Source: an uncultured Clostridia bacterium
GTDB lineage: Bacteria; Bacillota; Clostridia; Christensenellales; Borkfalkiaceae
DNA length: 64,000 bases
Assembly: GCA_944343275.1 (NCBI GenBank)
Contig: CALVMH010000004.1
Coordinates: forward strand, 40,577 to 104,576
Direction: 5' to 3'
Shown: positions 1 to 64,000 of the stretch, piece after piece
How positions within the stretch are numbered: the first letter of the stretch is position 1
How the letters are laid out: every line of letters starts with the position of its first letter
Translations under genes and position numbers: made by a program
The notes under the pieces: model-generated
Database searches by the model: none
The model's input: the letters and a program-made list of their open reading frames with translations, nothing else
Told to the model about the DNA's origin: nothing

Positions 1-593
1 TGCAGATCATCAAGACGGCGCCCGGCGTCAAGGCGGTCTCCAGCTTCAATCTGATGATCGCGCCCCTCGGCGGGAACGAATACGTCAGGGACGGCGTCAT
101 CGTCTTTGCGGACTGCGGACTCAATCCCACCTATACGGCGGAAGGGCTTGCCGACTGCGCCATCGCCACGGCGCAGAGCGCCAGGGAGATCGCGGGGATC
201 GAACCGTGCGTCGCCATGCTCTCCTTCTCGACGATGGGGTCGGCAAAGCACGACAACGTCACCCTCGTGCAGGAGGCGACGCGCATCGCCAAGGAGAAGG
301 CGCCCGAGCTTGCCCTCGACGGGGAGATGCAGTTCGACGCGGCGCTCGTTCCCGAAGTCGCCGCCATCAAAGCGCCCAAGTCGAGCGTGGCGGGGCACGC
401 CAACGTGTTCATCTTCCCCGACCTGCAATCGGGCAATATCGGATACAAGATCGCGGAAAGGCTGGGCGGGTTCCAGGCAGTCGGTCCCGTCTGCCAGGGG
501 TTCGCAAAGCCTTTGAACGACCTCTCGCGCGGGTGCAAGGCATCCGACATCGTGCTTGCCGTCGCCATCACGGCGCTGCAAGTGAAGGACTGA
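1..593 (+). CDS. pta: Phosphate acetyltransferase, C-terminal part (5' truncated by window edge)
   Basis: Interconverts acetyl-CoA and phosphate with acetyl phosphate and CoA, the first step of acetate fermentation in the cytosol. The open frame runs in from the window edge; codons from base 3 read QIIKTAPGVKAVSSFN and continue through the PTA_PTB fold to the stop at 591-593. Visible family signatures are the FADCGLN strand, the LSFSTMGS segment, the VANVFIFPDLQSGN-like stretch (here HANVFIFPDLQSGNIGYK) and the terminal GP..QG..KP..DLSRG motif. The stop lies 10 nt before ackA, the classic pta-ackA operon order. About 197 residues of a protein usually near 330 are present. Recognition is confident. 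Confidence 0.95.
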   Translation, partial: QIIKTAPGVKAVSSFNLMIAPLGGNEYVRDGVIVFADCGLNPTYTAEGLADCAIATAQSAREIAGIEPCVAMLSFSTMGSAKHDNVTLVQEATRIAKEKAPELALDGEMQFDAALVPEVAAIKAPKSSVAGHANVFIFPDLQSGNIGYKIAERLGGFQAVGPVCQGFAKPLNDLSRGCKASDIVLAVAITALQVKD

Positions 594-603
594 GGGGGCG
601 TTC

Positions 604-1797
604 ATGAAGATCCTGGTCATCAATGCGGGGAGTTCCTCGCTCAAATATCAGCTCATCAACATCGAGACGGAGGAGGTGCTCGCCAAGGGAAACGTGGAGC
701 GCATCGGCATCAGAGGCGGCGCGCTCACGCATAAGGCGGGCGGCAAGACCTTCGTCATCGAAAAGGAGATCGCCGACCACACCGAAGCCATCCAGCTCGT
801 CTTAAAGGAGCTGACCGACGGCGAGGCGGGCGTCATCAAGTCGATGGACGAGATCGGCGCCGTCGGGCACCGCGTCGTCGCCTCCGGCGAGGCGTTCAAG
901 AAGACGACGCTCGTCACGGACGAGGTCATGCAGACGATGGGGGAGATCGCCGAACTTGCGCCCCTCCACAATCCCGCCGCCATCAAGGGCGTCAACGCCT
1001 GCCGCGCGGTCATGCCGGGCAAGAAGATGGCGCTCGTGTTCGATACGTCGTTCCATGCCACCATGCCCGACTATGCCTGCCTGTATGCCATCGATTACGA
1101 CGACTATAAAAAGTATCAGGTGCGCAAGTACGGCGCGCACGGAACGTCGCATAAGTACGTTTCGCAGGCGGCTGCGGAGTATCTTCACAAGAAGCCCGAA
1201 GAGCTCAACGTCATCACCTGCCACCTCGGAAACGGTTCCTCCATTTCGGCGGTGAAGGGGGGCAAGTGCATCGATACGTCCATGGGCTTTACGCCGCTCG
1301 CGGGCGTTCCCATGGGCACGCGCAGCGGCGATATCGACGCCGCCGCCGTGGAATTTCTGTGCAACAAAAAGGGCATGAACATCCACGAGGCGCTCACCTA
1401 TCTCAACAAAAAATGCGGCATGCTGGGCGTTTCGGGCGTCTCTTCCGACTATCGAGACCTGACCGCCGCCGCAAAAGAGGGGAACTACCGCGCGCAGCTC
1501 GCGCTCAACATGTTCACCTATGCATGCAAGAAGTATGTGGGCGCCTATATGGCGGCGCTCGGCAGGCTGGATGCCGTCGTGTTCACGGCGGGCGTGGGCG
1601 AAAATACGCCCCATATCCGTGCCTCCGTGCTTGCCGGCATGCAGGCGTTCGGCATCGAAGTGGATGCAGCGAAGAACGAGTACAAAAACGACGGCGCCAT
1701 CCACGAAATTTCCTCGGATGCGTCCAAGGTCAAGGTGCTCGTCATTCCCACGAACGAGGAACTCGTCATTGCGCGCGAGACGGCGGCACTCCTTTGA
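604..1797 (+). CDS. ackA: Acetate kinase
   Basis: Transfers phosphate from acetyl phosphate to ADP, giving acetate and ATP. The 397-residue length is standard. The N-terminal KILVINAGSSSLKYQL phosphate loop, the FDTSFHATMPDYA signature near residue 145, HLGNGSS near 206 and the FTAGVGEN adenosine-binding motif near 325 are all intact, as is the PTNEE end. The ATG follows a GAGGGGGCGTTC ribosome site just after the pta stop, so the two are co-transcribed. No clear terminator follows; the next promoter begins 38 nt downstream of the stop. Confidence 0.98.
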   Translation: MKILVINAGSSSLKYQLINIETEEVLAKGNVERIGIRGGALTHKAGGKTFVIEKEIADHTEAIQLVLKELTDGEAGVIKSMDEIGAVGHRVVASGEAFKKTTLVTDEVMQTMGEIAELAPLHNPAAIKGVNACRAVMPGKKMALVFDTSFHATMPDYACLYAIDYDDYKKYQVRKYGAHGTSHKYVSQAAAEYLHKKPEELNVITCHLGNGSSISAVKGGKCIDTSMGFTPLAGVPMGTRSGDIDAAAVEFLCNKKGMNIHEALTYLNKKCGMLGVSGVSSDYRDLTAAAKEGNYRAQLALNMFTYACKKYVGAYMAALGRLDAVVFTAGVGENTPHIRASVLAGMQAFGIEVDAAKNEYKNDGAIHEISSDASKVKVLVIPTNEELVIARETAALL

Positions 1798-1834
1798 TTT
1801 TTGGAAAATCTTCTGAAAATGCCGCCAAAAAAGA

Positions 1835-1863
1835 TTGACAAAGGCGGCGAAATTTCCTATACT
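1835..1863 (+). promoter_or_regulatory. Sigma-A promoter for yceD-rpmF
   Basis: TTGACA (1835-1840), a 17-nt spacer and TATACT (1858-1863). The expected start of transcription lies about five nucleotides before the yceD ATG at 1875, so the mRNA would be almost leaderless. Confidence 0.8.
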
Positions 1864-1874
1864 CTTATCAGTCG

Positions 1875-2285
1875 ATGATTCCCGAAATAGACGTTCGTGC
1901 CTGTGTTGCGCGGCAAATTTATGAAGGAACGCTCTCCTTTTCCTTTCAAGCGGATGACGATGTGCTCGATATCCCCTTTGCAAGGTTCCAAGGAGATGTG
2001 CAGGCGGTGCTCGATTGGGCGATCCTGACGGACAACCGGACGGTGGAGGCGCACATCAAGCTTGCGTTCACGCTGGAGGGCGCCTGTTCGCGCTGTCTTG
2101 CCGAGGCATCGGAGGACATCGTCTATGAGGCGGACGCCTCGTTCGTGCCCGGCGGGGATGACGGCGAGGAGTACGCATACGCGGGCGGCAAGGTCGTTTT
2201 GAAGGAATTCCTGCGCGATTCTCTCGTCTTCGCGCTTCCTTCGCGGCTGCTGTGCAAGCCGTGCGCACAATGGGAAAAAGAATAA
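1875..2285 (+). CDS. YceD/DUF177 family protein upstream of L32
   Basis: A 136-residue member of the YceD (DUF177) family, usually encoded directly before rpmF and linked in other bacteria to 23S rRNA accumulation. The central C-x2-C (CSRC, near residue 75) and the C-terminal CKPC pair are the family's cysteine motif. No Shine-Dalgarno sequence precedes the ATG, which lies only 11 nt downstream of a near-consensus -10 box, so translation from a nearly leaderless mRNA is likely. The neighbour 15 nt downstream is rpmF, as expected. Its biochemical role is not settled in the family. Confidence 0.85.
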   Translation: MIPEIDVRACVARQIYEGTLSFSFQADDDVLDIPFARFQGDVQAVLDWAILTDNRTVEAHIKLAFTLEGACSRCLAEASEDIVYEADASFVPGGDDGEEYAYAGGKVVLKEFLRDSLVFALPSRLLCKPCAQWEKE

Positions 2286-2300
2286 AAGAGGTGAAGTAAC

Positions 2301-2489
2301 ATGGCAGTCCCCAAGACAAAGCAGTCGAAGAGCAGGACGAACAAGCGTTTTGCAAACTACAAGGCGACCGCGGCGACGCTCGTCGAGTGCCCGCATTGCC
2401 ACGAGCTCAAAGTCGCGCACCGCGTGTGCAAGAACTGCGGCTATTACGACGGCAAGGAAGTCATCGCCGAAAAAGAAGAGACAAAGTAA
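2301..2489 (+). CDS. rpmF: 50S ribosomal protein L32
   Basis: A 62-residue large-subunit ribosomal protein. It has the basic N-terminus AVPKTKQSKSRTNKR and two zinc-ligand pairs, CPHC and CKNC, making this the zinc-binding (C+) form. An AGAGGTGAAGTAAC ribosome site precedes the ATG. It is co-transcribed with the YceD gene 15 nt upstream and is followed by a rho-independent terminator. Confidence 0.97.
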   Translation: MAVPKTKQSKSRTNKRFANYKATAATLVECPHCHELKVAHRVCKNCGYYDGKEVIAEKEETK

Positions 2490-2502
2490 GCTGTCAAACT
2501 GC

Positions 2503-2534
2503 AGAAGCGGACTTTTATAAAGCCCGCTTCTTTT
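2503..2534 (+). terminator. Rho-independent terminator after rpmF
   Basis: AGAAGCGG at 2503-2510 pairs with CCGCTTCT at 2524-2531, closing a stem over an A/T-rich loop and followed by a short T run. Confidence 0.7.
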
Positions 2535-2683
2535 CATACGGAAGGGCGCCGCGTGCGCACGGCAGTCTGTTTCCCGGAATGCTTTCAGGCGCATCGCCTG
2601 TCTGCGTGTTCGCAAGCCGGACGGACCCTTTGCGGCGGACGCCGTCACCGCGCTGCCCGCCCTGAAACGAAAGGAGGAACGGT

Positions 2684-3319
2684 ATGAATAAAAAGGCTTT
2701 TTACGATCTTTCCTACGGCGTCTATCTGTGCACCTCGTGGGACGAGGGGCGTCCCGTCGGCTGCGTCGCCAACAGTGCGATGCAGATCACGTCCGCTCCC
2801 GCCACCATCGCCGTCTCGCTCAACCATGGCAATTACACCAACAAGTGTGTGGCGGATACGGGGTATTTTGCCGTCTGCGTGCTGGCGGAGGACTGCGATC
2901 CGCAGCTCATCGGCAGGTTCGGGTTTTACAGTTCGAAGGAGACGGACAAGTTCGGCGCAACGCCGTGGAAGGTGCGCGGCAAGCTCCCCGTTCCGGACGG
3001 CGTCAAGTGCTTCTTCTCCTGCAAGGTCGTCGACAAAATGGAGACGGCGACGCACACCGTCTTTTTGGGCGAAGTGCTGGATGCGGACGTCCTGTCGGAC
3101 GGAACGCCCATGACGTATGCCTACTATCATAAGGTGCTCAAAGGCAGGACCGCCGTCAATGCGCCCACCTATCAGGCGGAAGAGCGGACGGAAGGCAGAT
3201 ATGTGTGCAAGGTCTGCGGGTATGTGTACGACGGGGATGTTCCCTTTGAACAGCTCCCCGATGATTGGGTGTGTCCCGTCTGCGGCGCGCCCAAATCGCA
3301 GTTTATCAAACAGGCATGA
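2684..3319 (+). CDS. Flavin reductase-like domain fused to rubredoxin (high-molecular-weight rubredoxin type)
   Basis: A 211-residue cytosolic redox protein. Residues 1-155 are a flavin reductase-like FMN-binding split barrel ([18 protein letters not shown] and an [10 protein letters not shown] strand). Residues 168-211 are a rubredoxin with the four iron ligands in [12 protein letters not shown] and CPVCGAPKS. The same architecture is known as high-molecular-weight rubredoxin (Hrb) in Moorella, where it passes electrons to flavodiiron NO/O2 reductases. No flavodiiron protein is adjacent here, so its partner is unknown. An AAAGGAGGAACGGT ribosome site precedes the ATG, and a strong terminator shows that it is a single-gene unit. 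Confidence 0.88.
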
Positions 3320-3338
3320 TCGGCTGACGGTCGTTGTT

Positions 3339-3371
3339 GCCGCCGCGCCATTCGGCGCGGCGGCTTTTTTT
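3339..3371 (+). terminator. Rho-independent terminator after the rubredoxin fusion gene
   Basis: A perfect 11-bp GC stem (GCCGCCGCGCC at 3339-3349, its complement at 3354-3364) with an ATTC loop and seven T. Confidence 0.92.
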
Positions 3372-3414
3372 GCCCTTTTTGTGAAAACGTGGCGGCCGGA
3401 AAAACAGCCAAAAA

Positions 3415-3434
3415 GTGCACTATTTGCGCATGAT
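3415..3434 (+). promoter_or_regulatory. Candidate operator, copy 1 (shared with 5362-5381)
   Basis: GTGCACTATTTGCGCATGAT lies 12 nt upstream of the -35 box of the GH43-like gene. Its reverse complement matches 19 of 20 bases at 5362-5381, upstream of the ABC operon promoter. A site for the neighbouring AraC regulator is the natural inference. Confidence 0.6.
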
Positions 3435-3446
3435 GAAAAAATCATC

Positions 3447-3475
3447 TTTACAAGAACGCGAAAAGTTCTTATACT
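3447..3475 (+). promoter_or_regulatory. Sigma-A promoter with an inverted repeat in its spacer
   Basis: TTTACA (3447-3452), a 17-nt spacer and TATACT (3470-3475). AAGAAC (3452-3457) and GTTCTT (3465-3470) form a perfect 6-bp inverted repeat spanning the spacer and touching both boxes, a typical place for a repressor operator. Confidence 0.75.
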
Positions 3476-3511
3476 CAGGGTGCAAAATCGGCAAAGGACA
3501 GAAAAAGGGCT

Positions 3512-4411
3512 ATGTTATTCACGGAAAACAACGGCAGCCGCACGGCATACGCCAAAGACCCCGCAGTCATTCGCTGGAAAGATCGATACTATCTCTATTT
3601 TTCCTCATACTACAAGGATGACGGGCGGGAGCGGCTGGGGATCGGGATCGCCGTTTCGGACGATATGGAAACGTGGACGAGCATCGGACACATTCCCTAT
3701 ACGCAAGCGTGCGAACGCAACGGCATCGGGGCGCCCGGAGCGATCGTGCTCGGCGGACGCATCCATTTGTTCTATCAGAGTTACGGCAATCAGGCGCATG
3801 ACGCTATCTGCCACGCGGTGAGCACGGACGGCGTTCATTTTGAAAAAGATGCGACCAATCCCGTCTTCCGTCCTTCGGACGATTGGTGCGTCGGGCGTGC
3901 CATCGACGCCGACGTCGTTCCCTTTGCGGGCAGGCTGCTTTTATATTTCGCCACGCGCGACCATGCCATGCGGGTCCAGAAGGTCGGCGTTGCCGCGGCG
4001 CCGCTCGGAAGCAGTTTTTCGCGCGGGGCATGGCGGCAGCTTGCGGCGCATCCCGTGCTCGTTCCCGAATTTGCATGGGAAGGGGAGTGTATCGAGGCGC
4101 CCGCCGCGCTCGAACAGGACGGCAAAATTTATCTCTTTTACGGCGGTGCCTACAATTGTTCGCCGCAGCAGATCGGCGTTGCCGTCTCCGAAGACGGCGT
4201 TTGCTTCCGCAAATTATTCGACCGCCCCTTTATTGCCGCGGGAACGCCCGGGGCATGGAACAGCTGCGAATCGGGGCATCCGTATGTCTACCGTGACGAA
4301 GACGGCAGGGTCTGGCTGTTCTATCAGGGGTCTGCGGATATGGGCAAGAGCTGGTATCTCACGCGCTGCCGTATCGGGTTCCGGGACGGACTTCCCGTCG
4401 TTTGTTCATAG
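3512..4411 (+). CDS. Cytosolic GH43-like glycoside hydrolase (five-bladed beta-propeller)
   Basis: A 299-residue protein with no signal peptide, so it probably cleaves imported oligosaccharides. Repeated propeller strands of the type DRYYLYFSS, GRIHLFYQS, GRLLLYFAT and GKIYLFYGG are visible. The presumed GH43 catalytic triad is Asp in AKDPAV (near residue 16), Asp in RAIDADVV (near 133) and Glu in ECIEAPAAL (near 194). The ATG follows GAAAAAGGGCT. The gene has its own promoter, a putative spacer operator and a 20-bp element shared with the ABC operon. Its 3' end overlaps the convergent araC gene by 6 nt. GH43, GH32 and GH117 share this fold, so exact family and substrate are uncertain. Confidence 0.75.
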   Translation: MLFTENNGSRTAYAKDPAVIRWKDRYYLYFSSYYKDDGRERLGIGIAVSDDMETWTSIGHIPYTQACERNGIGAPGAIVLGGRIHLFYQSYGNQAHDAICHAVSTDGVHFEKDATNPVFRPSDDWCVGRAIDADVVPFAGRLLLYFATRDHAMRVQKVGVAAAPLGSSFSRGAWRQLAAHPVLVPEFAWEGECIEAPAALEQDGKIYLFYGGAYNCSPQQIGVAVSEDGVCFRKLFDRPFIAAGTPGAWNSCESGHPYVYRDEDGRVWLFYQGSADMGKSWYLTRCRIGFRDGLPVVCS

Positions 4412-5278
4412 GGGGTCCTCGCCGCCCGAAAACGGATCCCGCTCCTGGTTGCGGATGCATTCGGAGGGCGTTTGCCCGAAACGCAGCTTGAACTGCCGCG
4501 AAAAATATTTGACATTGGCGAAGGAAAGCCGTTCGGCGACTTCTCCCACATTGAGGAAGGTCGCACGGAAGAGCGTCCGCGCCGTGTCGAGTTTTTTGTC
4601 GAGCACATAGCGGATGGGGGAGACGCCGTATTTTGTTTTGAAGATGCGTTCCGTCTGGGAGACGGAACGGTGGACGATGTTGGCAAGGTCTTCGAGCGTC
4701 AGGCGCTCATAGATATTGTAGTCGATGTAGCTGCGGATCAGGTCGGCGGGATGCGCATCCGTGGCGGCTGCGGAAAAGTTGGGCGGCGCGATGCGCTGGA
4801 TGAGCCGCAGGATGCAGCAGCAAAGTTCTGTATAGGCGTTTTGGGAAAGATTGCCGTGTTCGATGACGGAAAAAGCCTGTTCAAAGATGTCCCGTGCATC
4901 GGTACGGACGACGCGCGCGCTCTCCGTGACGTTATGTGCGGCAAGCATGCGGTCGACGAGCGACCCGCTCACGACCAGAAAGACCTTTTCGTAGGGGTCT
5001 GACTTGTCGGCATAATAAACGTGTTGCTGCAATTTGTTGAGGAAGAACAGATCGCCCGCCTGCACGCACAGCTTTTTCTCGCGCGTTTCGATGTATCCTT
5101 TTCCGGAAAGGACGTATTCAAAGTTATACCAATCCCAAAGATAGCCGTCTTTATAGGAGTGATGGATGGTGTAGTTGGGCGTGGGCAGGGTCTTTCCCGC
5201 CATGGCAAGACAGAAGAAGTCGTTGGCGTGCGTGCGCTCGTCCAGATAGATGATCTCATGTTTCCGGTTATATCTCAT
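4406..5278 (-). CDS. AraC-family transcriptional regulator
   Basis: A 290-residue sensor-activator. The N-terminal cupin ligand-binding half includes YVLSGKGYIETREKK and the AGDLFFL strand. The C-terminal double helix-turn-helix (about residues 185-285) includes LTLEDLANIVHRS, the KTKYGVSPIRYV link and VGEVAERLSFANVKYFSRQFK. The start at 5278 (MRYNRKHEII) was chosen because a consensus promoter (TTGACA at 5313-5308, TATAAT at 5290-5285) would begin transcription at or next to this ATG. There is no Shine-Dalgarno, so the mRNA is probably leaderless; the frame stays open upstream to 5359 but that part would not be transcribed. Its position between a glycosidase gene and a sugar importer suggests that it controls both. 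Confidence 0.9.
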   Translation of the reverse strand: MRYNRKHEIIYLDERTHANDFFCLAMAGKTLPTPNYTIHHSYKDGYLWDWYNFEYVLSGKGYIETREKKLCVQAGDLFFLNKLQQHVYYADKSDPYEKVFLVVSGSLVDRMLAAHNVTESARVVRTDARDIFEQAFSVIEHGNLSQNAYTELCCCILRLIQRIAPPNFSAAATDAHPADLIRSYIDYNIYERLTLEDLANIVHRSVSQTERIFKTKYGVSPIRYVLDKKLDTARTLFRATFLNVGEVAERLSFANVKYFSRQFKLRFGQTPSECIRNQERDPFSGGEDPL

Positions 5279-5284
5279 GGCTTG

Positions 5285-5313
5285 ATTATAACACCGTCGC
5301 GGCGGTTTGTCAA
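5285..5313 (-). promoter_or_regulatory. Consensus promoter of araC, leaderless geometry
   Basis: On the minus strand: TTGACA, 17 nt, TATAAT, then six nucleotides to ATG. Both hexamers are perfect matches. Confidence 0.88.
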
Positions 5314-5361
5314 TGCGGAAATAAAAACCATTATTCAGAAAAAAATAGAAAAATGACATTT

Positions 5362-5381
5362 ATCATGCGCAAATAATGCAC
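5362..5381 (+). promoter_or_regulatory. Candidate operator, copy 2 (shared with 3415-3434)
   Basis: ATCATGCGCAAATAATGCAC lies 20 nt upstream of the ABC operon -35 box and in the divergent gap to araC. It matches the reverse complement of 3415-3434 at 19 of 20 positions. Confidence 0.6.
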
Positions 5382-5401
5382 CATATCGATGAAATCGTGT
5401 G

Positions 5402-5430
5402 TTTACGCGTATTGTGAAATGTGATATAGT
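5402..5430 (+). promoter_or_regulatory. Promoter of the ABC importer operon
   Basis: TTTACG (5402-5407), a 17-nt spacer and TATAGT (5425-5430). Both boxes are one or two bases off consensus, as expected for an activated promoter. Confidence 0.75.
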
Positions 5431-5490
5431 AATGTCAGGAACCATCATCCTGACGGAAAATTTTGTTCCTGCGGGAAAAGGAGGAAGACG

Positions 5491-7278
5491 ATGAAAAAGA
5501 GACTGTGCTGTTTGCTTGCCGCCATTCTGACGGGCGCCGCGGCGCTGGGAACGATGAGCGGCTGCGGCAAAGGTTCGGACATCGAGTTCGACGATGAGGG
5601 GAACGTCATCCCTTCGGACACGACGACCGTCATCAACTTCTGGGGTTGGGCGGACAAGTACGAGGAGGATGCGTTCAATATTCTTGTGGAAAATTTCAAT
5701 AAGAAATATGAAGGCGTCATCCGCGTCAATTACACGCCCAAGAGTTCGAGCGGCTATAACGATAACTTCGTTGCCAACATGATCGGCGGCCCGGACGTCG
5801 CCTATGCCGCAGAGAACTATTTCAAGCGGTATGTCGATCAGGGCGCGCTCTATGACATCACGTCCTTTTATGAGGAGAGCGTTGCGGCGTGGGAGACGTC
5901 GGGCGGAACGAGCGGGCTGGACGAAGCGGACATGCTGCCCTATACCGTCAACCGCTACCGCTACGATCCCGAAACGGCGACCTCGGAGGCAGACGATCCG
6001 CTCTACGGCATCGCCAAGGACCTTGCGCCTACGGCGATCTATTATAATGAAAAATTTTTCAAGGCGGCGGGCATCACCATTGTCTCCGAACCGGAAGAGG
6101 AGATCGCGGCGTGGAACGCGGCGCATCCCTCCGACAAGAAGAAGATCATGGCGTTTTACGAAGAGGACGGAAAATACTATTTCAATAACGCCGTTGCCAT
6201 GAGCTGGCAGGAATGCATCGATCTTGCCCGCCTCTTGCAGACGCCCGTTTCGCAGGGCGGCGGCGGAGCCGACTACGGATTTTTTTCCGAGTGGTGGTTC
6301 AATTACGGCTGGTCGGTGGGCGGCGACTGCATCGAATATATCCCCACGGACGATGCACAGTTCAACGGCGGATATTATCAGTTCACCCTCAATGACGCAA
6401 CCAAAAATTATATCGTCAAGGACGATGCACAGCCGATCGAGGTCAACGGCAATCATTATGCGGCAGGGGAGATCGTCTCCTACCTCGACAAAGGCGCCCT
6501 CACCGATCAGCAAAAGCAAAGCTGCAACGAGCTGCCCTCCCAGCGCGAGGCGTTCACCGAATTCGTGCGCCTTTCGCAGGGGACGGATCAGGTCGTGGAC
6601 AACGTGAAGGGGGTCTATGACAGCGTGGAAGATTTCTACGGTGCGGACGGAAACGGCGATCTCAAAGGGTATGCCGTCGCACCCAATCCCAACGAGATGA
6701 GCGAAAACAAAAATTCCTATTTCTCTTCGGGGAAGGTGGCGATGCTCGTCTCCACCGCATCCGTACAGCGGCAGTTTTCGGAGAACATGCGGGGCGAAAA
6801 TACCTATAACGTGGCACCCATGCTCGTCTATAAGGAGTATTCTGCGGACGGGACGGAGGTGCTCGTGCACGGCGCGGAAGCGGCGCATAGCGGCTCCGTC
6901 GTCATCGTCATGAACGCCAACACGCGCTATCCGAATGCGAGCTGGCTGTTTATGGAATATATTGCAAGCAAAGAGGGGCAGACCATCCAGGCGCAGCAGG
7001 GGTTTGCATGCCCGTATTACCGCTCGCTTGCGGGCGATCCGGAAGGGGTGTTCCTGAACAGCAAGTATGCGGCGGAAAACGCCGTCGTCTTTGCGCAGGC
7101 AACGGAATACGAAACGCCGGGGGATTGGTGGTATTTGAAGGACAAGCGCTGGATCGACGATTGGTCCGGCGTGCTCAACACCGACGTGCGCAACGGAAAG
7201 ATGTCCTTGACGGAGTTTTACGTCTGTCCCGAATATCTCGCCACGCAGCAGCTGCTTGACGCATATACGAAGAAATAA
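5491..7278 (+). CDS. Extracellular sugar-binding lipoprotein of an ABC importer
   Basis: A 595-residue solute-binding protein of the carbohydrate uptake (CUT1) class. The N-terminus KKRLCCLLAAILTG, followed by the lipobox TMSGC, shows lipid anchoring at Cys29 on the outer face of the membrane. The mature part has the FWGWADKYEEDAFNILVENF start typical of type 1 extracellular binding proteins, a GGPDVAYAAENYF segment and the C-terminal ANTRYPNASWLFMEYIAS helix. It is longer than the usual 420-450 residues, which often goes with larger oligosaccharide ligands. The ribosome site is AAAGGAGGAAGACG. It is first in the operon with two permeases 12 nt downstream. Confidence 0.92.
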   Translation: MKKRLCCLLAAILTGAAALGTMSGCGKGSDIEFDDEGNVIPSDTTTVINFWGWADKYEEDAFNILVENFNKKYEGVIRVNYTPKSSSGYNDNFVANMIGGPDVAYAAENYFKRYVDQGALYDITSFYEESVAAWETSGGTSGLDEADMLPYTVNRYRYDPETATSEADDPLYGIAKDLAPTAIYYNEKFFKAAGITIVSEPEEEIAAWNAAHPSDKKKIMAFYEEDGKYYFNNAVAMSWQECIDLARLLQTPVSQGGGGADYGFFSEWWFNYGWSVGGDCIEYIPTDDAQFNGGYYQFTLNDATKNYIVKDDAQPIEVNGNHYAAGEIVSYLDKGALTDQQKQSCNELPSQREAFTEFVRLSQGTDQVVDNVKGVYDSVEDFYGADGNGDLKGYAVAPNPNEMSENKNSYFSSGKVAMLVSTASVQRQFSENMRGENTYNVAPMLVYKEYSADGTEVLVHGAEAAHSGSVVIVMNANTRYPNASWLFMEYIASKEGQTIQAQQGFACPYYRSLAGDPEGVFLNSKYAAENAVVFAQATEYETPGDWWYLKDKRWIDDWSGVLNTDVRNGKMSLTEFYVCPEYLATQQLLDAYTKK

Positions 7279-7290
7279 GAGGAGAACGGC

Positions 7291-8238
7291 ATGGAGCAGA
7301 TCGGAAGCAGGACGCGGACGGAACAGATGCCGCCCGATCCTTCGCCGAAAAAGAAAAAAAGCGGACAGGCGCGCAGCGAAGAGCTGTGCGGGACGATCAT
7401 GGGGGCGCTCCCCGTTGTGTCCTGCCTGGTATTCAGCGTTGTGCCGATGGCGCTTGCGCTCGTCATGGCGTTCTTCCGTATGCGCACGCCCGTCTCGTTT
7501 GCGGGCGCCGAGTTCGTGTGGTTTGGCAATTTCAAAGAAATCTTTTCGGACGCCAATTTCGGAACGGCGCTTTTGAATACGCTCATTTATTCGCTGACGC
7601 TTCCCGTGTCGCTCATATTCGCGCTGCTGATCGCGGCGGCGCTCAATGCCACGGTCAGGGGCACGGGAGCGTTTCGCGTCATTCTTTTTCTGCCCTTCAT
7701 CTGTTCGTCGGTCGCCATCGTCTTTGTGTGGAAGTGGCTGTTCGATACCAATTACGGCATTCTCAACGAACTTCTCGGCGTGCGCGTCGGATGGCTGGAT
7801 TCTCCGTGGATGTTCCGCATCTCCCTCATCGTCATGATGGTGTGGGCGCAGACGGGGTATAAAGTCATCCTGATCTCGGCAAGCCTCACGTCGGTCAACC
7901 GCGCGTATTATGAGGCGGCGGAGCTGGATGGCGCCAATGTGGGGCAGCGCTTCTTGCACATCACCGTTCCCGCCGTCAGCCCGACGCTCTTTTTTCTGCT
8001 CGTGACGGGGCTGGTGAGCATTTTGCAGCTGTTCAGCGAAGTGCAGGTCATGGACCCGACGGGCGGGGAATCCATCGATTATGCGGCGCTCACCGTCGTG
8101 TTCTATATCTACCGTCAGGGATTTTCTTACAATGCCATGGGCGCTGCCGCCGCCGCGTCGTGGATCCTGACGCTGATCGCGCTCGTCCTGACGGTGCTCA
8201 ATTTCAAACTCTCCAAGCTGTGGGTGAAATATGATTAG
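7291..8238 (+). CDS. ABC sugar transporter permease, MalF/UgpA type
   Basis: A 315-residue inner-membrane permease with about six membrane segments. The first is SCLVFSVVPMALALVMAFF, after a charged 30-residue N-terminal tail. The EAA loop that docks to the ATPase is YYEAAELDGANVGQRFLHITVP, near residue 210. The ATG follows AGAGGAGAACGGC. It pairs with the downstream permease, whose start overlaps its end by 8 nt. No ATP-binding subunit is encoded in the cluster; CUT1 importers of Firmicutes often borrow a shared MsmX-type ATPase from elsewhere. Confidence 0.92.
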   Translation: MEQIGSRTRTEQMPPDPSPKKKKSGQARSEELCGTIMGALPVVSCLVFSVVPMALALVMAFFRMRTPVSFAGAEFVWFGNFKEIFSDANFGTALLNTLIYSLTLPVSLIFALLIAAALNATVRGTGAFRVILFLPFICSSVAIVFVWKWLFDTNYGILNELLGVRVGWLDSPWMFRISLIVMMVWAQTGYKVILISASLTSVNRAYYEAAELDGANVGQRFLHITVPAVSPTLFFLLVTGLVSILQLFSEVQVMDPTGGESIDYAALTVVFYIYRQGFSYNAMGAAAAASWILTLIALVLTVLNFKLSKLWVKYD

Positions 8239-9127
8239 GGCAACCGAGGCGGGGCGCGTCAACCGGCGCGCAAAAATCATACGGTATGCGGGCAGGGCGG
8301 CGGTATATCTCTTCCTCGCATGCATGGCGCTGTTGGTGCTCTTTCCGTTCTGGATCGCCTTCATCACCTCGTTCAAATATCCCTATGAAGCGAACAGTCT
8401 GGATTTTACCTGGTGGCCGACGGAATTTACGCTCCACGGGTACGCGGACGTGTTCACCTACCGCGGCGGGAACACCGTGCAGATGCCGCTGCTCATTCTC
8501 GGATTTCTGAACACGTTGTGGATGTATCTGCCGCGCGCCGTCATTGCGACGGTGCTTGCGGGCATGGCGGGGTTTGCCTATGCCAAACTGCGCTTCCGTG
8601 CCAAAAACGTGATGTTCGGCTTTCTGATGACGACCATGCTCTTTCCGGGCGTCATCACGCTCATTCCGTCTTATCTGCTCTTTTACTATTACGATTGGCT
8701 GAATACGCCGCTGCCCGTCATTCTTCCGGGGCTTTTGGGTAGCGTGTCGAGCGTGTTTTTCATGCGGCAGTACTATGCGGGCGTGCCGTCCGATATGATG
8801 GACGCCGCCGCGGTGGACGGTCTGGGATTTTTCGGGATCTATTTCCGTATCATGCTCCCCATCGCCATGCCCGCTTTCTGGGCGCAGTTTGTTCTGGCAT
8901 TTGTGATGGGATACAATGAATATCTCGGTCCCATGCTCTATTTGAAGGACGCGGCGCTTCTGACGTTGCAGCTTGCCTTGCAGCAGTTCGCAAGTTCGCG
9001 GCAGGTCACGGACCCCGGTGCGGTCATGGCAGGGACGCTCATTGCCGTCGTGCCGACGGTCGCGCTGTTCGTTCTCGCGCAGAAGTATTTCATTTCCGGG
9101 ATCGTGACGTCCGGTCTCAAATTGTGA
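8231..9127 (+). CDS. ABC sugar transporter permease, MalG/UgpE type
   Basis: A 298-residue inner-membrane permease. Visible features are the first membrane helix AVYLFLACMALLVLFPFWIAFI, the TSFKYPYE motif after it, and the EAA loop MDAAAVDGLGFFGIYFRIMLP near residue 195. The C-terminus QKYFISGIVTSGLKL is typical of the MalG branch, which ends with G..GAVKG-like motifs. The ATG lies inside the end of the MalF-type gene, indicating translational coupling. Together they form the heterodimeric channel for the upstream binding protein. Confidence 0.92.
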   Translation: MIRATEAGRVNRRAKIIRYAGRAAVYLFLACMALLVLFPFWIAFITSFKYPYEANSLDFTWWPTEFTLHGYADVFTYRGGNTVQMPLLILGFLNTLWMYLPRAVIATVLAGMAGFAYAKLRFRAKNVMFGFLMTTMLFPGVITLIPSYLLFYYYDWLNTPLPVILPGLLGSVSSVFFMRQYYAGVPSDMMDAAAVDGLGFFGIYFRIMLPIAMPAFWAQFVLAFVMGYNEYLGPMLYLKDAALLTLQLALQQFASSRQVTDPGAVMAGTLIAVVPTVALFVLAQKYFISGIVTSGLKL

Positions 9128-9154
9128 TCCAATCAAAAGATAAGGAGGGAAGAT

Positions 9155-10930
9155 ATGAACAAGACAAGGCGCATCATTGCGCTTTCCGTGGCACTTTCGG
9201 CGCTGTTGGCGCTGACCGGGTGCGGCGGAAAGGCGTTTGAAGTGGAGCTCGGCTGGTCGGACGGCACCGTTCCCGCGGACGGCACGACGGTGGCGCAGCG
9301 CGAATATGACCAATCGCTCTTTTATCGCAGCGATCTCGATCTTGCGCTTGCCGATCCGTCCGTCGTCTGGGTGGAAGCGGAAGGGGCGATGTATGCCTAT
9401 GGCACGAGCAGCGCGCTCTCGTCGCGCGCCATCGGCGTCTGGCGTTCGGAGGACGGCATCCATTGGGACAACTACGGGGTGGCGTTCGAGCCTTCGCGCG
9501 ATTCCTGGGGATATGACGACGTGTGGGCGCCCGAAGTCATCTACGATGAGGAGAACGGGCTCTATTACATGACCTATTCGGCGCGCAATTGCAACACGCT
9601 CGCCGCGGGCGGGCCCTACTACGCAAACACTTATATCGGGCTTGCATATTCCGAGCATCCCGCGGGGCCCTTCGTGCAGTGGACGGGGACGAATGCCAAC
9701 GGCGATGCGATCGGGTTGGGCGATCCCGTGTTCGACCCTGCCAAGCTGACGGCAATGAACGGCGTTGCCTGCGCGGAAGGAACGTATGCGCGTCTCAGGT
9801 TTCTGGATTCCTCCTATTTCATGGACGAGGACGGCAGCCTCTATCTCTATCTCGTGCGCGGGAATGACCGCTACGGCATTCTCGACCCGACGCTCTCTGC
9901 GCGCTTTGATCCCGACAAGTCGGAAATTTACGTCGTGAAGTGCAAGGACTTTGCTTCCCCCGATTATTCGTCGCTGACACAGCTCACGCGCATCGGGTAT
10001 ACGACGGTGGACGGTGACGAGGTGAGCGACATCGACGCGGAACGGGCGGCGGACGAGGAGATCAACGAGGCGCCACAGATGTATCGCAGAGGGGATACCT
10101 ACTATCTGCTCTATTCCCCCGGCGGGACGATGTCCAATCTCTATTCGGTGGCGCAGGCGGTCGGTTCCTCACCGATGGGTCCGTTCACAAAGCTCTCCAA
10201 GGCGGAGGGCGGTCTGGTGCTGGCAGCCGATATGAATTGGGTGCAGAACGCAGGTCCCGGACACTGCTTCCTGACGCAACTCGGCGATGAACTCTTTTTG
10301 TTCCATCATGAGGGGAAGGAACGCAATGCCGTCAAATCGCGTGCGTTTGCCTATACGCGCGTGGGATTTTTGGAGAACGATGCGGGGCAGACGGTGATGG
10401 TCGCAAACGGTCCGACGTCCTATTCCTTACAGGCGCTGCCCGCGGTGATCAGCGGCTACAAAAATATCGCACCCGAGGCGGCAGTTTCCGCGCAGGGGCT
10501 GGCGGAGGGGAGCGATGCCGGATATCTCAACGACGGATTTTTCGCGTCCCATCTGTACGGCGTCGTCAAAGAGGCGGAGTTTTCCGCAGACGACACCGCG
10601 CAGATCACGCTCACGTTTGACGATTGGCGCAGCGTGCGGGCGATCATGCTCTACAACAGCATCGATTATAACAAGACCTTCTATCAGATCGCGCGCATCG
10701 CGCTCGACGTTCGCACGGAGAGCGGGGCGGAGGGCGTCGCCTACATCGACGGCGCGGCGTTCTCCTTCGATGATGCCACGCGGGACGCTTCGCAGTCGCT
10801 CATGTTTGCGGGGAGCAACCTTGTGGCGGAATTTGCCGAGATACAGGTGAAGAGCATTACCATCACCTTCCGCGTGCCGACGGGCAGAACGACGGCGGCG
10901 ATCGGGGACATCTGGGTGCTTGGGAAATAA
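9155..10930 (+). CDS. Secreted GH43-like glycosidase lipoprotein with C-terminal discoidin-like domain
   Basis: A 591-residue surface enzyme. The signal peptide ends at a lipobox ALTGC (Cys23). The beta-propeller catalytic part (about 50-425) carries the likely GH43 triad: Asp in LALADPSVVW (near 68), Asp in SSYFMDEDGS, and Glu in INEAPQMYRR near 306. The EVIYDEENGLYYMTYSA strand is typical of propeller blades. Residues about 435-590 form a beta-rich domain (NIAPEAAVSAQG, ITLTFDDWRSVRAIMLYN) resembling an F5/8 type C carbohydrate-binding module. It has an AAGGAGGGAAGAT ribosome site and sits 27 nt after the second permease. It probably trims side chains of a plant-type polysaccharide at the cell surface; the substrate is not evident. 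Confidence 0.82.
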   Translation: MNKTRRIIALSVALSALLALTGCGGKAFEVELGWSDGTVPADGTTVAQREYDQSLFYRSDLDLALADPSVVWVEAEGAMYAYGTSSALSSRAIGVWRSEDGIHWDNYGVAFEPSRDSWGYDDVWAPEVIYDEENGLYYMTYSARNCNTLAAGGPYYANTYIGLAYSEHPAGPFVQWTGTNANGDAIGLGDPVFDPAKLTAMNGVACAEGTYARLRFLDSSYFMDEDGSLYLYLVRGNDRYGILDPTLSARFDPDKSEIYVVKCKDFASPDYSSLTQLTRIGYTTVDGDEVSDIDAERAADEEINEAPQMYRRGDTYYLLYSPGGTMSNLYSVAQAVGSSPMGPFTKLSKAEGGLVLAADMNWVQNAGPGHCFLTQLGDELFLFHHEGKERNAVKSRAFAYTRVGFLENDAGQTVMVANGPTSYSLQALPAVISGYKNIAPEAAVSAQGLAEGSDAGYLNDGFFASHLYGVVKEAEFSADDTAQITLTFDDWRSVRAIMLYNSIDYNKTFYQIARIALDVRTESGAEGVAYIDGAAFSFDDATRDASQSLMFAGSNLVAEFAEIQVKSITITFRVPTGRTTAAIGDIWVLGK

Positions 10931-10942
10931 CAAAGGGAGGAG

Positions 10943-13900
10943 ATGAGGATGAACAGAAAGGTTGTTGCAGGGGCGCTTGCAGTTCTCTGCGCGGTATGTC
11001 TTGTTGCGGGCGGATGTTCCGTAAAAGCAAGCCAAGAGGAGCTCGACCGTCTGCAGGGCGGCGTGACGATCGAAAATCCGCAGCATGAAGACAGCTATCT
11101 TGCACAGTTCGCGCAGGACGATGACATGACGCTGGACGGCGCGCTCGACGAGGAAGTCTGGAAGGACAATCCGACGGCTTACACGTTTGCTCACTCGATG
11201 TCCACCGCGGACAATCCCATTACGATGACCACGATGAACTATCTCGGCGAGAACGGGCTGTATGTGGCGTTTGACGTCAAGGATACGGCGATCTATTATT
11301 CCGCCGACAGGCGTGCTTCGGGCAACACGTCGGTGGAGCTCTACGTCGCCGCCTATGCGGCGCAGGAATGGGACGGCAACAGTTTCCGCATCTCCGTCGT
11401 GCCGACGGAGGACGGCTGCGTGACGGAGATGTACACCTATCGCTCCAAGACGGGCGTCTATCAGGGCACGGAGTCTCTGGAACGGGAATGGGCGTATTGG
11501 TACAAGGCGCACATGGCGGCATGCCGCATCGACGGCGCGGGTGTCAACACGGGCATGAACGAGGGGTATTCCGTCGAGCTGTTCGTTCCGTGGGCGAGCT
11601 TCGGGCTGGCGGGCGCGCCGGAGGCGGTCAAGTACATGACGGCGTTCTATCATGTGGAATCGGCGGCGTCCGATGCGGACAATGTCTGGTCGTCCTGCTA
11701 TCCTTCGGCGAGCACCAACACGTTCAACACCTGGCTGGTCGCCACCAACGATGCCGTCGGTTCGAACGACGTGATGTCGGAGATCCTGCGTCCCGCCGTT
11801 CCCGACGATTACATGACGATGGACGGTGTGTTCGACGAAGACGTCTGGCATACGGAAAACGCCATCGTCTATCAGATCGACAGCGCGCAGTACGGCGTCG
11901 ATGCAACGGTCGGAACGACGGCGCACCTCTCCGACAAGGGCGTCTATCTTGCCGTCGAAGTGCGTGACAGCAAGGTCTACGCGACGAACGAGCGAGCCGT
12001 CAACCTCAACACGGGCATCGAGGTGTGGGTGCAGTCTGCCGCGGCGACGCATCTGACGACGGACACCGTTCAGCTGCGCATCGATGCGCTCGGAAACGTC
12101 ACGCGCTACCGCGGCAAGGCATCGGGGGACAACTTCGATCTTAGTTATTTCCCGTCCGTCGCCAAGACGAAACTGCTTGGCTGCGAGGCGGTGAACGGCG
12201 TCGTTGCGTCCGATACGGCGGAGGGCTTCAATGTGGAGATATTCATCCCGTGGGAGCAGCTCGGACTCTCCGGCAAGCAGGAGGAGATCGCCGTCTTTCC
12301 GCAGTATGTTCATACCGCTGATTTGGAAAATACGGATAAATCAAGCAACAGCGTGGCGTGGTCGTTCTGGTGTCTCTCCGGACAGACGCCCGCCAAAAAC
12401 GACAGTCAGAATGCCTATCTCCGCTTGCGGGACGGCGGGTTTGAGGGCGCGCTGCGGGCGGACGGGCTGCTGTTCAGTGCAGCCGATCTTGAAGCGGACG
12501 GCAGCTATACGACGGAGGCTGCGCTCGTCATGGAGTATGCGGGCAACCTTGTCAACAACAAGCTGCCGCTGCTCCCCGTGCCCGTCACCGAGGCGGTTTC
12601 CCTGACGGACGGCGTGACGCTGACGGCGGGGGGGGGCGGTTATGCGCTGACCTGCACCAAGCAATTTGTCGAACAATGCAGGAACGGTGCACAAATTTCC
12701 ATTCGCATCGGCACAGAGACATATACGCTCGATGCGCTCTTCCTTCCCGTCGTCTATGACGGCGCGGTGACGGAAGAGGACGGATATTACGGCACGCCGT
12801 CGAGCTTTTATGCTGCCAACGGGGTGTGCGAAATGGAAGCGACGGTCTATGTCGCTCCGGGGGAGACAGGCGTTGCCGTGGCGCTCGTGCTTAATTCCGA
12901 TTATATCGATTATAAGGAGGGTACATCGGGCAATATCGGCGGCGGGTTCGAGCTGCGCATGGCAAATTCTCCCGATGCCTCGACGGGCATTTCCTGGCGT
13001 GTCTTTGCGAACGGCGCCGTGCGCGAGGCGGAGGGGCTGACGGACGCCATGGGTCAAGCGCATGCGCGCAAGCCTTCGGATGCGCTTGCCTTTGCGGTCG
13101 GCACCGTTGCGGCGGATAGCGGAAAGGGATATCGGCAGATGACGGTGGAATTCTATCTGCCCTATTCCGCAGTCGGCGCGACGAGTGCGGAGGACTTCTA
13201 TCTTGCCGTCGGCGTCAACGGAACGAACACGAGCGGCGGTCTTCCGAACACGATGATGGTGCGCTGGATGAATAACTCCGCAACCATTGCCGCGGACTGC
13301 TGGCTGAGCGCGCAGGCGCTCAACGCGGCGCAGCTCGAAAGCGCCACCGTCTCGGCGCCGGACGGGGAGGCGACCTTCCGCGTGGGCGCGGCGTTCTCCG
13401 AATACGTCTATTTCAAGGGCGTCACCTTCGGCGATGCGGACGTTACGGAAGGGGAACAGGGCTATTACAGCTATACCATGTCCGCGGCGGAGGAAGAGCA
13501 GATCACGGCGACGCTCGGCGAGCAGACGGCGACCATCACCGTACAATTTGAGGTCGTGGCGATCGTCTATGACGGTGCAGTGACGGAAAAGGATGAATAT
13601 TACGGCACGCCGTACAGCTTCCTGACGGTCAACTCGGACGGCTATGAGGTGGAGGCGACCGTCTATATTTACTTGCAGGAAAACGGCGTCGGGCTTGCCG
13701 TTGTTACGGAGGCAGACTATATCAACTACGGGACGAATCCGACGGGGAACAACGGCGGCGGGTTTGAGATCAGAATGGCAAACTCCTCTGCGGCGACGAC
13801 GGGACTGTGGTGGCGCGTCTTTGCGGACGGCACCGCCCGTACAACGACGAACTTACAGGGCGGCGTATCGCAGGACCGCACGGCGGAGCCCGTCGGCGCA

Positions 13901-15220
13901 CTCAACTTTGCGGTGGGACTTGTGTCCAATGCGGCGGGCGATGCGTCCAAGGGGTACAAGCAGATGACGGCGGAATTTTTCGTTCCCTATTCCGCGGTCG
14001 GTGCGACGGGCGCGGACGATTTCTGGTTTGCGATCGGGCTCATCGCCACCAACAAAGACAATAACGGTACGATGGGAACGTACTTCATGGACAACACTTC
14101 GCCCGGAAACCTCATTCCGCCCGCAGCAGGCTGGCTGAAAGCGGCGGATGTCGGCGCTGCCGCAATGCAGGATGCGCAGATCGCAACGCTCGATCGGGAG
14201 GTGACCTTCCGTATCGGGTCCGCGATGTCCCCCTATGTCTACTTCAAGGGCGTCGATTTCGGAGAAGCGGATGTCACGGAAGGGGAGCACGGCTATTATT
14301 CCTGTACCGTTACGGAGAGCCGTCGGCTCACGGCAACGCTCGGCACTTGCACGGCGCAGATCGGGATCGATTATACCGATACGGGCGTCGTCTATGATGG
14401 CGCGGTGACGGAAGAGGACGGATATTACGGCACGCCGTTCTCATTCTACACGAAGCGTGACGCCCGCGAGATGGAAACGACGGTCTACGTCGCCCCGGGA
14501 AAGACGGGCGTTGCCGTGGCGCTCGTGCTCAATTCCGATTATATCAATTGTAAATCCGGGACAGGCGGCGATATCGGCGGCGGGTTCGAACTCCGGATCG
14601 CTAATTCCGTTCAGGCAGTCAATTGTATTTCGTGGCGCATCTATGTAAATGGGGCGGCACGCGAGGCGGAGGGGCTGACGGACAGCCTTGTGTACGATCA
14701 TACGCGCAAGCCTTCGGATGCACTTGCCTTTGCGGTCGGCAACGTCCCCGCCGCCGACGGGAACGGCTATACGCAGATGACGGTGGAATTCTATCTGCCC
14801 TATTCCGCAGTCGGCGCGGCGAGCGCGGAAGAGCTGTATCTTGCGGTCGGCACCAACGGGACGTCGGATGCGAACAGCAAGATGAAAACAGTCTTTATGG
14901 ACGGAACGGATGCGGATACGCCGTTTAACGGCGAGGCGACGCAGGCGCGTTGGTTCACCGTTGCGCAGGCGGCGGAGGCGCAGCTCGAAAGCACCACCGT
15001 CTCGGCGCCCGGAGGGAAGGCGACCTTCCGCGTGGGCGCGGCGTTCTCCGAATACGTCTATTTCAAGGGCGTCACCTTCGGCGATGCGGACGTTACGGAA
15101 GGGGAACAGGGTTATTACAGCTATACCATGTCCGCGGCGGAGGAAGAGCAGATCACGGCGACGCTCGGCGAGCGGACGGCGACCATCACCGTACAATTTG
15201 CAGCGGAGAGTGCAGGATGA
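10943..15220 (+). CDS. Giant surface lipoprotein with CBM9-like domains and three long internal repeats
   Basis: A 1425-residue protein. The signal peptide ends at a lipobox VAGGC (Cys25). Two CBM9-like carbohydrate-binding domains follow: about residues 45-265 (MTLDGALDEEVWKDNP and a VEL..PWASFGL end) and about 285-500 (MTMDGVFDEDVWHTEN, EIFIPWEQLGLSG). Residues 604-1425 consist of three repeats of about 270 residues, starting at 604, 875 and 1150, each opening with VYDGAVTE and containing GGGFELRMANS, QMTVEFYLPYSAVGA and FKGVTFGDADVTEGE-like blocks. No catalytic motif or wall anchor was found. Its place between a surface glycosidase and an esterase suggests that it captures polysaccharide. 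An AAAGGGAGGAGATGAGG ribosome site lies 12 nt after the preceding gene. Confidence 0.75.
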   Translation: MRMNRKVVAGALAVLCAVCLVAGGCSVKASQEELDRLQGGVTIENPQHEDSYLAQFAQDDDMTLDGALDEEVWKDNPTAYTFAHSMSTADNPITMTTMNYLGENGLYVAFDVKDTAIYYSADRRASGNTSVELYVAAYAAQEWDGNSFRISVVPTEDGCVTEMYTYRSKTGVYQGTESLEREWAYWYKAHMAACRIDGAGVNTGMNEGYSVELFVPWASFGLAGAPEAVKYMTAFYHVESAASDADNVWSSCYPSASTNTFNTWLVATNDAVGSNDVMSEILRPAVPDDYMTMDGVFDEDVWHTENAIVYQIDSAQYGVDATVGTTAHLSDKGVYLAVEVRDSKVYATNERAVNLNTGIEVWVQSAAATHLTTDTVQLRIDALGNVTRYRGKASGDNFDLSYFPSVAKTKLLGCEAVNGVVASDTAEGFNVEIFIPWEQLGLSGKQEEIAVFPQYVHTADLENTDKSSNSVAWSFWCLSGQTPAKNDSQNAYLRLRDGGFEGALRADGLLFSAADLEADGSYTTEAALVMEYAGNLVNNKLPLLPVPVTEAVSLTDGVTLTAGGGGYALTCTKQFVEQCRNGAQISIRIGTETYTLDALFLPVVYDGAVTEEDGYYGTPSSFYAANGVCEMEATVYVAPGETGVAVALVLNSDYIDYKEGTSGNIGGGFELRMANSPDASTGISWRVFANGAVREAEGLTDAMGQAHARKPSDALAFAVGTVAADSGKGYRQMTVEFYLPYSAVGATSAEDFYLAVGVNGTNTSGGLPNTMMVRWMNNSATIAADCWLSAQALNAAQLESATVSAPDGEATFRVGAAFSEYVYFKGVTFGDADVTEGEQGYYSYTMSAAEEEQITATLGEQTATITVQFEVVAIVYDGAVTEKDEYYGTPYSFLTVNSDGYEVEATVYIYLQENGVGLAVVTEADYINYGTNPTGNNGGGFEIRMANSSAATTGLWWRVFADGTARTTTNLQGGVSQDRTAEPVGALNFAVGLVSNAAGDASKGYKQMTAEFFVPYSAVGATGADDFWFAIGLIATNKDNNGTMGTYFMDNTSPGNLIPPAAGWLKAADVGAAAMQDAQIATLDREVTFRIGSAMSPYVYFKGVDFGEADVTEGEHGYYSCTVTESRRLTATLGTCTAQIGIDYTDTGVVYDGAVTEEDGYYGTPFSFYTKRDAREMETTVYVAPGKTGVAVALVLNSDYINCKSGTGGDIGGGFELRIANSVQAVNCISWRIYVNGAAREAEGLTDSLVYDHTRKPSDALAFAVGNVPAADGNGYTQMTVEFYLPYSAVGAASAEELYLAVGTNGTSDANSKMKTVFMDGTDADTPFNGEATQARWFTVAQAAEAQLESTTVSAPGGKATFRVGAAFSEYVYFKGVTFGDADVTEGEQGYYSYTMSAAEEEQITATLGERTATITVQFAAESAG
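12752..13564 (+). repeat. Internal repeat A of the giant lipoprotein
   Basis: Encodes residues 604-874, beginning with VYDGAVTEEDGYYGTP. Its last 220 bp (13331-13550) are about 97 percent identical to the end of repeat C. Confidence 0.85.
13565..14389 (+). repeat. Internal repeat B of the giant lipoprotein
   Basis: Encodes residues 875-1149, beginning with VYDGAVTEKDEYYGTP. It keeps the same block order as A and C but is the most diverged copy. Confidence 0.85.
14390..15217 (+). repeat. Internal repeat C of the giant lipoprotein
   Basis: Encodes residues 1150-1425, beginning with VYDGAVTEEDGYYGTP. Bases 14981-15200 nearly copy 13331-13550 of repeat A. Confidence 0.85.
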
Positions 15221-16806
15221 AAAAAATCGCTTGTTTTCTGACGGCAGCGATGCTGGCGGCAGCGGCTGCGGGGAGCGCGGGTGCGCTCCCCGCCCGGGCT
15301 GCGGAAACGCCGATCGACGTGTGGCTCATCGGCGGACAGTCCAATGCCGTCGGCTTTGCACAGGGCAGCGTGTCTTCGCAGGATGAGCGTTTTACGACGG
15401 GGTTTGGAAACGTGCTCTTTTGGGGGGATTACGAGTCGGACGACGCCACCAAAGTGCCCGCGGACTTCGTGCCCGTCCGGGAGGGGCTCGGGAAGGCGTA
15501 TTCCAACGGCACTACGCGATCGGGTGCGGAGCTCGGCATTGCGTCCGCGCTCGCCGATTCCGGAACGATGAACGCCGTCATCAAATCGGCATGGGGCGCC
15601 ACCTTTCTCTATCCCGATACGGCAAACTCCGTTTCCGTGCGCTGGGGAACGTGGACGCCGCCCTCTTACCTGGAAGCGCATCCGGAGGCGGCTGTCAGCG
15701 GGGATATCGGGCAGCTGTATGAAAATTTTCTCGGCGTCGTTGCCGAGGGGCTGGAAAAGCTCCGAGCGAAGGGCTACGCTCCCGTCATCCGCGGGATGTG
15801 GTGGATGCAGGGCGAGGCGGAGAGCAACAATGCGGCGATGGCGAACGCTTACTACGAGCTGCTGACCGATCTCATTTCCGATCTGCGTTCCGACCTGACG
15901 CGGATCACGGGACAGGACCTCTCGGCAATGCCCTTCGTCATCGGGAAAATTTACCGCAATCCTGCCTATTCCGCCATGTCGCAGATCCAAACCGTCCGCG
16001 CGGCGCAGCAGCAGGCGGCGGAGACGCTTGCCAACGTCGCCACGGTGGATTGCACGGGGCTGGAACAGCACGACGGCTGGCACTTTGTTCCCGATGCGCA
16101 GCTGTGGCTGGGCGAGCAGTTCGTGCGGAGCGTCAGCGAAATGGACGGAAAGTTCTGGGTGTCCTGTGCGTCCGAACACGTCTCGTTTGCGGGCGGCGGC
16201 GTCAAGGAGGCGGGCGATCCCGTCACCGTAACGGTGTCCGCCGTGCGCGGCTACCGCATCGAAGAGGTACGCATGCAGACGGGAACGGGGGAGGCGGTCA
16301 CGGTCTCCATGATAAACGGGCGGTATTCCTTTTCCATGCCTGCGGCGAATGTGGCATTTACCGTGGTGACGTCTGCTCTGCCGCGCTTCCGCCTGCAATA
16401 TACCGTCAATGATGGTTCCATGGGGGCAGTCTATCCCTCTGCCGAGGCAAAAGAGGGTTGGTATGCGGGCGAACAGGTGGAAGTGTTCGTGCGCGCCGCT
16501 GCGGGATACGTTGTCCGGACGGTGACCGTCAACGGCACGGAACTTTCCCCCGTGCGCGAACAGAACGGCGGGTTTGTCTATGTTGTGGATACGGCGGCGG
16601 ATGCCGCGTTGAATGTGGTGTTTGCCAAAGAAACGGCGGACGCGCCTGCGGGCGGGGACGATGTGCCTGCGGGCGGGGACGACGCGCCTTCGGAGGCGGC
16701 TCCCGACGGGGGCAACGCGGGGCTTTGGATCGGCTTGGGGGCGGGTGCAGTGCTTGTTGCGGCGGGCGTTGCCGCGTTTGTTCTTCTCCGAAAAAAGCGC
16801 CGTTGA
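15217..16806 (+). CDS. Secreted, membrane-anchored sialate O-acetylesterase-like carbohydrate esterase
   Basis: A 529-residue exported enzyme. A Sec signal (KKIACFLTAAMLAAAAAG, cleavage near ARA-AE) leads into a SASA-type SGNH domain. This has the nucleophile motif GGQSNAVGF near residue 41, the oxyanion/support motif WWMQGEAESNN near 195, and the Asp-His pair in QHDGWHF near 288. Residues about 310-470 look like two Ig/InlB-B-type modules (VTVTVSAVRGYRIEEVRM, VEVFVRAAAGYVVRTVTVNG). After a Gly/Asp/Pro linker the protein ends in a membrane helix and KKRR tail without LPxTG. The ATG overlaps the previous stop (ATGA). It probably removes acetyl groups from the polysaccharide bound by its neighbours. 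Confidence 0.8.
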   Translation: MKKIACFLTAAMLAAAAAGSAGALPARAAETPIDVWLIGGQSNAVGFAQGSVSSQDERFTTGFGNVLFWGDYESDDATKVPADFVPVREGLGKAYSNGTTRSGAELGIASALADSGTMNAVIKSAWGATFLYPDTANSVSVRWGTWTPPSYLEAHPEAAVSGDIGQLYENFLGVVAEGLEKLRAKGYAPVIRGMWWMQGEAESNNAAMANAYYELLTDLISDLRSDLTRITGQDLSAMPFVIGKIYRNPAYSAMSQIQTVRAAQQQAAETLANVATVDCTGLEQHDGWHFVPDAQLWLGEQFVRSVSEMDGKFWVSCASEHVSFAGGGVKEAGDPVTVTVSAVRGYRIEEVRMQTGTGEAVTVSMINGRYSFSMPAANVAFTVVTSALPRFRLQYTVNDGSMGAVYPSAEAKEGWYAGEQVEVFVRAAAGYVVRTVTVNGTELSPVREQNGGFVYVVDTAADAALNVVFAKETADAPAGGDDVPAGGDDAPSEAAPDGGNAGLWIGLGAGAVLVAAGVAAFVLLRKKRR

Positions 16807-16910
16807 CGCCGCTGCAAACACATCGGACAGTGCATGCGGGATGTTACGGAAATGGATGTTCCGGCGAAAATCCGCCGTGGAATTTGCTATACATTCCTGC
16901 GGAAACGTGA

Positions 16911-16946
16911 TATAATACAAAAAACGCGTCCCCGAGGGGGGACGCG
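16911..16946 (+). promoter_or_regulatory. Promoter -10 and 5' stem-loop of the SGNH hydrolase gene
   Basis: A perfect TATAAT at 16911-16916 has only a weak -35 upstream. CGCGTCCCC (16925-16933) pairs with GGGGACGCG (16938-16946), forming a 9-bp hairpin at about the second transcribed base, which may protect the mRNA 5' end. Confidence 0.55.
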
Positions 16947-16972
16947 GAAGATCGCAACGCCTGAGGGACGGT

Positions 16973-17596
16973 ATGAAGGAGCACAGGATCGTATTTGCAG
17001 GGGATTCCACGACGGACGCGGATAAGCTCGCCACGCCCGATCGCCTCGGAACGGGATATGTGCGGCTGGTGCACGATGCGCTGGTCGCCTTTCACCCGCA
17101 GGGGCGCTATTGTATCGTCAACGCGGGGATCAGCGGAAATACCTCCGCGCAGCTCCTCGAACGCTGGGAGCGGGACGTGTTGCGGGAGAAGCCGGACATC
17201 CTCTTCTGCATGATCGGCATCAACGATGTATGGCGGCAGTTCGACAGCTATGATGCGCTTCCGCCCGCGTTTTCGGAGGACGCGTATGAACAGCACCTCA
17301 CGGCGATGTGCGAGCGTGCGGCAGACGTGCGCACCCTGATTTGGATGCCGCCCTTTTTTATGGAGCGCAGCCGCAGCGACGAAATGCGCGTCATGACGGA
17401 GCGGTACGCCGCGCGCATGCGCGCCGTGGCACACAAGACCGGCAGGGAACTTCTGGAACTCCAGCCCGCCTTCGATGCGTACATGAAGGCGCGTTCGGGA
17501 CTGTCCGTCTCCTGGGACAGGGTGCACCCCGGCAGGATCGGTTCCATGCTCATCGCAAGGGAAGTGTATGCGCGCCTTGCAAGAGAAGTTTCATAG
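16973..17596 (+). CDS. SGNH/GDSL-family hydrolase (esterase)
   Basis: A 207-residue cytosolic enzyme with no signal peptide. The GDSL block is IVFAGDSTTDADK (Ser near residue 10), followed by the block with NAGISGNTSAQLLERW (Gly oxyanion), IGINDVWRQFD (the GxND block), and the Asp-His pair in WDRVHPGRIG near the C-terminus. This is the acetylxylan esterase/lysophospholipase-like branch of SGNH hydrolases. It follows the glycan operon but has its own -10 box and leader hairpin. A role in deacetylating imported oligosaccharides fits the context but is inferred. The ribosome site is TGAGGGACGGT. Confidence 0.85.
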   Translation: MKEHRIVFAGDSTTDADKLATPDRLGTGYVRLVHDALVAFHPQGRYCIVNAGISGNTSAQLLERWERDVLREKPDILFCMIGINDVWRQFDSYDALPPAFSEDAYEQHLTAMCERAADVRTLIWMPPFFMERSRSDEMRVMTERYAARMRAVAHKTGRELLELQPAFDAYMKARSGLSVSWDRVHPGRIGSMLIAREVYARLAREVS

Positions 17597-17621
17597 CGGG
17601 AGACCCCGTAAGACGATAAAA

Positions 17622-17651
17622 GGATGCACAGGCAGGGCGCATCCTTTTTTT
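17622..17651 (+). terminator. Rho-independent terminator after the SGNH hydrolase gene
   Basis: GGATGC (17622-17627) pairs with GCATCC (17639-17644), followed by seven T. Confidence 0.88.
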
Positions 17652-17665
17652 GTGCGGAAAAATGC

Positions 17666-17694
17666 TTGACAAATATACCCCCATGGGGTATAAT
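17666..17694 (+). promoter_or_regulatory. csoR-copA promoter with embedded CsoR operator
   Basis: TTGACA (17666-17671), 17 nt, TATAAT (17689-17694). The perfect inverted repeat TATACCCC-CAT-GGGGTATA (17674-17692) fills the spacer and runs into the -10. It matches the C/G-tract operators known for copper-sensing CsoR, so copper would relieve repression of csoR and copA together. Confidence 0.9.
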
Positions 17695-17722
17695 ACAGGA
17701 AATTCGGAAAACGGAGAGGAAC

Positions 17723-18028
17723 ATGAAAGGGTGTGAACGCTGCATGGAGCAGTACAAGAATACGCCGCGCGATGCGGCGCAGGTGAAGGGGCTTGTCGCC
17801 CGCCTCAACCGCATTGCGGGGCAGGTCGCGGGGCTGAAAAAGATGATCGAGGACAACCGCTATTGCGGCGAGGTGCTCGTGCAGGTCTCCGCCGTGGAGA
17901 GCGCCGTGCGCGCGTTCGGGTATCTCGTGCTGGAAGATCACATGAACACCTGCGTGGCGGAAAAGCTGCGCGCGGGGGACGGGGAGATCGTGCATGAGAC
18001 GGTGGAACTCATCAAAAAACTCAATTGA
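17723..18028 (+). CDS. csoR: Copper-sensing repressor CsoR
   Basis: A 101-residue all-helical DNA-binding repressor (DUF156 family) that releases DNA on binding Cu(I). The copper ligands Cys-His-Cys are present: the Cys of NRYCGEV near residue 48, and His and Cys of DHMNTC near residues 73-77. The Arg-rich RLNRIAGQVAGLKKMIED helix is typical. The start at 17723 follows GGAGAGGAAC and sits behind the operator promoter; the longer open frame upstream crosses the operator and is not used. copA begins 37 nt downstream, forming a self-regulated copper unit. Confidence 0.95.
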   Translation: MKGCERCMEQYKNTPRDAAQVKGLVARLNRIAGQVAGLKKMIEDNRYCGEVLVQVSAVESAVRAFGYLVLEDHMNTCVAEKLRAGDGEIVHETVELIKKLN

Positions 18029-18065
18029 CCGCAGCCGTCCGGAGGGGGCTGCAAAAGGAGCGGTG

Positions 18066-20507
18066 ATGAAAAAGAAATATTCCGTGACGGGCATGACGTG
18101 CGCGGCGTGTTCCGCAGGGATCGAGCGCGCCGTCGGAAAGATGCGGGGCGTCGAGGGCTGCGCTGTCTCCCTCATGGGGGAGAGCATGGAGGTCTCCTTC
18201 GATGAAGAGATCGTGTCGGATGCCGACATCAAACGGGCGGTGGAGGGGCTGGGCTACGGCGCCTATGACTACGGGAACGTTCCCGCCGTCCGCAAAAAGG
18301 TGTGGACGCTCGGACTGCGCTTTCTCATATCGCTCGTTCTGCTGTTGCCCGAAATGTATTTTGCGATGGGGCACATGCTGCACATCCCCGTTCCGCACGG
18401 GTGGCTCAACTACGGATTTCAGACGGGGCTGACGCTTGCCATCCTCGCCGTCAATTATCCCTTCTTTACAAGCGGGGTGCGCGCCGCCGTAAAGGGCGTT
18501 CCCAACATGGACACCCTTGTCACGCTGGGCGCAGCCGTTTCCTTTGTGTACAGCCTCGTCATGGCGATCCTCGACCCCGCAATCCCCACGCTCTTTTTTG
18601 AATCGGCGGCGATGATCGTCACCCTCGTCACCCTCGGCAAGTGGCTGGAAGACAAGAGCAAGCGCCGCACGGGGCGGGAGATCGAAAAACTCCGCCGCCT
18701 TGCGCCCGATACCGTCACCGTCGAGCGGGAGGGGAAGGAAGAAAAGATCGCGCTTGCGGACGTGGCGGCGGGGGATACGCTCGTCGTCAAACAGGGCGAA
18801 TCCGTCGCCGTGGACGGGGTCGTGACCGAGGGGCACGCCTTCGTCGATCAGTCGGCGGTCACGGGCGAGAGCCTTCCCGTGGAACTGTCCGCGGGCAGCC
18901 GGGCCGTGAGCGCGTCGCTCGTGACGGGCGGGTACCTGAAAATCAGGGCGGAAAAGGTGGGGGAAGATACCATGCTCTCTTCCATTATCCGCATGGTGCG
19001 CGAGGCGGGCGCGAGCAAGGCGCCCATTCAGAAACTTGCCGATAAGATCGCGGCTATTTTCGTTCCCGCGGTGCTCTCCGTCGCGCTCGTCACCTTTCTT
19101 GCGTGGCTGTTCGCCACGTGGGACGTCTCGGCGGCGTTCAACTTCGGCGTGAGCGTCATCGTGATCTCCTGCCCGTGCGCCTTAGGGCTTGCAACGCCCG
19201 TCGCCGTTATGGCGGCAACGGGGCGGGGCGCGAGCCTCGGTGTGCTCGTCAAGAGCGCGGAGGCATTGCAGCGCGCCGCCGACGTGGGCACCGTCCTGCT
19301 CGATAAGACGGCGACCATCACGGAGGGGAAGCCGCGCGTCGTGTTCTTCGAGGCGTACGGCGACGAAGCAAAATCAAAGCGCATCGCCGCCGCGGTGGAG
19401 CGCAAACTCAACCATCCGCTTGCGCAGTGCATCGCGGAGTACTGCGGCGAGGGCGGCGAAGCGCAGGGGGTGGAGTACGTCGTCGGGCAGGGCGCGCGAG
19501 GCGAGGTGGACGGCAGGACGTACTTTCTGGGCAACGACCGCATGATGGCGGAGCACGGGCTGTTTCCGGACGAGCGAAAGGCACAGTTCGGGCGGCTCTC
19601 CGCGGAGGGGAAAACGGTGCTCTTCCTTGCAAATGAGGAGAAGATCCTCGCAACGTTCGCGCTTGCAGATACGCTCAAAGCGGGGAGCAAAGAGGCGGTT
19701 GCCGCGCTCAGAGACCTCGGCATGACGGCGTACATGCTTACGGGCGACAACGCCGCCTGCGCGCGGTATATCGCGGAGAGCGCGGGCATCCCCTCGGACA
19801 TGGTATACGCGGAAGTGCTCCCCGAAGATAAGCTGACCTACGTGAAGGAGCATAAGGCGCGCAACGCGCAGCTCCGCGGGAAGGCAAGAAAGGGGGTCGC
19901 GATGATTGGCGACGGCATCAACGATTCCCCCGCGCTCAAAGAGGCGGACGTGGGCATTGCCATGGGCAACGGCACGGACGTGGCGATCGAGAGCGCGGAC
20001 GTCGTGCTCATGGGTGGTGATCTTTCCGCCGCGCCCCGCGCGTTCGCCTTGGCGCGCCGCACCATGCGCATCATCAAAGAGAATTTGTTCTGGGCGTTTT
20101 TCTACAACGTCATCTGCATTCCGTTGGCGGCGGGGTGCTTCGCGTGGGCGGACGTTATGCTCAACCCGATGATCGCGGCGTTGGCGATGAGCTGTTCCTC
20201 CCTCTTTGTGGTGGGAAACGCGCTGCGGCTCACCGTGTTCTTGCGTAAAAAAACAGCCGTTTTGCAGACAGCGGACGGCGCGGAAGGAGGAACAAAAATG
20301 AAACGGGAACTCAAAGTGGAAGGCATGATGTGCATGCACTGCGTGAAGCACGTCACGGACGCGCTGAACGCCGTGGAGGGCGTGGAAAAGACGGAAGTCG
20401 ACCTCAAAAAGAAGCGCGCCGTCGTCACGCTCGCTGCCCCTGTCTCCGACGATGCGCTCGTTGCCGCCGTCAAAGAGGCGGGCTACGAAGCAGCCGTCAG
20501 GGGCTGA
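18066..20507 (+). CDS. copA: Copper-exporting P-type ATPase with N- and C-terminal heavy-metal domains
   Basis: An 813-residue PIB-1 ATPase that pumps Cu(I) out across the membrane. The N-terminal HMA domain has GMTCAAC. Membrane helices follow, with TGES in the actuator, the CPC metal site (ISCPCALGLATP, near 368), the HP motif LNHPLAQ, GDN, and GDGINDSPAL. The phosphorylation loop reads DKTATIT from Asp413 instead of the near-universal DKTGT. After the last membrane helices a 20-residue linker leads into a second HMA domain (residues 745-813, MMCMHC) that has its own ribosome site and ATG (see separate entry). The start at 18066 follows AAAGGAGCGGTG. It is co-regulated with csoR. Confidence 0.94.
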   Translation: MKKKYSVTGMTCAACSAGIERAVGKMRGVEGCAVSLMGESMEVSFDEEIVSDADIKRAVEGLGYGAYDYGNVPAVRKKVWTLGLRFLISLVLLLPEMYFAMGHMLHIPVPHGWLNYGFQTGLTLAILAVNYPFFTSGVRAAVKGVPNMDTLVTLGAAVSFVYSLVMAILDPAIPTLFFESAAMIVTLVTLGKWLEDKSKRRTGREIEKLRRLAPDTVTVEREGKEEKIALADVAAGDTLVVKQGESVAVDGVVTEGHAFVDQSAVTGESLPVELSAGSRAVSASLVTGGYLKIRAEKVGEDTMLSSIIRMVREAGASKAPIQKLADKIAAIFVPAVLSVALVTFLAWLFATWDVSAAFNFGVSVIVISCPCALGLATPVAVMAATGRGASLGVLVKSAEALQRAADVGTVLLDKTATITEGKPRVVFFEAYGDEAKSKRIAAAVERKLNHPLAQCIAEYCGEGGEAQGVEYVVGQGARGEVDGRTYFLGNDRMMAEHGLFPDERKAQFGRLSAEGKTVLFLANEEKILATFALADTLKAGSKEAVAALRDLGMTAYMLTGDNAACARYIAESAGIPSDMVYAEVLPEDKLTYVKEHKARNAQLRGKARKGVAMIGDGINDSPALKEADVGIAMGNGTDVAIESADVVLMGGDLSAAPRAFALARRTMRIIKENLFWAFFYNVICIPLAAGCFAWADVMLNPMIAALAMSCSSLFVVGNALRLTVFLRKKTAVLQTADGAEGGTKMKRELKVEGMMCMHCVKHVTDALNAVEGVEKTEVDLKKKRAVVTLAAPVSDDALVAAVKEAGYEAAVRG
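20284..20507 (+). CDS. Probable internal start: free CopZ-like copper chaperone from the 3' end of copA
   Basis: AAGGAGG (20284-20290) is followed after seven nucleotides by an in-frame ATG (20298). Translation from it would give a 69-residue protein starting KRELKVEGMMCMHC, the usual size and fold of CopZ chaperones that deliver Cu(I) to CopA. The same codons are the C-terminal domain of the pump, so the frame can make both. A perfect Shine-Dalgarno at a domain border inside a gene is unlikely by chance, but production of the short form is inferred. Compare E. coli copA, where frameshifting yields a chaperone from the N-terminal domain. Confidence 0.6.
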
Positions 20508-20552
20508 GCCGTTCGTCTTGTGCAACGGCGCATGCCGCGCAGGACATGATCC

Positions 20553-20568
20553 GTCGGATATTTCCGAC
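20553..20568. promoter_or_regulatory. Inverted repeat upstream of the ArsR gene
   Basis: GTCGGA-TATT-TCCGAC lies 81 nt before the ArsR ATG. It may be an operator; a second palindrome, CCTTTTTGCAAAAAGG, abuts the ribosome site. No convincing -35/-10 pair was found. Confidence 0.3.
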
Positions 20569-20648
20569 AAAATGCGCCCCGTTCCGCCACATCTTCCATG
20601 CGTGCGCAGATAAGCAGATGTTATCCTTTTTGCAAAAAGGAGGAAGGC

Positions 20649-20984
20649 ATGCAGACGCTTTTATTGGACAGACGCACGCAGGATATGATCGAAGGGTACG
20701 TCCCCGAAGGGGAGGTGCTCTCCTCGCTCGTACGGTTTTTTTCCATCTTTGCGGACGGAACGCGGCTGCGCATCCTGTCCGCGCTCGCCATCTCCGAGAT
20801 GTGCGTGACGGACATCTCGCGCGTGCTGGACATCAACCAGACGACGGTCAGCCATCAGCTGCGGTTTCTGAAGGATGCGGGCATGGTGCGCTATCTGCGC
20901 CACGGCAAGATCATCTTTTATTCGCTCTCCGACGAGACCGTCAACGACGTCCTGCTGAAAGGCGTGGAATTTTTGGGCTATTGA
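20649..20984 (+). CDS. ArsR/SmtB-family transcriptional regulator
   Basis: A 111-residue winged-helix repressor. The core is VRFFSIFADGTRLRILSALA, the recognition helix TDISRVLDINQTTVSHQLRFLKDAG, and the wing VRYLRHGKIIFYSL. The alpha-3 region has a single Cys (SEMCVTDIS) where metal-sensing members carry ELCVCDL, so a metal site of the classical type is not evident. The start at 20649 follows AAAGGAGGAAGGC. It stands alone between copA and uvrC and is closed by a strong terminator. Its target and ligand are unknown; proximity to the copper genes is suggestive only. Confidence 0.9.
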   Translation: MQTLLLDRRTQDMIEGYVPEGEVLSSLVRFFSIFADGTRLRILSALAISEMCVTDISRVLDINQTTVSHQLRFLKDAGMVRYLRHGKIIFYSLSDETVNDVLLKGVEFLGY

Positions 20985-20999
20985 AGGCGTCAGGGCGCG

Positions 21000-21041
21000 C
21001 CGCGGGGCGGACGGGACTTCCCGTCCGCCCCGCGGCTTTTT
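21000..21041 (+). terminator. Rho-independent terminator after the ArsR gene
   Basis: A perfect 16-bp stem (21000-21015 with 21020-21035), a 4-nt loop ACTT and five T. Confidence 0.95.
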
Positions 21042-21053
21042 GCCGTCAATCGC

Positions 21054-21082
21054 TTGAAAATTGCGGGCAAAGCGTGTATAAT
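21054..21082 (+). promoter_or_regulatory. uvrC promoter, leaderless geometry
   Basis: TTGAAA (21054-21059), 17 nt, TATAAT (21077-21082), then six nucleotides to the ATG of uvrC. Confidence 0.85.
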
Positions 21083-21088
21083 AGAGAT

Positions 21089-22903
21089 ATGGGCGAGAGC
21101 GTCATCCGTGAAAAACTCAAACTGCTGCCCGATGCTCCCGGCGTCTACATCATGCTGGATGCGGACGGCGCGGTCATCTATGTGGGCAAGGCGCGCGTTC
21201 TCAAAAACCGTGTGCGGCAATACTTTCATGCGTCGCTCAAATCCCCCAAGGTGCAGGCGATGGTGGAGAACATTGCCGATTTTTCCTATGTCGTCACGCC
21301 GAGCGAGGTGGACGCGCTCTCCCTTGAAAACACCTACATCAAAAAGTACAAGCCCAAGTACAACATCCTGTTGAAGGACGATAAGACCTATCCCTACATC
21401 AAGGTGACCACGCGGGAGGCGTTCCCCCGCATCCTCATCACGCGCAGGGTAAAGCGCGGGGACGGGAAGTACTTCGGTCCCTTCATGGCGGGGACTTCGG
21501 CAAAGGACATCGTGGACGTCGCCGCCAAGGTGTATCGCGTGCGCACATGTTCCGTGAAGATCGGGGACCGGGCGCAAAAGCCCTGCCTCGAATATCACCT
21601 CGGTCGGTGCGGCGCGCCCTGCGCACACTGCATTTCCGAGCGGGACTATGCCGTGCAGGTCGAACGGGCGCTTGCCTTTTTGGGGGGCGACTACGAAGAG
21701 GCGGCCGCCATGCTTGCGGAAAAGATGGCGGTATTTGCCGCGCGGGAGGAGTTCGAGCTTGCCCTCGAATACCGCAACAGGATCGAGATGCTCTCCCGCC
21801 TCGGCGAGAAGCGCATCACGGCAATGCCGCGCGACGTGGATGCCGACGTCTGGGCATTTGAGACCAACGGGCTGTACGCCGCGGCGAGCATGCTCATAAC
21901 GCGCGGCGGCATCATGCAGGGTAGCCGCAGTTTTTCCCTCGATGCGGGGGCGGGAGAACGGGGGGAAAACTTCCTGTCCTTCCTCACGCAGTACTATTCC
22001 GCGCACGAACTTCCGCATGAGATCGTCTGCGACGAGCCCTTCGACGAGGCGCTCTTTGCGGGGTATGCCGAGCGCAGGGCGGGCAGAAAGGTGACGATCA
22101 CCCGTCCCAAATTCGGCGTCCGCCGCGAGCTGCTCGACATGGCGGCGGGGAACGTCAAAGAATATCTTGAAAAATCCGTTTCCGCCATCGCGCACAAGAA
22201 CGATATGACGACGGGCGCCTGCGAGCGTCTGAAAACGCTGCTGCACCTTACGCGCTATCCCAAGCGCATGGAATGTTACGATATCTCCAATATATCGGGT
22301 GTGGACAAGGTGGGCAGCATGGTGGTGTTCACGGACGGCGAGGCGGACAAGATGCTCTATCGCCGCTTCCGCATCAGGACGGTGGAAGGCGCAAACGATT
22401 TTGCTTCGCTGCAAGAGGCGCTGCGCCGCCGCCTTGCAAAGCTCGGAACGGAGGAAGAGGAGCGCTTTGCGCGGCCGCAGCTCATCGTCATCGACGGCGG
22501 CAGGGGGCAGCTCTCCGCCGTCAGGGAGATTTTCGAAGAGGCGGGCATTTCGGACATCGATCTCGTCGCCCTTGCCAAAAAAGAGGAAGAGGTGTACACC
22601 CTGTTCTCGGACGAGCCCGTCCGCATCGACAGGCGCGATTACGCCTTGAAGACGTTGCAGCGCATCCGCGACGAGGCGCACCGCTTCGCCGTCACCTATT
22701 TCCGCAGCCTGCATTCCAAGCGCAACCTTGCCTCCGTGCTCGACGAAATTGACGGGGTGGGGAAGGAAAAGCGCACGGCGCTCATGCGGGCATTCGGCGA
22801 CATCGACAAGATCATGCATGCGAGCGAGGCAGAACTTGCAGCGGTGGCAGGGATCGGCCCCGCGCTCGCCGCGCGCATCCGCGCGCATTTCGAGGCATTA
22901 TGA
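21089..22903 (+). CDS. uvrC: UvrABC system protein C (excinuclease subunit)
   Basis: A 604-residue subunit that makes both incisions around bulky DNA lesions. The N-terminal GIY-YIG nuclease domain is APGVYIMLDADGAVIYVGKA. The central UVR motif (MAVFAAREEFELALEYRN) binds UvrB. The RNase H-like second nuclease half includes MECYDISNISG and IDGGRGQLSAV. The C-terminal helix-hairpin-helix (VAGIGPALAARIRAHF) ends the protein. The ATG at 21089 lies six nucleotides after a consensus -10 and has no Shine-Dalgarno, so the mRNA is probably leaderless. It heads an operon with the HAD, hprK, U32 and mutS2 genes; its stop overlaps the next start (ATGA). Confidence 0.97.
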   Translation: MGESVIREKLKLLPDAPGVYIMLDADGAVIYVGKARVLKNRVRQYFHASLKSPKVQAMVENIADFSYVVTPSEVDALSLENTYIKKYKPKYNILLKDDKTYPYIKVTTREAFPRILITRRVKRGDGKYFGPFMAGTSAKDIVDVAAKVYRVRTCSVKIGDRAQKPCLEYHLGRCGAPCAHCISERDYAVQVERALAFLGGDYEEAAAMLAEKMAVFAAREEFELALEYRNRIEMLSRLGEKRITAMPRDVDADVWAFETNGLYAAASMLITRGGIMQGSRSFSLDAGAGERGENFLSFLTQYYSAHELPHEIVCDEPFDEALFAGYAERRAGRKVTITRPKFGVRRELLDMAAGNVKEYLEKSVSAIAHKNDMTTGACERLKTLLHLTRYPKRMECYDISNISGVDKVGSMVVFTDGEADKMLYRRFRIRTVEGANDFASLQEALRRRLAKLGTEEEERFARPQLIVIDGGRGQLSAVREIFEEAGISDIDLVALAKKEEEVYTLFSDEPVRIDRRDYALKTLQRIRDEAHRFAVTYFRSLHSKRNLASVLDEIDGVGKEKRTALMRAFGDIDKIMHASEAELAAVAGIGPALAARIRAHFEAL

Positions 22904-23715
22904 AGTATCCGCTCTTTTTATCGGATTTTGACGGGACGCTCGTCCGTGCGGACGGGACGATCTCCGAACGCAACAAGGCGGCGATCTCCGCTTACCGTGC
23001 GGCGGGCGGCGTCTTTGCCGTCTGCACGGGCAGGGGACCCGCGTCCATCCTGCCCCGCATGAAGGAACTCGGGCTTTCGGAGGGGCTTGCCGTCGCCTAT
23101 CAGGGCGCGACCATCGCCGACGTCGCCACGGGCAAACTTCTGAAAGACGACGGCTTTTTGTCGGACGACGCCGTGAAAGCGACGCGCCTTCTGGAAGAAG
23201 GGGGCAGGCACGTTCACGTCTATACGACGGACGCCTTCTATTCCAACATGGCGGACGAGGCGCTCGGCATCTATGAGCGCATCGTCGGGCTGCGGGCAAA
23301 CGTCGTCACCGGCATGCCGCTCTCCGAATATATCGCGCGGCACGGGCTGCATATCGTCAAGGCACTTGCCATGGTGGAAAAGAAGGACCGCATGCCCCTT
23401 GCCGAATGGCTTGCGCCCCGTCTCGGCAGCGGGTTTTACGTCACCTGCTCGGCGGACTTTCTGGTGGAAGTCATGCCCGCGGGGCAGAACAAGGGGGCGG
23501 CAGTCGAATTTCTGACGGCGTATTACCGCATCCCGCGCGAGCAGTGCGCCGCCATCGGCGATCAGCTCAACGACCTGCCGATGCTGCAAGCTGCGGGCGG
23601 GGCGTTTGCCGTCGCCAATGCGCAGGATGCGCTGAAACGGCGGGCGCGCGTCGTTGCCTCCAACGAGGAGGACGGCGTCGCCGAGGCGCTTTCGATCGCC
23701 ATGCAAGAGGCGTAA
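22900..23715 (+). CDS. HAD-superfamily phosphatase, Cof type
   Basis: A 271-residue cytosolic phosphatase of the Cof/YidA group, which acts on sugar phosphates or flavin precursors. Motif I is LSDFDGTLV with the nucleophile Asp. Motif II is the Thr of VCTGRGP. Motif III is the Lys of QNKGAAVEF. Motif IV is AIGDQLNDLPML. The C2-type cap lies between residues 85 and 190. It overlaps the uvrC stop by 4 nt and precedes hprK by 14 nt. Substrate cannot be told from sequence. A second Cof-type gene lies at 48202-49008. Confidence 0.9.
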   Translation: MKYPLFLSDFDGTLVRADGTISERNKAAISAYRAAGGVFAVCTGRGPASILPRMKELGLSEGLAVAYQGATIADVATGKLLKDDGFLSDDAVKATRLLEEGGRHVHVYTTDAFYSNMADEALGIYERIVGLRANVVTGMPLSEYIARHGLHIVKALAMVEKKDRMPLAEWLAPRLGSGFYVTCSADFLVEVMPAGQNKGAAVEFLTAYYRIPREQCAAIGDQLNDLPMLQAAGGAFAVANAQDALKRRARVVASNEEDGVAEALSIAMQEA

Positions 23716-23729
23716 GGAGGAAACAGGCA

Positions 23730-24656
23730 ATGACAGAGAACATTTTACCGAGAGAGACCGTCATGCTCGATAAGTTTGCGTCCGATCTGGGGCTGGAAAT
23801 GCTGTATGCGGGCAGGGGGATCATCACGCTTTCGAGCATCAGCGTCGACAGGCCCGGACTGCGCCTTGCGGGGTTTTTCAGTTTTTTCGATGCGCAGCGC
23901 ATCATGATCATCGGGCTGACGGAACATGAATACATGCACTCCTTCCCCTCCGAGGAACTGCGGGAGAAGATCAAGAAGCTCTTCGACTGCGGGGAGATCC
24001 CGTGCGTCATCTTTGCGCGCGATCTGCCCGTTCCGAGCGAATTCATGGAGTGTGCGCGCGCCACGCAGACGCCCATCTTCCGTTCGGGAAAGATGACGTC
24101 TTCCGTCATCGTGGACGTCTGCATTTATCTCAACCGCCTGCTCGCGCCCACCACCACCGTGCACGGGGTGCTCATGGACGTATTCGGCGCGGGGATCTTG
24201 CTTACGGGCAACAGCGGCGTCGGCAAGAGCGAGACGGCAATGGAACTCATCAAGCGCGGACACCGCCTCGTCGCGGACGATTCGGTGCTCATCAAGCGCA
24301 TCGAGAACGAGCTCGTGGGCACTGCGCCCGAACGCATCCGCTACTTTATGGAGCTCAGGGGCATCGGCATCATCAATGTGAAAAACATGTACGGTTCGGG
24401 TGCGGTCATGTCCGAAAAGACGATCGGGCTCGTCATGGAGCTCGAACCGTGGCGCAAGGACAAGGAGTACGACCGCATCGGCGGCGAGGACAGCGCGGAG
24501 ACCATCCTTGGACTCAGCGTGCCCAAGCTTACCATCCCCGTCAGCGCGGGGCGCAACCTTGCCATTCTCATCGAGGTCGCCGCGCGCGATCAGCGTCTCA
24601 AAAACATGGGCTACGATGCGGCGCAGGAACTCATTGCCCGCACGATAGGGCGCTGA
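23730..24656 (+). CDS. hprK: HPr kinase/phosphorylase
   Basis: A 308-residue regulator that phosphorylates HPr on Ser46 and reverses this by phosphorolysis, controlling carbon catabolite repression in Gram-positive bacteria. The Walker A loop GNSGVGKSE is near residue 160, followed by DDSVLIKR, and the HprK signature LRGIGIINVKNMYGSGAV is near residue 207. The N-terminal domain is full length. The ribosome site is TAAGGAGGAAACAGGCA. Its presence implies CcpA/HPr-type carbon control, relevant to the glycan locus upstream. It lies in the uvrC operon. Confidence 0.97.
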   Translation: MTENILPRETVMLDKFASDLGLEMLYAGRGIITLSSISVDRPGLRLAGFFSFFDAQRIMIIGLTEHEYMHSFPSEELREKIKKLFDCGEIPCVIFARDLPVPSEFMECARATQTPIFRSGKMTSSVIVDVCIYLNRLLAPTTTVHGVLMDVFGAGILLTGNSGVGKSETAMELIKRGHRLVADDSVLIKRIENELVGTAPERIRYFMELRGIGIINVKNMYGSGAVMSEKTIGLVMELEPWRKDKEYDRIGGEDSAETILGLSVPKLTIPVSAGRNLAILIEVAARDQRLKNMGYDAAQELIARTIGR

Positions 24657-24657
24657 G

Positions 24658-26798
24658 ATGGAACTGCTTGCCCCTGCGGGGAACGAACGGACGGCGTATG
24701 CGGCGCTGCATGCGGGCGCCGACGCCCTCTATCTGGGACTGACGCGATTTTCCGCGCGCGACGGCGCGGAAAATTTTTCTGCCGCGGCGCTTGCAAACCT
24801 GACGCGCACGGCGCATCTGCTGGGCGCGAAGGTGTACGTCGCGCTCAATACCCTCGTCAAAGAGGAGGAAGTCCCCGCGTTCTTTACGGCGGCGCGCACG
24901 GCGTGGGATGCGGGCGCGGACGCCCTGCTTTTGCAGGACGTCTTTCTCGGAAGGGCACTCAAAGAGATGTATCCCGAAGTGGTGCTCCACCTCTCCACGC
25001 AGGCGGGCTGCTGCAACGTGCACGGCGCGCGGTTCGCCGCGGAATGCGGGTTTTCCCGCGCGGTGCTTGCGCGCGAGACGCCGCTTGCGGACATTGCGGA
25101 CATCTCCGCCGTCATGGAAACGGAAGTGTTCGTGCAGGGGGCGCTGTGCACCTGTTTTTCGGGGCAGTGCTATCTCTCCTCCTTTGCGGGGAACAACTCG
25201 GGCAACCGCGGCAGGTGCAAGCAGCCCTGCCGCAAGCAATACCGCACGGACCGCGCGGGCTATACCGCGCCCGCCTATGCGCTCTCCCTGTCCGACCTTT
25301 CGGTGGGGGAACGGGTGAAGGACCTTGCGGCGGCGGGAGTGACGTCGTTGAAGATCGAAGGGCGCATGCGCTCGGCGGCATACGCGGCGGCAGCGGTGGA
25401 GTATTACCGCGCCCTCCTCGCCGGGCAGCCGTCCGCAGAGGCGTTTTCCCGCCTGATGCGCGCCTATAACCGCGGCGGCTACACGCGCGGGCTCGCCTTC
25501 GAGCAGGACAAAACGCTGCTCTCACGCAGCGTGCAGGGGCACATCGGCGAGCGCGTCGGAACGCTCTCCCGCAGGCAGGGACGCTGGTTCTGCGCAAGTT
25601 CCTTTGCGGCGGAGCGCGGCGACGCGTTCAAGCTCCTGCGCGGCGGGAAGGAGGCGGGCGGCGCGCGGTTCGCGGAGGAAGGGAAGGGCGGGTTCTTCCT
25701 TGCGTCGGGGGATGCGCCCGCGGAGGGCGACGAGGTGCGCGTCACGCTTGACGTCTCCGCGGAGCGGCATGCGCTCTCGCTGCGGCGGACGCGCCCCGTG
25801 CGCGTTTTTGTGACGGCAAAGGCGGGCGAAGCGCTGCGTGCCGAAGCGGAGGGAGTGTGCATGACGGGCGACGTGTGCGAACGCGCCGTGCGCGCGCCGC
25901 TCTCCGCGCAGGACATCGCCGCCTGTTTTCAAAAGACGGGGGAGCTGCCCTTTTCCTGCGACGTGCGGACAGAGACGGACGGCGTCTTTGTGCCGAGGGC
26001 ATCCCTCAACGCCTTCCGCCGCGCCTTTTTGGAAGCGCTCGCCGCGCGGCTTGCGCCCGCGCGCGCTCCGCTTGCGGAACGTGTGCCGCCCATGCCCGCG
26101 TTCGGCACGCACAAAGGGGGCATGTCCGCCGTCATCCTGACGGAGAAGGACGTCCCCGCGGGGGCGGACATGGTCATCTGGAAGCCTGCGGACTATGCGG
26201 ACATGGCGCCGCCTGCGGGGGCATGGCTGTATCTGCCGCCCCTGTTTACCGCGGCGGACGAGGCGCTCGTCGCGCCGCAGCTCAACAAGTTCGCGGGCGT
26301 GTACTGCGAGGGGACGTATGGCGTTCCGTTTGCACGCCGCCACGGCGTGCGGCTGTTTGCGGGAACGGGGTGGAATCTTACCAACCGCATCGCGGTCGCG
26401 GGGGCGCTCGCGTGCGCGCAGTTTGCCGCGCTCTCCAAGGAGCTCACCCTTGCCGAACAGAACGTGCTTGCGGCGGAGGGGACGTTCGCGCTCGCGGCGG
26501 GGGACATCAAGGTGATGGACCTCAGCTACTGCCCCTTTGAAAGGACGTGTTCCGCCTGCGACAGGCGCGCGTTCTATACGCTGACGGATGAGGCGGGGAG
26601 AGTGTTCCCGCTCAGACGCTACCGTGCGGCGGATGGCTGCCGCTTTGAACTCTACAACTGCGCCCCGCTCGCCGCGGAACGCGCCAAGGCGTCCGTCCTC
26701 GTCGATTGCAGCGCGGGCGGAACGGCTTATTTTGCCGCCCTGCGCGCGGGAACGCCCGTCGCGGGGGCAACGCGCGGTCACGCCGCAAGGAGCCTATT

Positions 26799-26802
<4 letters not shown>
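24658..26802 (+). CDS. Peptidase U32-family protein (RlhA/TrhP-like RNA hydroxylation branch)
   Basis: A 714-residue protein. The N-terminal U32 domain begins MELLAPAGNERTAYAALHAGADALYLG. The U32 signature is near residue 160 (EVFVQGALCTCFSGQCYLSS) with the following RCKQPC, giving the conserved cysteines proposed to hold an Fe-S cluster. A middle and C-terminal DUF3656-type region ends with FERTCSACDRR. Although named peptidases, characterised relatives (RlhA, TrhP) act in hydroxylation of 23S rRNA or tRNA. The length is close to the RlhA type. It starts one nucleotide after the hprK stop and overlaps mutS2 by 4 nt. Confidence 0.85.
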
Positions 26803-29144
<2,342 letters not shown>

Positions 29145-29260
29145 GGCATCCGTCGGCGTTTGCGTGCGGGAGAGCGCCCCGCGGAAGGCGCAGGCGCAAG
29201 GCATAATTTTTTCCTTTTCCCAATAGAATGTGGGTGAAAACCTTTTCTTTGGGGGAAACT

Positions 29261-29974
29261 GTGAAAAAGCTCTCTTCGCGTGCGGTCGCCGCCGTCACCA
29301 ACGGTGTGCTGGCGCTGGTGCTCATTGCCGTGGCGTGCGTGTGTTTTTTTCCGTCCGCCGCCCGCGTCTCCTCGGAGACGGAGGAGGGCGTCATCCGCCG
29401 CGGTACGTCTGCGGACGGCGTCTCGCTCATGTTCAACGTCTATTGGGGAACGGAGGAGGTGGACGGCATTCTCGCCGTGCTCGAAGAATACGGCGCGCGG
29501 GCGACGTTTTTTCTGGGCGGGAGCTGGGCGGACGACAACACCGACTGCGTGCGCCGCATTGCCGCGGCGGGGCAGGAGATCGGCTCACACGGCTATTTTC
29601 ACCGCGACCACACCGCGCTCGGCTATCAGGGAAATCTCGACGAGATCGCTCGCAGCGTGCAGTTTTTGAGCCTTGCAGCGGGCAAGGCGGTCACCTTGTT
29701 CGCGCCGCCTTCGGGAGCGTATGACGAGGACACCGTCGCCGCCGCCCGATCGCTCGGGTTAAAAACCATTTTGTGGACGAAGGATACCGTCGATTGGCGG
29801 GACAAGGACGCGGACGTCTGCTTTGCCCGTGCGACGCAGGACGTCGCGGCGGGGGACTTCGTGCTCATGCATCCCATGGAACATACGCTCGCGGCGCTGC
29901 CGCGCATTCTGGAACAGTATCGGGAACGGGGGCTCAAAGCGGTCACCGTAAGCGAAAACCTTGCAATTTTGTAA
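29261..29974 (+). CDS. Polysaccharide deacetylase-family exported protein (variant active site)
   Basis: A 237-residue NodB-fold protein with an N-terminal membrane anchor or signal (LALVLIAVACVCFF). The start is taken as GTG at 29261, since GGGGGAAACT precedes it and it gives a normal signal peptide; an ATG at 29228 in the same frame lacks a ribosome site. Motif 1 reads SLMFNVYWG instead of the LTFDD or FDxxWG form, motif 2 keeps SHGYFH, motif 3 is APPSG rather than RPPYG, and the final LMHP is kept. The first metal-binding Asp is thus Asn. I recall similar variants in Clostridia, suggesting a conserved subfamily rather than decay. Confidence 0.8.
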   Translation: MKKLSSRAVAAVTNGVLALVLIAVACVCFFPSAARVSSETEEGVIRRGTSADGVSLMFNVYWGTEEVDGILAVLEEYGARATFFLGGSWADDNTDCVRRIAAAGQEIGSHGYFHRDHTALGYQGNLDEIARSVQFLSLAAGKAVTLFAPPSGAYDEDTVAAARSLGLKTILWTKDTVDWRDKDADVCFARATQDVAAGDFVLMHPMEHTLAALPRILEQYRERGLKAVTVSENLAIL

Positions 29975-30020
29975 GGGCGCTGTCGCCCGTACAGGATACA
30001 TCGAAGAACAGGAGAATCAC

Positions 30021-31259
30021 ATGATCGAAACAAGAACACTTGCAAACGGCGTGCGCGTCATCGTCAAGCAGATGGAGGGCCTGCTGTCCGTCTCCATGGG
30101 CGTGCTGGTCGGAACGGGCGCCGCGTTCGAAACGGATAAGGAGGACGGCATCTCCCACTTCATCGAACACATGCTCTTCAAGGGGACGCCCGCGCGCACG
30201 GCGTTTGAAATTTCCGACGCCTTCGACGCATTGGGCGCGCAGGTCAACGCCTTCACGGGCAAGGACATGACCTGTTTTTATTCCAAGGCGACGAGCGACC
30301 ACGCCGCCGAGGCGTTTGCGCTGCTCGCCGACCTCTTTCTCAACGCCGATTTCCCCGCAGAGGAGATGAAGCGGGAAAAGGGCGTGGTGCTCGAAGAGAT
30401 CAGCATGGACGAGGACTCGCCCGAGGATCTGTGTCTCGACCTTCTCGCGCGCGCCATGTTCGGGGAGCGCGGGTACGGCAGGAACATTCTGGGTCCCGCG
30501 CGCAATGTCAAGGGGTTCACGCGGGAGGATCTGTTCGCCTATCGCAGGGAGCGCTACTGCCCCGACAACATCGTCGTCTCCTTTGCGGGATGTATCGGCA
30601 CGGACGAGGCGCTCGGGCTTGCGGAGCGCTATTTCGGGGACATGGCGCGCACGCGGTTCACGGAGCGGGAAAAGCAGGTCACGCTGCGGGCGGGCAGCCT
30701 CTTCCGCAAAAAGCCCATCGAACAGGCGCACTTTGCGCTCGGATTTCCCGCCGTCGCGCGCGAGGACGCCCTGCGCCCCGCAGTGCAGGTGATGAACACC
30801 GTTCTGGGCGGCGGCATGAGCTCCCGCCTCTTCAAAAAGGTGCGCGAAGAATTGGGGCTTGCCTATTCCGTCTATTCCTACACCTCCCACTATGCGGAGA
30901 CGGGGATGCTCACCGTCTATGCGGGCGTCAATCCCCAAAATGCCCGCGCCGCGCTCGATGCGGTGCGCGGCGTCATCGGCGCGCTGCAAACGGAGGGCAT
31001 TTCGGAAGAGGAGTTCGCGCGCGGCAGGGAGCAGGTCAAGTCGGGCGCCGTCTTTGCGCAGGAGAACACCTCGTCGCAGATGCTGCTCTACGGAAAGGAA
31101 CTGCTCTACAACAACAGGGTCTATGACTTCGAGGCGCGCATGCGCGAGATCGCGGGGCTCAGACGGGACAGCGTGATGGAGGCGATCGCGGGGAGTTTCG
31201 ACGCCTCCCGCGCTGCCATCGCCTGCGTCGGCAACCTCAAAGAGGGGCTCTCCCTGTGA
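30021..31259 (+). CDS. M16-family zinc peptidase (processing-peptidase type)
   Basis: A 412-residue protease of the YmxG/MPP-beta type. The inverted zinc motif HxxEH is HFIEHMLFKGT near residue 47, with the downstream Glu in VVLEEISMDED near 120. The C-terminal half (FAREDALRPAVQVMNTVLGGGMSSRLF) is the second M16 repeat typical of the family. The start follows AGGAGAATCAC. No signal peptide, so it is cytosolic. A role in peptide turnover is likely; in Gram-positive bacteria the substrate is generally unknown. The next gene starts inside its stop (GTGA). Confidence 0.92.
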   Translation: MIETRTLANGVRVIVKQMEGLLSVSMGVLVGTGAAFETDKEDGISHFIEHMLFKGTPARTAFEISDAFDALGAQVNAFTGKDMTCFYSKATSDHAAEAFALLADLFLNADFPAEEMKREKGVVLEEISMDEDSPEDLCLDLLARAMFGERGYGRNILGPARNVKGFTREDLFAYRRERYCPDNIVVSFAGCIGTDEALGLAERYFGDMARTRFTEREKQVTLRAGSLFRKKPIEQAHFALGFPAVAREDALRPAVQVMNTVLGGGMSSRLFKKVREELGLAYSVYSYTSHYAETGMLTVYAGVNPQNARAALDAVRGVIGALQTEGISEEEFARGREQVKSGAVFAQENTSSQMLLYGKELLYNNRVYDFEARMREIAGLRRDSVMEAIAGSFDASRAAIACVGNLKEGLSL

Positions 31260-31753
31260 ACGCGGTGCATGCCGAAGGATTTGCGCCCTATGCGTTCGCG
31301 GACAGCCGTCTGCTCGTTTTGGGGAGCTTCCCTTCGGTGAAGAGCCGTGCGCAGGGCTTTTATTACGGGCATCCGCAGAACAGGTTCTGGAAGACGGTGT
31401 GCGGGTTTTTCGGAGAGGAGACGGCGAAGGACGTTCCCGCCAGGCGCGATTTTCTGCGGCGGCGGCACATAGCGCTCTGGGACGTCGTTCTCTCGTGTGA
31501 GATCGCGGGCTCCTCGGACGCCGCCATTGCCGGCGAAGTGCTCGCCGACGTGCCCGCCCTGGTCGCGGGCAGCGGGATCGAGGCGGTCTTTTGCAACGGC
31601 AAGACGGCATACTCCCTGCTGGGGCGCCTTCCGCCGCTCGCGGTGCCCGTTCTGTGCCTGCCGTCCACATCGCCCGCCAATCCGCGCTTTTCGGAAGAGG
31701 CGTGGCATACGGCGCTTTCGGGCGTCTTCGGAGAACGATATGATCGTATATGA
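31256..31753 (+). CDS. DNA-deoxyinosine glycosylase / uracil-DNA glycosylase superfamily
   Basis: A 165-residue base-excision enzyme of the UDG superfamily, family 6 (hypoxanthine-DNA glycosylase) by its motifs. Motif A region LVLGSFPSVKSRAQ is followed by FYYGHPQNRFW, and the C-terminal motif is LPSTSPANPRFS. It starts with GTG overlapping the M16 stop, preceded by AGAGGGG. Its last 14 nt overlap the alkylation-repair gene, so two DNA base-repair genes are translationally linked. Assignment to deaminated-adenine repair is by similarity only. Confidence 0.85.
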   Translation: MNAVHAEGFAPYAFADSRLLVLGSFPSVKSRAQGFYYGHPQNRFWKTVCGFFGEETAKDVPARRDFLRRRHIALWDVVLSCEIAGSSDAAIAGEVLADVPALVAGSGIEAVFCNGKTAYSLLGRLPPLAVPVLCLPSTSPANPRFSEEAWHTALSGVFGERYDRI

Positions 31754-32423
31754 AGAACTTCTATCGCAGCTCCATGCGCTTGCCGACGAGAAATACCGCA
31801 AATTTCATAAAAAACTGCTGAAAGCCGACGCCGTCAACGTCATCGGCGTGCGCATGCCCGACCTGCGCAGGTTGGCGCGCGCGTACCGCGGGGAGCTTGC
31901 CGCGCTCCTCGCCTTTCCCGACGAATATTACGAGGTGACGCTGCTCAAATGCGCCGTCGCCAACTTCCTTCCGTTCGGGCAATTGTGCGCCGTGTGCGAC
32001 GGGCTGGTGGGGCTGCTCGACAATTGGGCGACGTGCGACATGTTCGCGCCCGCCTGCATCGCGGACAACCGCGCGGCGTTCAAGCCGTACATAAGCCGCT
32101 ATCTTGCCGATCCCCGTCCCTTCGTGCGGCGCTTTGCCTTCACGACGCTGCTGCATTTTTATGTCGTGCGGGAAGAACTTCCCTACGTCTTTTCCTGTCT
32201 GGAAAGGGCGGACGACGGCGCTTATTATGTTTCGATGGCGGCGGCGTGGCTCACGGCGGAAGTGCTTACCGGGTTCTTTGAGGAGGGGTTTGCCTTTCTG
32301 AAAAGAGGCGCGCTGCCTCCCGCAACGCTGCGGCGCGCCGTGCAGAAGGCATGCGAGAGCTTCCGCGTGACCGACGCGCAGAAGGAGAAGCTGCGCGGGC
32401 TGCGCAAAAAAGTCACAAAGTGA
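31740..32423 (+). CDS. DNA alkylation repair protein (AlkD-like HEAT-repeat glycosylase)
   Basis: A 227-residue member of the DNA_alkylation family, which excises N3- and N7-alkylpurines without base flipping. It is a helical HEAT-repeat protein. Visible are KFHKKLLKADAVNVIGVRMPDLRRLAR at the N-terminus, in pieces typical of the family, and the substrate-cleft segment LLDNWATCDMF with the conserved Trp and Asp. The ATG lies 14 nt inside the glycosylase gene. No terminator is visible before the acpP promoter 33 nt downstream. Confidence 0.9.
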   Translation: MIVYEELLSQLHALADEKYRKFHKKLLKADAVNVIGVRMPDLRRLARAYRGELAALLAFPDEYYEVTLLKCAVANFLPFGQLCAVCDGLVGLLDNWATCDMFAPACIADNRAAFKPYISRYLADPRPFVRRFAFTTLLHFYVVREELPYVFSCLERADDGAYYVSMAAAWLTAEVLTGFFEEGFAFLKRGALPPATLRRAVQKACESFRVTDAQKEKLRGLRKKVTK

Positions 32424-32455
32424 AGGGTTTTTTCCGACATATTTCGGGAAAAGTA

Positions 32456-32484
32456 TTGACAAACCCAATGGAATAGGGTAGAAT
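32456..32484 (+). promoter_or_regulatory. acpP promoter
   Basis: TTGACA (32456-32461), 17 nt, TAGAAT (32479-32484). A leader of about 40 nt with a GGAGG ribosome site follows. Confidence 0.85.
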
Positions 32485-32530
32485 ATGAAAAAACACATCC
32501 CGCCGCTGCGGCGGGAGAGCGGAGGTTGTC

Positions 32531-32758
32531 ATGTACGAAAAAGTTTGCAAGATGCTCGCCGAGCAGCTCGATATTTCCGCCGACGCCATCACCCCCGGAT
32601 CGGAAGTCGTCAAGGATCTCGGCGCGGATTCGCTGGATGTTGTGGAATTGATGATGGCGCTCGAAGACGAATACGGCATCACCCTTCCGGAGGGGGAGGT
32701 CGAGAACGTCAAGACGGTGCAGGATATTGTGGACATGATGGAAAGGCTCGCCAAGTAA
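32531..32758 (+). CDS. acpP: Acyl carrier protein
   Basis: A 75-residue acidic carrier of fatty-acyl chains. The 4'-phosphopantetheine attachment Ser lies in LGADSLDVVELMMALEDEY, near residue 36. The ribosome site is GCGGAGGTTGTC. It is a single-gene unit with its own promoter and a terminator hairpin shared with the convergent fumarase genes; no other fatty-acid genes are in the window. Confidence 0.96.
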   Translation: MYEKVCKMLAEQLDISADAITPGSEVVKDLGADSLDVVELMMALEDEYGITLPEGEVENVKTVQDIVDMMERLAK

Positions 32759-32788
32759 GGCGGCGCATTTTCGGACGGGCATAAAGAA

Positions 32789-32821
32789 GCCCGCCGCACG
32801 GGATGTGCGGCGGGCATTTGT
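32789..32821 (+). terminator. Terminator between acpP and the convergent fumarase genes
   Basis: GCCCGCCGCAC (32789-32799) pairs with GTGCGGCGGGC (32805-32815) over a 5-nt loop, followed by a T-rich tract. It may also stop minus-strand transcription. Confidence 0.8.
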
Positions 32822-32894
32822 TGTATCAAAAACATTGTGTCCCTTCGGGCGGCGCTGCGCGTCGAAGCGGAGGGACGGAACGCGGAAAAGGGCG

Positions 32895-33422
32895 TTAATC
32901 GCGGTCGTAAACGCTCCTGCCCTGCGCATCGATGGCGACCACGGCGGGGAAGTTTTCGACGTCGAAGCGGTAGATGGCTTCGCTGTACAGATCGGGAAAG
33001 GTGACGAGGGCGCTTTTTTTGATGCACGCGGCGTACTGCGCGCCCGCGCCGCCGATGGCGGCAAAGTACACCTTCTTGTTGCGGACGAGCGCGGCGCGCG
33101 TCTCTTCGCTCATCTCGCCCTTGCCGATCATGCCCAACAGCCCCAGATCGAGCAGGCGGGGCGCAAAGGCGTTCATCCTTGCCGAGGTCGTCGGTCCGCA
33201 GCTCCCGCATGCCTTTCCCGCAGGGGCGGGACAGGGACCTGCATAGTAGATGTAGGTGGTTTTGAGGTCAACGGGCAGGGGCATGTCCGCGTCGAGCAGC
33301 TCGAAAAGCCGTCTGTGCGCACAGTCGCGCGCCGTATAGATGGTCCCCGTGAGCAGCACGCCGTCGCCCGCGTGCAGGTCGGCGATGTCTGCTTCCGAAA
33401 GGGGAAGGCGGAGTTGTTTCAT
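32895..33422 (-). CDS. Fumarate hydratase class I, beta subunit
   Basis: A 175-residue C-terminal half of the two-subunit, Fe-S-dependent class I fumarase (or the related tartrate dehydratase). It starts MKQLRLPLSEADIADLHAGD, with GTIYTARDCAHRRL, the YYAGPCPAP loop, GSCGPTTSARMN and IGKGEMSEE, all typical of the beta swivel domain. It overlaps the alpha gene stop by 4 nt, so the subunits are translationally coupled. Tartrate dehydratase cannot be fully excluded, but the isolated gene pair favours fumarase. Confidence 0.9.
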   Translation of the reverse strand: MKQLRLPLSEADIADLHAGDGVLLTGTIYTARDCAHRRLFELLDADMPLPVDLKTTYIYYAGPCPAPAGKACGSCGPTTSARMNAFAPRLLDLGLLGMIGKGEMSEETRAALVRNKKVYFAAIGGAGAQYAACIKKSALVTFPDLYSEAIYRFDVENFPAVVAIDAQGRSVYDRD

Positions 33423-34255
33423 AGCGTCTCCTTTTCGCAGCGGATGCAATGGCATTGGATGTTGACGGCGACGGGCAGCCCCGCGATGTGGGTGGGGGCG
33501 ATCTCGCAGGCAACGCCCAGCGCCGTCACCTGTCCGCCGAAGCCCTGCGCCCCGATGCCGAGGGCATTGATCGTTTCCAGCGCCTCGTCTTCGATGGAGG
33601 CGACGTCCTCGCGCGGGTGGCGGGTGCCGACGTCGCGCGTCAGCGCCTTCTTCGCAAGGAAAGCGCACGAATCGAACGCGCCGCCCAGCCCCACGCCCAC
33701 ATACACGGGCGGGCAGGGGCGGGACCCCGCCAGGCGTACCGTCTCCACAATGGCGCGCACGATGCCCGCCCTGCCCTCGGACGGCGTGAGCATATACAGT
33801 CTGCTCATATTTTCCGAGCCGAAGCCCTTGGGCAGAAAGGTGACGCGGACGCGATCTCCTTCTGCAATGTCAACGTGCAGGTGGGCGGGGGTGTTGTCCC
33901 CCGTGTTGACGCGCGTCAAGGGGTCGCAGATGCTCTTGCGGAAGCAGCCGTCCGCATAGGCGCGCCGGACGCCGTCGTCAACGGCGCGCGCAAGGGGCGC
34001 GCCCGTGAGCAGAACGTCCTGTCCGAGTTCGAGCAGCACGACCGCCATGCCCGTATCCTGACAGACGGGCATGCATTGCGCCGCGGCGGTGTCGGCATTT
34101 TGCAGCAGGGTATCGAGTGCGAAGCGTGCGGCGCCCCGTTCGCGGGATGCCGCCGCGCAGAGCGACGCGCGGCAGGCGGGGGTGAGCGCCGTCCCCGCAC
34201 GCCTTGCAAGGCGGTAGATGCAGTCGGAAATTTCCTGCGTGTTCAAAGTCCTCAT
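33419..34255 (-). CDS. Fumarate hydratase class I, alpha subunit
   Basis: A 278-residue subunit carrying the [4Fe-4S] cluster that hydrates fumarate to malate. Cluster Cys candidates are in QCMPVCQDTGMAVV (near 61-65) and in the later CEI and HCIRCEK segments; KGFGSENMSRL and GVGLGGAFDSCAFLAK are family signatures. The start at 34255 (MRTLNTQEI) sits six nucleotides after a TATAAT box, with no Shine-Dalgarno, so the mRNA looks leaderless. The divergent CAAX-protease gene shows the same layout. Beta follows with a 4-nt overlap. Confidence 0.92.
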   Translation of the reverse strand: MRTLNTQEISDCIYRLARRAGTALTPACRASLCAAASRERGAARFALDTLLQNADTAAAQCMPVCQDTGMAVVLLELGQDVLLTGAPLARAVDDGVRRAYADGCFRKSICDPLTRVNTGDNTPAHLHVDIAEGDRVRVTFLPKGFGSENMSRLYMLTPSEGRAGIVRAIVETVRLAGSRPCPPVYVGVGLGGAFDSCAFLAKKALTRDVGTRHPREDVASIEDEALETINALGIGAQGFGGQVTALGVACEIAPTHIAGLPVAVNIQCHCIRCEKETL

Positions 34256-34261
34256 GCGTAT

Positions 34262-34290
34262 ATTATAGAACAAATTTCGCAAAAAGCAAA
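34262..34290 (-). promoter_or_regulatory. Fumarase operon promoter, leaderless geometry
   Basis: On the minus strand: TTTGCT or TTGCTT (34290-34284), a 16-17 nt spacer, TATAAT (34267-34262), then six nucleotides to ATG. Confidence 0.75.
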
Positions 34291-34298
34291 GTTTTTCC

Positions 34299-34327
34299 TT
34301 GGACTTTTGCGGAAATTTCTGTATAAT
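34299..34327 (+). promoter_or_regulatory. CAAX-protease gene promoter, leaderless geometry
   Basis: TTGGAC (34299-34304), 17 nt, TATAAT (34322-34327), then six nucleotides to ATG at 34334. It is divergent from the fumarase promoter, with -35 boxes about 9 bp apart. Confidence 0.82.
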
Positions 34328-34333
34328 AGCGGT

Positions 34334-35272
34334 ATGGAAACGAGAGCGGAACAACAGGAAACGGCATTCCGCCGTCGGGCGCTTGCCGGGGCGGGCATCG
34401 CCTATTCTGCGGGCGCGGCGCTGCCCGTCGTCGTCTCGCTCGTCTTCGGCATCATCGCGGCGCTTGCCGGCGGCGCAGGATACGCGCAGACGGCGTGGTA
34501 CCGCTTTTCTGCCTATCTCATCCCGCAGTTGTGTTTTGCGGCGGCGTCGGTGTGGTTCTTGTGCCGCAGCGGGGTTTCCGCGCGCAGCCTCTTCGGCGGC
34601 TGCAGATGGTACTTCTTCCCCGCAGCCCTTCTCATGCAGTTCGGGCTGATGTTCTCGCTCTCCGAACTCAACGCATGGTTCATCGGCTGTTTGGAGCGCC
34701 TCGGCTATCAGCTGCCCGCCTCGCTGCTTCCGCCCCTCGACGGTTGGAACCTGCTGCCCGCCCTCCTCATCATCGGGCTGCTTCCCGCCGTGTTCGAAGA
34801 GACGCTCTTCCGCGGCATCCTCGTCGGGCGCATGCACGCTTCGGGGTGGGGAACGGCGTCCGCCGTGCTCGTTTCGGGCGCGCTGTTCGCGCTCTATCAC
34901 GGCAATCCCGCGCAGACGCTCTATCAGTTTGTCTGCGGCGTCTGTTTCGCGCTGCTCGTCCTCAGGGCGGGCAGCATCCTTCCCGCGGCGACGGCGCACT
35001 TTGCAAACAATGCCGTCATCCTCGTTCTGATGTCCGCAGGGCTTGGCACGGAAGGGGGATGGGACCTCCCCGCGGGATGGAACATCGGGCTCATCGTCTC
35101 TTCCGCCGTCTGCCTTGCCGCGTCGCTCCTCTTTCTCATCCTCTGCAAACGCAACGGGCAGAAGGGGGGCGTCCGGGAGGGGAAGACGTTTTTTGCGGCG
35201 GCGTTCGTCGGTATCGCCGTGTGCGCCGTGCAGTGGATCGTCACGCTCGTCACGGGGTTTGTCCATGGTTAA
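34334..35272 (+). CDS. CPBP-family intramembrane metalloprotease (CAAX protease-like)
   Basis: A 312-residue polytopic membrane protein with about eight hydrophobic segments. The Abi/CPBP motifs are present: EETLFRG (motif 1, near residue 156), the LFALYHGNPAQTLYQF segment with the second His (motif 2) and HFANNAVI (motif 3), together a presumed metal site inside the membrane. Members process prenylated proteins, or in bacteria act in peptide maturation and immunity. The ATG at 34334 has no Shine-Dalgarno and lies six nucleotides after the -10. The 3' end overlaps rlmH by 8 nt. Confidence 0.9.
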   Translation: METRAEQQETAFRRRALAGAGIAYSAGAALPVVVSLVFGIIAALAGGAGYAQTAWYRFSAYLIPQLCFAAASVWFLCRSGVSARSLFGGCRWYFFPAALLMQFGLMFSLSELNAWFIGCLERLGYQLPASLLPPLDGWNLLPALLIIGLLPAVFEETLFRGILVGRMHASGWGTASAVLVSGALFALYHGNPAQTLYQFVCGVCFALLVLRAGSILPAATAHFANNAVILVLMSAGLGTEGGWDLPAGWNIGLIVSSAVCLAASLLFLILCKRNGQKGGVREGKTFFAAAFVGIAVCAVQWIVTLVTGFVHG

Positions 35273-35702
35273 GGTCAACATCGTCTGCGTGGGAAAACTC
35301 AAAGAGGCGTTCTGGCGGGACGCCGTGGCGGAATATGCAAAGCGCCTTGCGCGCTTCTGCCGCCTGACGGTCACGGAACTTCCCGAACGGCGCACGCCGG
35401 AGGAGGAGGCGGACGGTATCCTGCGCGCCTGCCGCGGCTGCGTCCTCGTGCTCACGCCCGAAGGACGGGCGTGTTCCTCCGAACAGTTTGCCGGGATGCT
35501 CGGCAAGCTGTGCGACGCGGGGCGGGAGATCACCTTTGTCATCGGCTCCTCGTGCGGGCTTTCGCCGCGCGTCAAGGAGGGGGCGGATGCGTGCATCTCC
35601 TTTTCCGCACTGACCTTTCCCCATCAGCTCATGCGCGTCATCCTCGCGGAACAGGTCTACCGCGCCTTCATGATCCTTGCGGGGGCGGAATATCACAAGT
35701 AA
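35265..35702 (+). CDS. rlmH: 23S rRNA pseudouridine-1915 N3-methyltransferase
   Basis: A 145-residue SPOUT-fold methyltransferase that modifies helix 69 of 23S rRNA. It is slightly shorter than the usual 155-160 residues. The VKVNIVCVGKLKEAFW start, FVIGSSCGLSPRVKEGAD (SAM knot) and the C-terminal FPHQLMRVILAEQVYRAF..YHK motifs are all conserved. The ATG lies within the end of the CAAX-protease gene, so translation is coupled. Confidence 0.96.
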   Translation: MVKVNIVCVGKLKEAFWRDAVAEYAKRLARFCRLTVTELPERRTPEEEADGILRACRGCVLVLTPEGRACSSEQFAGMLGKLCDAGREITFVIGSSCGLSPRVKEGADACISFSALTFPHQLMRVILAEQVYRAFMILAGAEYHK

Positions 35703-35734
35703 CCCCGCCGCACGTCCCGTTCATACCATGTAGG

Positions 35735-36547
35735 GTGAATGTCTATGAAGAAGTGTCGGCGTTTTACGCAGGCTACCGCGGCGAAAAGCGGGTGATCGGC
35801 AAGAGCCGTGAGGGGCGCAGCATCTATGCGCTCTTTACGGGGGAGCGCGGCGCGCGGACGGGCATTGCGGTGTATGCGGTGCATGCGCGGGAGTGGATCA
35901 CGGCGTATCTCGCCATGCAGCATGTGCGGCGCGGGCTGCCGCGCGGGGGCGCGTGGGTGGTGCCCCTCGTCAATCCGGACGGTGCGCTCCTCGTGCAGGA
36001 GGGGATCGGAAGTATCGCAAGCGGGCTGCGCGGCGGGCTCTTGTACATCAACGGCGGAACGGACTTTTCGCTGTGGAAGGCGAATGCGCGCGCGGTCGAT
36101 CTGAACGTCAATTTCGATGCGGGCTGGGGAACGGGCAAACTCAACGTGCGCACGCCCGCGCCCGCAAACTATATCGGCAGTGCGCCCTTTTCCGAACCGG
36201 AGACGGCGGCGCTGCGCGATTTTACGCTCGCCGTGCGCCCCGCATATACGGTGAGCTGGCACACCAAGGGAGAGGTCATCTATTGGCGGTACCGCCAAGG
36301 CGCGCTGCGCGCCATACGCGATAAAAAGTATGCAAAACTGCTGAGCCGCACCACGGGCTATCCGCTCGGCGAGGCGGCGGGTTCGGCGGGCGGCTACAAG
36401 GATTGGTGCGTGGAGAAGCTGCATATCCCCGCGTTCACCGTGGAGGCGGGCAGGGAAAGTTTTTCCCATCCGCTCGGCTTTTCCGCCCTCGCCGATATCG
36501 TCACAAAAAATCTCGACGTGCTCGCAAAGTTCGGGCAGGCATTCTGA
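35735..36547 (+). CDS. M14-family zinc carboxypeptidase
   Basis: A 270-residue metallopeptidase. Zinc ligands are His and Glu of AVHAREWITA (near residue 49) and His of VSWHTKG (near 173); the catalytic Glu is in FTVEAGRE near 237. DLNVNFDAGWG replaces the usual DLNRNF. The size fits the gamma-D-glutamyl-meso-diaminopimelate peptidase group that trims muropeptides. The start is uncertain: GTG at 35735 is the best upstream candidate, since no ATG with a ribosome site begins this frame. No signal peptide is visible. It is followed 1 nt later by tadA. Confidence 0.85.
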   Translation: MNVYEEVSAFYAGYRGEKRVIGKSREGRSIYALFTGERGARTGIAVYAVHAREWITAYLAMQHVRRGLPRGGAWVVPLVNPDGALLVQEGIGSIASGLRGGLLYINGGTDFSLWKANARAVDLNVNFDAGWGTGKLNVRTPAPANYIGSAPFSEPETAALRDFTLAVRPAYTVSWHTKGEVIYWRYRQGALRAIRDKKYAKLLSRTTGYPLGEAAGSAGGYKDWCVEKLHIPAFTVEAGRESFSHPLGFSALADIVTKNLDVLAKFGQAF

Positions 36548-36548
36548 T

Positions 36549-37010
36549 ATGGAAGAAATATTCATGCGCGAGGCGCTCCGCCTCGCCCAAAAAGCAAAAA
36601 AGAAAGGGGAGGTCCCCATCGGCGCGGTGGTCGTCCTGAACGGGAAGATCGTCGGCAGGGGGTTCAACCTGCGCACGAAAAAGCAGATGGCGACGGCACA
36701 TGCCGAAATGCGCGCCATCGACGGGGCGTGTAAAAAACTGCACTCGTGGCGGCTGCCCGGCGCAGAGCTTTACGTCACGCTGGAGCCCTGCCCCATGTGC
36801 ATGGGCGCCGCGCTCAATGCGCGCATTTCCCGCATCTTCTTCGGCGCTTACGAACAAAAGGGCAGGAGCCTCACGGCGGAACTTGCCGACGCCAACCTGC
36901 TCAACCACAGGGTGGAGGTGACGGGCGGCGTTTTGCAGGAGGAGTGCGCCGAAGTGCTCTCTTCCTTCTTTTCGGAAATGCGTGCGCGGGAAAAGAGCCG
37001 ACGGACGTGA
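36549..37010 (+). CDS. tadA: tRNA-specific adenosine deaminase
   Basis: A 153-residue zinc deaminase converting A34 to inosine in the tRNA-Arg anticodon. Zinc ligands are His51 in TAHAEMRA (catalytic Glu53) and Cys81 and Cys84 in EPCPMC. NARISRIFFGAYEQK and NHRVEVTGG are typical of TadA rather than of other deaminases. The ATG comes directly after the M14 peptidase stop. Confidence 0.95.
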   Translation: MEEIFMREALRLAQKAKKKGEVPIGAVVVLNGKIVGRGFNLRTKKQMATAHAEMRAIDGACKKLHSWRLPGAELYVTLEPCPMCMGAALNARISRIFFGAYEQKGRSLTAELADANLLNHRVEVTGGVLQEECAEVLSSFFSEMRAREKSRRT

Positions 37011-37081
37011 CGGACGGCGCAGCCCGCCGACGGGCGGGACGCCGTTCTGCCCTCCGCCGCGTTCGCAAGAAAGGGAACAAA

Positions 37082-37123
37082 GCGCGCCGCCCGCCGCACG
37101 AAACCGTGCGGCGGGCGGCGCGC
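37082..37123. terminator. Bidirectional terminator between tadA and the SDR gene
   Basis: A perfect 18-bp GC stem (37082-37099 with 37106-37123) and a 6-nt loop lies between convergent genes. T-rich tracts are present on both strands next to the stem. Confidence 0.85.
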
Positions 37124-37126
37124 TGT

Positions 37127-37903
37127 TTATTTGTTCTTTAATTTCTGCTGCGCGATGAATACCTTCATTACAAGCGAATGGGGCAGGAGTTTGGTCATCA
37201 TGTGGGTCGCCTTTGCAACAAAGCCCGGCACCACATAGTCCTTTTTCTTCTTCATGGCGCGGAAGGTCTTCTCGGCGATGAAGGCGGGGTCGTACATGCA
37301 GTCGAAGCGGGTGATGACGCTTTCGCGGTTGGCGCGGTCGAAGAACGCCGTCTTGGTCCAATAGGGACAGACGGCGAGCACGCGCACCTTGCGCGGGCGC
37401 AGTTCGCGGTCGACGGCGCGCGAAAGGGCGAGCACATACGCCTTTGTGGCGGCGTATTCCGCCGCAAAGGGAACGGGCTGGAAGGCGGCGACGCTGGCGA
37501 TGTTCACCACGATGCTCCCCGCCCCGCAGTAGGGCAGCACGGCGTGCATGAGCAGCGTCAGCGCGCGGCAGTTGAGGTCGACCATCCCCGCCGCATCTTC
37601 CTCCGCAATGCGGTCGAAGCGCTCGAACTTGCCGAACCCGCCCGCGTTGATGAGCACGCGCACGTCGGGCGCCTCCTCTGCGAGCTGCGCTCTGAGCGGC
37701 GCAAGGCACCCTTCCCGCGTGAGGTCAACGGGAAAGATGCGCGCGGGGACGGGCAGTTCTTCGCCGAGGGCGAACAGCCGCTGCTCGCTGCGGGCAACGA
37801 GCCAGATCTCCTCCAAAGCGCAGTGTTGCGGCAGCCCTTCGGCGAGCAGTTTTCCCATGCCGGACGAGGCGCCCGTGACGATGGCGATGCGTTTGTGTGA
37901 CAT
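37127..37903 (-). CDS. Short-chain dehydrogenase/reductase
   Basis: A 258-residue NAD(P)-dependent oxidoreductase. The cofactor motif is TGASSGMG near residue 12, with NAGGFG (NAG motif) near 88 and the catalytic Ser and YxxxK in NIASVAAFQP and YAATKAY near 150. The C-terminal part (MKKKKDYVVPGFVAKATHMM) resembles the DltE/YqjQ-like branch, often membrane-associated. The start at 37903 follows GGAGGAACGTAT. Substrate unknown. Confidence 0.9.
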   Translation of the reverse strand: MSHKRIAIVTGASSGMGKLLAEGLPQHCALEEIWLVARSEQRLFALGEELPVPARIFPVDLTREGCLAPLRAQLAEEAPDVRVLINAGGFGKFERFDRIAEEDAAGMVDLNCRALTLLMHAVLPYCGAGSIVVNIASVAAFQPVPFAAEYAATKAYVLALSRAVDRELRPRKVRVLAVCPYWTKTAFFDRANRESVITRFDCMYDPAFIAEKTFRAMKKKKDYVVPGFVAKATHMMTKLLPHSLVMKVFIAQQKLKNK

Positions 37904-37936
37904 ATACGTTCCTCCGGGAAATTTTTTTACGCAGTG

Positions 37937-37964
37937 TTTAACGGCGCGCGCGGCGCGGTATAAT
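37937..37964 (+). promoter_or_regulatory. hsp20 promoter
   Basis: A perfect TATAAT (37959-37964) with a weak TTTAAC (37937-37942) 16 nt upstream. No CIRCE inverted repeat is present. Confidence 0.6.
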
Positions 37965-38007
37965 ATATATGACCTCCGAAAGGGGAGGCTCCAAAGGAGT
38001 AACAAGT

Positions 38008-38427
38008 ATGAAGACCTATTTGCAGAAGAGAAATTCGGGGGACGTGTTCGACGTGTTCGAGGACTTCTTTAAGCCCATGTTCTATGACGAACAGCTCGAC
38101 AGCATGAGGACGGATATCAAGGAGACGGACAAGGATTATCAGCTCGCCATCGAAATGCCCGGATTCAAAAAGGACGAGATCAAGGTCTCGTTGGAGAACG
38201 GGTACCTGACGGTCAGTGCCGAGAAGAACGAGACGGAGGAAGAGGGCAAAGAGGGCGCGAAGTATCTGCGCCGCGAATGCCGCATGTCCTGCCAGAGGAG
38301 CTACTATGTCGGCGACAAGGTGCAGGAAGACGCCGTCAAGGCGAAATACGACAACGGCATGCTGCAACTCACCGTGCCCAAGGAAGAACCCAAGAAGATC
38401 GCTTCCAAGTCCATCGCCATCGAGTGA
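38008..38427 (+). CDS. Small heat-shock protein, Hsp20/alpha-crystallin family
   Basis: A 139-residue chaperone that binds unfolding proteins. The alpha-crystallin domain (about 42-132) includes YQLAIEMPGFKKDEIKVS and GYLTVSAEKN, and the C-terminal GMLQLTVPKEE motif. An in-frame ATG at 37969 is only 4 nt after the -10, so the start at 38008, with AAAGGAGTAACAAGT, is preferred. It is divergent from the SDR gene and ends at a strong terminator. Confidence 0.94.
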   Translation: MKTYLQKRNSGDVFDVFEDFFKPMFYDEQLDSMRTDIKETDKDYQLAIEMPGFKKDEIKVSLENGYLTVSAEKNETEEEGKEGAKYLRRECRMSCQRSYYVGDKVQEDAVKAKYDNGMLQLTVPKEEPKKIASKSIAIE

Positions 38428-38475
38428 CGCCGTCGCCTGCCGGGAAGGGTCAGGGACGGAATGAATGATTGCCGG

Positions 38476-38511
38476 GAGCCCCGCGCGCATGCGCGGGGCT
38501 CTTTTGTTGTT
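38476..38511. terminator. Terminator between hsp20 and rmuC
   Basis: GAGCCCCGCGC (38476-38486) pairs with GCGCGGGGCTC (38491-38501) over GCAT, then TTTTGTTGTT. It separates two convergent genes. Confidence 0.88.
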
Positions 38512-38516
38512 CCGCG

Positions 38517-39662
38517 CTATTCCTCGTCGGGCGGCAGCGCACCGCCGACGGCGCGGAAGGAGTCGAGCTTCCTGCCGATGGTCCCCGTGCGCTTTTCGGC
38601 GCTCTCCACGGTGTCCTGCGCTTCCTGTAACTTTTTGCGCGTCTTTTCGAGCAGTTCCGCAAACTTTGCAAAGTCGGCGCGGAAGGAGTCGAGCATGAGG
38701 CGCAGTTCCCCCGAACGCTTCTCGATCGCCGCCGTGCGGAAGCCCGTTTGCAGTGTGGAGAGCAGTGCGCCGAGGTTGGTGGGACCCACGGCAAGGATGC
38801 GCCGCGCGCGCAGCCAATCCGCCAGCCCGTCCGTCCGGACGATCTCGGCATACAGCCCTTCGCTCGGCAGGTACATGACGGCAAAATCGGTGGTGACGGG
38901 GGGAAGGATGTATTTTGCGGCGATGGATTCCGCCTGCAATTTGACGGCGCGTTCCAGATTTTTGCGGGCGCGCTCCTCCGCCTCGCGGTTCCCTTGTTCG
39001 GACGCGGAGACGAGCCGCTCAAATTCCTCCACGGGGAATTTGCTGTCGATGGGGAGATACATTTCCCCGTCCTTTGCGGGCAGGACGATGGCGAAGTCCG
39101 CAAGGGAATTGGCAAGGGGGTTGAGTTTGACGCTGCGGCGGTACTGTTCGGGCGCGAGCATCTGTTCGAGCAGCGCGTCCAGCTGCGCTTCGCCCCACGT
39201 TCCGCGCAGTTTGACGTTGGAAAAGACGCGGCGGATGTCGGCGACGGAGGAGGAGAGCCCCCGCATCTCGCCCACGCTCTCGTACATCTTTTCGAGGCGT
39301 TCGGTGATGCGCGCGAAGGAGTCGGAGAGCTTGCCGTCGATGGAGGACGTCAGCTTTTCGTCCACCGTCCTGCGGATGCGTTCGAGGTTCTGCGCGTTGA
39401 CGTCGACGACATACTTGATGTCCTCCGCCAGCCTGTTCTGGATGTTGGCAAGGCGCGTTTCCGTCGCCCGCTCCATGCGTTCGAGCGTGCGCGCGTTGTA
39501 GTCGGCGAGCTTGCCGACGGCGTCCGTCTTTTCTTCGAGGCGGCGCAGGTTGTCCTGCGTCGCGCTCTCGCCCGTCCGCCTGAGGCGCAGCAGAACAAGG
39601 AGGAGCAGCGCAAGGCTGCATGCGCCGAACACGGCGCAGAGAATGGCAAGGATCTCGGTCAT
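38517..39662 (-). CDS. rmuC: DNA recombination protein RmuC
   Basis: A 381-residue protein of the RmuC family, a putative nuclease limiting inversions at short repeats. It begins with a membrane anchor (ILCAVFGACSLALLLLVLL), then a coiled coil (about 35-120), then the RmuC core with LRGTWGEAQLDALLEQ, LPIDSKFPVEEFERL, DFAVMYLPSEGLYAE and ILAVGPTNLGALL. Another coiled coil closes the protein. It overlaps the upstream cca gene by 4 nt and is transcribed with it. Confidence 0.94.
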   Translation of the reverse strand: MTEILAILCAVFGACSLALLLLVLLRLRRTGESATQDNLRRLEEKTDAVGKLADYNARTLERMERATETRLANIQNRLAEDIKYVVDVNAQNLERIRRTVDEKLTSSIDGKLSDSFARITERLEKMYESVGEMRGLSSSVADIRRVFSNVKLRGTWGEAQLDALLEQMLAPEQYRRSVKLNPLANSLADFAIVLPAKDGEMYLPIDSKFPVEEFERLVSASEQGNREAEERARKNLERAVKLQAESIAAKYILPPVTTDFAVMYLPSEGLYAEIVRTDGLADWLRARRILAVGPTNLGALLSTLQTGFRTAAIEKRSGELRLMLDSFRADFAKFAELLEKTRKKLQEAQDTVESAEKRTGTIGRKLDSFRAVGGALPPDEE

Positions 39663-41011
39663 GGTTGGTTCCTCTCAAGGGTTCGGATGTGTTTGACGAG
39701 CGCCGCGCGCGTGTTGCGCCGCCCGTCTTGGATGCAGTAGGCGAGCAGTTCGCCGAGCACCTCGCCCGTGCGTTCGCCGCGGATGCCGAGGGCGGCAAGG
39801 TCGCTGCCGTTGACGGCAAGTTCTTTGAGCGAGAAGGGCACGCCCTCGCCGCGCATCCGCTGCAATATTCGCTGCCATTTGACAACGCCGGGGGCGGGGG
39901 ACAAATCGTCCTTGCAGGCGGAAAAATCTGCCTGCCGCAGGGCGAACAGAGCGGGCAGCAGGGCGTAATCGGCGACGATCTCCCGCCGCACTTTGCTCTC
40001 CTTCATCTGCAGGTTGAAGTCGCGCATGTGCAGCGCCACAAGGCGCGCCGTGAACGAAATGAGTTTTTTGGGGGCTTTGAGCCGCGACAGGACGTCCTGC
40101 GCGATGCGCGCGCCCTCCTGCGGGTGGGCATGAAAGTTGCCGTCGCGCAAAAAGCACAAGGGCTTGCCCGCGTCGTGCAGCAGCGCCGCCCAGCGGACGG
40201 AGGGAGGGGAATAGAGCACACAGCGAAGGGAATGTTCGAGGACGTCGTAGTTGTGGAAGTCGGCGCGCTGCGCCATGCCTTCGCCCGCGGCGAGTTCGGG
40301 CAGCAGCTCTTTGAGAACGCCCGTCTTTTGCAGAACGTGCAGTCCGCGGTACGGTCCGTTTGCGTCTGCGCGCGCGTCGGCATGCAGCAGCAGTTCCATT
40401 TCGCGGAAGATGCGTTCGGGGGCGATGTCGCGGATGAGCGCGGCGTTGCGCGCGGCGCCCGCGATGCACGCTTCGTCGGGGGAGAATCCCGTCTGCGCCG
40501 TCTGCCGTGCAAGGCGCACAAGGCGCAGCCCGTCCTCGCCGAACACCTTTTCGGCGGGCGCGACGGTGCGCAGCACCTTTGCGCGGATGTCGCGGACGCC
40601 GTCCAGCGGGTCGCAGAGCTGCCCTGCGGCGATGTCGAAGTAGACGGCGTTCGCACGGAAGTCGCGGCGGAGGGCGTCGCGCACGATGTCGTCGGTGAAG
40701 TCGATGGCGACGGGGGTGTGGATGCCCCGCACATAGGTATCCGAACGGAAGCGCGTGTATTCGTATTCCGTGCCCTCCGCGTCTTGCAGGCGGACGGTGC
40801 CCGTGTTGCGGTAGACGGCGCGCACCCGCAGTCCGGTTTGCCCGGCGGCGGCAAGCGCTTCCTCCTCCGTCGCGGGGGAACAGATGTCCCAATCGGCGTG
40901 CGTCAGCGGGACGCCCGCAAGAAAGTCGCGCACGCTCCCGCCCACCAGATAGAGGGGGCGCGGCAGCGCTTCGGCAAACAGTTTCAGGGCATGGGGTACG
41001 GGAAATCGCAA
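39659..41011 (-). CDS. cca: CCA tRNA nucleotidyltransferase with HD domain
   Basis: A 450-residue enzyme that builds or repairs the 3' CCA of tRNAs. The nucleotidyltransferase head includes YLVGGSVRDFLAG and the HADWDI metal motif, then RRDFRANAVYFD and EDGLRLVRLARQTAQTGF. A C-terminal HD-type domain carries LLHDAGKP. The start is TTG at 41011, giving MRFPVPHALKLF, because GGAG lies 7 nt before it and no ATG or GTG is suitably placed; the frame stays open far upstream but lies behind the promoter. It shares a -35 box with the divergent lipid-kinase gene. Confidence 0.92.
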   Translation of the reverse strand: MRFPVPHALKLFAEALPRPLYLVGGSVRDFLAGVPLTHADWDICSPATEEEALAAAGQTGLRVRAVYRNTGTVRLQDAEGTEYEYTRFRSDTYVRGIHTPVAIDFTDDIVRDALRRDFRANAVYFDIAAGQLCDPLDGVRDIRAKVLRTVAPAEKVFGEDGLRLVRLARQTAQTGFSPDEACIAGAARNAALIRDIAPERIFREMELLLHADARADANGPYRGLHVLQKTGVLKELLPELAAGEGMAQRADFHNYDVLEHSLRCVLYSPPSVRWAALLHDAGKPLCFLRDGNFHAHPQEGARIAQDVLSRLKAPKKLISFTARLVALHMRDFNLQMKESKVRREIVADYALLPALFALRQADFSACKDDLSPAPGVVKWQRILQRMRGEGVPFSLKELAVNGSDLAALGIRGERTGEVLGELLAYCIQDGRRNTRAALVKHIRTLERNQP

Positions 41012-41046
41012 TGTCTGGCTCCGTCGGAAAAAATTCTTGCAAAATG

Positions 41047-41075
41047 AGTATAACAGATTTGCAAAAAAATTGCAA
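41047..41075 (-). promoter_or_regulatory. cca-rmuC promoter sharing its -35 with the divergent promoter
   Basis: On the minus strand: TTGCAA (41075-41070), 17 nt, TATACT (41052-41047). The hexamer is self-complementary and also serves the plus-strand promoter. Confidence 0.8.
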
Positions 41076-41098
41076 TCGTGCGGGAAATATTGTATAAT
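41070..41098 (+). promoter_or_regulatory. Lipid-kinase operon promoter sharing its -35 with the cca promoter
   Basis: TTGCAA (41070-41075), 17 nt, TATAAT (41093-41098). RNA polymerase cannot occupy both directions at once. Confidence 0.82.
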
Positions 41099-41131
41099 AG
41101 CGGCGAGGGTTTTTACGGGAGAGGACGGCTC

Positions 41132-41995
41132 ATGTTCAACATCATCGTCAATCGTCATGCACGCCGCATCAAAAAGCTGACCGCGGCGATGGAGAAAAAG
41201 CTGCGCGCGCAGGATATCGCGTATCGCATGTTCTATACGGAACGCACGGGGGATGCGGGCAAGTATGCGCGCAGCCTCTCGGCGGCGGGCGGCAGGGACT
41301 TCATCGTTGTCGGCGGCGACGGCACGCTCAACGAGGTGGTGAGCGGGCTTACGGACCCCGCAGTGTGCACGCTCGGGCTTGTGCCCGCGGGCACGGGCAA
41401 CGATTTTGCCACTTCCATGCGCATCCCGCACGGCATCCGCGCGCTCGACCTCATCCTTTCCGGCGAGCCGCAGCCCGTCGATTACATTGAATGCGGCACG
41501 CGTCGGAGCATCAACATCGTCGGAACGGGGATCGACGTGGAGATCCTGCGCCGCTGCGCGACCATGCGCTACGGCACCAACAGGGGCAAGTATTTCCGCA
41601 GCCTCATCGCCACGCTCATGCATTACAAGGGCACCCGCCTTCTGGTGACGGTGAACGGCGAGACCAAGGAATATTTCGCGCTCATTGCCGCGCTGTGCAA
41701 CGGAAAGGAGTTCGGCGGCGGCATTCCCATCTGTCCTGTGGCGGACACGTCGGACGGCAGCATGGAACTCGTCATCGTGGAAAGTCCCGCCCGCAGGCAC
41801 TATCTTCCCGAACTCATCAACCTGATGCGCGGCAAGATCCTCGAACGCCACATCACGCATCATATTCCCTGTTCGGCGGCGCTCATCGCCTCTCCGGACG
41901 GCAAGATCTTCGCCCAATTCGACGGCGAGATCGAGGAGACGGAGGCGCTCAACGCGCACCTCGTTGCAGGCAAACTCAGAATGTACAGAGGGTGA
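41132..41995 (+). CDS. Diacylglycerol kinase-family lipid kinase
   Basis: A 287-residue cytosolic or membrane-associated kinase of the DagK/YegS/BmrU family, which phosphorylates diacylglycerol or related lipids. It shows FNIIVNRHARR, the nucleotide loop VVGGDGTLNEVVSGL near residue 60, LVPAGTGNDFA near 88 and the C-terminal PDGKIFAQFDGE motif. The start at 41132 follows GGGAGAGGACGGCTC downstream of a consensus promoter. The next gene starts 1 nt after its stop. The exact lipid substrate is not evident. Confidence 0.92.
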   Translation: MFNIIVNRHARRIKKLTAAMEKKLRAQDIAYRMFYTERTGDAGKYARSLSAAGGRDFIVVGGDGTLNEVVSGLTDPAVCTLGLVPAGTGNDFATSMRIPHGIRALDLILSGEPQPVDYIECGTRRSINIVGTGIDVEILRRCATMRYGTNRGKYFRSLIATLMHYKGTRLLVTVNGETKEYFALIAALCNGKEFGGGIPICPVADTSDGSMELVIVESPARRHYLPELINLMRGKILERHITHHIPCSAALIASPDGKIFAQFDGEIEETEALNAHLVAGKLRMYRG

Positions 41996-41996
41996 C

Positions 41997-43049
41997 ATGA
42001 ACCTTTACAGGGAAGTGCTCGACAATCTTCCCACGGCGGCGGTCGTGGTGGATAAGAACATGAAGGTGCGGCTCACGAACCGCGCCTTTCGTGAGTGCTT
42101 CCGTTCCGCAAAGGCAAAGGGCACCCTCAAAGAGACGACGGGCTGCTCCTCCGAGGAGGTCTGCGGCGCGGGCGTGCGCTGCGCCTACTGCCCCATGCGT
42201 TCGCTCTTTGCGGACGCCGTGAAGAACGGCGGGCGGGCGTTCCGCAAGCTCATCGTGCGCGCGGACGGGGGGAGCCTTTCCTTCCGCATCCGCGTCATGC
42301 CCCTCGGGAAATACCTTCTGGGCGTCATCGACGATGCCTACGCCACGGAGATCGCGCGGGAGATGTATTCCGCGCAGGACATCCAGCAGCGCCTTCTTCC
42401 GCCCGCCAAGAGCGGCGCGGGCACGCACTATTCTTTCATGTATATCCCCTGCCGCGAGATCGGCGGAGACCTGCCCGACGTGTACGAGGTGCAGGGCGAG
42501 ACGATGGGCGTGCTTGCCGACGTCTCCGGGAAGGGCATATCGGCGGGGATGCTCTCCGCGTTCGTCAAGGCGGGATGGGACAGGAGCGAGCCTTCGCCCG
42601 CAAAGGCGCTCGCCGGGCTGAGCGCCAAATTTCAGGAACTCAATCCGGACGAACGCTCCTATGTCACCATGACGGCGGTGCGCATCGACAGAAAGCGCCG
42701 CGAGGTCGTGTACAGCGTGGCGGGGCACAATGCGCCCATGTTGTTAAAGAGCACGCTCGGCATCGACGAGATCGTCATGAACTCCCCGCCCATCTCCAAT
42801 TGGATGCCCGATTTCGTGTATTCGGACAGGGCGATCGGCTATGCGGAGGGGGACATCCTCGTCTTGCTGACGGACGGCGTCACCGAGAGCCGCAACGCTG
42901 CGGGGGAACAGTTCGGCATCGAGCGCGTGGAAGAGGTGCTGCGCCGTTCCGAGAACGCGGAGCGCTTTATCGAGCGCCTCAAAGCCGCGCTCAAAGAGTT
43001 TTGCGGCACGTTCGACGACGACCTGACGGCAATCGCGTTCGACCTGTAA
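41997..43049 (+). CDS. PAS-SpoIIE (PP2C) protein phosphatase with a cysteine-rich PAS insert
   Basis: A 350-residue cytosolic signalling protein. An N-terminal PAS-like domain (1-115) carries Cys50, Cys56, Cys62 and Cys65 in the pattern GC..CG..C..C, which I recall from redox-sensing PAS phosphatases near [FeFe] hydrogenases in Clostridia and which may bind Fe-S or Zn. The C-terminal SpoIIE-type PP2C domain (140-350) has EIGGDLPDVYEV, GVLADVSGKGISAGML, VAGHNAPML and LVLLTDGVTESRN with its metal-binding Asp residues. It presumably removes phosphate from an anti-anti-sigma-type partner. It is co-transcribed with the lipid kinase and ends at a terminator. Confidence 0.88.
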   Translation: MNLYREVLDNLPTAAVVVDKNMKVRLTNRAFRECFRSAKAKGTLKETTGCSSEEVCGAGVRCAYCPMRSLFADAVKNGGRAFRKLIVRADGGSLSFRIRVMPLGKYLLGVIDDAYATEIAREMYSAQDIQQRLLPPAKSGAGTHYSFMYIPCREIGGDLPDVYEVQGETMGVLADVSGKGISAGMLSAFVKAGWDRSEPSPAKALAGLSAKFQELNPDERSYVTMTAVRIDRKRREVVYSVAGHNAPMLLKSTLGIDEIVMNSPPISNWMPDFVYSDRAIGYAEGDILVLLTDGVTESRNAAGEQFGIERVEEVLRRSENAERFIERLKAALKEFCGTFDDDLTAIAFDL

Positions 43050-43091
43050 AAAAGGCGGCTTGCACCGCATCGGATTTCTATGATTTTTCGC

Positions 43092-43123
43092 AAAAAAAGC
43101 GCAGCCGACGGCTGCGCTTTTTT
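43092..43123 (+). terminator. Rho-independent terminator after the PAS-SpoIIE gene
   Basis: GCGCAGCC (43099-43106) pairs with GGCTGCGC (43110-43117), flanked by seven A and six T, so it could work in both directions. Confidence 0.92.
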
Positions 43124-43514
43124 GTGCCGTATCCTCCGGCGGGCGCAAAAAACATGCCGTCGGCGCGGCTGTGCCGTGTGTGGGAAACGCTGCGCTTTTT
43201 ACGCCCGAAACGGAGGCGAAGGCGCTCTGTCCGGTCGCTGCGGCGTTTTTCGGCCGCCGCTGCAATCACGGTTACGGGCAGTTGTTTTGTGAAAAAATTG
43301 TGAGGGGGGGTTGACAATATTGATTCACTATGTTAATGTATCGGTGCAAATACGGCGGCAGGCGCGCCATAAAAGGAAGGCGCAGGAACGCATTTCGGCG
43401 CCGTGTGGTTTGCGGAACGGGGAGCGGAAAAGAGGGCGTCAGGGGCTGACGGTGCGGGCGGTGCCCGGGAAATTTTATAAAGCGCTGCATTTCATTGGGG
43501 AATTTATCGTTGAT
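43124..43514. other. Gene-free stretch with promoter and long leader
   Basis: No convincing gene on either strand. Bases 43124-43310 show nothing recognisable. From 43340 to 43514 a leader of about 175 nt precedes the serine protease gene; it contains several short GC stems but I could not match it to a known riboswitch. Confidence 0.6.
43315..43343 (+). promoter_or_regulatory. Promoter of the serine protease / DUF4474 / DUF5104 module
   Basis: TTGACA (from about 43313-43315) followed after 17 nt by TAATGT. The -35 is perfect and the -10 moderate. Confidence 0.6.
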
Positions 43515-44252
43515 ATGACAAAAAAACAATTGTTTTTATTTTGCTTTTTATATCTGTTGATGGCAGGCGTGATCGTTTTGCTGAGCTTGCCATATTTCAC
43601 AAGGCTTCCGTCTGCGGAGGAGGTCTTCCGTGAAAACCTGCGCAGCATCGTGGAGCTGCGGGCAAGCGCCGCAGCGGTCGGGGAGAGTTACGGCACGGCG
43701 GAATTTCTGCATGAAGACGGCACGTTGGTGACGAATGCACATGTTGTAACATACACGAAATTCGGAAAAAGTTATCCGTGCGAAGAAATTTTTGTGAGAT
43801 TTATCGAAGAGACGGGGTATCGGTCGGCAGAACTCGTCAAGTATGACGAGCAGCAGGATCTTGCTGTTTTGAAGTTGGCGGAGGCGGACAATGCCGTTTT
43901 CAAACCGATCCCGTTCGGAAATTCCGAAAATTTGAGAAGCGGCGCCAAAGTCTATGCCGCGGGCAATGCTTCCAACTACGGGGTCGGGATTTTTGAAGGG
44001 ATCGTGAGCATTCCGCGGCTGAACATTCAGGCAGACGGACACAATCGAAGGGTGATACAGTGCGATCTGACGGTCGCGGCGGGAAACAGCGGCGGCGCTT
44101 TGTTAAACGAACGCGGCGAACTGATCGGCATAACATCCTTTCGGACGCGCGATCCTGCGGGAAATATTATTTACGGAATTGCATACAGCATTCCGGTCGA
44201 GCAAGTTTTGGAGTATGCATTTGGATCAATTCATCAGGAGGAACCATTATGA
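43515..44252 (+). CDS. Membrane-anchored trypsin-like serine protease (HtrA/DegP type, no PDZ)
   Basis: A 245-residue protease anchored by one N-terminal helix (FLFCFLYLLMAGVIVLLSL), with the catalytic part outside the cell. The triad is His in VTNAHVV near residue 77, Asp in QQDLAVLKL near 117, and Ser in AAGNSGGALLNE near 196. No PDZ domain follows, unlike full DegP. The start at 43515 (MTKKQLF) was chosen for the signal anchor; only a weak GGGG lies upstream. It overlaps the DUF4474 gene by 4 nt. Codons here are less GC-biased than in the flanks. Confidence 0.85.
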   Translation: MTKKQLFLFCFLYLLMAGVIVLLSLPYFTRLPSAEEVFRENLRSIVELRASAAAVGESYGTAEFLHEDGTLVTNAHVVTYTKFGKSYPCEEIFVRFIEETGYRSAELVKYDEQQDLAVLKLAEADNAVFKPIPFGNSENLRSGAKVYAAGNASNYGVGIFEGIVSIPRLNIQADGHNRRVIQCDLTVAAGNSGGALLNERGELIGITSFRTRDPAGNIIYGIAYSIPVEQVLEYAFGSIHQEEPL

Positions 44253-45448
44253 AAACAGGCACAAAAATCGTGGCAGCTATCATGTCGTTCGTGTTTGTCG
44301 GCATTGCGATCATCGGGATCGTTCTGACAACGCCTTATGCACGGCTTGCGGGCTCGCAATCGCCGCAAGTGCCTGTGCGGGATGTCGCGCTCTCCGAGAT
44401 CGGATTTGACGATCCGGCATTGTCGGCAGAATTTGAGCAGTACGAGCTGCGGCAGGACGACGATGGCGTTGCGGTGACGGCAACAAAGACGTTTGACGCT
44501 TCCGTTCTGAGCGATACGGACCTTATAGCCGCAACGGAAGAAACATTCACCGTCCGATATGAGGTACAGTACATAGAGGCGGAAGAGACGCTGTTTCTCA
44601 CCGCGGTCATTACAGGAGAGGAGGAGCTCGCCGTTGTAGAAACCGTCCCCGGATTGGTTACTTATAATCCCGCCGGCGAGGCAGACGTGTTGTTTTCCGT
44701 GGACGGGGAATGTTTTTGGCTGTCGGAATTGCAGAATTCCGAAAGCCTCGATGAGATCGGCTGGTTCAGCTCGCTGTTCCAATGTTTCCAGAATGCGATC
44801 AAGAAGGCGGTCGAAACGGTCGTCCATGCCGTGATGACGGTTTTGGCGCCCGCGATCCGTATCGTAAGCAATCTGTCCGTAAGGCTGTTGGGGTCAACTG
44901 CTGCGGATATCAGCGCTGCCGTGTTGGATATGTATAAAGATGAGCAGCAAATCTATCATGCCAAAGGCGATTGCTGGCAGCAGTATTTCGGATATACCGA
45001 TTTGTATGACGTGGTGTTCAATGCCGTTACTAAGATGCGCAGCAAAAAATTCCCCTTTGATGTGACGGGGGACGGCGTTGAGGATCATATCCTGTGGGCG
45101 TGGAAGGGGGACTATCTGAACCTTGGCGCAGGCGCCGAGCTGGGCGTCTATAAGCGCTGGGGATATGCGGAAGATATTTGGATCGTGGATAAATCCCTCG
45201 CCATGAAGATGACGCTGCGCCTCGATTATAATCATAAAAACATCATCAATTGGCAGCCGCGCGAAAAACAATGGTGGATCACGGGATTCCATTGGCGGTA
45301 TCAGAATGTAAACAGGGATGCGTTACAGGCGTCCTTTACGGTCCGGTTCAATTCCAATGCGGAGTATAACGCATTTAAGGATAAATGGTATAAGACTGAT
45401 AGTCCATGGATATTCAGCGGATCGCGCAAGGCGTCGTTCACTTTCTGA
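44249..45448 (+). CDS. Exported DUF4474-domain protein
   Basis: A 399-residue protein with an N-terminal membrane segment (IVAAIMSFVFVGIAIIGIVL). Residues about 240-395 match DUF4474 as I know it: DLYDVVFNAVTKMRSKKF, FPFDVTGDGVEDHILWAWKG, DYLNLGAGAELGVYKRW and KQWWITGFHWRYQN. The 50-235 region is not recognised and includes an amphipathic stretch near 175-210. DUF4474 has no assigned function. An AGGAGGAACCATT ribosome site lies inside the protease gene and the start overlaps its stop, so the two are coupled. Its last codons recur as fossils after each downstream lipoprotein gene. Confidence 0.8.
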   Translation: MKTGTKIVAAIMSFVFVGIAIIGIVLTTPYARLAGSQSPQVPVRDVALSEIGFDDPALSAEFEQYELRQDDDGVAVTATKTFDASVLSDTDLIAATEETFTVRYEVQYIEAEETLFLTAVITGEEELAVVETVPGLVTYNPAGEADVLFSVDGECFWLSELQNSESLDEIGWFSSLFQCFQNAIKKAVETVVHAVMTVLAPAIRIVSNLSVRLLGSTAADISAAVLDMYKDEQQIYHAKGDCWQQYFGYTDLYDVVFNAVTKMRSKKFPFDVTGDGVEDHILWAWKGDYLNLGAGAELGVYKRWGYAEDIWIVDKSLAMKMTLRLDYNHKNIINWQPREKQWWITGFHWRYQNVNRDALQASFTVRFNSNAEYNAFKDKWYKTDSPWIFSGSRKASFTF

Positions 45449-46041
45449 GGCTTGAAGCAGGAGGTTGTGTATGAAAAGGACAATTGCAATGGTTTTGGCG
45501 GCGCTCATGCTGACGATCGGCGCAATAGGCATGTCTGGCTGTAAGTTTTTTGGAATCCTGTTGACAGGGACGGATGAGAAAGATGCGAACTGCAAGTTTG
45601 AAACGTTTCTATCGTATTTGAACAAAGGGGATGCGGAAGGGATCAGGTCATTGTTTGCCGCAAATTCGATCGCCGCGCAGCCGTCCTTCGATCAAAATCT
45701 GGCGGAACTTCTGAAATATTATAGCGGCGAGTTTGTGGGCTATCGGTCGATGGTTGTAGGCGTTGAAGAGGAGAAGGACTATGAAATCCGCCGGAAATGG
45801 TATGATATGTCGTATGACGCCGCCACAACGGTCGAAGTATACCGCATAGCGTTTATATGGTGCGCCACAGATACGGGCGATGGTGATAATATAGGGATCA
45901 CTTCCGGTTATATTCTGAAATACAAGGACGATCCCAATCAGGATTACGCTTATCACGGAGACGGCTTGCGGATGCCCGGGTTACACATCGGCAAAGTGTA
46001 TGCGTTGGATGACTGAAAAGGGCTGCCCTGCAATGTAGTCG
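45431..46041 (+). repeat. Tandem duplication unit 1 (end of DUF4474 gene plus lipoprotein gene)
   Basis: Begins with GCGTCGTTCACTTTCTGAGG, the last codons and stop of the DUF4474 gene, and runs to the next copy of the same string. Confidence 0.85.
45471..46016 (+). CDS. DUF5104-like lipoprotein, copy 1
   Basis: A 181-residue surface lipoprotein. A short signal peptide ends at lipobox GMSGC (Cys24), followed by KFFGILLTGTDEKD. The body has the alternation FETFLSYLNKGDAEGIRSLF, LLKYYSGEFVGY, a WYDMSYDAATTVEVYRIAF strand pair and the C-terminal YHGDGLRMPGLHIG, which fits the NTF2-like DUF5104 family as I recall it. Function unknown. The ribosome site is AGGAGGTTGTGT. It is nearest in sequence to copy 3. 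Confidence 0.75.
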   Translation: MKRTIAMVLAALMLTIGAIGMSGCKFFGILLTGTDEKDANCKFETFLSYLNKGDAEGIRSLFAANSIAAQPSFDQNLAELLKYYSGEFVGYRSMVVGVEEEKDYEIRRKWYDMSYDAATTVEVYRIAFIWCATDTGDGDNIGITSGYILKYKDDPNQDYAYHGDGLRMPGLHIGKVYALDD

Positions 46042-46654
46042 GCGTCGTTCACCTTCTGAGGCTTGAAATAGGAGGTTATGTATGAAAAGGGCAATTGCAA
46101 TGGTTTTGGCGGCGTTCATGCTGACGTTCGGCGTGATAGGCATGTCTGGCTGTAAGTTTTTTGGAATCCTGTTGACAGGGACGGACAAGGAAGAAATAAC
46201 CCGCAGGCTTGAAACGTTTTTATCGTATTTGGACAAGGGGGACGCGGAAGGGATCAGGTCATTGTTTGCCGCAACTTCGATCGCCGCGCAGCCGTCCTTC
46301 GATCAAAATCTGGCGGGACTTCTGGAATATTATAGCGGCGAGTCTGTGTCCTATCGGTCGTGGGGTCTATGCATTGACGAGGAGAAGGACTATGAAATCC
46401 GCCGGAAATGGTATGATATGTCGTATTACGTTACAACAACGGTCGAAGTATACCGCATGGCGTTTATATGGTGTGCCAAAGATACGGGAAATTCCGCCAA
46501 TCAGGGGATCGTTTCCTATGATATTTTGAGGTATGCGGACGACCCTGAGCCGAACCATGCCTTTCGTGGAGATGGTTACAGTGCACCCGGAATTAACATA
46601 GGAATAATTCCCGAAAGACAACCTGATGTAGAAGATTGTTCCGCAATGTAGTCG
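46042..46654 (+). repeat. Tandem duplication unit 2
   Basis: Begins with GCGTCGTTCACCTTCTGAGG, a fossil of the DUF4474 gene's 3' end, followed by lipoprotein copy 2. Confidence 0.85.
46082..46651 (+). CDS. DUF5104-like lipoprotein, copy 2 (most diverged)
   Basis: A 189-residue paralogue with the same signal peptide and lipobox GMSGC. The N-terminal third is almost identical to copies 1 and 3, but after the lipobox it reads TDKEEITRRLETFLSYLDKGD, and the C-terminus is replaced by an unrelated tail (GINIGIIPERQPDVEDCSAM). The middle strand pair WYDMSYYVTTTVEVYRMAF is kept. The ribosome site is AGGAGGTTATGT. Divergence of the mature part with a conserved leader suggests different binding partners, which is inference. 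Confidence 0.75.
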   Translation: MKRAIAMVLAAFMLTFGVIGMSGCKFFGILLTGTDKEEITRRLETFLSYLDKGDAEGIRSLFAATSIAAQPSFDQNLAGLLEYYSGESVSYRSWGLCIDEEKDYEIRRKWYDMSYYVTTTVEVYRMAFIWCAKDTGNSANQGIVSYDILRYADDPEPNHAFRGDGYSAPGINIGIIPERQPDVEDCSAM

Positions 46655-47269
46655 GCGTCGTTCACCTTCTGAGGCTTGAAGTAGGGGGTTATGTATGAAA
46701 AGGGCAATTGCAATGGTTTTGGCAGCGTTCATGCTGACGTTCGGCGCGATAGGCATGTCTGGCTGTAAGTTTTTTGGAATCCTGTTGACAGGGACGGATG
46801 AGAAAGATGCGAACTGCAAGTTTGAAACGTTTCTATCGTATTTGAACAAAGGGGATGCGGAAGGGATCAGGTCATTGTTTGCCGCAACTTCGATCGCCGC
46901 ACAGCCGTCCTTCGATCAAAATCTGGCGGAACTTCTGGAATATTATAGCGGCGAGTTCGTGGGCTATCGGTCGTGGAGTGTGGGCGTTGGAGAGGAGAAG
47001 GACTATGAAATCCGCCGGAAATGGTATAATATGTCGTATGACGCTGCCACAACGGTCGAAGTATACCGCATGGCATTTATATGGTGCGCCACAGATACGG
47101 GCGACGGCGATAATCAGGGGATCACTTCCTGTTATATTCTGAAATACAAGGACGATCCCAATCAGACCTACGCCTATGGCGGGGATGGCTTATGGGCGCC
47201 CGGGTTACACATCGGCAAAGTGTATGCGGGTGAGTTGGACTGAGAAAGGGCTGCCCTGCAATGTAGTCG
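46655..47269 (+). repeat. Tandem duplication unit 3
   Basis: Begins with the same fossil string and contains lipoprotein copy 3. A fourth fossil copy (GCGTCGTTCACCTTCTGA) follows at 47270-47287 without a gene behind it. Confidence 0.85.
46695..47243 (+). CDS. DUF5104-like lipoprotein, copy 3
   Basis: A 182-residue paralogue with lipobox GMSGC (Cys24). It shares the TDEKDANCKFETFLSYLNKG block exactly with copy 1 and differs mainly near LLEYYSGEFVGYRSW, WYNMSYDAATTVEVYRMAF and the tail GGDGLWAPGLHIGKVY. The ribosome site AGGGGGTTATGT is one base weaker than those of copies 1 and 2. It is the last gene of the module; the next gene faces it from the opposite strand. Confidence 0.75.
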   Translation: MKRAIAMVLAAFMLTFGAIGMSGCKFFGILLTGTDEKDANCKFETFLSYLNKGDAEGIRSLFAATSIAAQPSFDQNLAELLEYYSGEFVGYRSWSVGVGEEKDYEIRRKWYNMSYDAATTVEVYRMAFIWCATDTGDGDNQGITSCYILKYKDDPNQTYAYGGDGLWAPGLHIGKVYAGELD

Positions 47270-47306
47270 GCGTCGTTCACCTTCTGAGAGCTGTGGCGGA
47301 GTACAT

Positions 47307-47340
47307 GAAAAAAAGGCGCGCGCCCCGCGGGGCGCGCGCC
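47307..47340 (-). terminator. Rho-independent terminator of the small membrane protein gene
   Basis: A 26-bp perfect GC palindrome (47315-47340) is followed on the minus strand by a T run (A run at 47308-47314 on the plus strand). Confidence 0.88.
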
Positions 47341-47351
47341 TTTGACGTTGT

Positions 47352-47591
47352 TTACAGAAGCGGGGGACGACCGCCCATCGCCATAAAGACAATGTCGACG
47401 ATCCAGCCGATAACCAATCCGTAGAAGATCCAGAAAAATCCGATGATGATTTTCAGGATACGACGTTCGAAAATGCCGTCCACAAAGCGGCAGACGCCGA
47501 GCACGCAATCGAGAAAGATTGCGATCAGCAGCCGCCCGATCCACGGCAGCGACATGATGGTATTTCCGCACACTGCACCTTTCTTAGCCAT
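47352..47591 (-). CDS. Small two-helix membrane protein, unknown function
   Basis: A 79-residue protein. Two hydrophobic helices are visible, about residues 16-34 (LPWIGRLLIAIFLDCVLGV) and 45-70 (LKIIIGFFWIFYGLVIGWIVDIVFMA), with a short FVDGIFERR loop and a GGRPPLL tail. The start at 47591 (MAKKGAV) is favoured by AAGGAGCTTGAAT; an ATG two codons upstream has poorer spacing. The layout recalls TM2- or YqaE-like small proteins, but I cannot assign it. It stands alone and has a strong terminator. Confidence 0.75.
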   Translation of the reverse strand: MAKKGAVCGNTIMSLPWIGRLLIAIFLDCVLGVCRFVDGIFERRILKIIIGFFWIFYGLVIGWIVDIVFMAMGGRPPLL

Positions 47592-47671
47592 ATTCAAGCT
47601 CCTTATATTATATTTCGGACAATGACATTGTACCGCATTCGGCGCGGGTTGTCAAGATGTTTTCAAAAATT

Positions 47672-48205
47672 TTACAGCCGTTCGCGGCGGAAAATTTCGC
47701 CCGTCTCCACGTTCTTCCAAAGGAGCGCCCCGTCTTCGAGCACGAGATACGCATGCGGAGACCCTTCCTTTGGAATGGCGACGGAGCCGCAGTTGACGTA
47801 GGTGTACGCTCCGCGCCGTTCAAATGCGGGAACGTGGAAATGCCCGTTGACGAGCACGTCGCCCTCTTTGAGACGGGCATATTCGTTGTGTCCGTGCGTC
47901 AGGACGAGTGTCCTGCCGCCGACGGGCAGCAGGGCGAACGCCGCCGTGATCGGGAATTCCAGCACCATGGCGTCTACGTCGGAGTCGCAGTTGCCGCGCA
48001 CACACAGGATGTCCTCCCGCAGGGAATTGAGGACGGCTGCCGTCTCCATCGTGGAATAGTCCCGCGGAAGGGCGTTGCGCGCGCCGTGATACAGCAGATC
48101 GCCCAGCAAAATGAGCTTTTGCGCGCCTTCCGCAAGAAAGCGGTCCTTTAAGAGGCGGCAGTAATATGCCGAACCGTGGATATCCGATGCAATGACGTAT
48201 TTCAT
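47672..48205 (-). CDS. YfcE/MJ0936-family metallophosphoesterase
   Basis: A 177-residue calcineurin-fold phosphodiesterase. Metal-binding blocks are ASDIHGS near residue 7, LLGDLLYHG near 35, RGNCDSD near 71, THGH near 104 and NGHFHVP near 120 (usually GHTH). The family hydrolyses phosphodiesters; the natural substrate is unclear. Its start overlaps the preceding HAD gene's stop by 4 nt, so two phosphatases are translated together. Confidence 0.92.
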   Translation of the reverse strand: MKYVIASDIHGSAYYCRLLKDRFLAEGAQKLILLGDLLYHGARNALPRDYSTMETAAVLNSLREDILCVRGNCDSDVDAMVLEFPITAAFALLPVGGRTLVLTHGHNEYARLKEGDVLVNGHFHVPAFERRGAYTYVNCGSVAIPKEGSPHAYLVLEDGALLWKNVETGEIFRRERL

Positions 48206-49008
48206 GCGGGGGTCTCCAATTCCTTGATGATCTCATGAAGTTTTTGCAGCACGCCGCCCTCGGTGTTGGCGGGAATGGTGCGTCCGATGAGCTTTTTGAG
48301 GGGCGCATATCCGTTTTCCGGCACATAGGCGCGCCCGCATTCGCTGAGCATTTCGTAGTCGTTCATGTGGTCGCCGAAGGCGACGCATTCCTCCCGTTCG
48401 AGGGAAAATGCCCTGCGGAGGAAGCGGACGGCTTCCCCCTTGTTGGCGTCGGGGGCGGAGACGTCGCACCAATCGTATCCCGAAAGGATGGTCCTTAGGT
48501 GCGGCAGCCGCTGCGGGAGGACTTTGATGCAGTTCTCCGCCGCGGCGATCCCGTCATAGACGGCGATCTTGCAGATGTCCTCCTTGCCGATGACCGCATC
48601 GAGGGTCTCCACCTTCTTGCAGTTGGTGTAGGAGAGCATCGCGTATTCGAAGAAGGGGAGGACGGCGTCCTCGATGTAGGCGCAGTCCGTCCCGCTCAGC
48701 AGCGGATAGAGATGGGGCAGGGCGCGGATCTCGTCCAGCGCCTCTTTGAGATACCTGTCTTTTATGGGGTGCAGATGGAGCGTCCTGCCGCGGTACTTGA
48801 CGAGCGCGCCGTTCTCGCAGATGAACACGACGTCGTTTTCGACGGGGGCGAAGAGTTTTTTCAGGTTGGCGTACTGCCGTCCGCTGGCGGGGGCGAACAG
48901 CACGCCCAACGAGCGGAGTTTCCGGATGAGCGGAAAAATCTCCTCGGGCAGCACCTTGGCTTCGTCCAGCAGCGTGCCGTCCAAATCTGATGCGATGAAT
49001 TTTACCAT
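48202..49008 (-). CDS. HAD-superfamily phosphatase, Cof/YidA type
   Basis: A 268-residue phosphatase. Motif I is ASDLDGTLLDE, motif II the Ser of FAPASGRQYAN, motif III the Lys of DANKGEAVRFL, and motif IV VAFGDHMNDYEML. The C2 cap lies between about 85 and 190. It precedes yfcE with a 4-nt overlap and follows the MDR gene by 55 nt on the same strand. Substrate unknown. Confidence 0.92.
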   Translation of the reverse strand: MVKFIASDLDGTLLDEAKVLPEEIFPLIRKLRSLGVLFAPASGRQYANLKKLFAPVENDVVFICENGALVKYRGRTLHLHPIKDRYLKEALDEIRALPHLYPLLSGTDCAYIEDAVLPFFEYAMLSYTNCKKVETLDAVIGKEDICKIAVYDGIAAAENCIKVLPQRLPHLRTILSGYDWCDVSAPDANKGEAVRFLRRAFSLEREECVAFGDHMNDYEMLSECGRAYVPENGYAPLKKLIGRTIPANTEGGVLQKLHEIIKELETPA

Positions 49009-49063
49009 GTTCCGAAACCGCGTGCGCCGCTGTTTGCGGCGGGGGTGTTGTGTTGAACGCCGC

Positions 49064-50068
49064 TCATACCAGCCTGACGACGTCGATGGTTTTCAGGCTG
49101 CGGGGGGCGTCGTGATATTCTGCCAGAAGCCGCGCCGCGTCGTCCGCACGGACGGTGCGGAACTCAAAGGGGGAGATGTCCACCGCGCCGCTGACGATCA
49201 GGTTGATCGCCGCTTCCGGATTGTCCGAACGGTGGGTGACGCAGAACACGGAGAGCTGCTTTTTGAAGGGGAGCGCGAAGTCAACGGACAGCTTTTCGCC
49301 GAAGCCGCACAAGACGACGTTGGCGTGCTGCGCGCAGACGGAGAAGGGGATGACGGGTGCGTTGCGGCGGGAGGACGCCATGTACACCGCGCCGCTCACC
49401 AGCCTTCCGCCCGTCACGTTCGCAACGTTCGTAAGCAGCGTATCGTCCGCCGCCATCGTATAATAGATGCCGCAGCTCTTGGCAAATTCCAGGCGCTGCG
49501 TTTCCTCGTCGATGAGGATGGGCGCCGCCTGCTGATAGATGAGCAGCTGGCACAAAAGAACGCCTGCAAGATTGGCGCCGACGACGGCGACGTGCTGCCC
49601 CTTTTTCACGCCGAGTTTGTCCGCCGCCGCCTTGGCGAGGGCGACGTGGTGCAGCAGGAGCGCCTGTTCGTCGCTCACGGAATCGGGCAGGGGGGTCACG
49701 TCTTCGGGGGAGAGATTCACGAGGTCGCGCAGATAGCCGTCCGCCGTCCTGCCGCAGAGCAGGAAATCGTCTTCGGAAAAGTCCTTGCTGCGGGTGCCCG
49801 TATCGGGCGCGTTCACCACGGCGTGCAGCAGAACGCGCGTTCCCTTGGGCAGAAAGTTCACGCCGCTCTCCTCCGCGACGATGCCGACGGCATAGCGTCC
49901 GGGGATGATGGCGCGGTGCACGCCCGCCGTTCCCGCATAGATGGCGGCGTCCGTGCCGCTGAAAAACACTTTGGTGACGCGCACGCGCACCTTCCCTTCC
50001 TCTCTTGCGGGATTTTCCGCTTCCGTAAGTTCGAGTTTTCCGGGGGCGGTGAGTTTCCACACGTTCAT
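49064..50068 (-). CDS. Medium-chain dehydrogenase/reductase lacking the catalytic zinc ligands
   Basis: A 334-residue MDR-fold protein. The N-terminal GroES-like half keeps FSGTDAAIYAG and IPGRYAVGIVAEE where zinc enzymes have CGTD and PGHE, so the catalytic Cys and His-Glu are absent. The Rossmann half has VAVVGANLAGVLLCQLLI near residue 163 instead of the usual GxGxxG. A redox role is therefore doubtful or zinc-independent. It has its own promoter with a leader hairpin and an AGAGGTACCCT ribosome site. Confidence 0.8.
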   Translation of the reverse strand: MNVWKLTAPGKLELTEAENPAREEGKVRVRVTKVFFSGTDAAIYAGTAGVHRAIIPGRYAVGIVAEESGVNFLPKGTRVLLHAVVNAPDTGTRSKDFSEDDFLLCGRTADGYLRDLVNLSPEDVTPLPDSVSDEQALLLHHVALAKAAADKLGVKKGQHVAVVGANLAGVLLCQLLIYQQAAPILIDEETQRLEFAKSCGIYYTMAADDTLLTNVANVTGGRLVSGAVYMASSRRNAPVIPFSVCAQHANVVLCGFGEKLSVDFALPFKKQLSVFCVTHRSDNPEAAINLIVSGAVDISPFEFRTVRADDAARLLAEYHDAPRSLKTIDVVRLV

Positions 50069-50082
50069 AGGGTACCTCTTTT

Positions 50083-50138
50083 TCCCGCACGGAGCGGGAA
50101 CACACCCGTATTATAGCGCAAGCAGCCCGATTTGGCAA
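50083..50138 (-). promoter_or_regulatory. Promoter and leader hairpin of the MDR gene
   Basis: On the minus strand: TTGCCA (50138-50133), 17 nt, TATAAT (50115-50110), then a TTCCCGC-TCCGT-GCGGGAA hairpin just before the ribosome site. Confidence 0.75.
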
Positions 50139-50153
50139 GTGTTTTTGCGGAAT

Positions 50154-50197
50154 GCCCGCACGGTGCGCGCAAGTCGCCCCGCGCACGGGCTTTTTTT
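50154..50197 (+). terminator. Orphan terminator-like hairpin with seven T
   Basis: GCCCG and GTGCGC arms (50154-50168) pair with GCGCAC and GGGC (50181-50190), followed by TTTTTTT. No plus-strand gene lies upstream; the neighbour is divergent. Confidence 0.55.
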
Positions 50198-50217
50198 CAT
50201 TTGCCGCCGAAAATCAG

Positions 50218-50246
50218 TTGACGGCAAGGGGAAAAACGGGTATAAT
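50218..50246 (+). promoter_or_regulatory. rpmE promoter
   Basis: TTGACG (50218-50223), 17 nt, TATAAT (50241-50246); a leader of about 35 nt with GAGGTGA follows. Confidence 0.88.
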
Positions 50247-50287
50247 AACAAGCGTTATTTTTCCAATATAAGCGAGGTGAACGAAGA

Positions 50288-50491
50288 ATGAAGCCTGACA
50301 TTCATCCGAAATATCACGAGGTCACCGTCGTCTGCGCCTGCGGCGAGACGTTCAAGACGGGCACCACCAAGGACGTGGAAGTGATGAAGGTGGATATTTG
50401 CAGCAAGTGCCACCCCTTCTTTACGGGACGTCAGAAGCTCGTCGATACCGGCGGACGTGTCGATAAGTTCAAGAAAAGATACGGCATCTGA
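50288..50491 (+). CDS. rpmE: 50S ribosomal protein L31, zinc-binding form
   Basis: A 67-residue ribosomal protein that bridges the subunits. Four cysteines, Cys16, Cys18, Cys38 and Cys41 (CAC and CSKC), make this the zinc-containing type, so it can serve as a zinc store. The start is preceded by GCGAGGTGAACGAAG. Its gene stands just before the DUF1385-PrmC-prfA genes, a frequent Firmicute order, but a terminator separates them. Confidence 0.97.
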
Positions 50492-50530
50492 AAAAACGGC
50501 TCCGCCTGAGGGGGGAGCTGTTTTGTTCTG
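50492..50530 (+). terminator. Rho-independent terminator after rpmE
   Basis: CGGCTCC pairs with GGAGCTG around a G-rich loop, preceded by six A and followed by TTTTGTT. Confidence 0.75.
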
Positions 50531-50633
50531 TCTGTGCGCAATGCCGCACGGGCGCGTTCCCGCGTGCCCGCATTTCTTGCGCGTGCGCGCGTATCGCGCG
50601 TAAACGGCGGGCGGCTGCCAAACAAGAGGTTGT

Positions 50634-52463
50634 ATGAGAAAAAAGAAACAGCGCACCTATATCGGCGGACAAGCCGTCATACAGGGCGTCATGATGCGCG
50701 GCAAGTCCGGCATGGCGACCGTCGTGCGCGACGACAACGGGGATATACAGATGGAGGCAAAGCGCCTGACGCCGCCCGAAAAGCGGAAAAAATGGCTGCG
50801 CTTTCCCTTTATCCGCGGCGTAGTGAACTTCCTTTCCTCCCTTGTTTTAGGGATGAAAGCGCTTTTGCGCAGCTCGGAAGTCGCCGTTGCCGATGACGAA
50901 GAGCCGTCCAAATTCACGAAATGGATGGCGGAAAAACTGAAAATTTCCGTGGGCGGCATCGTGTCCGCCGTGGCGACGGTGTTGGGCGTGGCGCTCGCCG
51001 TCGTGCTTTTCATGTTCCTGCCCAATTACTTTGCGGAGCTCATCGCGGGCGCGGCGCCCGCCGTGGGGGATGCGGGGAGCATCTGGTATAATCTCATCGA
51101 GGGGGGCTTCCGCCTCGTGATATTCCTGCTCTACATCCTCTTTACGCTGCTCTTTGCCTCCCTACGGGAGACGTACCGCTATCACGGCGCGGAACACAAG
51201 ACCATCAATTGCTATGAATACGGCGACGAGCTGACCGTCGAAAACGTTAAAAAGGCGTCCCGCCTGCACGACAGGTGCGGCACCACGTTCATTTTTCTGG
51301 TGCTCGTCATCTCCATCCTCGTCTTCGCGCTCGCCAATTGGCTGCTCGCCATGACGGGCATGACGGGGGTGCGTTGGGCGGACTTCCTCATTTCCCTGCT
51401 CGTCAAGCTCGCGCTCCTGCCCCTCGTCGCGGCGATCTCTTATGAGATCCTGCGCCTGCTCGCCAAGACGGATTCCGTCCTCGTTCTGCCCCTCAAAGCG
51501 CCCGGGTACCTTTTGCAGATGCTCACCACACGGGAGCCGGACGAGCAGATGATCGAATGCGCCATCCGCGCCTTCCAAAAGGCGAAGGCGATGGACGAGG
51601 ACCCCGCTTCCCCCGAAAAGACGTTTGCGACGGAGACCAAACTCTCCTCCCTGCTCGCCATGATGAAGAAGCGGTTCGCGCAGAAGGGCATCGATGCCTC
51701 CGATGCGGAGTGGATCGTCAGCCTCGAACTTGACATCCCGCGCAGCGCGCTCTCCGAAGAACGGGTCATCACGCGCAGGGAGTGCGCCGCCATCCTCGAC
51801 AAATTCGAACAGCGCATGACGGGGCGTCCGTTGTGGTATGTCTACGGCGATGCGGAGTTCTACGGCTACACCTTCAAGGTGGACGAGCGGGTGCTCATCC
51901 CCCGTCCGGAGACGGAGATCCTCGTGCGGCAGGCGGTCGCGTCCTTAAAGGACGGGGACAGCATGCTCGATCTTTGCACGGGCAGCGGGGCGGTCGCCAT
52001 CGCCGTCGCCTGCGAAGCGGCGAAGGACAAGGACGTCTCCGTCACGGCGACGGACATTTCCGAGGAGGCGCTCGAAGTCGCGCGGGAGAACGCGCGCCTC
52101 AACAAGGCGAACGTCACCTTCCTGAAAGCCGACCTCTTCGAGGGCGTGCGCGGCAGGTTCAACCTCATCACCGCCAATCCGCCCTATGTGCGCAGCGCGG
52201 AGATCGCCGCGCTCTCCGAGGACGTGCGCGACTTCGAGCCGCACCTCGCCCTCGACGGCGGCGTGGACGGGCTGGCGCTCTACCGCCGCATCGCGGAAAA
52301 GATCAACCGTTACATCGTGCGGGGCGGGATGTGCATCCTCGAATGCGGGGAGGGACAGGCGCAGGAGATCATCCGCATCTTCCGCACCGTCGCCCGCTGC
52401 GATTTCGCCATGGTCGTAAGGGACCTTTCGGGCGTGGAACGCGTCGTCAAGATCGGGTTCTGA
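50634..52463 (+). CDS. Fusion of DUF1385 membrane protein with release-factor glutamine methyltransferase PrmC
   Basis: A 609-residue single frame. Residues 1-310 are a YqhQ-like DUF1385 domain: GGQAVIQGVMMRG at the start, several membrane helices, and the conserved RYHGAEHKTINCYE and HDRCGTTFIF metal-like motifs. Residues about 345-609 are PrmC, which methylates the GGQ glutamine of RF1/RF2: a helical N-domain (RRECAAILDKFEQRMTGRPL), IPRPETEILV, DLCTGSGAVAIAVA and the catalytic ANPPYVRS near 513. The two are usually separate adjacent genes; here a 35-residue linker joins them, and the in-frame ATG codons near 51660 lack a ribosome site. prfA starts 1 nt downstream, so enzyme and substrate are co-expressed. 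Confidence 0.9.
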   Translation: MRKKKQRTYIGGQAVIQGVMMRGKSGMATVVRDDNGDIQMEAKRLTPPEKRKKWLRFPFIRGVVNFLSSLVLGMKALLRSSEVAVADDEEPSKFTKWMAEKLKISVGGIVSAVATVLGVALAVVLFMFLPNYFAELIAGAAPAVGDAGSIWYNLIEGGFRLVIFLLYILFTLLFASLRETYRYHGAEHKTINCYEYGDELTVENVKKASRLHDRCGTTFIFLVLVISILVFALANWLLAMTGMTGVRWADFLISLLVKLALLPLVAAISYEILRLLAKTDSVLVLPLKAPGYLLQMLTTREPDEQMIECAIRAFQKAKAMDEDPASPEKTFATETKLSSLLAMMKKRFAQKGIDASDAEWIVSLELDIPRSALSEERVITRRECAAILDKFEQRMTGRPLWYVYGDAEFYGYTFKVDERVLIPRPETEILVRQAVASLKDGDSMLDLCTGSGAVAIAVACEAAKDKDVSVTATDISEEALEVARENARLNKANVTFLKADLFEGVRGRFNLITANPPYVRSAEIAALSEDVRDFEPHLALDGGVDGLALYRRIAEKINRYIVRGGMCILECGEGQAQEIIRIFRTVARCDFAMVVRDLSGVERVVKIGF

Positions 52464-52464
52464 G

Positions 52465-53532
52465 ATGTTTGCGAAATTGGATGCGATCGCCGCGCGCTAT
52501 GAAGAACTCGGCAGCCTGCTCTCTGCGCCCGATGCGCTTGCAGATATGGAACGGTGGCGCGCGCTCTCGCGCGAGCGGGCGGAACTTGCGCCCGTCGCCG
52601 AAGCTTATGCCGCCTACCGCAAGATGCAGAAAGAGCGGGACGATGCCCTCCGCGAGGCGGAGCGGGAGACGGGGGAGATGCGTGCGCTCTTGCTGGACGA
52701 GGCGCAGTCCTGCCGCGCGGCGCTTGCCGAACGGGAACGGGAGCTGAAGATCTTGCTTCTGCCCAAGGACAAGAACGACGAGCGCGGCTGTACGCTGGAG
52801 ATCCGCGCGGGCGCGGGCGGCGAGGAGGCGGCGCTGTTCGCCTACGAGCTCTACCGCATGTATCAGGGGTATTGCGAGCGCCACCGCTTCCGCTGGGAGC
52901 GGGTGGATATGAACGAGACGGAGCTGGGCGGCATCAAGGAGACCATCGTCAACGTCGACGGCAAGGGCGCTTACGCCCGTCTCAAATACGAGAGCGGCGT
53001 GCACCGCGTCCAGCGCGTTCCCGAGACAGAGTCGCAGGGGCGCATCCACACCTCCACGGTGACCGTCGCCGTGCTGCCCGAAGCGCAGGAGGTGGACGTC
53101 AGGCTCGACGAAAAGGACATCCGCGTCGATCTGTTCCGTTCATCGGGCGCGGGCGGGCAGAAGGTCAACAAGACGGAGACCGCCATCCGCCTGACGCATT
53201 TTCCGACGGGTATCGTCGTCACCTGTCAGGACGAACGCAGCCAGCTCAAAAACAAGGAGAAGGCATACAGGGTGCTCCGCAGCCGCCTCTATGACTACTA
53301 CAATTCCCGCGCGGAGAGCGCGGAGGCGGCAAACCGGAAAAGCCTTGTCGGGACGGGGGACAGGAGCGAACGCATCCGCACCTACAACTTTCCGCAAAGC
53401 CGCATCACCGATCACCGCATCGGGCTGAGCCTTCATAACATGGACGCCTTTCTCGCGGGCGATCTCGACGAGATGATCGATGCACTCGCGCGCGCCGACA
53501 CCGAGCGCAGACTGCTCGCGTCGGATGAATGA
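52465..53532 (+). CDS. prfA: Peptide chain release factor 1
   Basis: A 355-residue factor that reads UAA and UAG and releases the peptide. The GGQ loop is SSGAGGQKVNKTETAIR near residue 227, methylated by PrmC. The stop-codon reading P-x-T motif is PET in VPETESQGRIHTS near 183, the RF1 type. There is no frameshift, so this is not the autoregulated RF2. It begins 1 nt after the DUF1385-PrmC fusion and precedes the aminotransferase by 28 nt. Confidence 0.97.
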   Translation: MFAKLDAIAARYEELGSLLSAPDALADMERWRALSRERAELAPVAEAYAAYRKMQKERDDALREAERETGEMRALLLDEAQSCRAALAERERELKILLLPKDKNDERGCTLEIRAGAGGEEAALFAYELYRMYQGYCERHRFRWERVDMNETELGGIKETIVNVDGKGAYARLKYESGVHRVQRVPETESQGRIHTSTVTVAVLPEAQEVDVRLDEKDIRVDLFRSSGAGGQKVNKTETAIRLTHFPTGIVVTCQDERSQLKNKEKAYRVLRSRLYDYYNSRAESAEAANRKSLVGTGDRSERIRTYNFPQSRITDHRIGLSLHNMDAFLAGDLDEMIDALARADTERRLLASDE

Positions 53533-53560
53533 CGAAAACTTTTTTACCGAGGTGAACGAT

Positions 53561-54757
53561 ATGGAACGACTTGCAAAACGCATCCGCAGCATTTCCCCTT
53601 CGCAGACGCTGGCGATCAGCGCCAAGGCAAAGGCGATGAAGGCGGCGGGGGAGAGCGTGGTCAACTTCGGTGTGGGCGAACCCGATTTCCCCACGCCCGA
53701 CTACATCGTCGAGGCAGCCGTCGAGGCGCTGCATGCGGGGAAGACCAAGTACACGCCCTCCGCAGGACTGCCCGAACTGCGCCGCGCCGTGTGCGAAAAG
53801 TTCGAGCGGGACAACGGGCTGGAATATGAGCCGTCGCAGATCATCGTCTCCAACGGCGCGAAGCACTCCATCTTCAACGTGTGTTACGCCCTTGTGGACG
53901 AGGGGGACGAGGTCATCATCCCTTCCCCGTATTGGCTCACCTATCCCGAAGTCGTCAAGACGTGCGGCGGTGTGCCCGTCTATGTGAAGGGCAGCAAAAA
54001 GAACAACTTCAAGATCACGCCCGCGCAGCTCGAAGCCGCCGTCACGCCCAAAACCAAGCTCATGATCTTCAATTCGCCCTGCAATCCGACGGGCGCCGTC
54101 TATTCGGAGGAAGAGGTGCGCGCGCTTGCCGCCGTATGCGAAAAGCACAACATCTTCGTCCTCTCCGACGAAATCTACGAAAAGCTCATCTACACGGACG
54201 CAAAGCCCTTCTCCATGGCGGCGGTGTCCGACAGGATGAAGGAGCTGACCATCACCGTGAACGGCGTCTCCAAGACGTATGCGATGACGGGCTGGCGCAT
54301 CGGGTATCTTGCCGCGCCCAAGGACATCGCCAAGGCGATCGACTCCTTCCAGAGCCATGCGACGAGCAATCCCTGCTCCGTTTCGCAGTGTGCCGCCATC
54401 AAGGCGCTCTCCTCCTCGGAGGCAGCCGTGGAAGAGATGGTGGCGCGCTTTGCCCGCCGCAGGATCGCGCTCGTGGAGCGCGTCTCCGAGATGAAGGACG
54501 CCTACTGCATCATCCCCGAAGGCGCGTTCTATGCGATGCTCGTCGTTTCGGGCGTATACGGCAAGAAGTTCGGCAGCCGCGTCATCAACAATTCCGTGGA
54601 CTTCGCCGATGCCCTGCTGGACGCCGCGAAGGTGGCGGTCGTGCCCGGCGCGCCCTTCGGCGCGGACGACTGCGTGCGCCTTTCCTATTCGCTCTCCATG
54701 GAGGATATGCTGGAAGGGCTCAACCGCATCGATGCGTTCTTGCAGAGCCTCGAATAA
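53561..54757 (+). CDS. Class I/II aminotransferase, aspartate aminotransferase type
   Basis: A 398-residue PLP enzyme of fold type I, subgroup I-gamma like Bacillus AspB, transferring amino groups between aspartate and 2-oxoglutarate or similar acids. Visible are VNFGVGEPDFPTPDYI, the SNGAKHSIFN phosphate contact, FNSPCNPTGAVYS, the Schiff-base Lys in NGVSKTYAMTGWRIGY near 235 and the C-terminal Arg in CVRLSYSLS. The start at 53561 follows CGAGGTGAACGAT; an earlier ATG at 53525 is less well placed. Confidence 0.93.
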   Translation: MERLAKRIRSISPSQTLAISAKAKAMKAAGESVVNFGVGEPDFPTPDYIVEAAVEALHAGKTKYTPSAGLPELRRAVCEKFERDNGLEYEPSQIIVSNGAKHSIFNVCYALVDEGDEVIIPSPYWLTYPEVVKTCGGVPVYVKGSKKNNFKITPAQLEAAVTPKTKLMIFNSPCNPTGAVYSEEEVRALAAVCEKHNIFVLSDEIYEKLIYTDAKPFSMAAVSDRMKELTITVNGVSKTYAMTGWRIGYLAAPKDIAKAIDSFQSHATSNPCSVSQCAAIKALSSSEAAVEEMVARFARRRIALVERVSEMKDAYCIIPEGAFYAMLVVSGVYGKKFGSRVINNSVDFADALLDAAKVAVVPGAPFGADDCVRLSYSLSMEDMLEGLNRIDAFLQSLE

Positions 54758-54785
54758 ATTTTTCGGGGAAATTTTGCAAATCCCC

Positions 54786-54814
54786 TTGAAAAGTACACGA
54801 AAACTTGTTAAAAT
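54786..54814 (+). promoter_or_regulatory. Promoter of the P-loop protein gene
   Basis: TTGAAA (54786-54791), 17 nt, TAAAAT (54809-54814). Confidence 0.75.
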
Positions 54815-54861
54815 AGAAGAAAGAAATAAAAGCCGCCTTCGGGCGGGTCAGGAGGACAGGA

Positions 54862-55269
54862 ATGGTAAAGGTCATTTGCGGGCCCAAGGGCAGCGGCAAG
54901 ACAAAGCGCATCATCGATGCGGCGAATGAGGCAGTCGGCGTTGCCAAGGGCAATCTGATCTTCATCACCGATACCAAGCGGTATATGTACGATCTGAAAC
55001 GCGAAGTGCGTTGCATCGACACGAGCGACTATTCCGTCGCAGGGGAAGACGCGCTGTGCGGGTTCATCAAGGGCGTCGTCGCGGGCAGTTACGATAACGA
55101 GTATGTCTACGTCGACGGCATCGCGCGCATTGCGGGCAAAGCCATCAAGGATATGGCGCAGTTCTTCTACATGATGGAAAAGATCGCCGAAATGCGCGAT
55201 CTCAAGCTGTACATCACATGCAGCTGCGCGGAAGAGGAACTTCCCGATTTCGCAAAGAAGTATCTGTAA
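54862..55269 (+). CDS. Small P-loop protein, unknown function
   Basis: A 135-residue cytosolic protein. It opens with a Walker A motif VICGPKGSGKTKRI (residues 4-17), a strand LIFITDTKRY, and a possible Walker B strand YDNEYVYVDGIARI near 80, with no further nucleotide-binding signature. The layout is that of a minimal P-loop NTPase, like thymidine kinase- or PilT-type cores without their later domains. I recall similar short proteins in Clostridia but no function. An AGGAGGACAGGA ribosome site and own promoter show it is a real, single-gene unit. Confidence 0.8.
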   Translation: MVKVICGPKGSGKTKRIIDAANEAVGVAKGNLIFITDTKRYMYDLKREVRCIDTSDYSVAGEDALCGFIKGVVAGSYDNEYVYVDGIARIAGKAIKDMAQFFYMMEKIAEMRDLKLYITCSCAEEELPDFAKKYL

Positions 55270-55273
55270 GAAG

Positions 55274-55319
55274 GGCAGTTCGGAACTGCTTGCAGCCGTC
55301 CCTTGTTCAAGGGACGGCT
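55274..55319 (+). promoter_or_regulatory. Two consecutive hairpins between the P-loop gene and thrC
   Basis: GCAGTTC-G-GAACTGC is followed by AGCCGTCCCTT-GTTC-AAGGGACGGCT (55294-55319). There is no clear T run, so this may be a weak terminator or a thrC leader structure. No T-box consensus is visible. Confidence 0.45.
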
Positions 55320-55370
55320 TGAACGTATTTTACATCGGTCGTCCGCGCGCGTGCGCGGCAGGGAGGCAGT

Positions 55371-56867
55371 ATGCTTTTTTACAGCACGAGAGGGGAAGAG
55401 AAGGTAACGGGCGCGCAGGCGATCGTTGAAGGCATCGCGCGTGACGGCGGTCTGTTCGTGCCGTCCGTCTTCCCGCAGGTCTCGAAGGAGGAATTGGAGC
55501 GCATGTTCGGCATGGATTATCCCGAACGCGCCGCGTTCATCCTGCATAAATATCTCGACGAATACGACGAGGAGGAGCTGCTTGCCGCCCTGAGGAAGGC
55601 ATACGCGCAGTTCGAGGGGGGCGACGCCGCGCCGCTCGTGCGCGTGGAGAACGGGATGTACATGCTCGAACTCTTCCACGGACCGACCTGCGCCTTCAAG
55701 GATATGGCGCTCACCGTTCTTCCCTATCTGTTGCGGAAGGGATGCGATATCTGCGGCATCAAGGAACAGGTGCTCATCCTCGTCGCCACCAGCGGCGATA
55801 CGGGCAAGGCGGCGCTCGAAGGGTTTAAGGATGCGGACGGCATCAAGATCATGGTGTTCTATCCCGACGACGGCGTCTCCAAGATGCAGAAATTGCAGAT
55901 GTGCACGCAGGAGGGGAGCAATGTGAACGTCGTCGCCGTCAAAGGGAACTTTGACGACTGTCAGACGGGCGTCAAGAAAATTTTCACGTCCGAAGCGTGC
56001 GCCGAACGGCTGCTCGCCAAGGGCTATCGCCTCTCGTCCGCCAACTCCATCAACTTCGGGCGCCTCGCGCCGCAGATCTGCTATTATTTCTCGGCGTACT
56101 GCGACCTTGTCACGTCCGACCAGATCAAGCCCGGGGACAAGGTCAATTTCACCGTTCCCACGGGCAACTTCGGGAATATCCTCGCGGGCTATTATGCCAA
56201 ACAAATGGGGTTGCCCGTCGGTACGCTCGTGTGCGCGTCCAATACCAACAATGTCCTGACGGATTTCTTTGCCCGCGGGACTTACGACAGCAAGCGCCCC
56301 TTTTATAAGACGATGTCCCCCTCCATGGACATTCTCGTCTCTTCCAACCTGGAACGCCTCGTCTTCGAGCTTTCGGGACGGGACGCGGCGCTCACCAAGG
56401 AACGCATGGCGTCCCTTGCGGCGACGGGGCGCTATTCCGTCCGCGCGGAAGAACTGCAAAAAATGCGCGCGGAGTTCTTTGCGGCGTATGCGAGCGAGAA
56501 CGATACGGTGGACTGTATCTACGAATTTTTCGAGGAATACGGCTACCCCATGGATACGCACACGGGCGTCGCCATGCATGTCGCGCAGCGGTATGAGGAG
56601 CAGCTCAAAAAGGAGGATTCCAAGGCGGAGCTGCCGCCCATGGTGGTGGTCTCCACGGCAAGTCCCTATAAGTTTCCGCAGGCGGTCTATTATGCGCTGA
56701 CGGGTAACGACGTCAAGGACAGTTTCAAGGGCATCAAGCGCATCAATTTGTTGACGGCGATGAAGGTCCCCGAATCGCTCAAAGCCATCCGCTACAAGCC
56801 CATCCTCTTCAAACAGTCGGTAACGCCCGACAAGATGTTCGACGAAGTGGAAAAATTCATCGGCTGA
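55371..56867 (+). CDS. thrC: Threonine synthase
   Basis: A 498-residue PLP enzyme converting O-phosphohomoserine to threonine. The cofactor Lys lies in FHGPTCAFKDMAL near residue 112. The phosphate-binding loop is in VATSGDTGKAALEGF, and VPTGNFGNILAGYYAKQMG is the family signature. The start LFYSTRG and the length fit the bacterial type. The ribosome site is AGGGAGGCAGT. No other threonine genes are in the window. Confidence 0.96.
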   Translation: MLFYSTRGEEKVTGAQAIVEGIARDGGLFVPSVFPQVSKEELERMFGMDYPERAAFILHKYLDEYDEEELLAALRKAYAQFEGGDAAPLVRVENGMYMLELFHGPTCAFKDMALTVLPYLLRKGCDICGIKEQVLILVATSGDTGKAALEGFKDADGIKIMVFYPDDGVSKMQKLQMCTQEGSNVNVVAVKGNFDDCQTGVKKIFTSEACAERLLAKGYRLSSANSINFGRLAPQICYYFSAYCDLVTSDQIKPGDKVNFTVPTGNFGNILAGYYAKQMGLPVGTLVCASNTNNVLTDFFARGTYDSKRPFYKTMSPSMDILVSSNLERLVFELSGRDAALTKERMASLAATGRYSVRAEELQKMRAEFFAAYASENDTVDCIYEFFEEYGYPMDTHTGVAMHVAQRYEEQLKKEDSKAELPPMVVVSTASPYKFPQAVYYALTGNDVKDSFKGIKRINLLTAMKVPESLKAIRYKPILFKQSVTPDKMFDEVEKFIG

Positions 56868-56875
56868 CACAATGC

Positions 56876-56912
56876 GCCCCCGCGGAGCTGCTCCGCGGGG
56901 GCGTCCGTTTCT
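56876..56912 (+). terminator. Terminator-like hairpin after thrC
   Basis: A 12-bp perfect stem, GCCCCCGCGGAG with CTCCGCGGGGGC (56876-56902); only a short, interrupted T tract follows. Confidence 0.65.
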
Positions 56913-57038
56913 GCCGATTTTTTGTTCCGAAGATGTGCGCGGTTTGCTTCCGCCTGCCGGAAGGGGCGGCGGGGGGGAATGTGAAAGAAACCGCGCAGAT
57001 ACTTCACAATATTTTTATTGCCGTCCTGCCGTCGGGCA

Positions 57039-57067
57039 TTGCAATTTGCCCGCAGATGTGGTATAAT
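57039..57067 (+). promoter_or_regulatory. trpS promoter
   Basis: TTGCAA (57039-57044), 17 nt, TATAAT (57062-57067). Only 30 nt separate it from the ATG, so there is no room for a T-box leader. Confidence 0.85.
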
Positions 57068-57097
57068 GGTATCTGAACATTCAAGTCAGAGGCGAAT

Positions 57098-58093
57098 ATG
57101 GGAGAAAAAGTATTATATTCCGCGGTGCAGCCGAGCGGGAACCTTACCATCGGAAACTATGTGGGCGCCATCCGCAATTGGGTGAAATTGCAGCATGAGT
57201 TCACCTGCTTTTATGCGATGGCGGACCTGCACGCCATCACGGTGCGGCAGGAACCCGCCGAGCTCAGGCGCCGCACGCTCGAACTTGCCGCGCTCTACAT
57301 TGCCTGCGGCATCGATCCCGAAAAGTGTACGCTGTATGTGCAGTCCAATGTCTCCGCGCATGCGGAACTTACATGGGTGCTCAATACCCTCACCTATGTG
57401 GGGGAGATGGAGCGCATGACGCAGTTCAAGGACAAGAGCGCCAAGCACCCGGAGAACATCAATATGGGGCTGATGGACTACCCCGTTCTCATGGCGGCGG
57501 ACATCCTGCTCTATCAGACGGATATCGTGCCCGTCGGCATCGACCAGCGCCAGCACCTTGAGATCGCGCGCGACATCGCCGTCCGCTTCAATAACCGTTA
57601 CGGCGAGACCTTCCGGATCCCGGAGGGATACATCGTCAAAGAGGGGGCAAAGGTCAATTCCTTGCAGGACCCCCTGCACAAGATGAGCAAATCGGATGAA
57701 AATCCCAACGCATCCGTCTTTCTTTCGGATGACAGGGAGACCGTTCTGCGCAAGTTCCGCCGCGCCGTCACGGACAGCGGCAGCTGTATCGCCGCCGCCG
57801 AGGACAAGCCCGGCGTCACCAACCTGCTCAACATCTATGCCGCGTTCAAGGGCTGCACCGTGCCCGCGGCGGAGAAGGAGTTCGAGGGGAAGGGATACGG
57901 GGACTTCAAGCTCGCCGTCGGGGAGACGGTCGCCGACGTCCTCGCTCCCATCCAGCAGGAACAAAGGCGTCTGCTCGCCGACAAAGCGTATCTTGCGGGC
58001 GTCCTGAAACAGGGCGCCGAGAACGCCTTCCGCGCCGCGCGGAAGACGCTCTCCAAGGTGTACCGCAAGGTGGGATTTTACAGGGGTGAATGA
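57098..58093 (+). CDS. trpS: Tryptophanyl-tRNA synthetase
   Basis: A 331-residue class I synthetase charging tRNA-Trp. The HIGH-like motif is SGNLTIGNYVGA near residue 10, and the KMSKS loop is HKMSKSDENP near 195. GLMDYPVLMAADILLYQTD and VPVGIDQRQHLEIARDIA are family signatures. The length is normal. It heads an operon; the DUF5685 gene starts 3 nt after its stop. Confidence 0.97.
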   Translation: MGEKVLYSAVQPSGNLTIGNYVGAIRNWVKLQHEFTCFYAMADLHAITVRQEPAELRRRTLELAALYIACGIDPEKCTLYVQSNVSAHAELTWVLNTLTYVGEMERMTQFKDKSAKHPENINMGLMDYPVLMAADILLYQTDIVPVGIDQRQHLEIARDIAVRFNNRYGETFRIPEGYIVKEGAKVNSLQDPLHKMSKSDENPNASVFLSDDRETVLRKFRRAVTDSGSCIAAAEDKPGVTNLLNIYAAFKGCTVPAAEKEFEGKGYGDFKLAVGETVADVLAPIQQEQRRLLADKAYLAGVLKQGAENAFRAARKTLSKVYRKVGFYRGE

Positions 58094-58096
58094 ACG

Positions 58097-58978
58097 GTGT
58101 TCGGATATATTCGTTACGATTTGCCCAACCTTGCCATTAAGGACTTTTTGCTGTACAAGGCGCTCTATTGCGGGCTGTGCAAGTCCATCGGCGCGGCGTG
58201 CGGGCAGCGCGCGCGGCTGAGCCTCACTTACGACGTCACATTTCTCTCGGCGCTGTTGCATAATATGACGGGGACGGACGTCGTCATCGGGCGGCAGAAC
58301 TGTTTCGAGCACGTCATCCGCAAGCGTCCCATCGCCGCCGTCGACGAACTGACAAAGGAACTCGGTGCGCTCAACACGGCGCTCGCTTATTTCAAGTGTG
58401 ACGACGACGTCCGCGACGGGAACGGCGGCAGGGTCAAACGCGCGTGGTTCAAAAAGGGCTGGAAGTGCGTCAAACGGGACTATCCCGCGCTTGCCGCATC
58501 CATCGGGGAATTCGTCGCGGGACAGGCAGACGTGGAAAAGAGGCGTTCTCCGTCTCCCGACGAGGCGGCGGAACCCACCGCGCAGCTCATGAAAGCGCTG
58601 TGCGCCCACTTCATGAAGGAACAAAATTCTCCCGCCGCCGAGCAGCTGTTCTATGCGGTGGGGAAGTGGGTCTATCTCATCGACGCGCTGGACGATTACG
58701 AAAAGGACGGCAAAAAAAAGCGCTACAATCCCTTTGTGCTTGCCTACGGCTGTATGCCGCGCGCCGAACTCATGGAACGGCACGGTCAGGACATCGCCTT
58801 CCTGTTCGACACGCTCTTTTATTCCATGCGCGAGGGGCTCGCGGGCGTGAAGTTTCATTTCAACCGCGACCTCACGGACAACGTCATCCTGCGGGGCATC
58901 CCCTTGGAGACGGCGCGCGTGATGAAGGGAGAACCGCGCAAGGAAGTTACGGCAGAACTTGCCGAGCTCAGGGCGTGA
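58097..58978 (+). CDS. DUF5685-family protein, unknown function
   Basis: A 293-residue protein starting with GTG. The N-terminus FGYIRYDLPNLAIKDFLLYK followed by ALYCGLCKSIGAACGQRARL and LTYDVTFLSALL fits DUF5685 as I know it, including the YCGLC cysteine pair. A helix with WVYLIDALDDYEKDGKK near residue 200 resembles a metal- or diphosphate-binding DDxxD stretch, which is why the family recalls all-helical prenyl-type folds; this is speculative. It is followed by a J-domain-like protein, a pairing I recall from other Clostridia. Confidence 0.75.
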   Translation: MFGYIRYDLPNLAIKDFLLYKALYCGLCKSIGAACGQRARLSLTYDVTFLSALLHNMTGTDVVIGRQNCFEHVIRKRPIAAVDELTKELGALNTALAYFKCDDDVRDGNGGRVKRAWFKKGWKCVKRDYPALAASIGEFVAGQADVEKRRSPSPDEAAEPTAQLMKALCAHFMKEQNSPAAEQLFYAVGKWVYLIDALDDYEKDGKKKRYNPFVLAYGCMPRAELMERHGQDIAFLFDTLFYSMREGLAGVKFHFNRDLTDNVILRGIPLETARVMKGEPRKEVTAELAELRA

Positions 58979-59050
58979 CGGCAAAAAATACGGCACCCAT
59001 GTCTGCGACAGGGCTTCGGACGGGCGGTGCCGCGGAAAAAAGGTATGGAT

Positions 59051-59662
59051 ATGAATCAGGAAAATTACAGGCTTTTACAGGTAGACGAGGACGCCTCGGA
59101 CGAGGAGATCAAGGCATGTTACGAGCGCCTCAAAGAAATTTATAACGAAGAGAAGTGGAAGGACGGCGAAGAGGGAAACAACGCCGCCCGCATGCTCGAA
59201 AAACTCGACGTTGCCTATAACGAGATCATGGAAGAGCGCCGCGAACGGGCAAACGCGCCTTCGGGCGGGTCCTCGTTCGAAGCGGTCTCCGAATGCATCC
59301 GCAACGGCGACATCGCGCAGGCGCAGCAGCTCCTCGATGATTTCAACGAGCGCAGCGCCGAATGGCATTATCTGCAATCCGTCGTGTTCTATAAAAAGAA
59401 TTGGATGCAGGAGAGCAAAAAACAGCTTGAGATCGCCATTCAGATGGATGGGGAGAACACCAAGTACCGCGAGGCTTACGAAAAGCTCAAAGGGCGTGCC
59501 GATTACCGCGGGCAGACGGGCAACGCGCCCAACACCGATCCCGATCCCGCGCGCGGCGGCGACGAGCAGATGGGCGGGAATTGGTGTACGCAGTGCTTCT
59601 CCTTCTGCTATACCTTTCTGTGCGTCAACTGCCTGTTCAATCTGTGCTGTAATTGTCACTGA
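59051..59662 (+). CDS. J-domain-like protein with a cysteine-rich hydrophobic C-terminus
   Basis: A 203-residue protein. Residues 4-65 resemble a J domain (YRLLQVDEDASDEEIKACYERL helices I-II), but the HPD tripeptide that activates Hsp70 is missing; the loop reads EEKWKDGEEGN. A TPR-like middle part (about 85-145) contains SAEWHYLQSVVFYKKN. The last 27 residues hold eight Cys in a hydrophobic context (CTQCFSFCYTFLCVNC and onward to CCNCH), suggesting metal binding or membrane association. The start at 59051 is chosen by spacing from AAAAGG. It lies in the trpS operon. Confidence 0.7.
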   Translation: MNQENYRLLQVDEDASDEEIKACYERLKEIYNEEKWKDGEEGNNAARMLEKLDVAYNEIMEERRERANAPSGGSSFEAVSECIRNGDIAQAQQLLDDFNERSAEWHYLQSVVFYKKNWMQESKKQLEIAIQMDGENTKYREAYEKLKGRADYRGQTGNAPNTDPDPARGGDEQMGGNWCTQCFSFCYTFLCVNCLFNLCCNCH

Positions 59663-59747
59663 AACGCCGCGCCGCGCCAAGAACGCCCCAAAGGCGCTGC
59701 GGCAATGACGCGGCGGACAAATCGGAAGGTCCGGGAGGTCGGGCATC

Positions 59748-60302
59748 ATGAAACAGCCATCGCGTTCCTTTGAGATCGCGCTCTCGGCGATCGCCTGTGC
59801 CGTCGCCGCGCTCGGTCTTACGCTCGGGTCCTATGTGCGCTTTTTGCTGGCGGCGGGCTATCTCATTGCCGTGTTCGCGCTCATGGTCCCCCTCGCCAAG
59901 GGGCATGTCCTCGGATATTGCCTTGCCTTTGCGGGGGCATCGCTGCTCGCCTTCCTGTTTACGGGGTTTGTGCTGGGGATCATGCAGCTCCTGCCCTTTG
60001 TCGCCTTTTTCGGGCTGCATCCGCTCGCCAACTATTTTCAGAAAAAATATGTGAAGAACAGGCTGCTGCACGGGGGGATCTTCCTCGTCAAGGCGGCGTG
60101 GTTCGATCTGTCGCTCTGGCTTGCGTGGGTCGTGCTTGAAGGGTTTCTCGGTTTTTCGGAAATGACGTGGTATCCCTTCGTTTCCGAGCACTTCTTTCTC
60201 ATCCTCTTTGCCGGCGGAACGGCGGCGTTCGCCCTGTACGATCTGATGATCTTTTTCTGCCAGAATGCGGCGGACGGCGCCATCAGGCGCATCGGGAGGT
60301 GA
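59748..60302 (+). CDS. Polytopic membrane protein, unknown function
   Basis: A 184-residue protein with about five hydrophobic helices: 10-28 (ALSAIACAVAALGLTLGS), 32-48, 55-85 (containing FAGASLLAFLFTGFVLGI), 112-132 and 148-172. The GLHPLANYFQKKY loop after the third helix is positively charged and likely cytosolic. It resembles substrate-binding S components or YpeB/DUF2232-like proteins only vaguely. The start follows GGAGGTCGGGCATC poorly but is the only ATG. It ends 5 nt before the methyltransferase start. Confidence 0.7.
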   Translation: MKQPSRSFEIALSAIACAVAALGLTLGSYVRFLLAAGYLIAVFALMVPLAKGHVLGYCLAFAGASLLAFLFTGFVLGIMQLLPFVAFFGLHPLANYFQKKYVKNRLLHGGIFLVKAAWFDLSLWLAWVVLEGFLGFSEMTWYPFVSEHFFLILFAGGTAAFALYDLMIFFCQNAADGAIRRIGR

Positions 60303-60307
60303 ACGGC

Positions 60308-61690
60308 GTGGAAAAAAACGATGTTGTAACGGTGGTTTGCTCTGCGCTCGGAACGCAGGGGGAGGGCATTGCCAAAAAGGACGGCGTGACCCTCTTTGTT
60401 CCCGGTCTGCTGCCCGGCGAGCGTGCGGACGTGCGCGTGCTCAAAGTGAAGGGCGCCGTGGCGTATGGCAAGCTCGCGGAAGTGCATACCCCCGCCGAGG
60501 TGCGCGTGCGCCCCAAATGCGCCGTGTTCGGCAGGTGCGGCGGCTGTCAGCTGCAGCACCTCAAATATCACACCCAACTCAAATTCAAAACGGAGCTGGT
60601 CCGGGAGACGCTCAGAAAGATCGCGGGACTGCGTGCGGACGTCGCCCCCTGCGAACGCGGGGAGAAGGATTACGGTTACCGCAATAAATTACAGCTTCCC
60701 GTGGGACGGCAGAACGGCGAGAACATCGTCGGGTTTTATGCGGAACGTTCGCACAGGATCGTGCCCACGCAGGCGTGCCCGCTGCACGGGGAATGGGCGG
60801 CGGCGCTCATCGCAGCCCTCCTCAAATTCATGGAAAAGTGCGGGCTGGACGGCTATGACGAGGAGACGGGCACGGGGCAGGTCCGCCACATCGTCGTGCG
60901 GGAGCTCAAAAAGAAATATATCGTCACGCTGGTCGTCACCGTTCCGGAGCTCAAAGGCATCGATTATCTGTTCTTCCTGCTTGACGACATTTTTCCCGAA
61001 TACAGTTTCTGGCTGAACATCAACACGTCGCGCAGCAACGTCATCTTCGGCGAAACATTCCGCCTGCTCAAAGGGGAGGGCTTTTATGCCTGTCAGGACG
61101 GCGGCATTTCCTACGAAGTGGGACCGCAGACCTTTGTGCAGGTCAACGACGCCGTGCGCGCAAAACTGTACGACCGCGCGCTCTCCTTCGCGGAGCATGA
61201 AGATACCGTCATCGACTGTTACGCGGGCGGCGGGCTGCTGACCGCCAAATTTGCGCAAAAGTGCAAAAAGGCATACGGCATCGAGATCGTGAAAGAGGCG
61301 CATGCCTGCGCCGAAAAACTGCGTTCGGAGAACGGGCTGGCGAACATGGAGAACCTCTGCGGCAGGGTGGAGGACCTTCTTGCGGGCGTTCTGGAACGGG
61401 AGCGGGACGCGCTCGTCGTGCTCGATCCGCCCCGTGCGGGCGTGGCGCGCGAGGTGCTGCGCCTTCTGATGCAAAGGGATGTCGGGCGCATCGTCATGAT
61501 CAGCTGCGACCCCGCCACGCTCGCGCGCGATCTGGGCATCCTGACGGGCGCGTTGGCTGAATCGGAGACGGGCGAGCTCGTCAAGACGGAGCCGCCCGCA
61601 GGGAAGTACCGGATCGTCACCGTCGAACCCTTCGACATGTTCCCGCAGACCCGCCACGTCGAGACGTTCGCGGTGCTCGAACGGAAATAA
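60308..61690 (+). CDS. 23S rRNA (uracil-5)-methyltransferase, RlmD/TrmA family
   Basis: A 460-residue SAM-dependent RNA methyltransferase. An N-terminal TRAM domain (1-60) is followed by the Fe-S cysteines CAVFGRCGGCQL with a further Cys near 110, then the methyltransferase core with QVNDAV, VIDCYAGGGLLTAKFA, VVLDPPRAG and the catalytic Cys in MISCDPATLARDL near residue 398. The start is GTG at 60308, since GGGAGGTGA lies 7 nt upstream; GTG at 60299 is possible. Firmicute members methylate U747 and/or U1939, so RlmD versus RlmCD cannot be told apart here. It ends the trpS operon. Confidence 0.92.
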   Translation: MEKNDVVTVVCSALGTQGEGIAKKDGVTLFVPGLLPGERADVRVLKVKGAVAYGKLAEVHTPAEVRVRPKCAVFGRCGGCQLQHLKYHTQLKFKTELVRETLRKIAGLRADVAPCERGEKDYGYRNKLQLPVGRQNGENIVGFYAERSHRIVPTQACPLHGEWAAALIAALLKFMEKCGLDGYDEETGTGQVRHIVVRELKKKYIVTLVVTVPELKGIDYLFFLLDDIFPEYSFWLNINTSRSNVIFGETFRLLKGEGFYACQDGGISYEVGPQTFVQVNDAVRAKLYDRALSFAEHEDTVIDCYAGGGLLTAKFAQKCKKAYGIEIVKEAHACAEKLRSENGLANMENLCGRVEDLLAGVLERERDALVVLDPPRAGVAREVLRLLMQRDVGRIVMISCDPATLARDLGILTGALAESETGELVKTEPPAGKYRIVTVEPFDMFPQTRHVETFAVLERK

Positions 61691-61699
61691 TGCAAAGCC

Positions 61700-61742
61700 G
61701 CCGACCGTAGGGGGAAACCCTTGCGGTCGGCAATTTTTTTTG
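61700..61742 (+). terminator. Rho-independent terminator after the methyltransferase gene
   Basis: GCCGACCG (61700-61707) pairs with CGGTCGGC (61724-61731), with an inner GGG/CCC pairing, followed by eight T. It overlaps the next promoter. Confidence 0.9.
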
Positions 61743-61749
61743 TTATAAT
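61721..61749 (+). promoter_or_regulatory. Promoter overlapping the preceding terminator
   Basis: TTGCGG (61721-61726), 17 nt, TATAAT (61744-61749). The -35 lies in the right arm of the terminator stem and the T run fills the spacer. Confidence 0.75.
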
Positions 61750-61789
61750 ACATGACGAAGGAGAGATTTTCAAGCCAAAAGGGAAGACG

Positions 61790-62821
61790 ATGGAAAAGCT
61801 GATAACGATAACAACGGTCAACGAGATCGACAGGGAAAAGCCCTACACCGCCGAAACGTTCCGCCGGGCGGGGGCAACAAGGCTGGCTCGGCTGCAAGAA
61901 ATAAGGGCACTTCTGGAGTCGGAAGGGTATGAACAAAGGCGCGCCGCCTTTGAAGAGGAGCGCGATCGTCTGACACAAAATTGGCAGCGCTTCACCGCAC
62001 ATATCGGGGAATGGGAAGAGGAAGCGACGCGAAAGATCATGCACGATGCTTCCCTCACCGAAGAAGAGAAGGGGCAAAAAATGCAAAGCGAAGTGTATGC
62101 CAAGGTGCAGGAAATGCATCAAGAGGCAGAGAGCAGCGAGGCATTCCAGAAAGCCATAGGCGAGTATGGTGCATTCTTGCAGAACAATCGGTTGATGGAT
62201 GAGGCGGCGGGATACCGTCTTGAACGGACTTCGCCTGAGAGCATGCCCTTTTTCGATCTGGCGCAGGCTTTATCCGGAGAAGAGGCGGACACGGTCGAAT
62301 TCGAAATGCCTTCGGACTGCATCTACGATCAGATCAAGATCTGGGAAGCGTATGTGGAGAGCGGGTACATGGACGACTATCGTCAAGCCGTCGCCGAGGA
62401 CGAACAGGCAAAAAAGCGTTCCGCCTTGCAGCTTGACTATCTCTTTTCCGCGTGTGATACCGTTTGTTTTCATGCGGAAGAGGGGGTCCATATCGGGAGC
62501 GAGGGGGATGTGCGGTTCGCCCAAATTTTAGACGAAGCCGTAAAGACGGAAAAAACCGAAAATTACGGCATGAATGTGTTGAGGGTCTATCTGAAGCCCA
62601 CGCAAAAACTCAAAGAATATCTTTTGTCTTTCAAGCGGTTTGACAGATATCATTATGACGCATATCAAAGATACGATCCATACTTCGGTTTTGCCGACAT
62701 CACGTTTTTGAAGGACGGCGAAGTGCTTTTGAGCTGCCTCACGCACGAGGGGTATTTTGACGTCGCGGATAGCGTGCAACCTGTTTTCGACGGCTTTGAA
62801 GAACAGATCGGGCAGGGTTGA
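61790..62821 (+). CDS. Unrecognised acidic protein
   Basis: A 343-residue cytosolic protein I do not recognise. Residues 25-125 are strongly helical and charged, probably coiled coil (RLTQNWQRFTAHIGEWEEEA and following). The C-terminal half is mixed, with aromatic-rich FKRFDRYHYDAYQRYDPYFGF near 290 and FADITFLKDGEVLLSCLTHEG, which looks like a small beta-rich domain. No signal peptide or catalytic motif is seen. The start at 61790 follows GGGAAGACG. A GNAT gene begins 3 nt after its stop. Confidence 0.7.
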   Translation: MEKLITITTVNEIDREKPYTAETFRRAGATRLARLQEIRALLESEGYEQRRAAFEEERDRLTQNWQRFTAHIGEWEEEATRKIMHDASLTEEEKGQKMQSEVYAKVQEMHQEAESSEAFQKAIGEYGAFLQNNRLMDEAAGYRLERTSPESMPFFDLAQALSGEEADTVEFEMPSDCIYDQIKIWEAYVESGYMDDYRQAVAEDEQAKKRSALQLDYLFSACDTVCFHAEEGVHIGSEGDVRFAQILDEAVKTEKTENYGMNVLRVYLKPTQKLKEYLLSFKRFDRYHYDAYQRYDPYFGFADITFLKDGEVLLSCLTHEGYFDVADSVQPVFDGFEEQIGQG

Positions 62822-62824
62822 CGG

Positions 62825-63352
62825 ATGGCGCAGTTTGATTGTAAGGGGATGATCGTAACGCTGCAAGACAAAGATGCGGAGAATACGACCGTCGATCTGA
62901 TCGCCGATCTGCTGGAAGTCTGGGAGAGCTCCGTCAGGGCAACGCATTTGTTTTTATCGGAACAGGAGATCAAAGACATACGGCGGTTTTTGCCGTTTGC
63001 GTTGGCGGAGCTTCCGCATCTGATCGTCGCCGAAAGCGAAGAGGGGGCGCCCGTCGCGTTCGCGGGGGTGGACGGGCACAAACTTGAGATGCTCTTTGTT
63101 TCCGCCGAGAACAGGGGAAAGGGGATCGGAAAGCGTCTGCTGCAATATGCCGTTGCACGGTACGGCGTGAGAGAACTTGCGGTCAACGAGCAAAACCCGC
63201 AGGCGATCGGCTTCTATGAACACATGGGGTTTCTCAGATACAAACGCTCGGATACGGACGAACAGGGCAACCCCTATCCCGTGCTGTATATGAAGCGGGA
63301 AAAGGGCGATCGTTCCGCGATCGGGGGATCGGGCGGTAAGCGGAATTTATGA
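62825..63352 (+). CDS. GNAT-family N-acetyltransferase
   Basis: A 175-residue acetyl-CoA-dependent acetyltransferase. Motif A is FVSAENRGKGIGKRLLQYA near residue 96 (the R/QxxGxG/A loop), and motif B is VNEQNPQAIGFYEHMGFL near 122. The N-terminal half (LLEVWESSVRATHLFLSEQE) resembles the PhnO/YjaB-like proteins that acetylate small molecules. It follows the unknown acidic protein by 3 nt, suggesting co-expression. Substrate unknown. Confidence 0.9.
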   Translation: MAQFDCKGMIVTLQDKDAENTTVDLIADLLEVWESSVRATHLFLSEQEIKDIRRFLPFALAELPHLIVAESEEGAPVAFAGVDGHKLEMLFVSAENRGKGIGKRLLQYAVARYGVRELAVNEQNPQAIGFYEHMGFLRYKRSDTDEQGNPYPVLYMKREKGDRSAIGGSGGKRNL

Positions 63353-63374
63353 TCGGAAACAAGGAGTACGGACT

Positions 63375-64000
63375 TTGACATTCGCTATGAAAGAAAACAT
63401 CACCATACAGAAGGCAATTTCACTGATTCTCGAACTGCTCACCGCGGTGTGCATGGTCGCGGGGGTCACGCTCACGTCGCAGATGGGCGGCGGGTTTATG
63501 GCGGGCGGCACGGCGTTTTTATACTTCACCGTGCAGTCCAATCTGTGGATCGGCGCGGTCTGCGCCCTCTTTTTCGCGCTGAACACGGCGGCGCTGTTCA
63601 AGCCGTCCCTTCGCATCCCGCGCGCACTGCATGTCGTGAAATTCGTGTTCACCGTCTCGATCACCCTGACGGGCATCGTCTTTTGCTGCGTGCTCGCGCC
63701 GACGATGCCGGGAAGTTTCCGCTCGGCGGCGAACGTGCTCACCCACGTCGTCGTGCCGCTCGCTGCGGTCGCGGACTTCTTTCTCTGCCGCCCGCAGGAC
63801 ATCCGCTTTGGGTACTTCGCCTATGCGCTCATCCCGCCCGTTTACTATCTCATCTTCGCGGGCATCGGCTATGCGCTCCATTGGGACTTCGGCGGCGGAA
63901 ACAACTATCCTTACTTTTTCCTCAATTGGGATTCGCCCGCGGGTGCGTTCGGGTTCAGTTCGGAGATGCCCTACTTCATGGGCTGCGTCTGGTGGATCGT
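63375..64000 (+). CDS. Pr6Pr-like membrane protein, 3' truncated by window edge
   Basis: A membrane protein of at least 208 residues that runs off the window. The start is taken as TTG at 63375 because AAGGAG lies 8 nt before it; an in-frame ATG at 63387 is 20 nt from that site. Several hydrophobic helices are visible, with LYFTVQSNLWIGAVCALFF near 50, LTHVVVPLAAVADFFLC near 120 and IPPVYYLIFAGIGYALHW near 155. The YFTVQSN and H...VP..A..D motifs resemble the Pr6Pr (FAR-17a/AIG1-like) family of six-helix proteins. Function unknown. Confidence 0.75.
   Translation, partial: MTFAMKENITIQKAISLILELLTAVCMVAGVTLTSQMGGGFMAGGTAFLYFTVQSNLWIGAVCALFFALNTAALFKPSLRIPRALHVVKFVFTVSITLTGIVFCCVLAPTMPGSFRSAANVLTHVVVPLAAVADFFLCRPQDIRFGYFAYALIPPVYYLIFAGIGYALHWDFGGGNNYPYFFLNWDSPAGAFGFSSEMPYFMGCVWWI

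Follow-up and report, generated by a model that had tools for sequence, protein, structure and literature searches.

Copper chaperones are typically encoded by separate genes, and in E. coli a single gene, copA, gives both a pump and a chaperone by frameshifting (PMC10187127). The window analyzed here, a whole stretch of 64,000 nucleotides from an uncultured Clostridia bacterium, raises the question of whether one copper-pump gene can also yield a free CopZ-like chaperone from its 3′ end, without any change of frame. From the sequence comparisons described below we regard it as highly likely that a copZ is nested in frame in the 3′ end of this copA and that a short form is made from it by internal initiation, the protein itself being inferred.

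The genome to which the window belongs is a 1.98-Mb assembly of 92 contigs that is 92% complete. In the window, a csoR, a copA, and an ArsR-type gene follow one another in a row, and all features of this region lie on the + strand. A consensus scan of positions 17600–21100 returned just one perfect promoter-like match, TTGACA-17-TATAAT at 17666..17694, which we assign to the operon. Between its hexamers, and overlapping the second (−10), is a palindrome, TATACCCC-N3-GGGGTATA (17674..17692), recognized from sequence only, which we take to be the likely CsoR operator, a putative function. The csoR-like gene encodes a repressor of 101 amino acids (17723..18028; PF02583, 7.8e-27). It is followed by copA (18066..20507), whose 813-amino acid product consists of an N-terminal HMA domain (18078..18257, genome coordinates G000:C4:58654-58833, motif CAAC), a Cu P1B-type pump, and a C-terminal HMA domain, and which passes the CopA profile TIGR01511 with 547 bits against a cut-off of 397. 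The best start for copA is the ATG at 18066, after AAAAGGAG, in preference to the earliest one available in the open frame, at 17994. The CsoR-like neighbor agrees with copper as the metal transported by the predicted CopA, transport itself being inferred. Downstream are an ArsR/SmtB-type regulator of 111 amino acids (20649..20984) and, 3′ of it, a strong terminator-like hairpin (20999..21036), and from this layout we infer that csoR, copA, and arsR share one mRNA.

An earlier note on this DNA had claimed that copA ends in a second heavy-metal domain with the motif MMCMHC, and this is borne out by the metal motif GMMCMHC (20322..20342), of the CxHC type, in the C-terminal HMA domain. Its description of the internal site is exact to the base: the Shine-Dalgarno (SD) sequence AAGGAGG (20284..20290) lies 7 nt ahead of an in-frame ATG (20298..20300), the proposed start of the nested copZ, from which 69 residues can be translated (20298..20507). 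The pairing of this SD with the anti-SD is worth −11.0 kcal/mol, compared with −7.2 for the SD of copA itself, −6.6 for csoR, and −10.9 for the ArsR gene. A 16S end with the anti-SD GGATCACCTCC was present in 10 of 61 genomes searched, 2 of them (G009 and G019) from the genus of the window, and was not found in the window's own incomplete genome. In the local fold the internal SD is only partly unpaired (0.11–0.58). The 49 longest nonoverlapping open reading frames of the window, which are not curated genes, contain 333 in-frame internal ATGs, of which 2 had an SD of −10.9 kcal/mol or stronger, namely those at 20298 and 55503. Taken alone, the signal at a single site could therefore have arisen by chance, with odds of roughly 1 in 330, and because of this the case rests on comparative data. 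The site at 55503 (SD −11.0) precedes an in-frame ATG early in a gene that we presume to be a threonine synthase; chance is its probable origin, and it serves as a warning that one SD proves little.

A CopA-like match was present in 78 of the 81 near relatives (E 1e-30); across the order, 208 of 247 sampled genomes had one (E 1e-120). A first set of 184 loci was assembled from these searches (8, then 29 new, 40 regions, 27 new, and 80 regions), mostly from best-scoring matches; in one round, matches with internal stops and lower-ranked matches were left out. Because best-scoring matches were sampled, the shares given below apply to pumps that resemble the window's and lean toward fused forms. 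Loci were selected by the peptide pattern of the pump, with no other use of the DNA. After removal of duplicates and of weak, low-identity (<38%), or cut-short pump matches, 174 nonredundant copA 3′ ends remained, 153 of them fused to a C-terminal HMA domain and 21 without one, including one cut by a contig end (L156). Throughout, a strong SD is one of −6 kcal/mol or better, and the strict interval for the start is an ATG 6 to 14 codons before the metal motif.

Within the order, an ATG stands 6 to 14 codons ahead of the GMxC metal motif in 135 of the 153 fused genes, and exactly 9 codons ahead in 118. A strong SD accompanies this ATG in 124 of 135 cases, as against 209 of 2,598 other in-frame ATGs in the pumps, 19 of 324 other ATGs in the tails, and 15.6 of 135 expected when the linker codons are permuted. 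The share of strong SDs peaks at this methionine, at 92%, and drops to 0–7% in both of our sets when the test site is moved 4 to 8 codons up- or downstream. Members of 22 families of the order carry fused genes, with pumps down to approximately 45% identical to the window's, and between 1 and 134 codons separate the methionine from the end of the pump match; the linkers differ greatly in length and sequence, and the SD keeps its spacing.

Beyond the order, a second set of 110 loci comprised the best 80 of the named-genome matches listed and 30 loci from a phylum search. Nine repeated the first set, leaving 101 new nonredundant loci, of which 99 are fused. The alignment behind both searches had the internal methionine in every row, which may favor sequences that carry it. 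A start is kept in 97 of the 99, as an ATG in 94 (83 with a strong SD and 11 with a weaker one) and as GTG or TTG with a strong SD in 3; one of the remaining 2 has a GTG with an SD of −5.0. Codon permutation predicts 9.9 strong SDs where 83 of 94 are seen, and the control value is 135 of 1,896 pump ATGs. In both sets, then, an SD and start codon are conserved beyond chance, which is what we required as evidence of internal initiation. Going by record titles, this second set is mostly Clostridia (57 loci) and reaches seven other classes. Start-bearing loci also occur in Negativicutes, Erysipelotrichia, Coriobacteriia, Spirochaetia, Elusimicrobia, Deferribacteres, and a bin placed in Myxococcota; those outside Bacillota and Coriobacteriia are bins, for which transfer or misbinning is possible. 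Cultured carriers with a strong site are Parablautia intestinalis (L219), Acetatifactor muris, and the Coriobacteriia Gordonibacter pamelaeae (L242) and Eggerthella sinensis, and Christensenella is a cultured carrier of a weaker one.

A conserved peptide could in principle carry these nucleotides along with it, and here the synonymous-codon null was weak on its own (median P 0.20; <0.05 in 16 of 135 genes) because Lys, Glu, and Gly codons are purine-rich; the codon permutation and positional profiles were added for this reason. The GGA core of the SD falls in codon phase 0, 1, or 2 in 60, 9, and 62 genes, respectively, and is missing in 4, so that the SD is read by turns as Lys-Gly-Asp/Glu (KGD/KGE), Lys-Glu-Glu (KEE), or Arg-Arg (RR). 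Where glycine codons occur in the SD region, they are GGA in 72 of 83 cases in the order, versus 1,241 of 8,001 in the pumps, and in 37 of 48 versus 206 of 1,098 in the second set. The start codon drifts while the SD stays, with GTG in L111, L137, L223, and L291 and TTG in L221. That the phases of the SD vary, that GTG and TTG occur, and that the linkers differ freely indicate that nucleotides, not a peptide, are being kept.

Of 18 genes of the order with no ATG in the strict interval, 5 have one at 15 codons (SD −8.0 to −11.3), 2 have a GTG (SD −12.2 and −8.0), and L146, which has two C-terminal HMA domains, has an ATG with an SD of −11.6 before the second, last one. L062 has an ATG inside the strict interval and no SD (−0.9) and was counted as lacking the site. 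The final tally for the order is 142 genes with a start and an SD-like site and 11 without, the SD being −6 or better in 132 and −4.4 to −5.9 in 10, which all have an ATG and include 3 members of the genus of Christensenella (L054, L132, and L134). This widening of the interval was chosen after the data had been seen, and the strict counts are the 135 and 124 given above. At 10 of the 11 genes without a start, no SD of −6 or better was found at the expected place; L183 lacks a start codon and yet has an SD-like sequence (−9.5) there. Fused relatives lacking the internal ribosome site had been named in the earlier note as grounds for abandoning its proposal, and the reverse is seen, with 142 of 153 and 97 of 99 genes keeping the start. 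Two in-frame C-terminal HMA domains were observed in L146, L161, and L140, and in the first two of these an SD and ATG precede the last domain.

A separate copZ-like gene lies directly downstream in 5 of the 11 genes without an internal start (L140, L151, L152, L159, and L183), each with an SD of its own (−9.5 to −11.6), the one at L140 being cut by the contig end. Among genes with the internal start, an extra downstream HMA was found in 1 of the 141 compared (L087; Fisher P 4e-6), the downstream sequence covered varying from 136 to 1,200 nt per gene. This association is confounded by phylogeny: the cases with a separate copZ are grouped together on the tree, and the 6 independent pairs available do not suffice for a test. 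In three of the pumps without a C-terminal HMA domain (L076, L120, and L138), the stop of the pump coincides with the start of a separate copZ. The gene thus exists side by side in separate, nested, and fused-plus-separate form.

The comparison with separate copZ genes that the earlier note had suggested gives a pattern, though a confounded one, for neighboring genes and is not clean at the scale of the genome. Of 20 stretches of free HMA compared, 13 came from six genomes without the internal start and 7 from genomes with it. Free CxHC frames with an SD were present in G058, G138, and G197, which lack the start, and also in G101 despite its internal start, so that the start does not cleanly predict the absence of any free copZ from a genome; for this reason only the adjacency of copZ was used as evidence. 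Five members of the window's genus (G039, G009, G002, G016, and G162) have a pump with no C-terminal HMA domain and only weak free HMA frames of 24–36 bits, which counts against a need for the chaperone. Pumps of the genus seen without this domain are L037, L041, L046, L068, and L084, whose genomes likewise offer no free HMA frames beyond weak ones.

The side-by-side occurrence of these forms also bears on an explanation in which nothing short is made. Overlapping copA/copZ operons may have been fused recently and repeatedly by indels, in which case the SD and ATG would be leftovers and only the fused protein would be produced. Split forms with copZ at the pump's stop do exist in the order, as just described, and if one A is removed from the run of seven at 20247..20253, the window's pump frame hits a TGA that overlaps the ATG. 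A leftover SD would decay, however, and for this reason we consider such a relic improbable: the SD persists at its spacing in varied codon phases, behind unlike linkers, across the 22 families and among pumps as little as about 45% identical to the window's.

The 69-amino acid frame spans a full HMA domain of beta-alpha-beta-beta-alpha-beta order (PF00403, 63.4 bits against a cut-off of 24.8), and a predicted model, based on 33 rows made up of the window and loci from the named-genome scan, has the complete ferredoxin-like fold from residue 2 onward (pLDDT 94). Profile and predicted model agree in giving the frame a complete HMA fold with MxCxxC, one of the marks asked of a CopZ. The general profile TIGR00003 is also passed (63.1 against 62), and the CopZ-specific cut-offs of NCBIfam are missed (NF047957, 79.4 of 85; NF033794, 72.8 of 95). 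In a fold comparison the model is near the CopZ of E. hirae and B. subtilis and equally near HMA domains of pumps, a search that fails to tell chaperones from pump domains. The metal motif of the C-terminal domain is CxHC in 123 of 129 genes, and that of the N-terminal domain is CAAC or CSAC in 120 of 129; free CopZ proteins characteristically carry CxHC. The window's genome gave just three HMA matches, two in CopA and one in an 86-amino acid frame adjoining a Zn/Cd-type pump, and no separate copZ was seen in this HMA search of the 92% complete assembly.

The layout around Zn/Cd-type pumps is itself variable. In G035 (L204) a small gene of its own encodes the N-terminal HMA; after its stop comes the pump, in the same frame and with a separate start. 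A like arrangement may exist in the window's genome (G000:C8:37199-39310; L002 and L202), with one stop inside the match and the HMA in the 86-amino acid frame, and in other genus members, for example G004 and G019, HMA and pump share one open frame.

The anatomy of the locus, the conservation of nucleotides, the complete domain (as predicted), and the presence of a separate downstream copZ mainly where the start is missing are established here, and the conservation of the site in fused relatives supports the nested chaperone made by internal initiation that the earlier note had put forward. Under this proposal, ribosomes starting at 18066 would make the full pump with its C-terminal HMA domain, and other ribosomes on the same mRNA would use the internal SD and the ATG at 20298 to produce, as a free protein of 69 residues, a CopZ-like Cu(I) chaperone, most likely by loading independently at the internal SD of the csoR-copA-arsR message. 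The CsoR-type promoter would drive both forms, which would then be induced jointly, the two ribosome sites determining their proportions. Production of the short form, its delivery of Cu(I) to the pump, and the coregulation of the two are inferences, with no expression data behind them.

A free chaperone could also arise from a short transcript begun at a promoter inside copA, or by cleavage, with internal initiation secondary or absent. There is precedent in the rpn genes, which have an in-gene transcription start plus an internal start (PMC10327210). On the + strand, however, the consensus scan, the only search made, found no promoter-like match inside copA or anywhere between 17694 and 21054, and cleavage would need neither an SD nor an ATG; we hold out very little expectation for either route. 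Less credible still is that the internal SD slows elongation, giving the membrane part time to insert ahead of synthesis of the last domain, without any initiation. Slower elongation at SD-like sequences within genes has been proposed, a point described as controversial in PMC5100845. Such a pause would leave unexplained the start codon at a fixed spacing, its replacement by GTG or TTG, the position that the site takes in L146 ahead of the last HMA domain, and the pump-to-methionine distances of 1 to 134 codons.

Slippage of ribosome or polymerase on the A7 run, giving a truncated pump and a coupled restart, can practically be set aside: a shift there would end the pump at the TGA overlapping the ATG, but at least seven A occur in just 27 of 135 linkers, the run is absent from the two closest relatives (L009 and L010), and the heptamer does not fit in frame the canonical slippery site X XXY YYZ. 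The earlier note had placed this run correctly, and the slippage it suggested finds no support; as a cause of the fusion or of the short form we reject it. A conserved slippery site with a stop in the alternative frame, as a CopA(Z)-type frameshift would call for, is not present, and judging from the sequences compared the conserved element is the SD with its start codon.

Internal initiation at a nested copZ may have a wider reach, and we lean toward this view with only modest assurance: nested copZ would be the prevailing chaperone route in much of Clostridia and, more sporadically, in Coriobacteriia, Negativicutes, Spirochaetes, and other groups, a dual-coding gene of old standing, retained in fused and free form, interconverting with separate copZ, and missed since annotation gives one product per frame, with tethered and free copies fixing the ratio of carrier to pump. 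If true, this would explain why genomes like the window's seem to lack copZ and would extend the phenomenon to cultured bacteria. It would also provide a clean example, open to testing, of internal initiation conserved after the linkers have ceased to be similar and, if the protein is made, a small free copper carrier overlooked by gene annotation.

Among known systems, the CopA of A. fulgidus is an example of a P1B ATPase with a C-terminal metal-binding domain, and it shares with the window's pump an HMA domain after the last transmembrane helix. The separate CopZ proteins of Bacillota (E. hirae, 1cpz; B. subtilis, 2qif) are like the nested frame in size and fold, and the MxCxxC motif and an operon with copA are common to both. 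They differ in having genes of their own, whereas the window's frame is joined to the pump, with only its start separate, and scores below the NCBIfam CopZ cut-offs. The closest parallel is E. coli copA, the CopA(Z) system, in which the chaperone reportedly comes from programmed frameshifting (Meydan 2017, Drees 2017). There too a single copper-pump gene leads to a pump and a free HMA chaperone, but in E. coli it is the N-terminal domain that is released, by a frameshift, and here it would be the C-terminal domain, by a same-frame internal start; if true, the two are mirror images, with two lineages using opposite ends of the gene and different translational tricks. Internal in-frame starts yield separate small proteins in the rpn toxin-antitoxin genes and in cas10d/cas11d, where a part of the protein is likewise translated separately and the short and long forms cooperate (PMC10327210); those proteins are unrelated to the present ones, which would pair a metal carrier with its own client pump. 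Searches of the open-access literature showed nothing on internal initiation within copA, most subscription papers lying outside our coverage. That one gene can supply both pump and chaperone is known for E. coli, and what would be new here is the C-terminal version by internal initiation.
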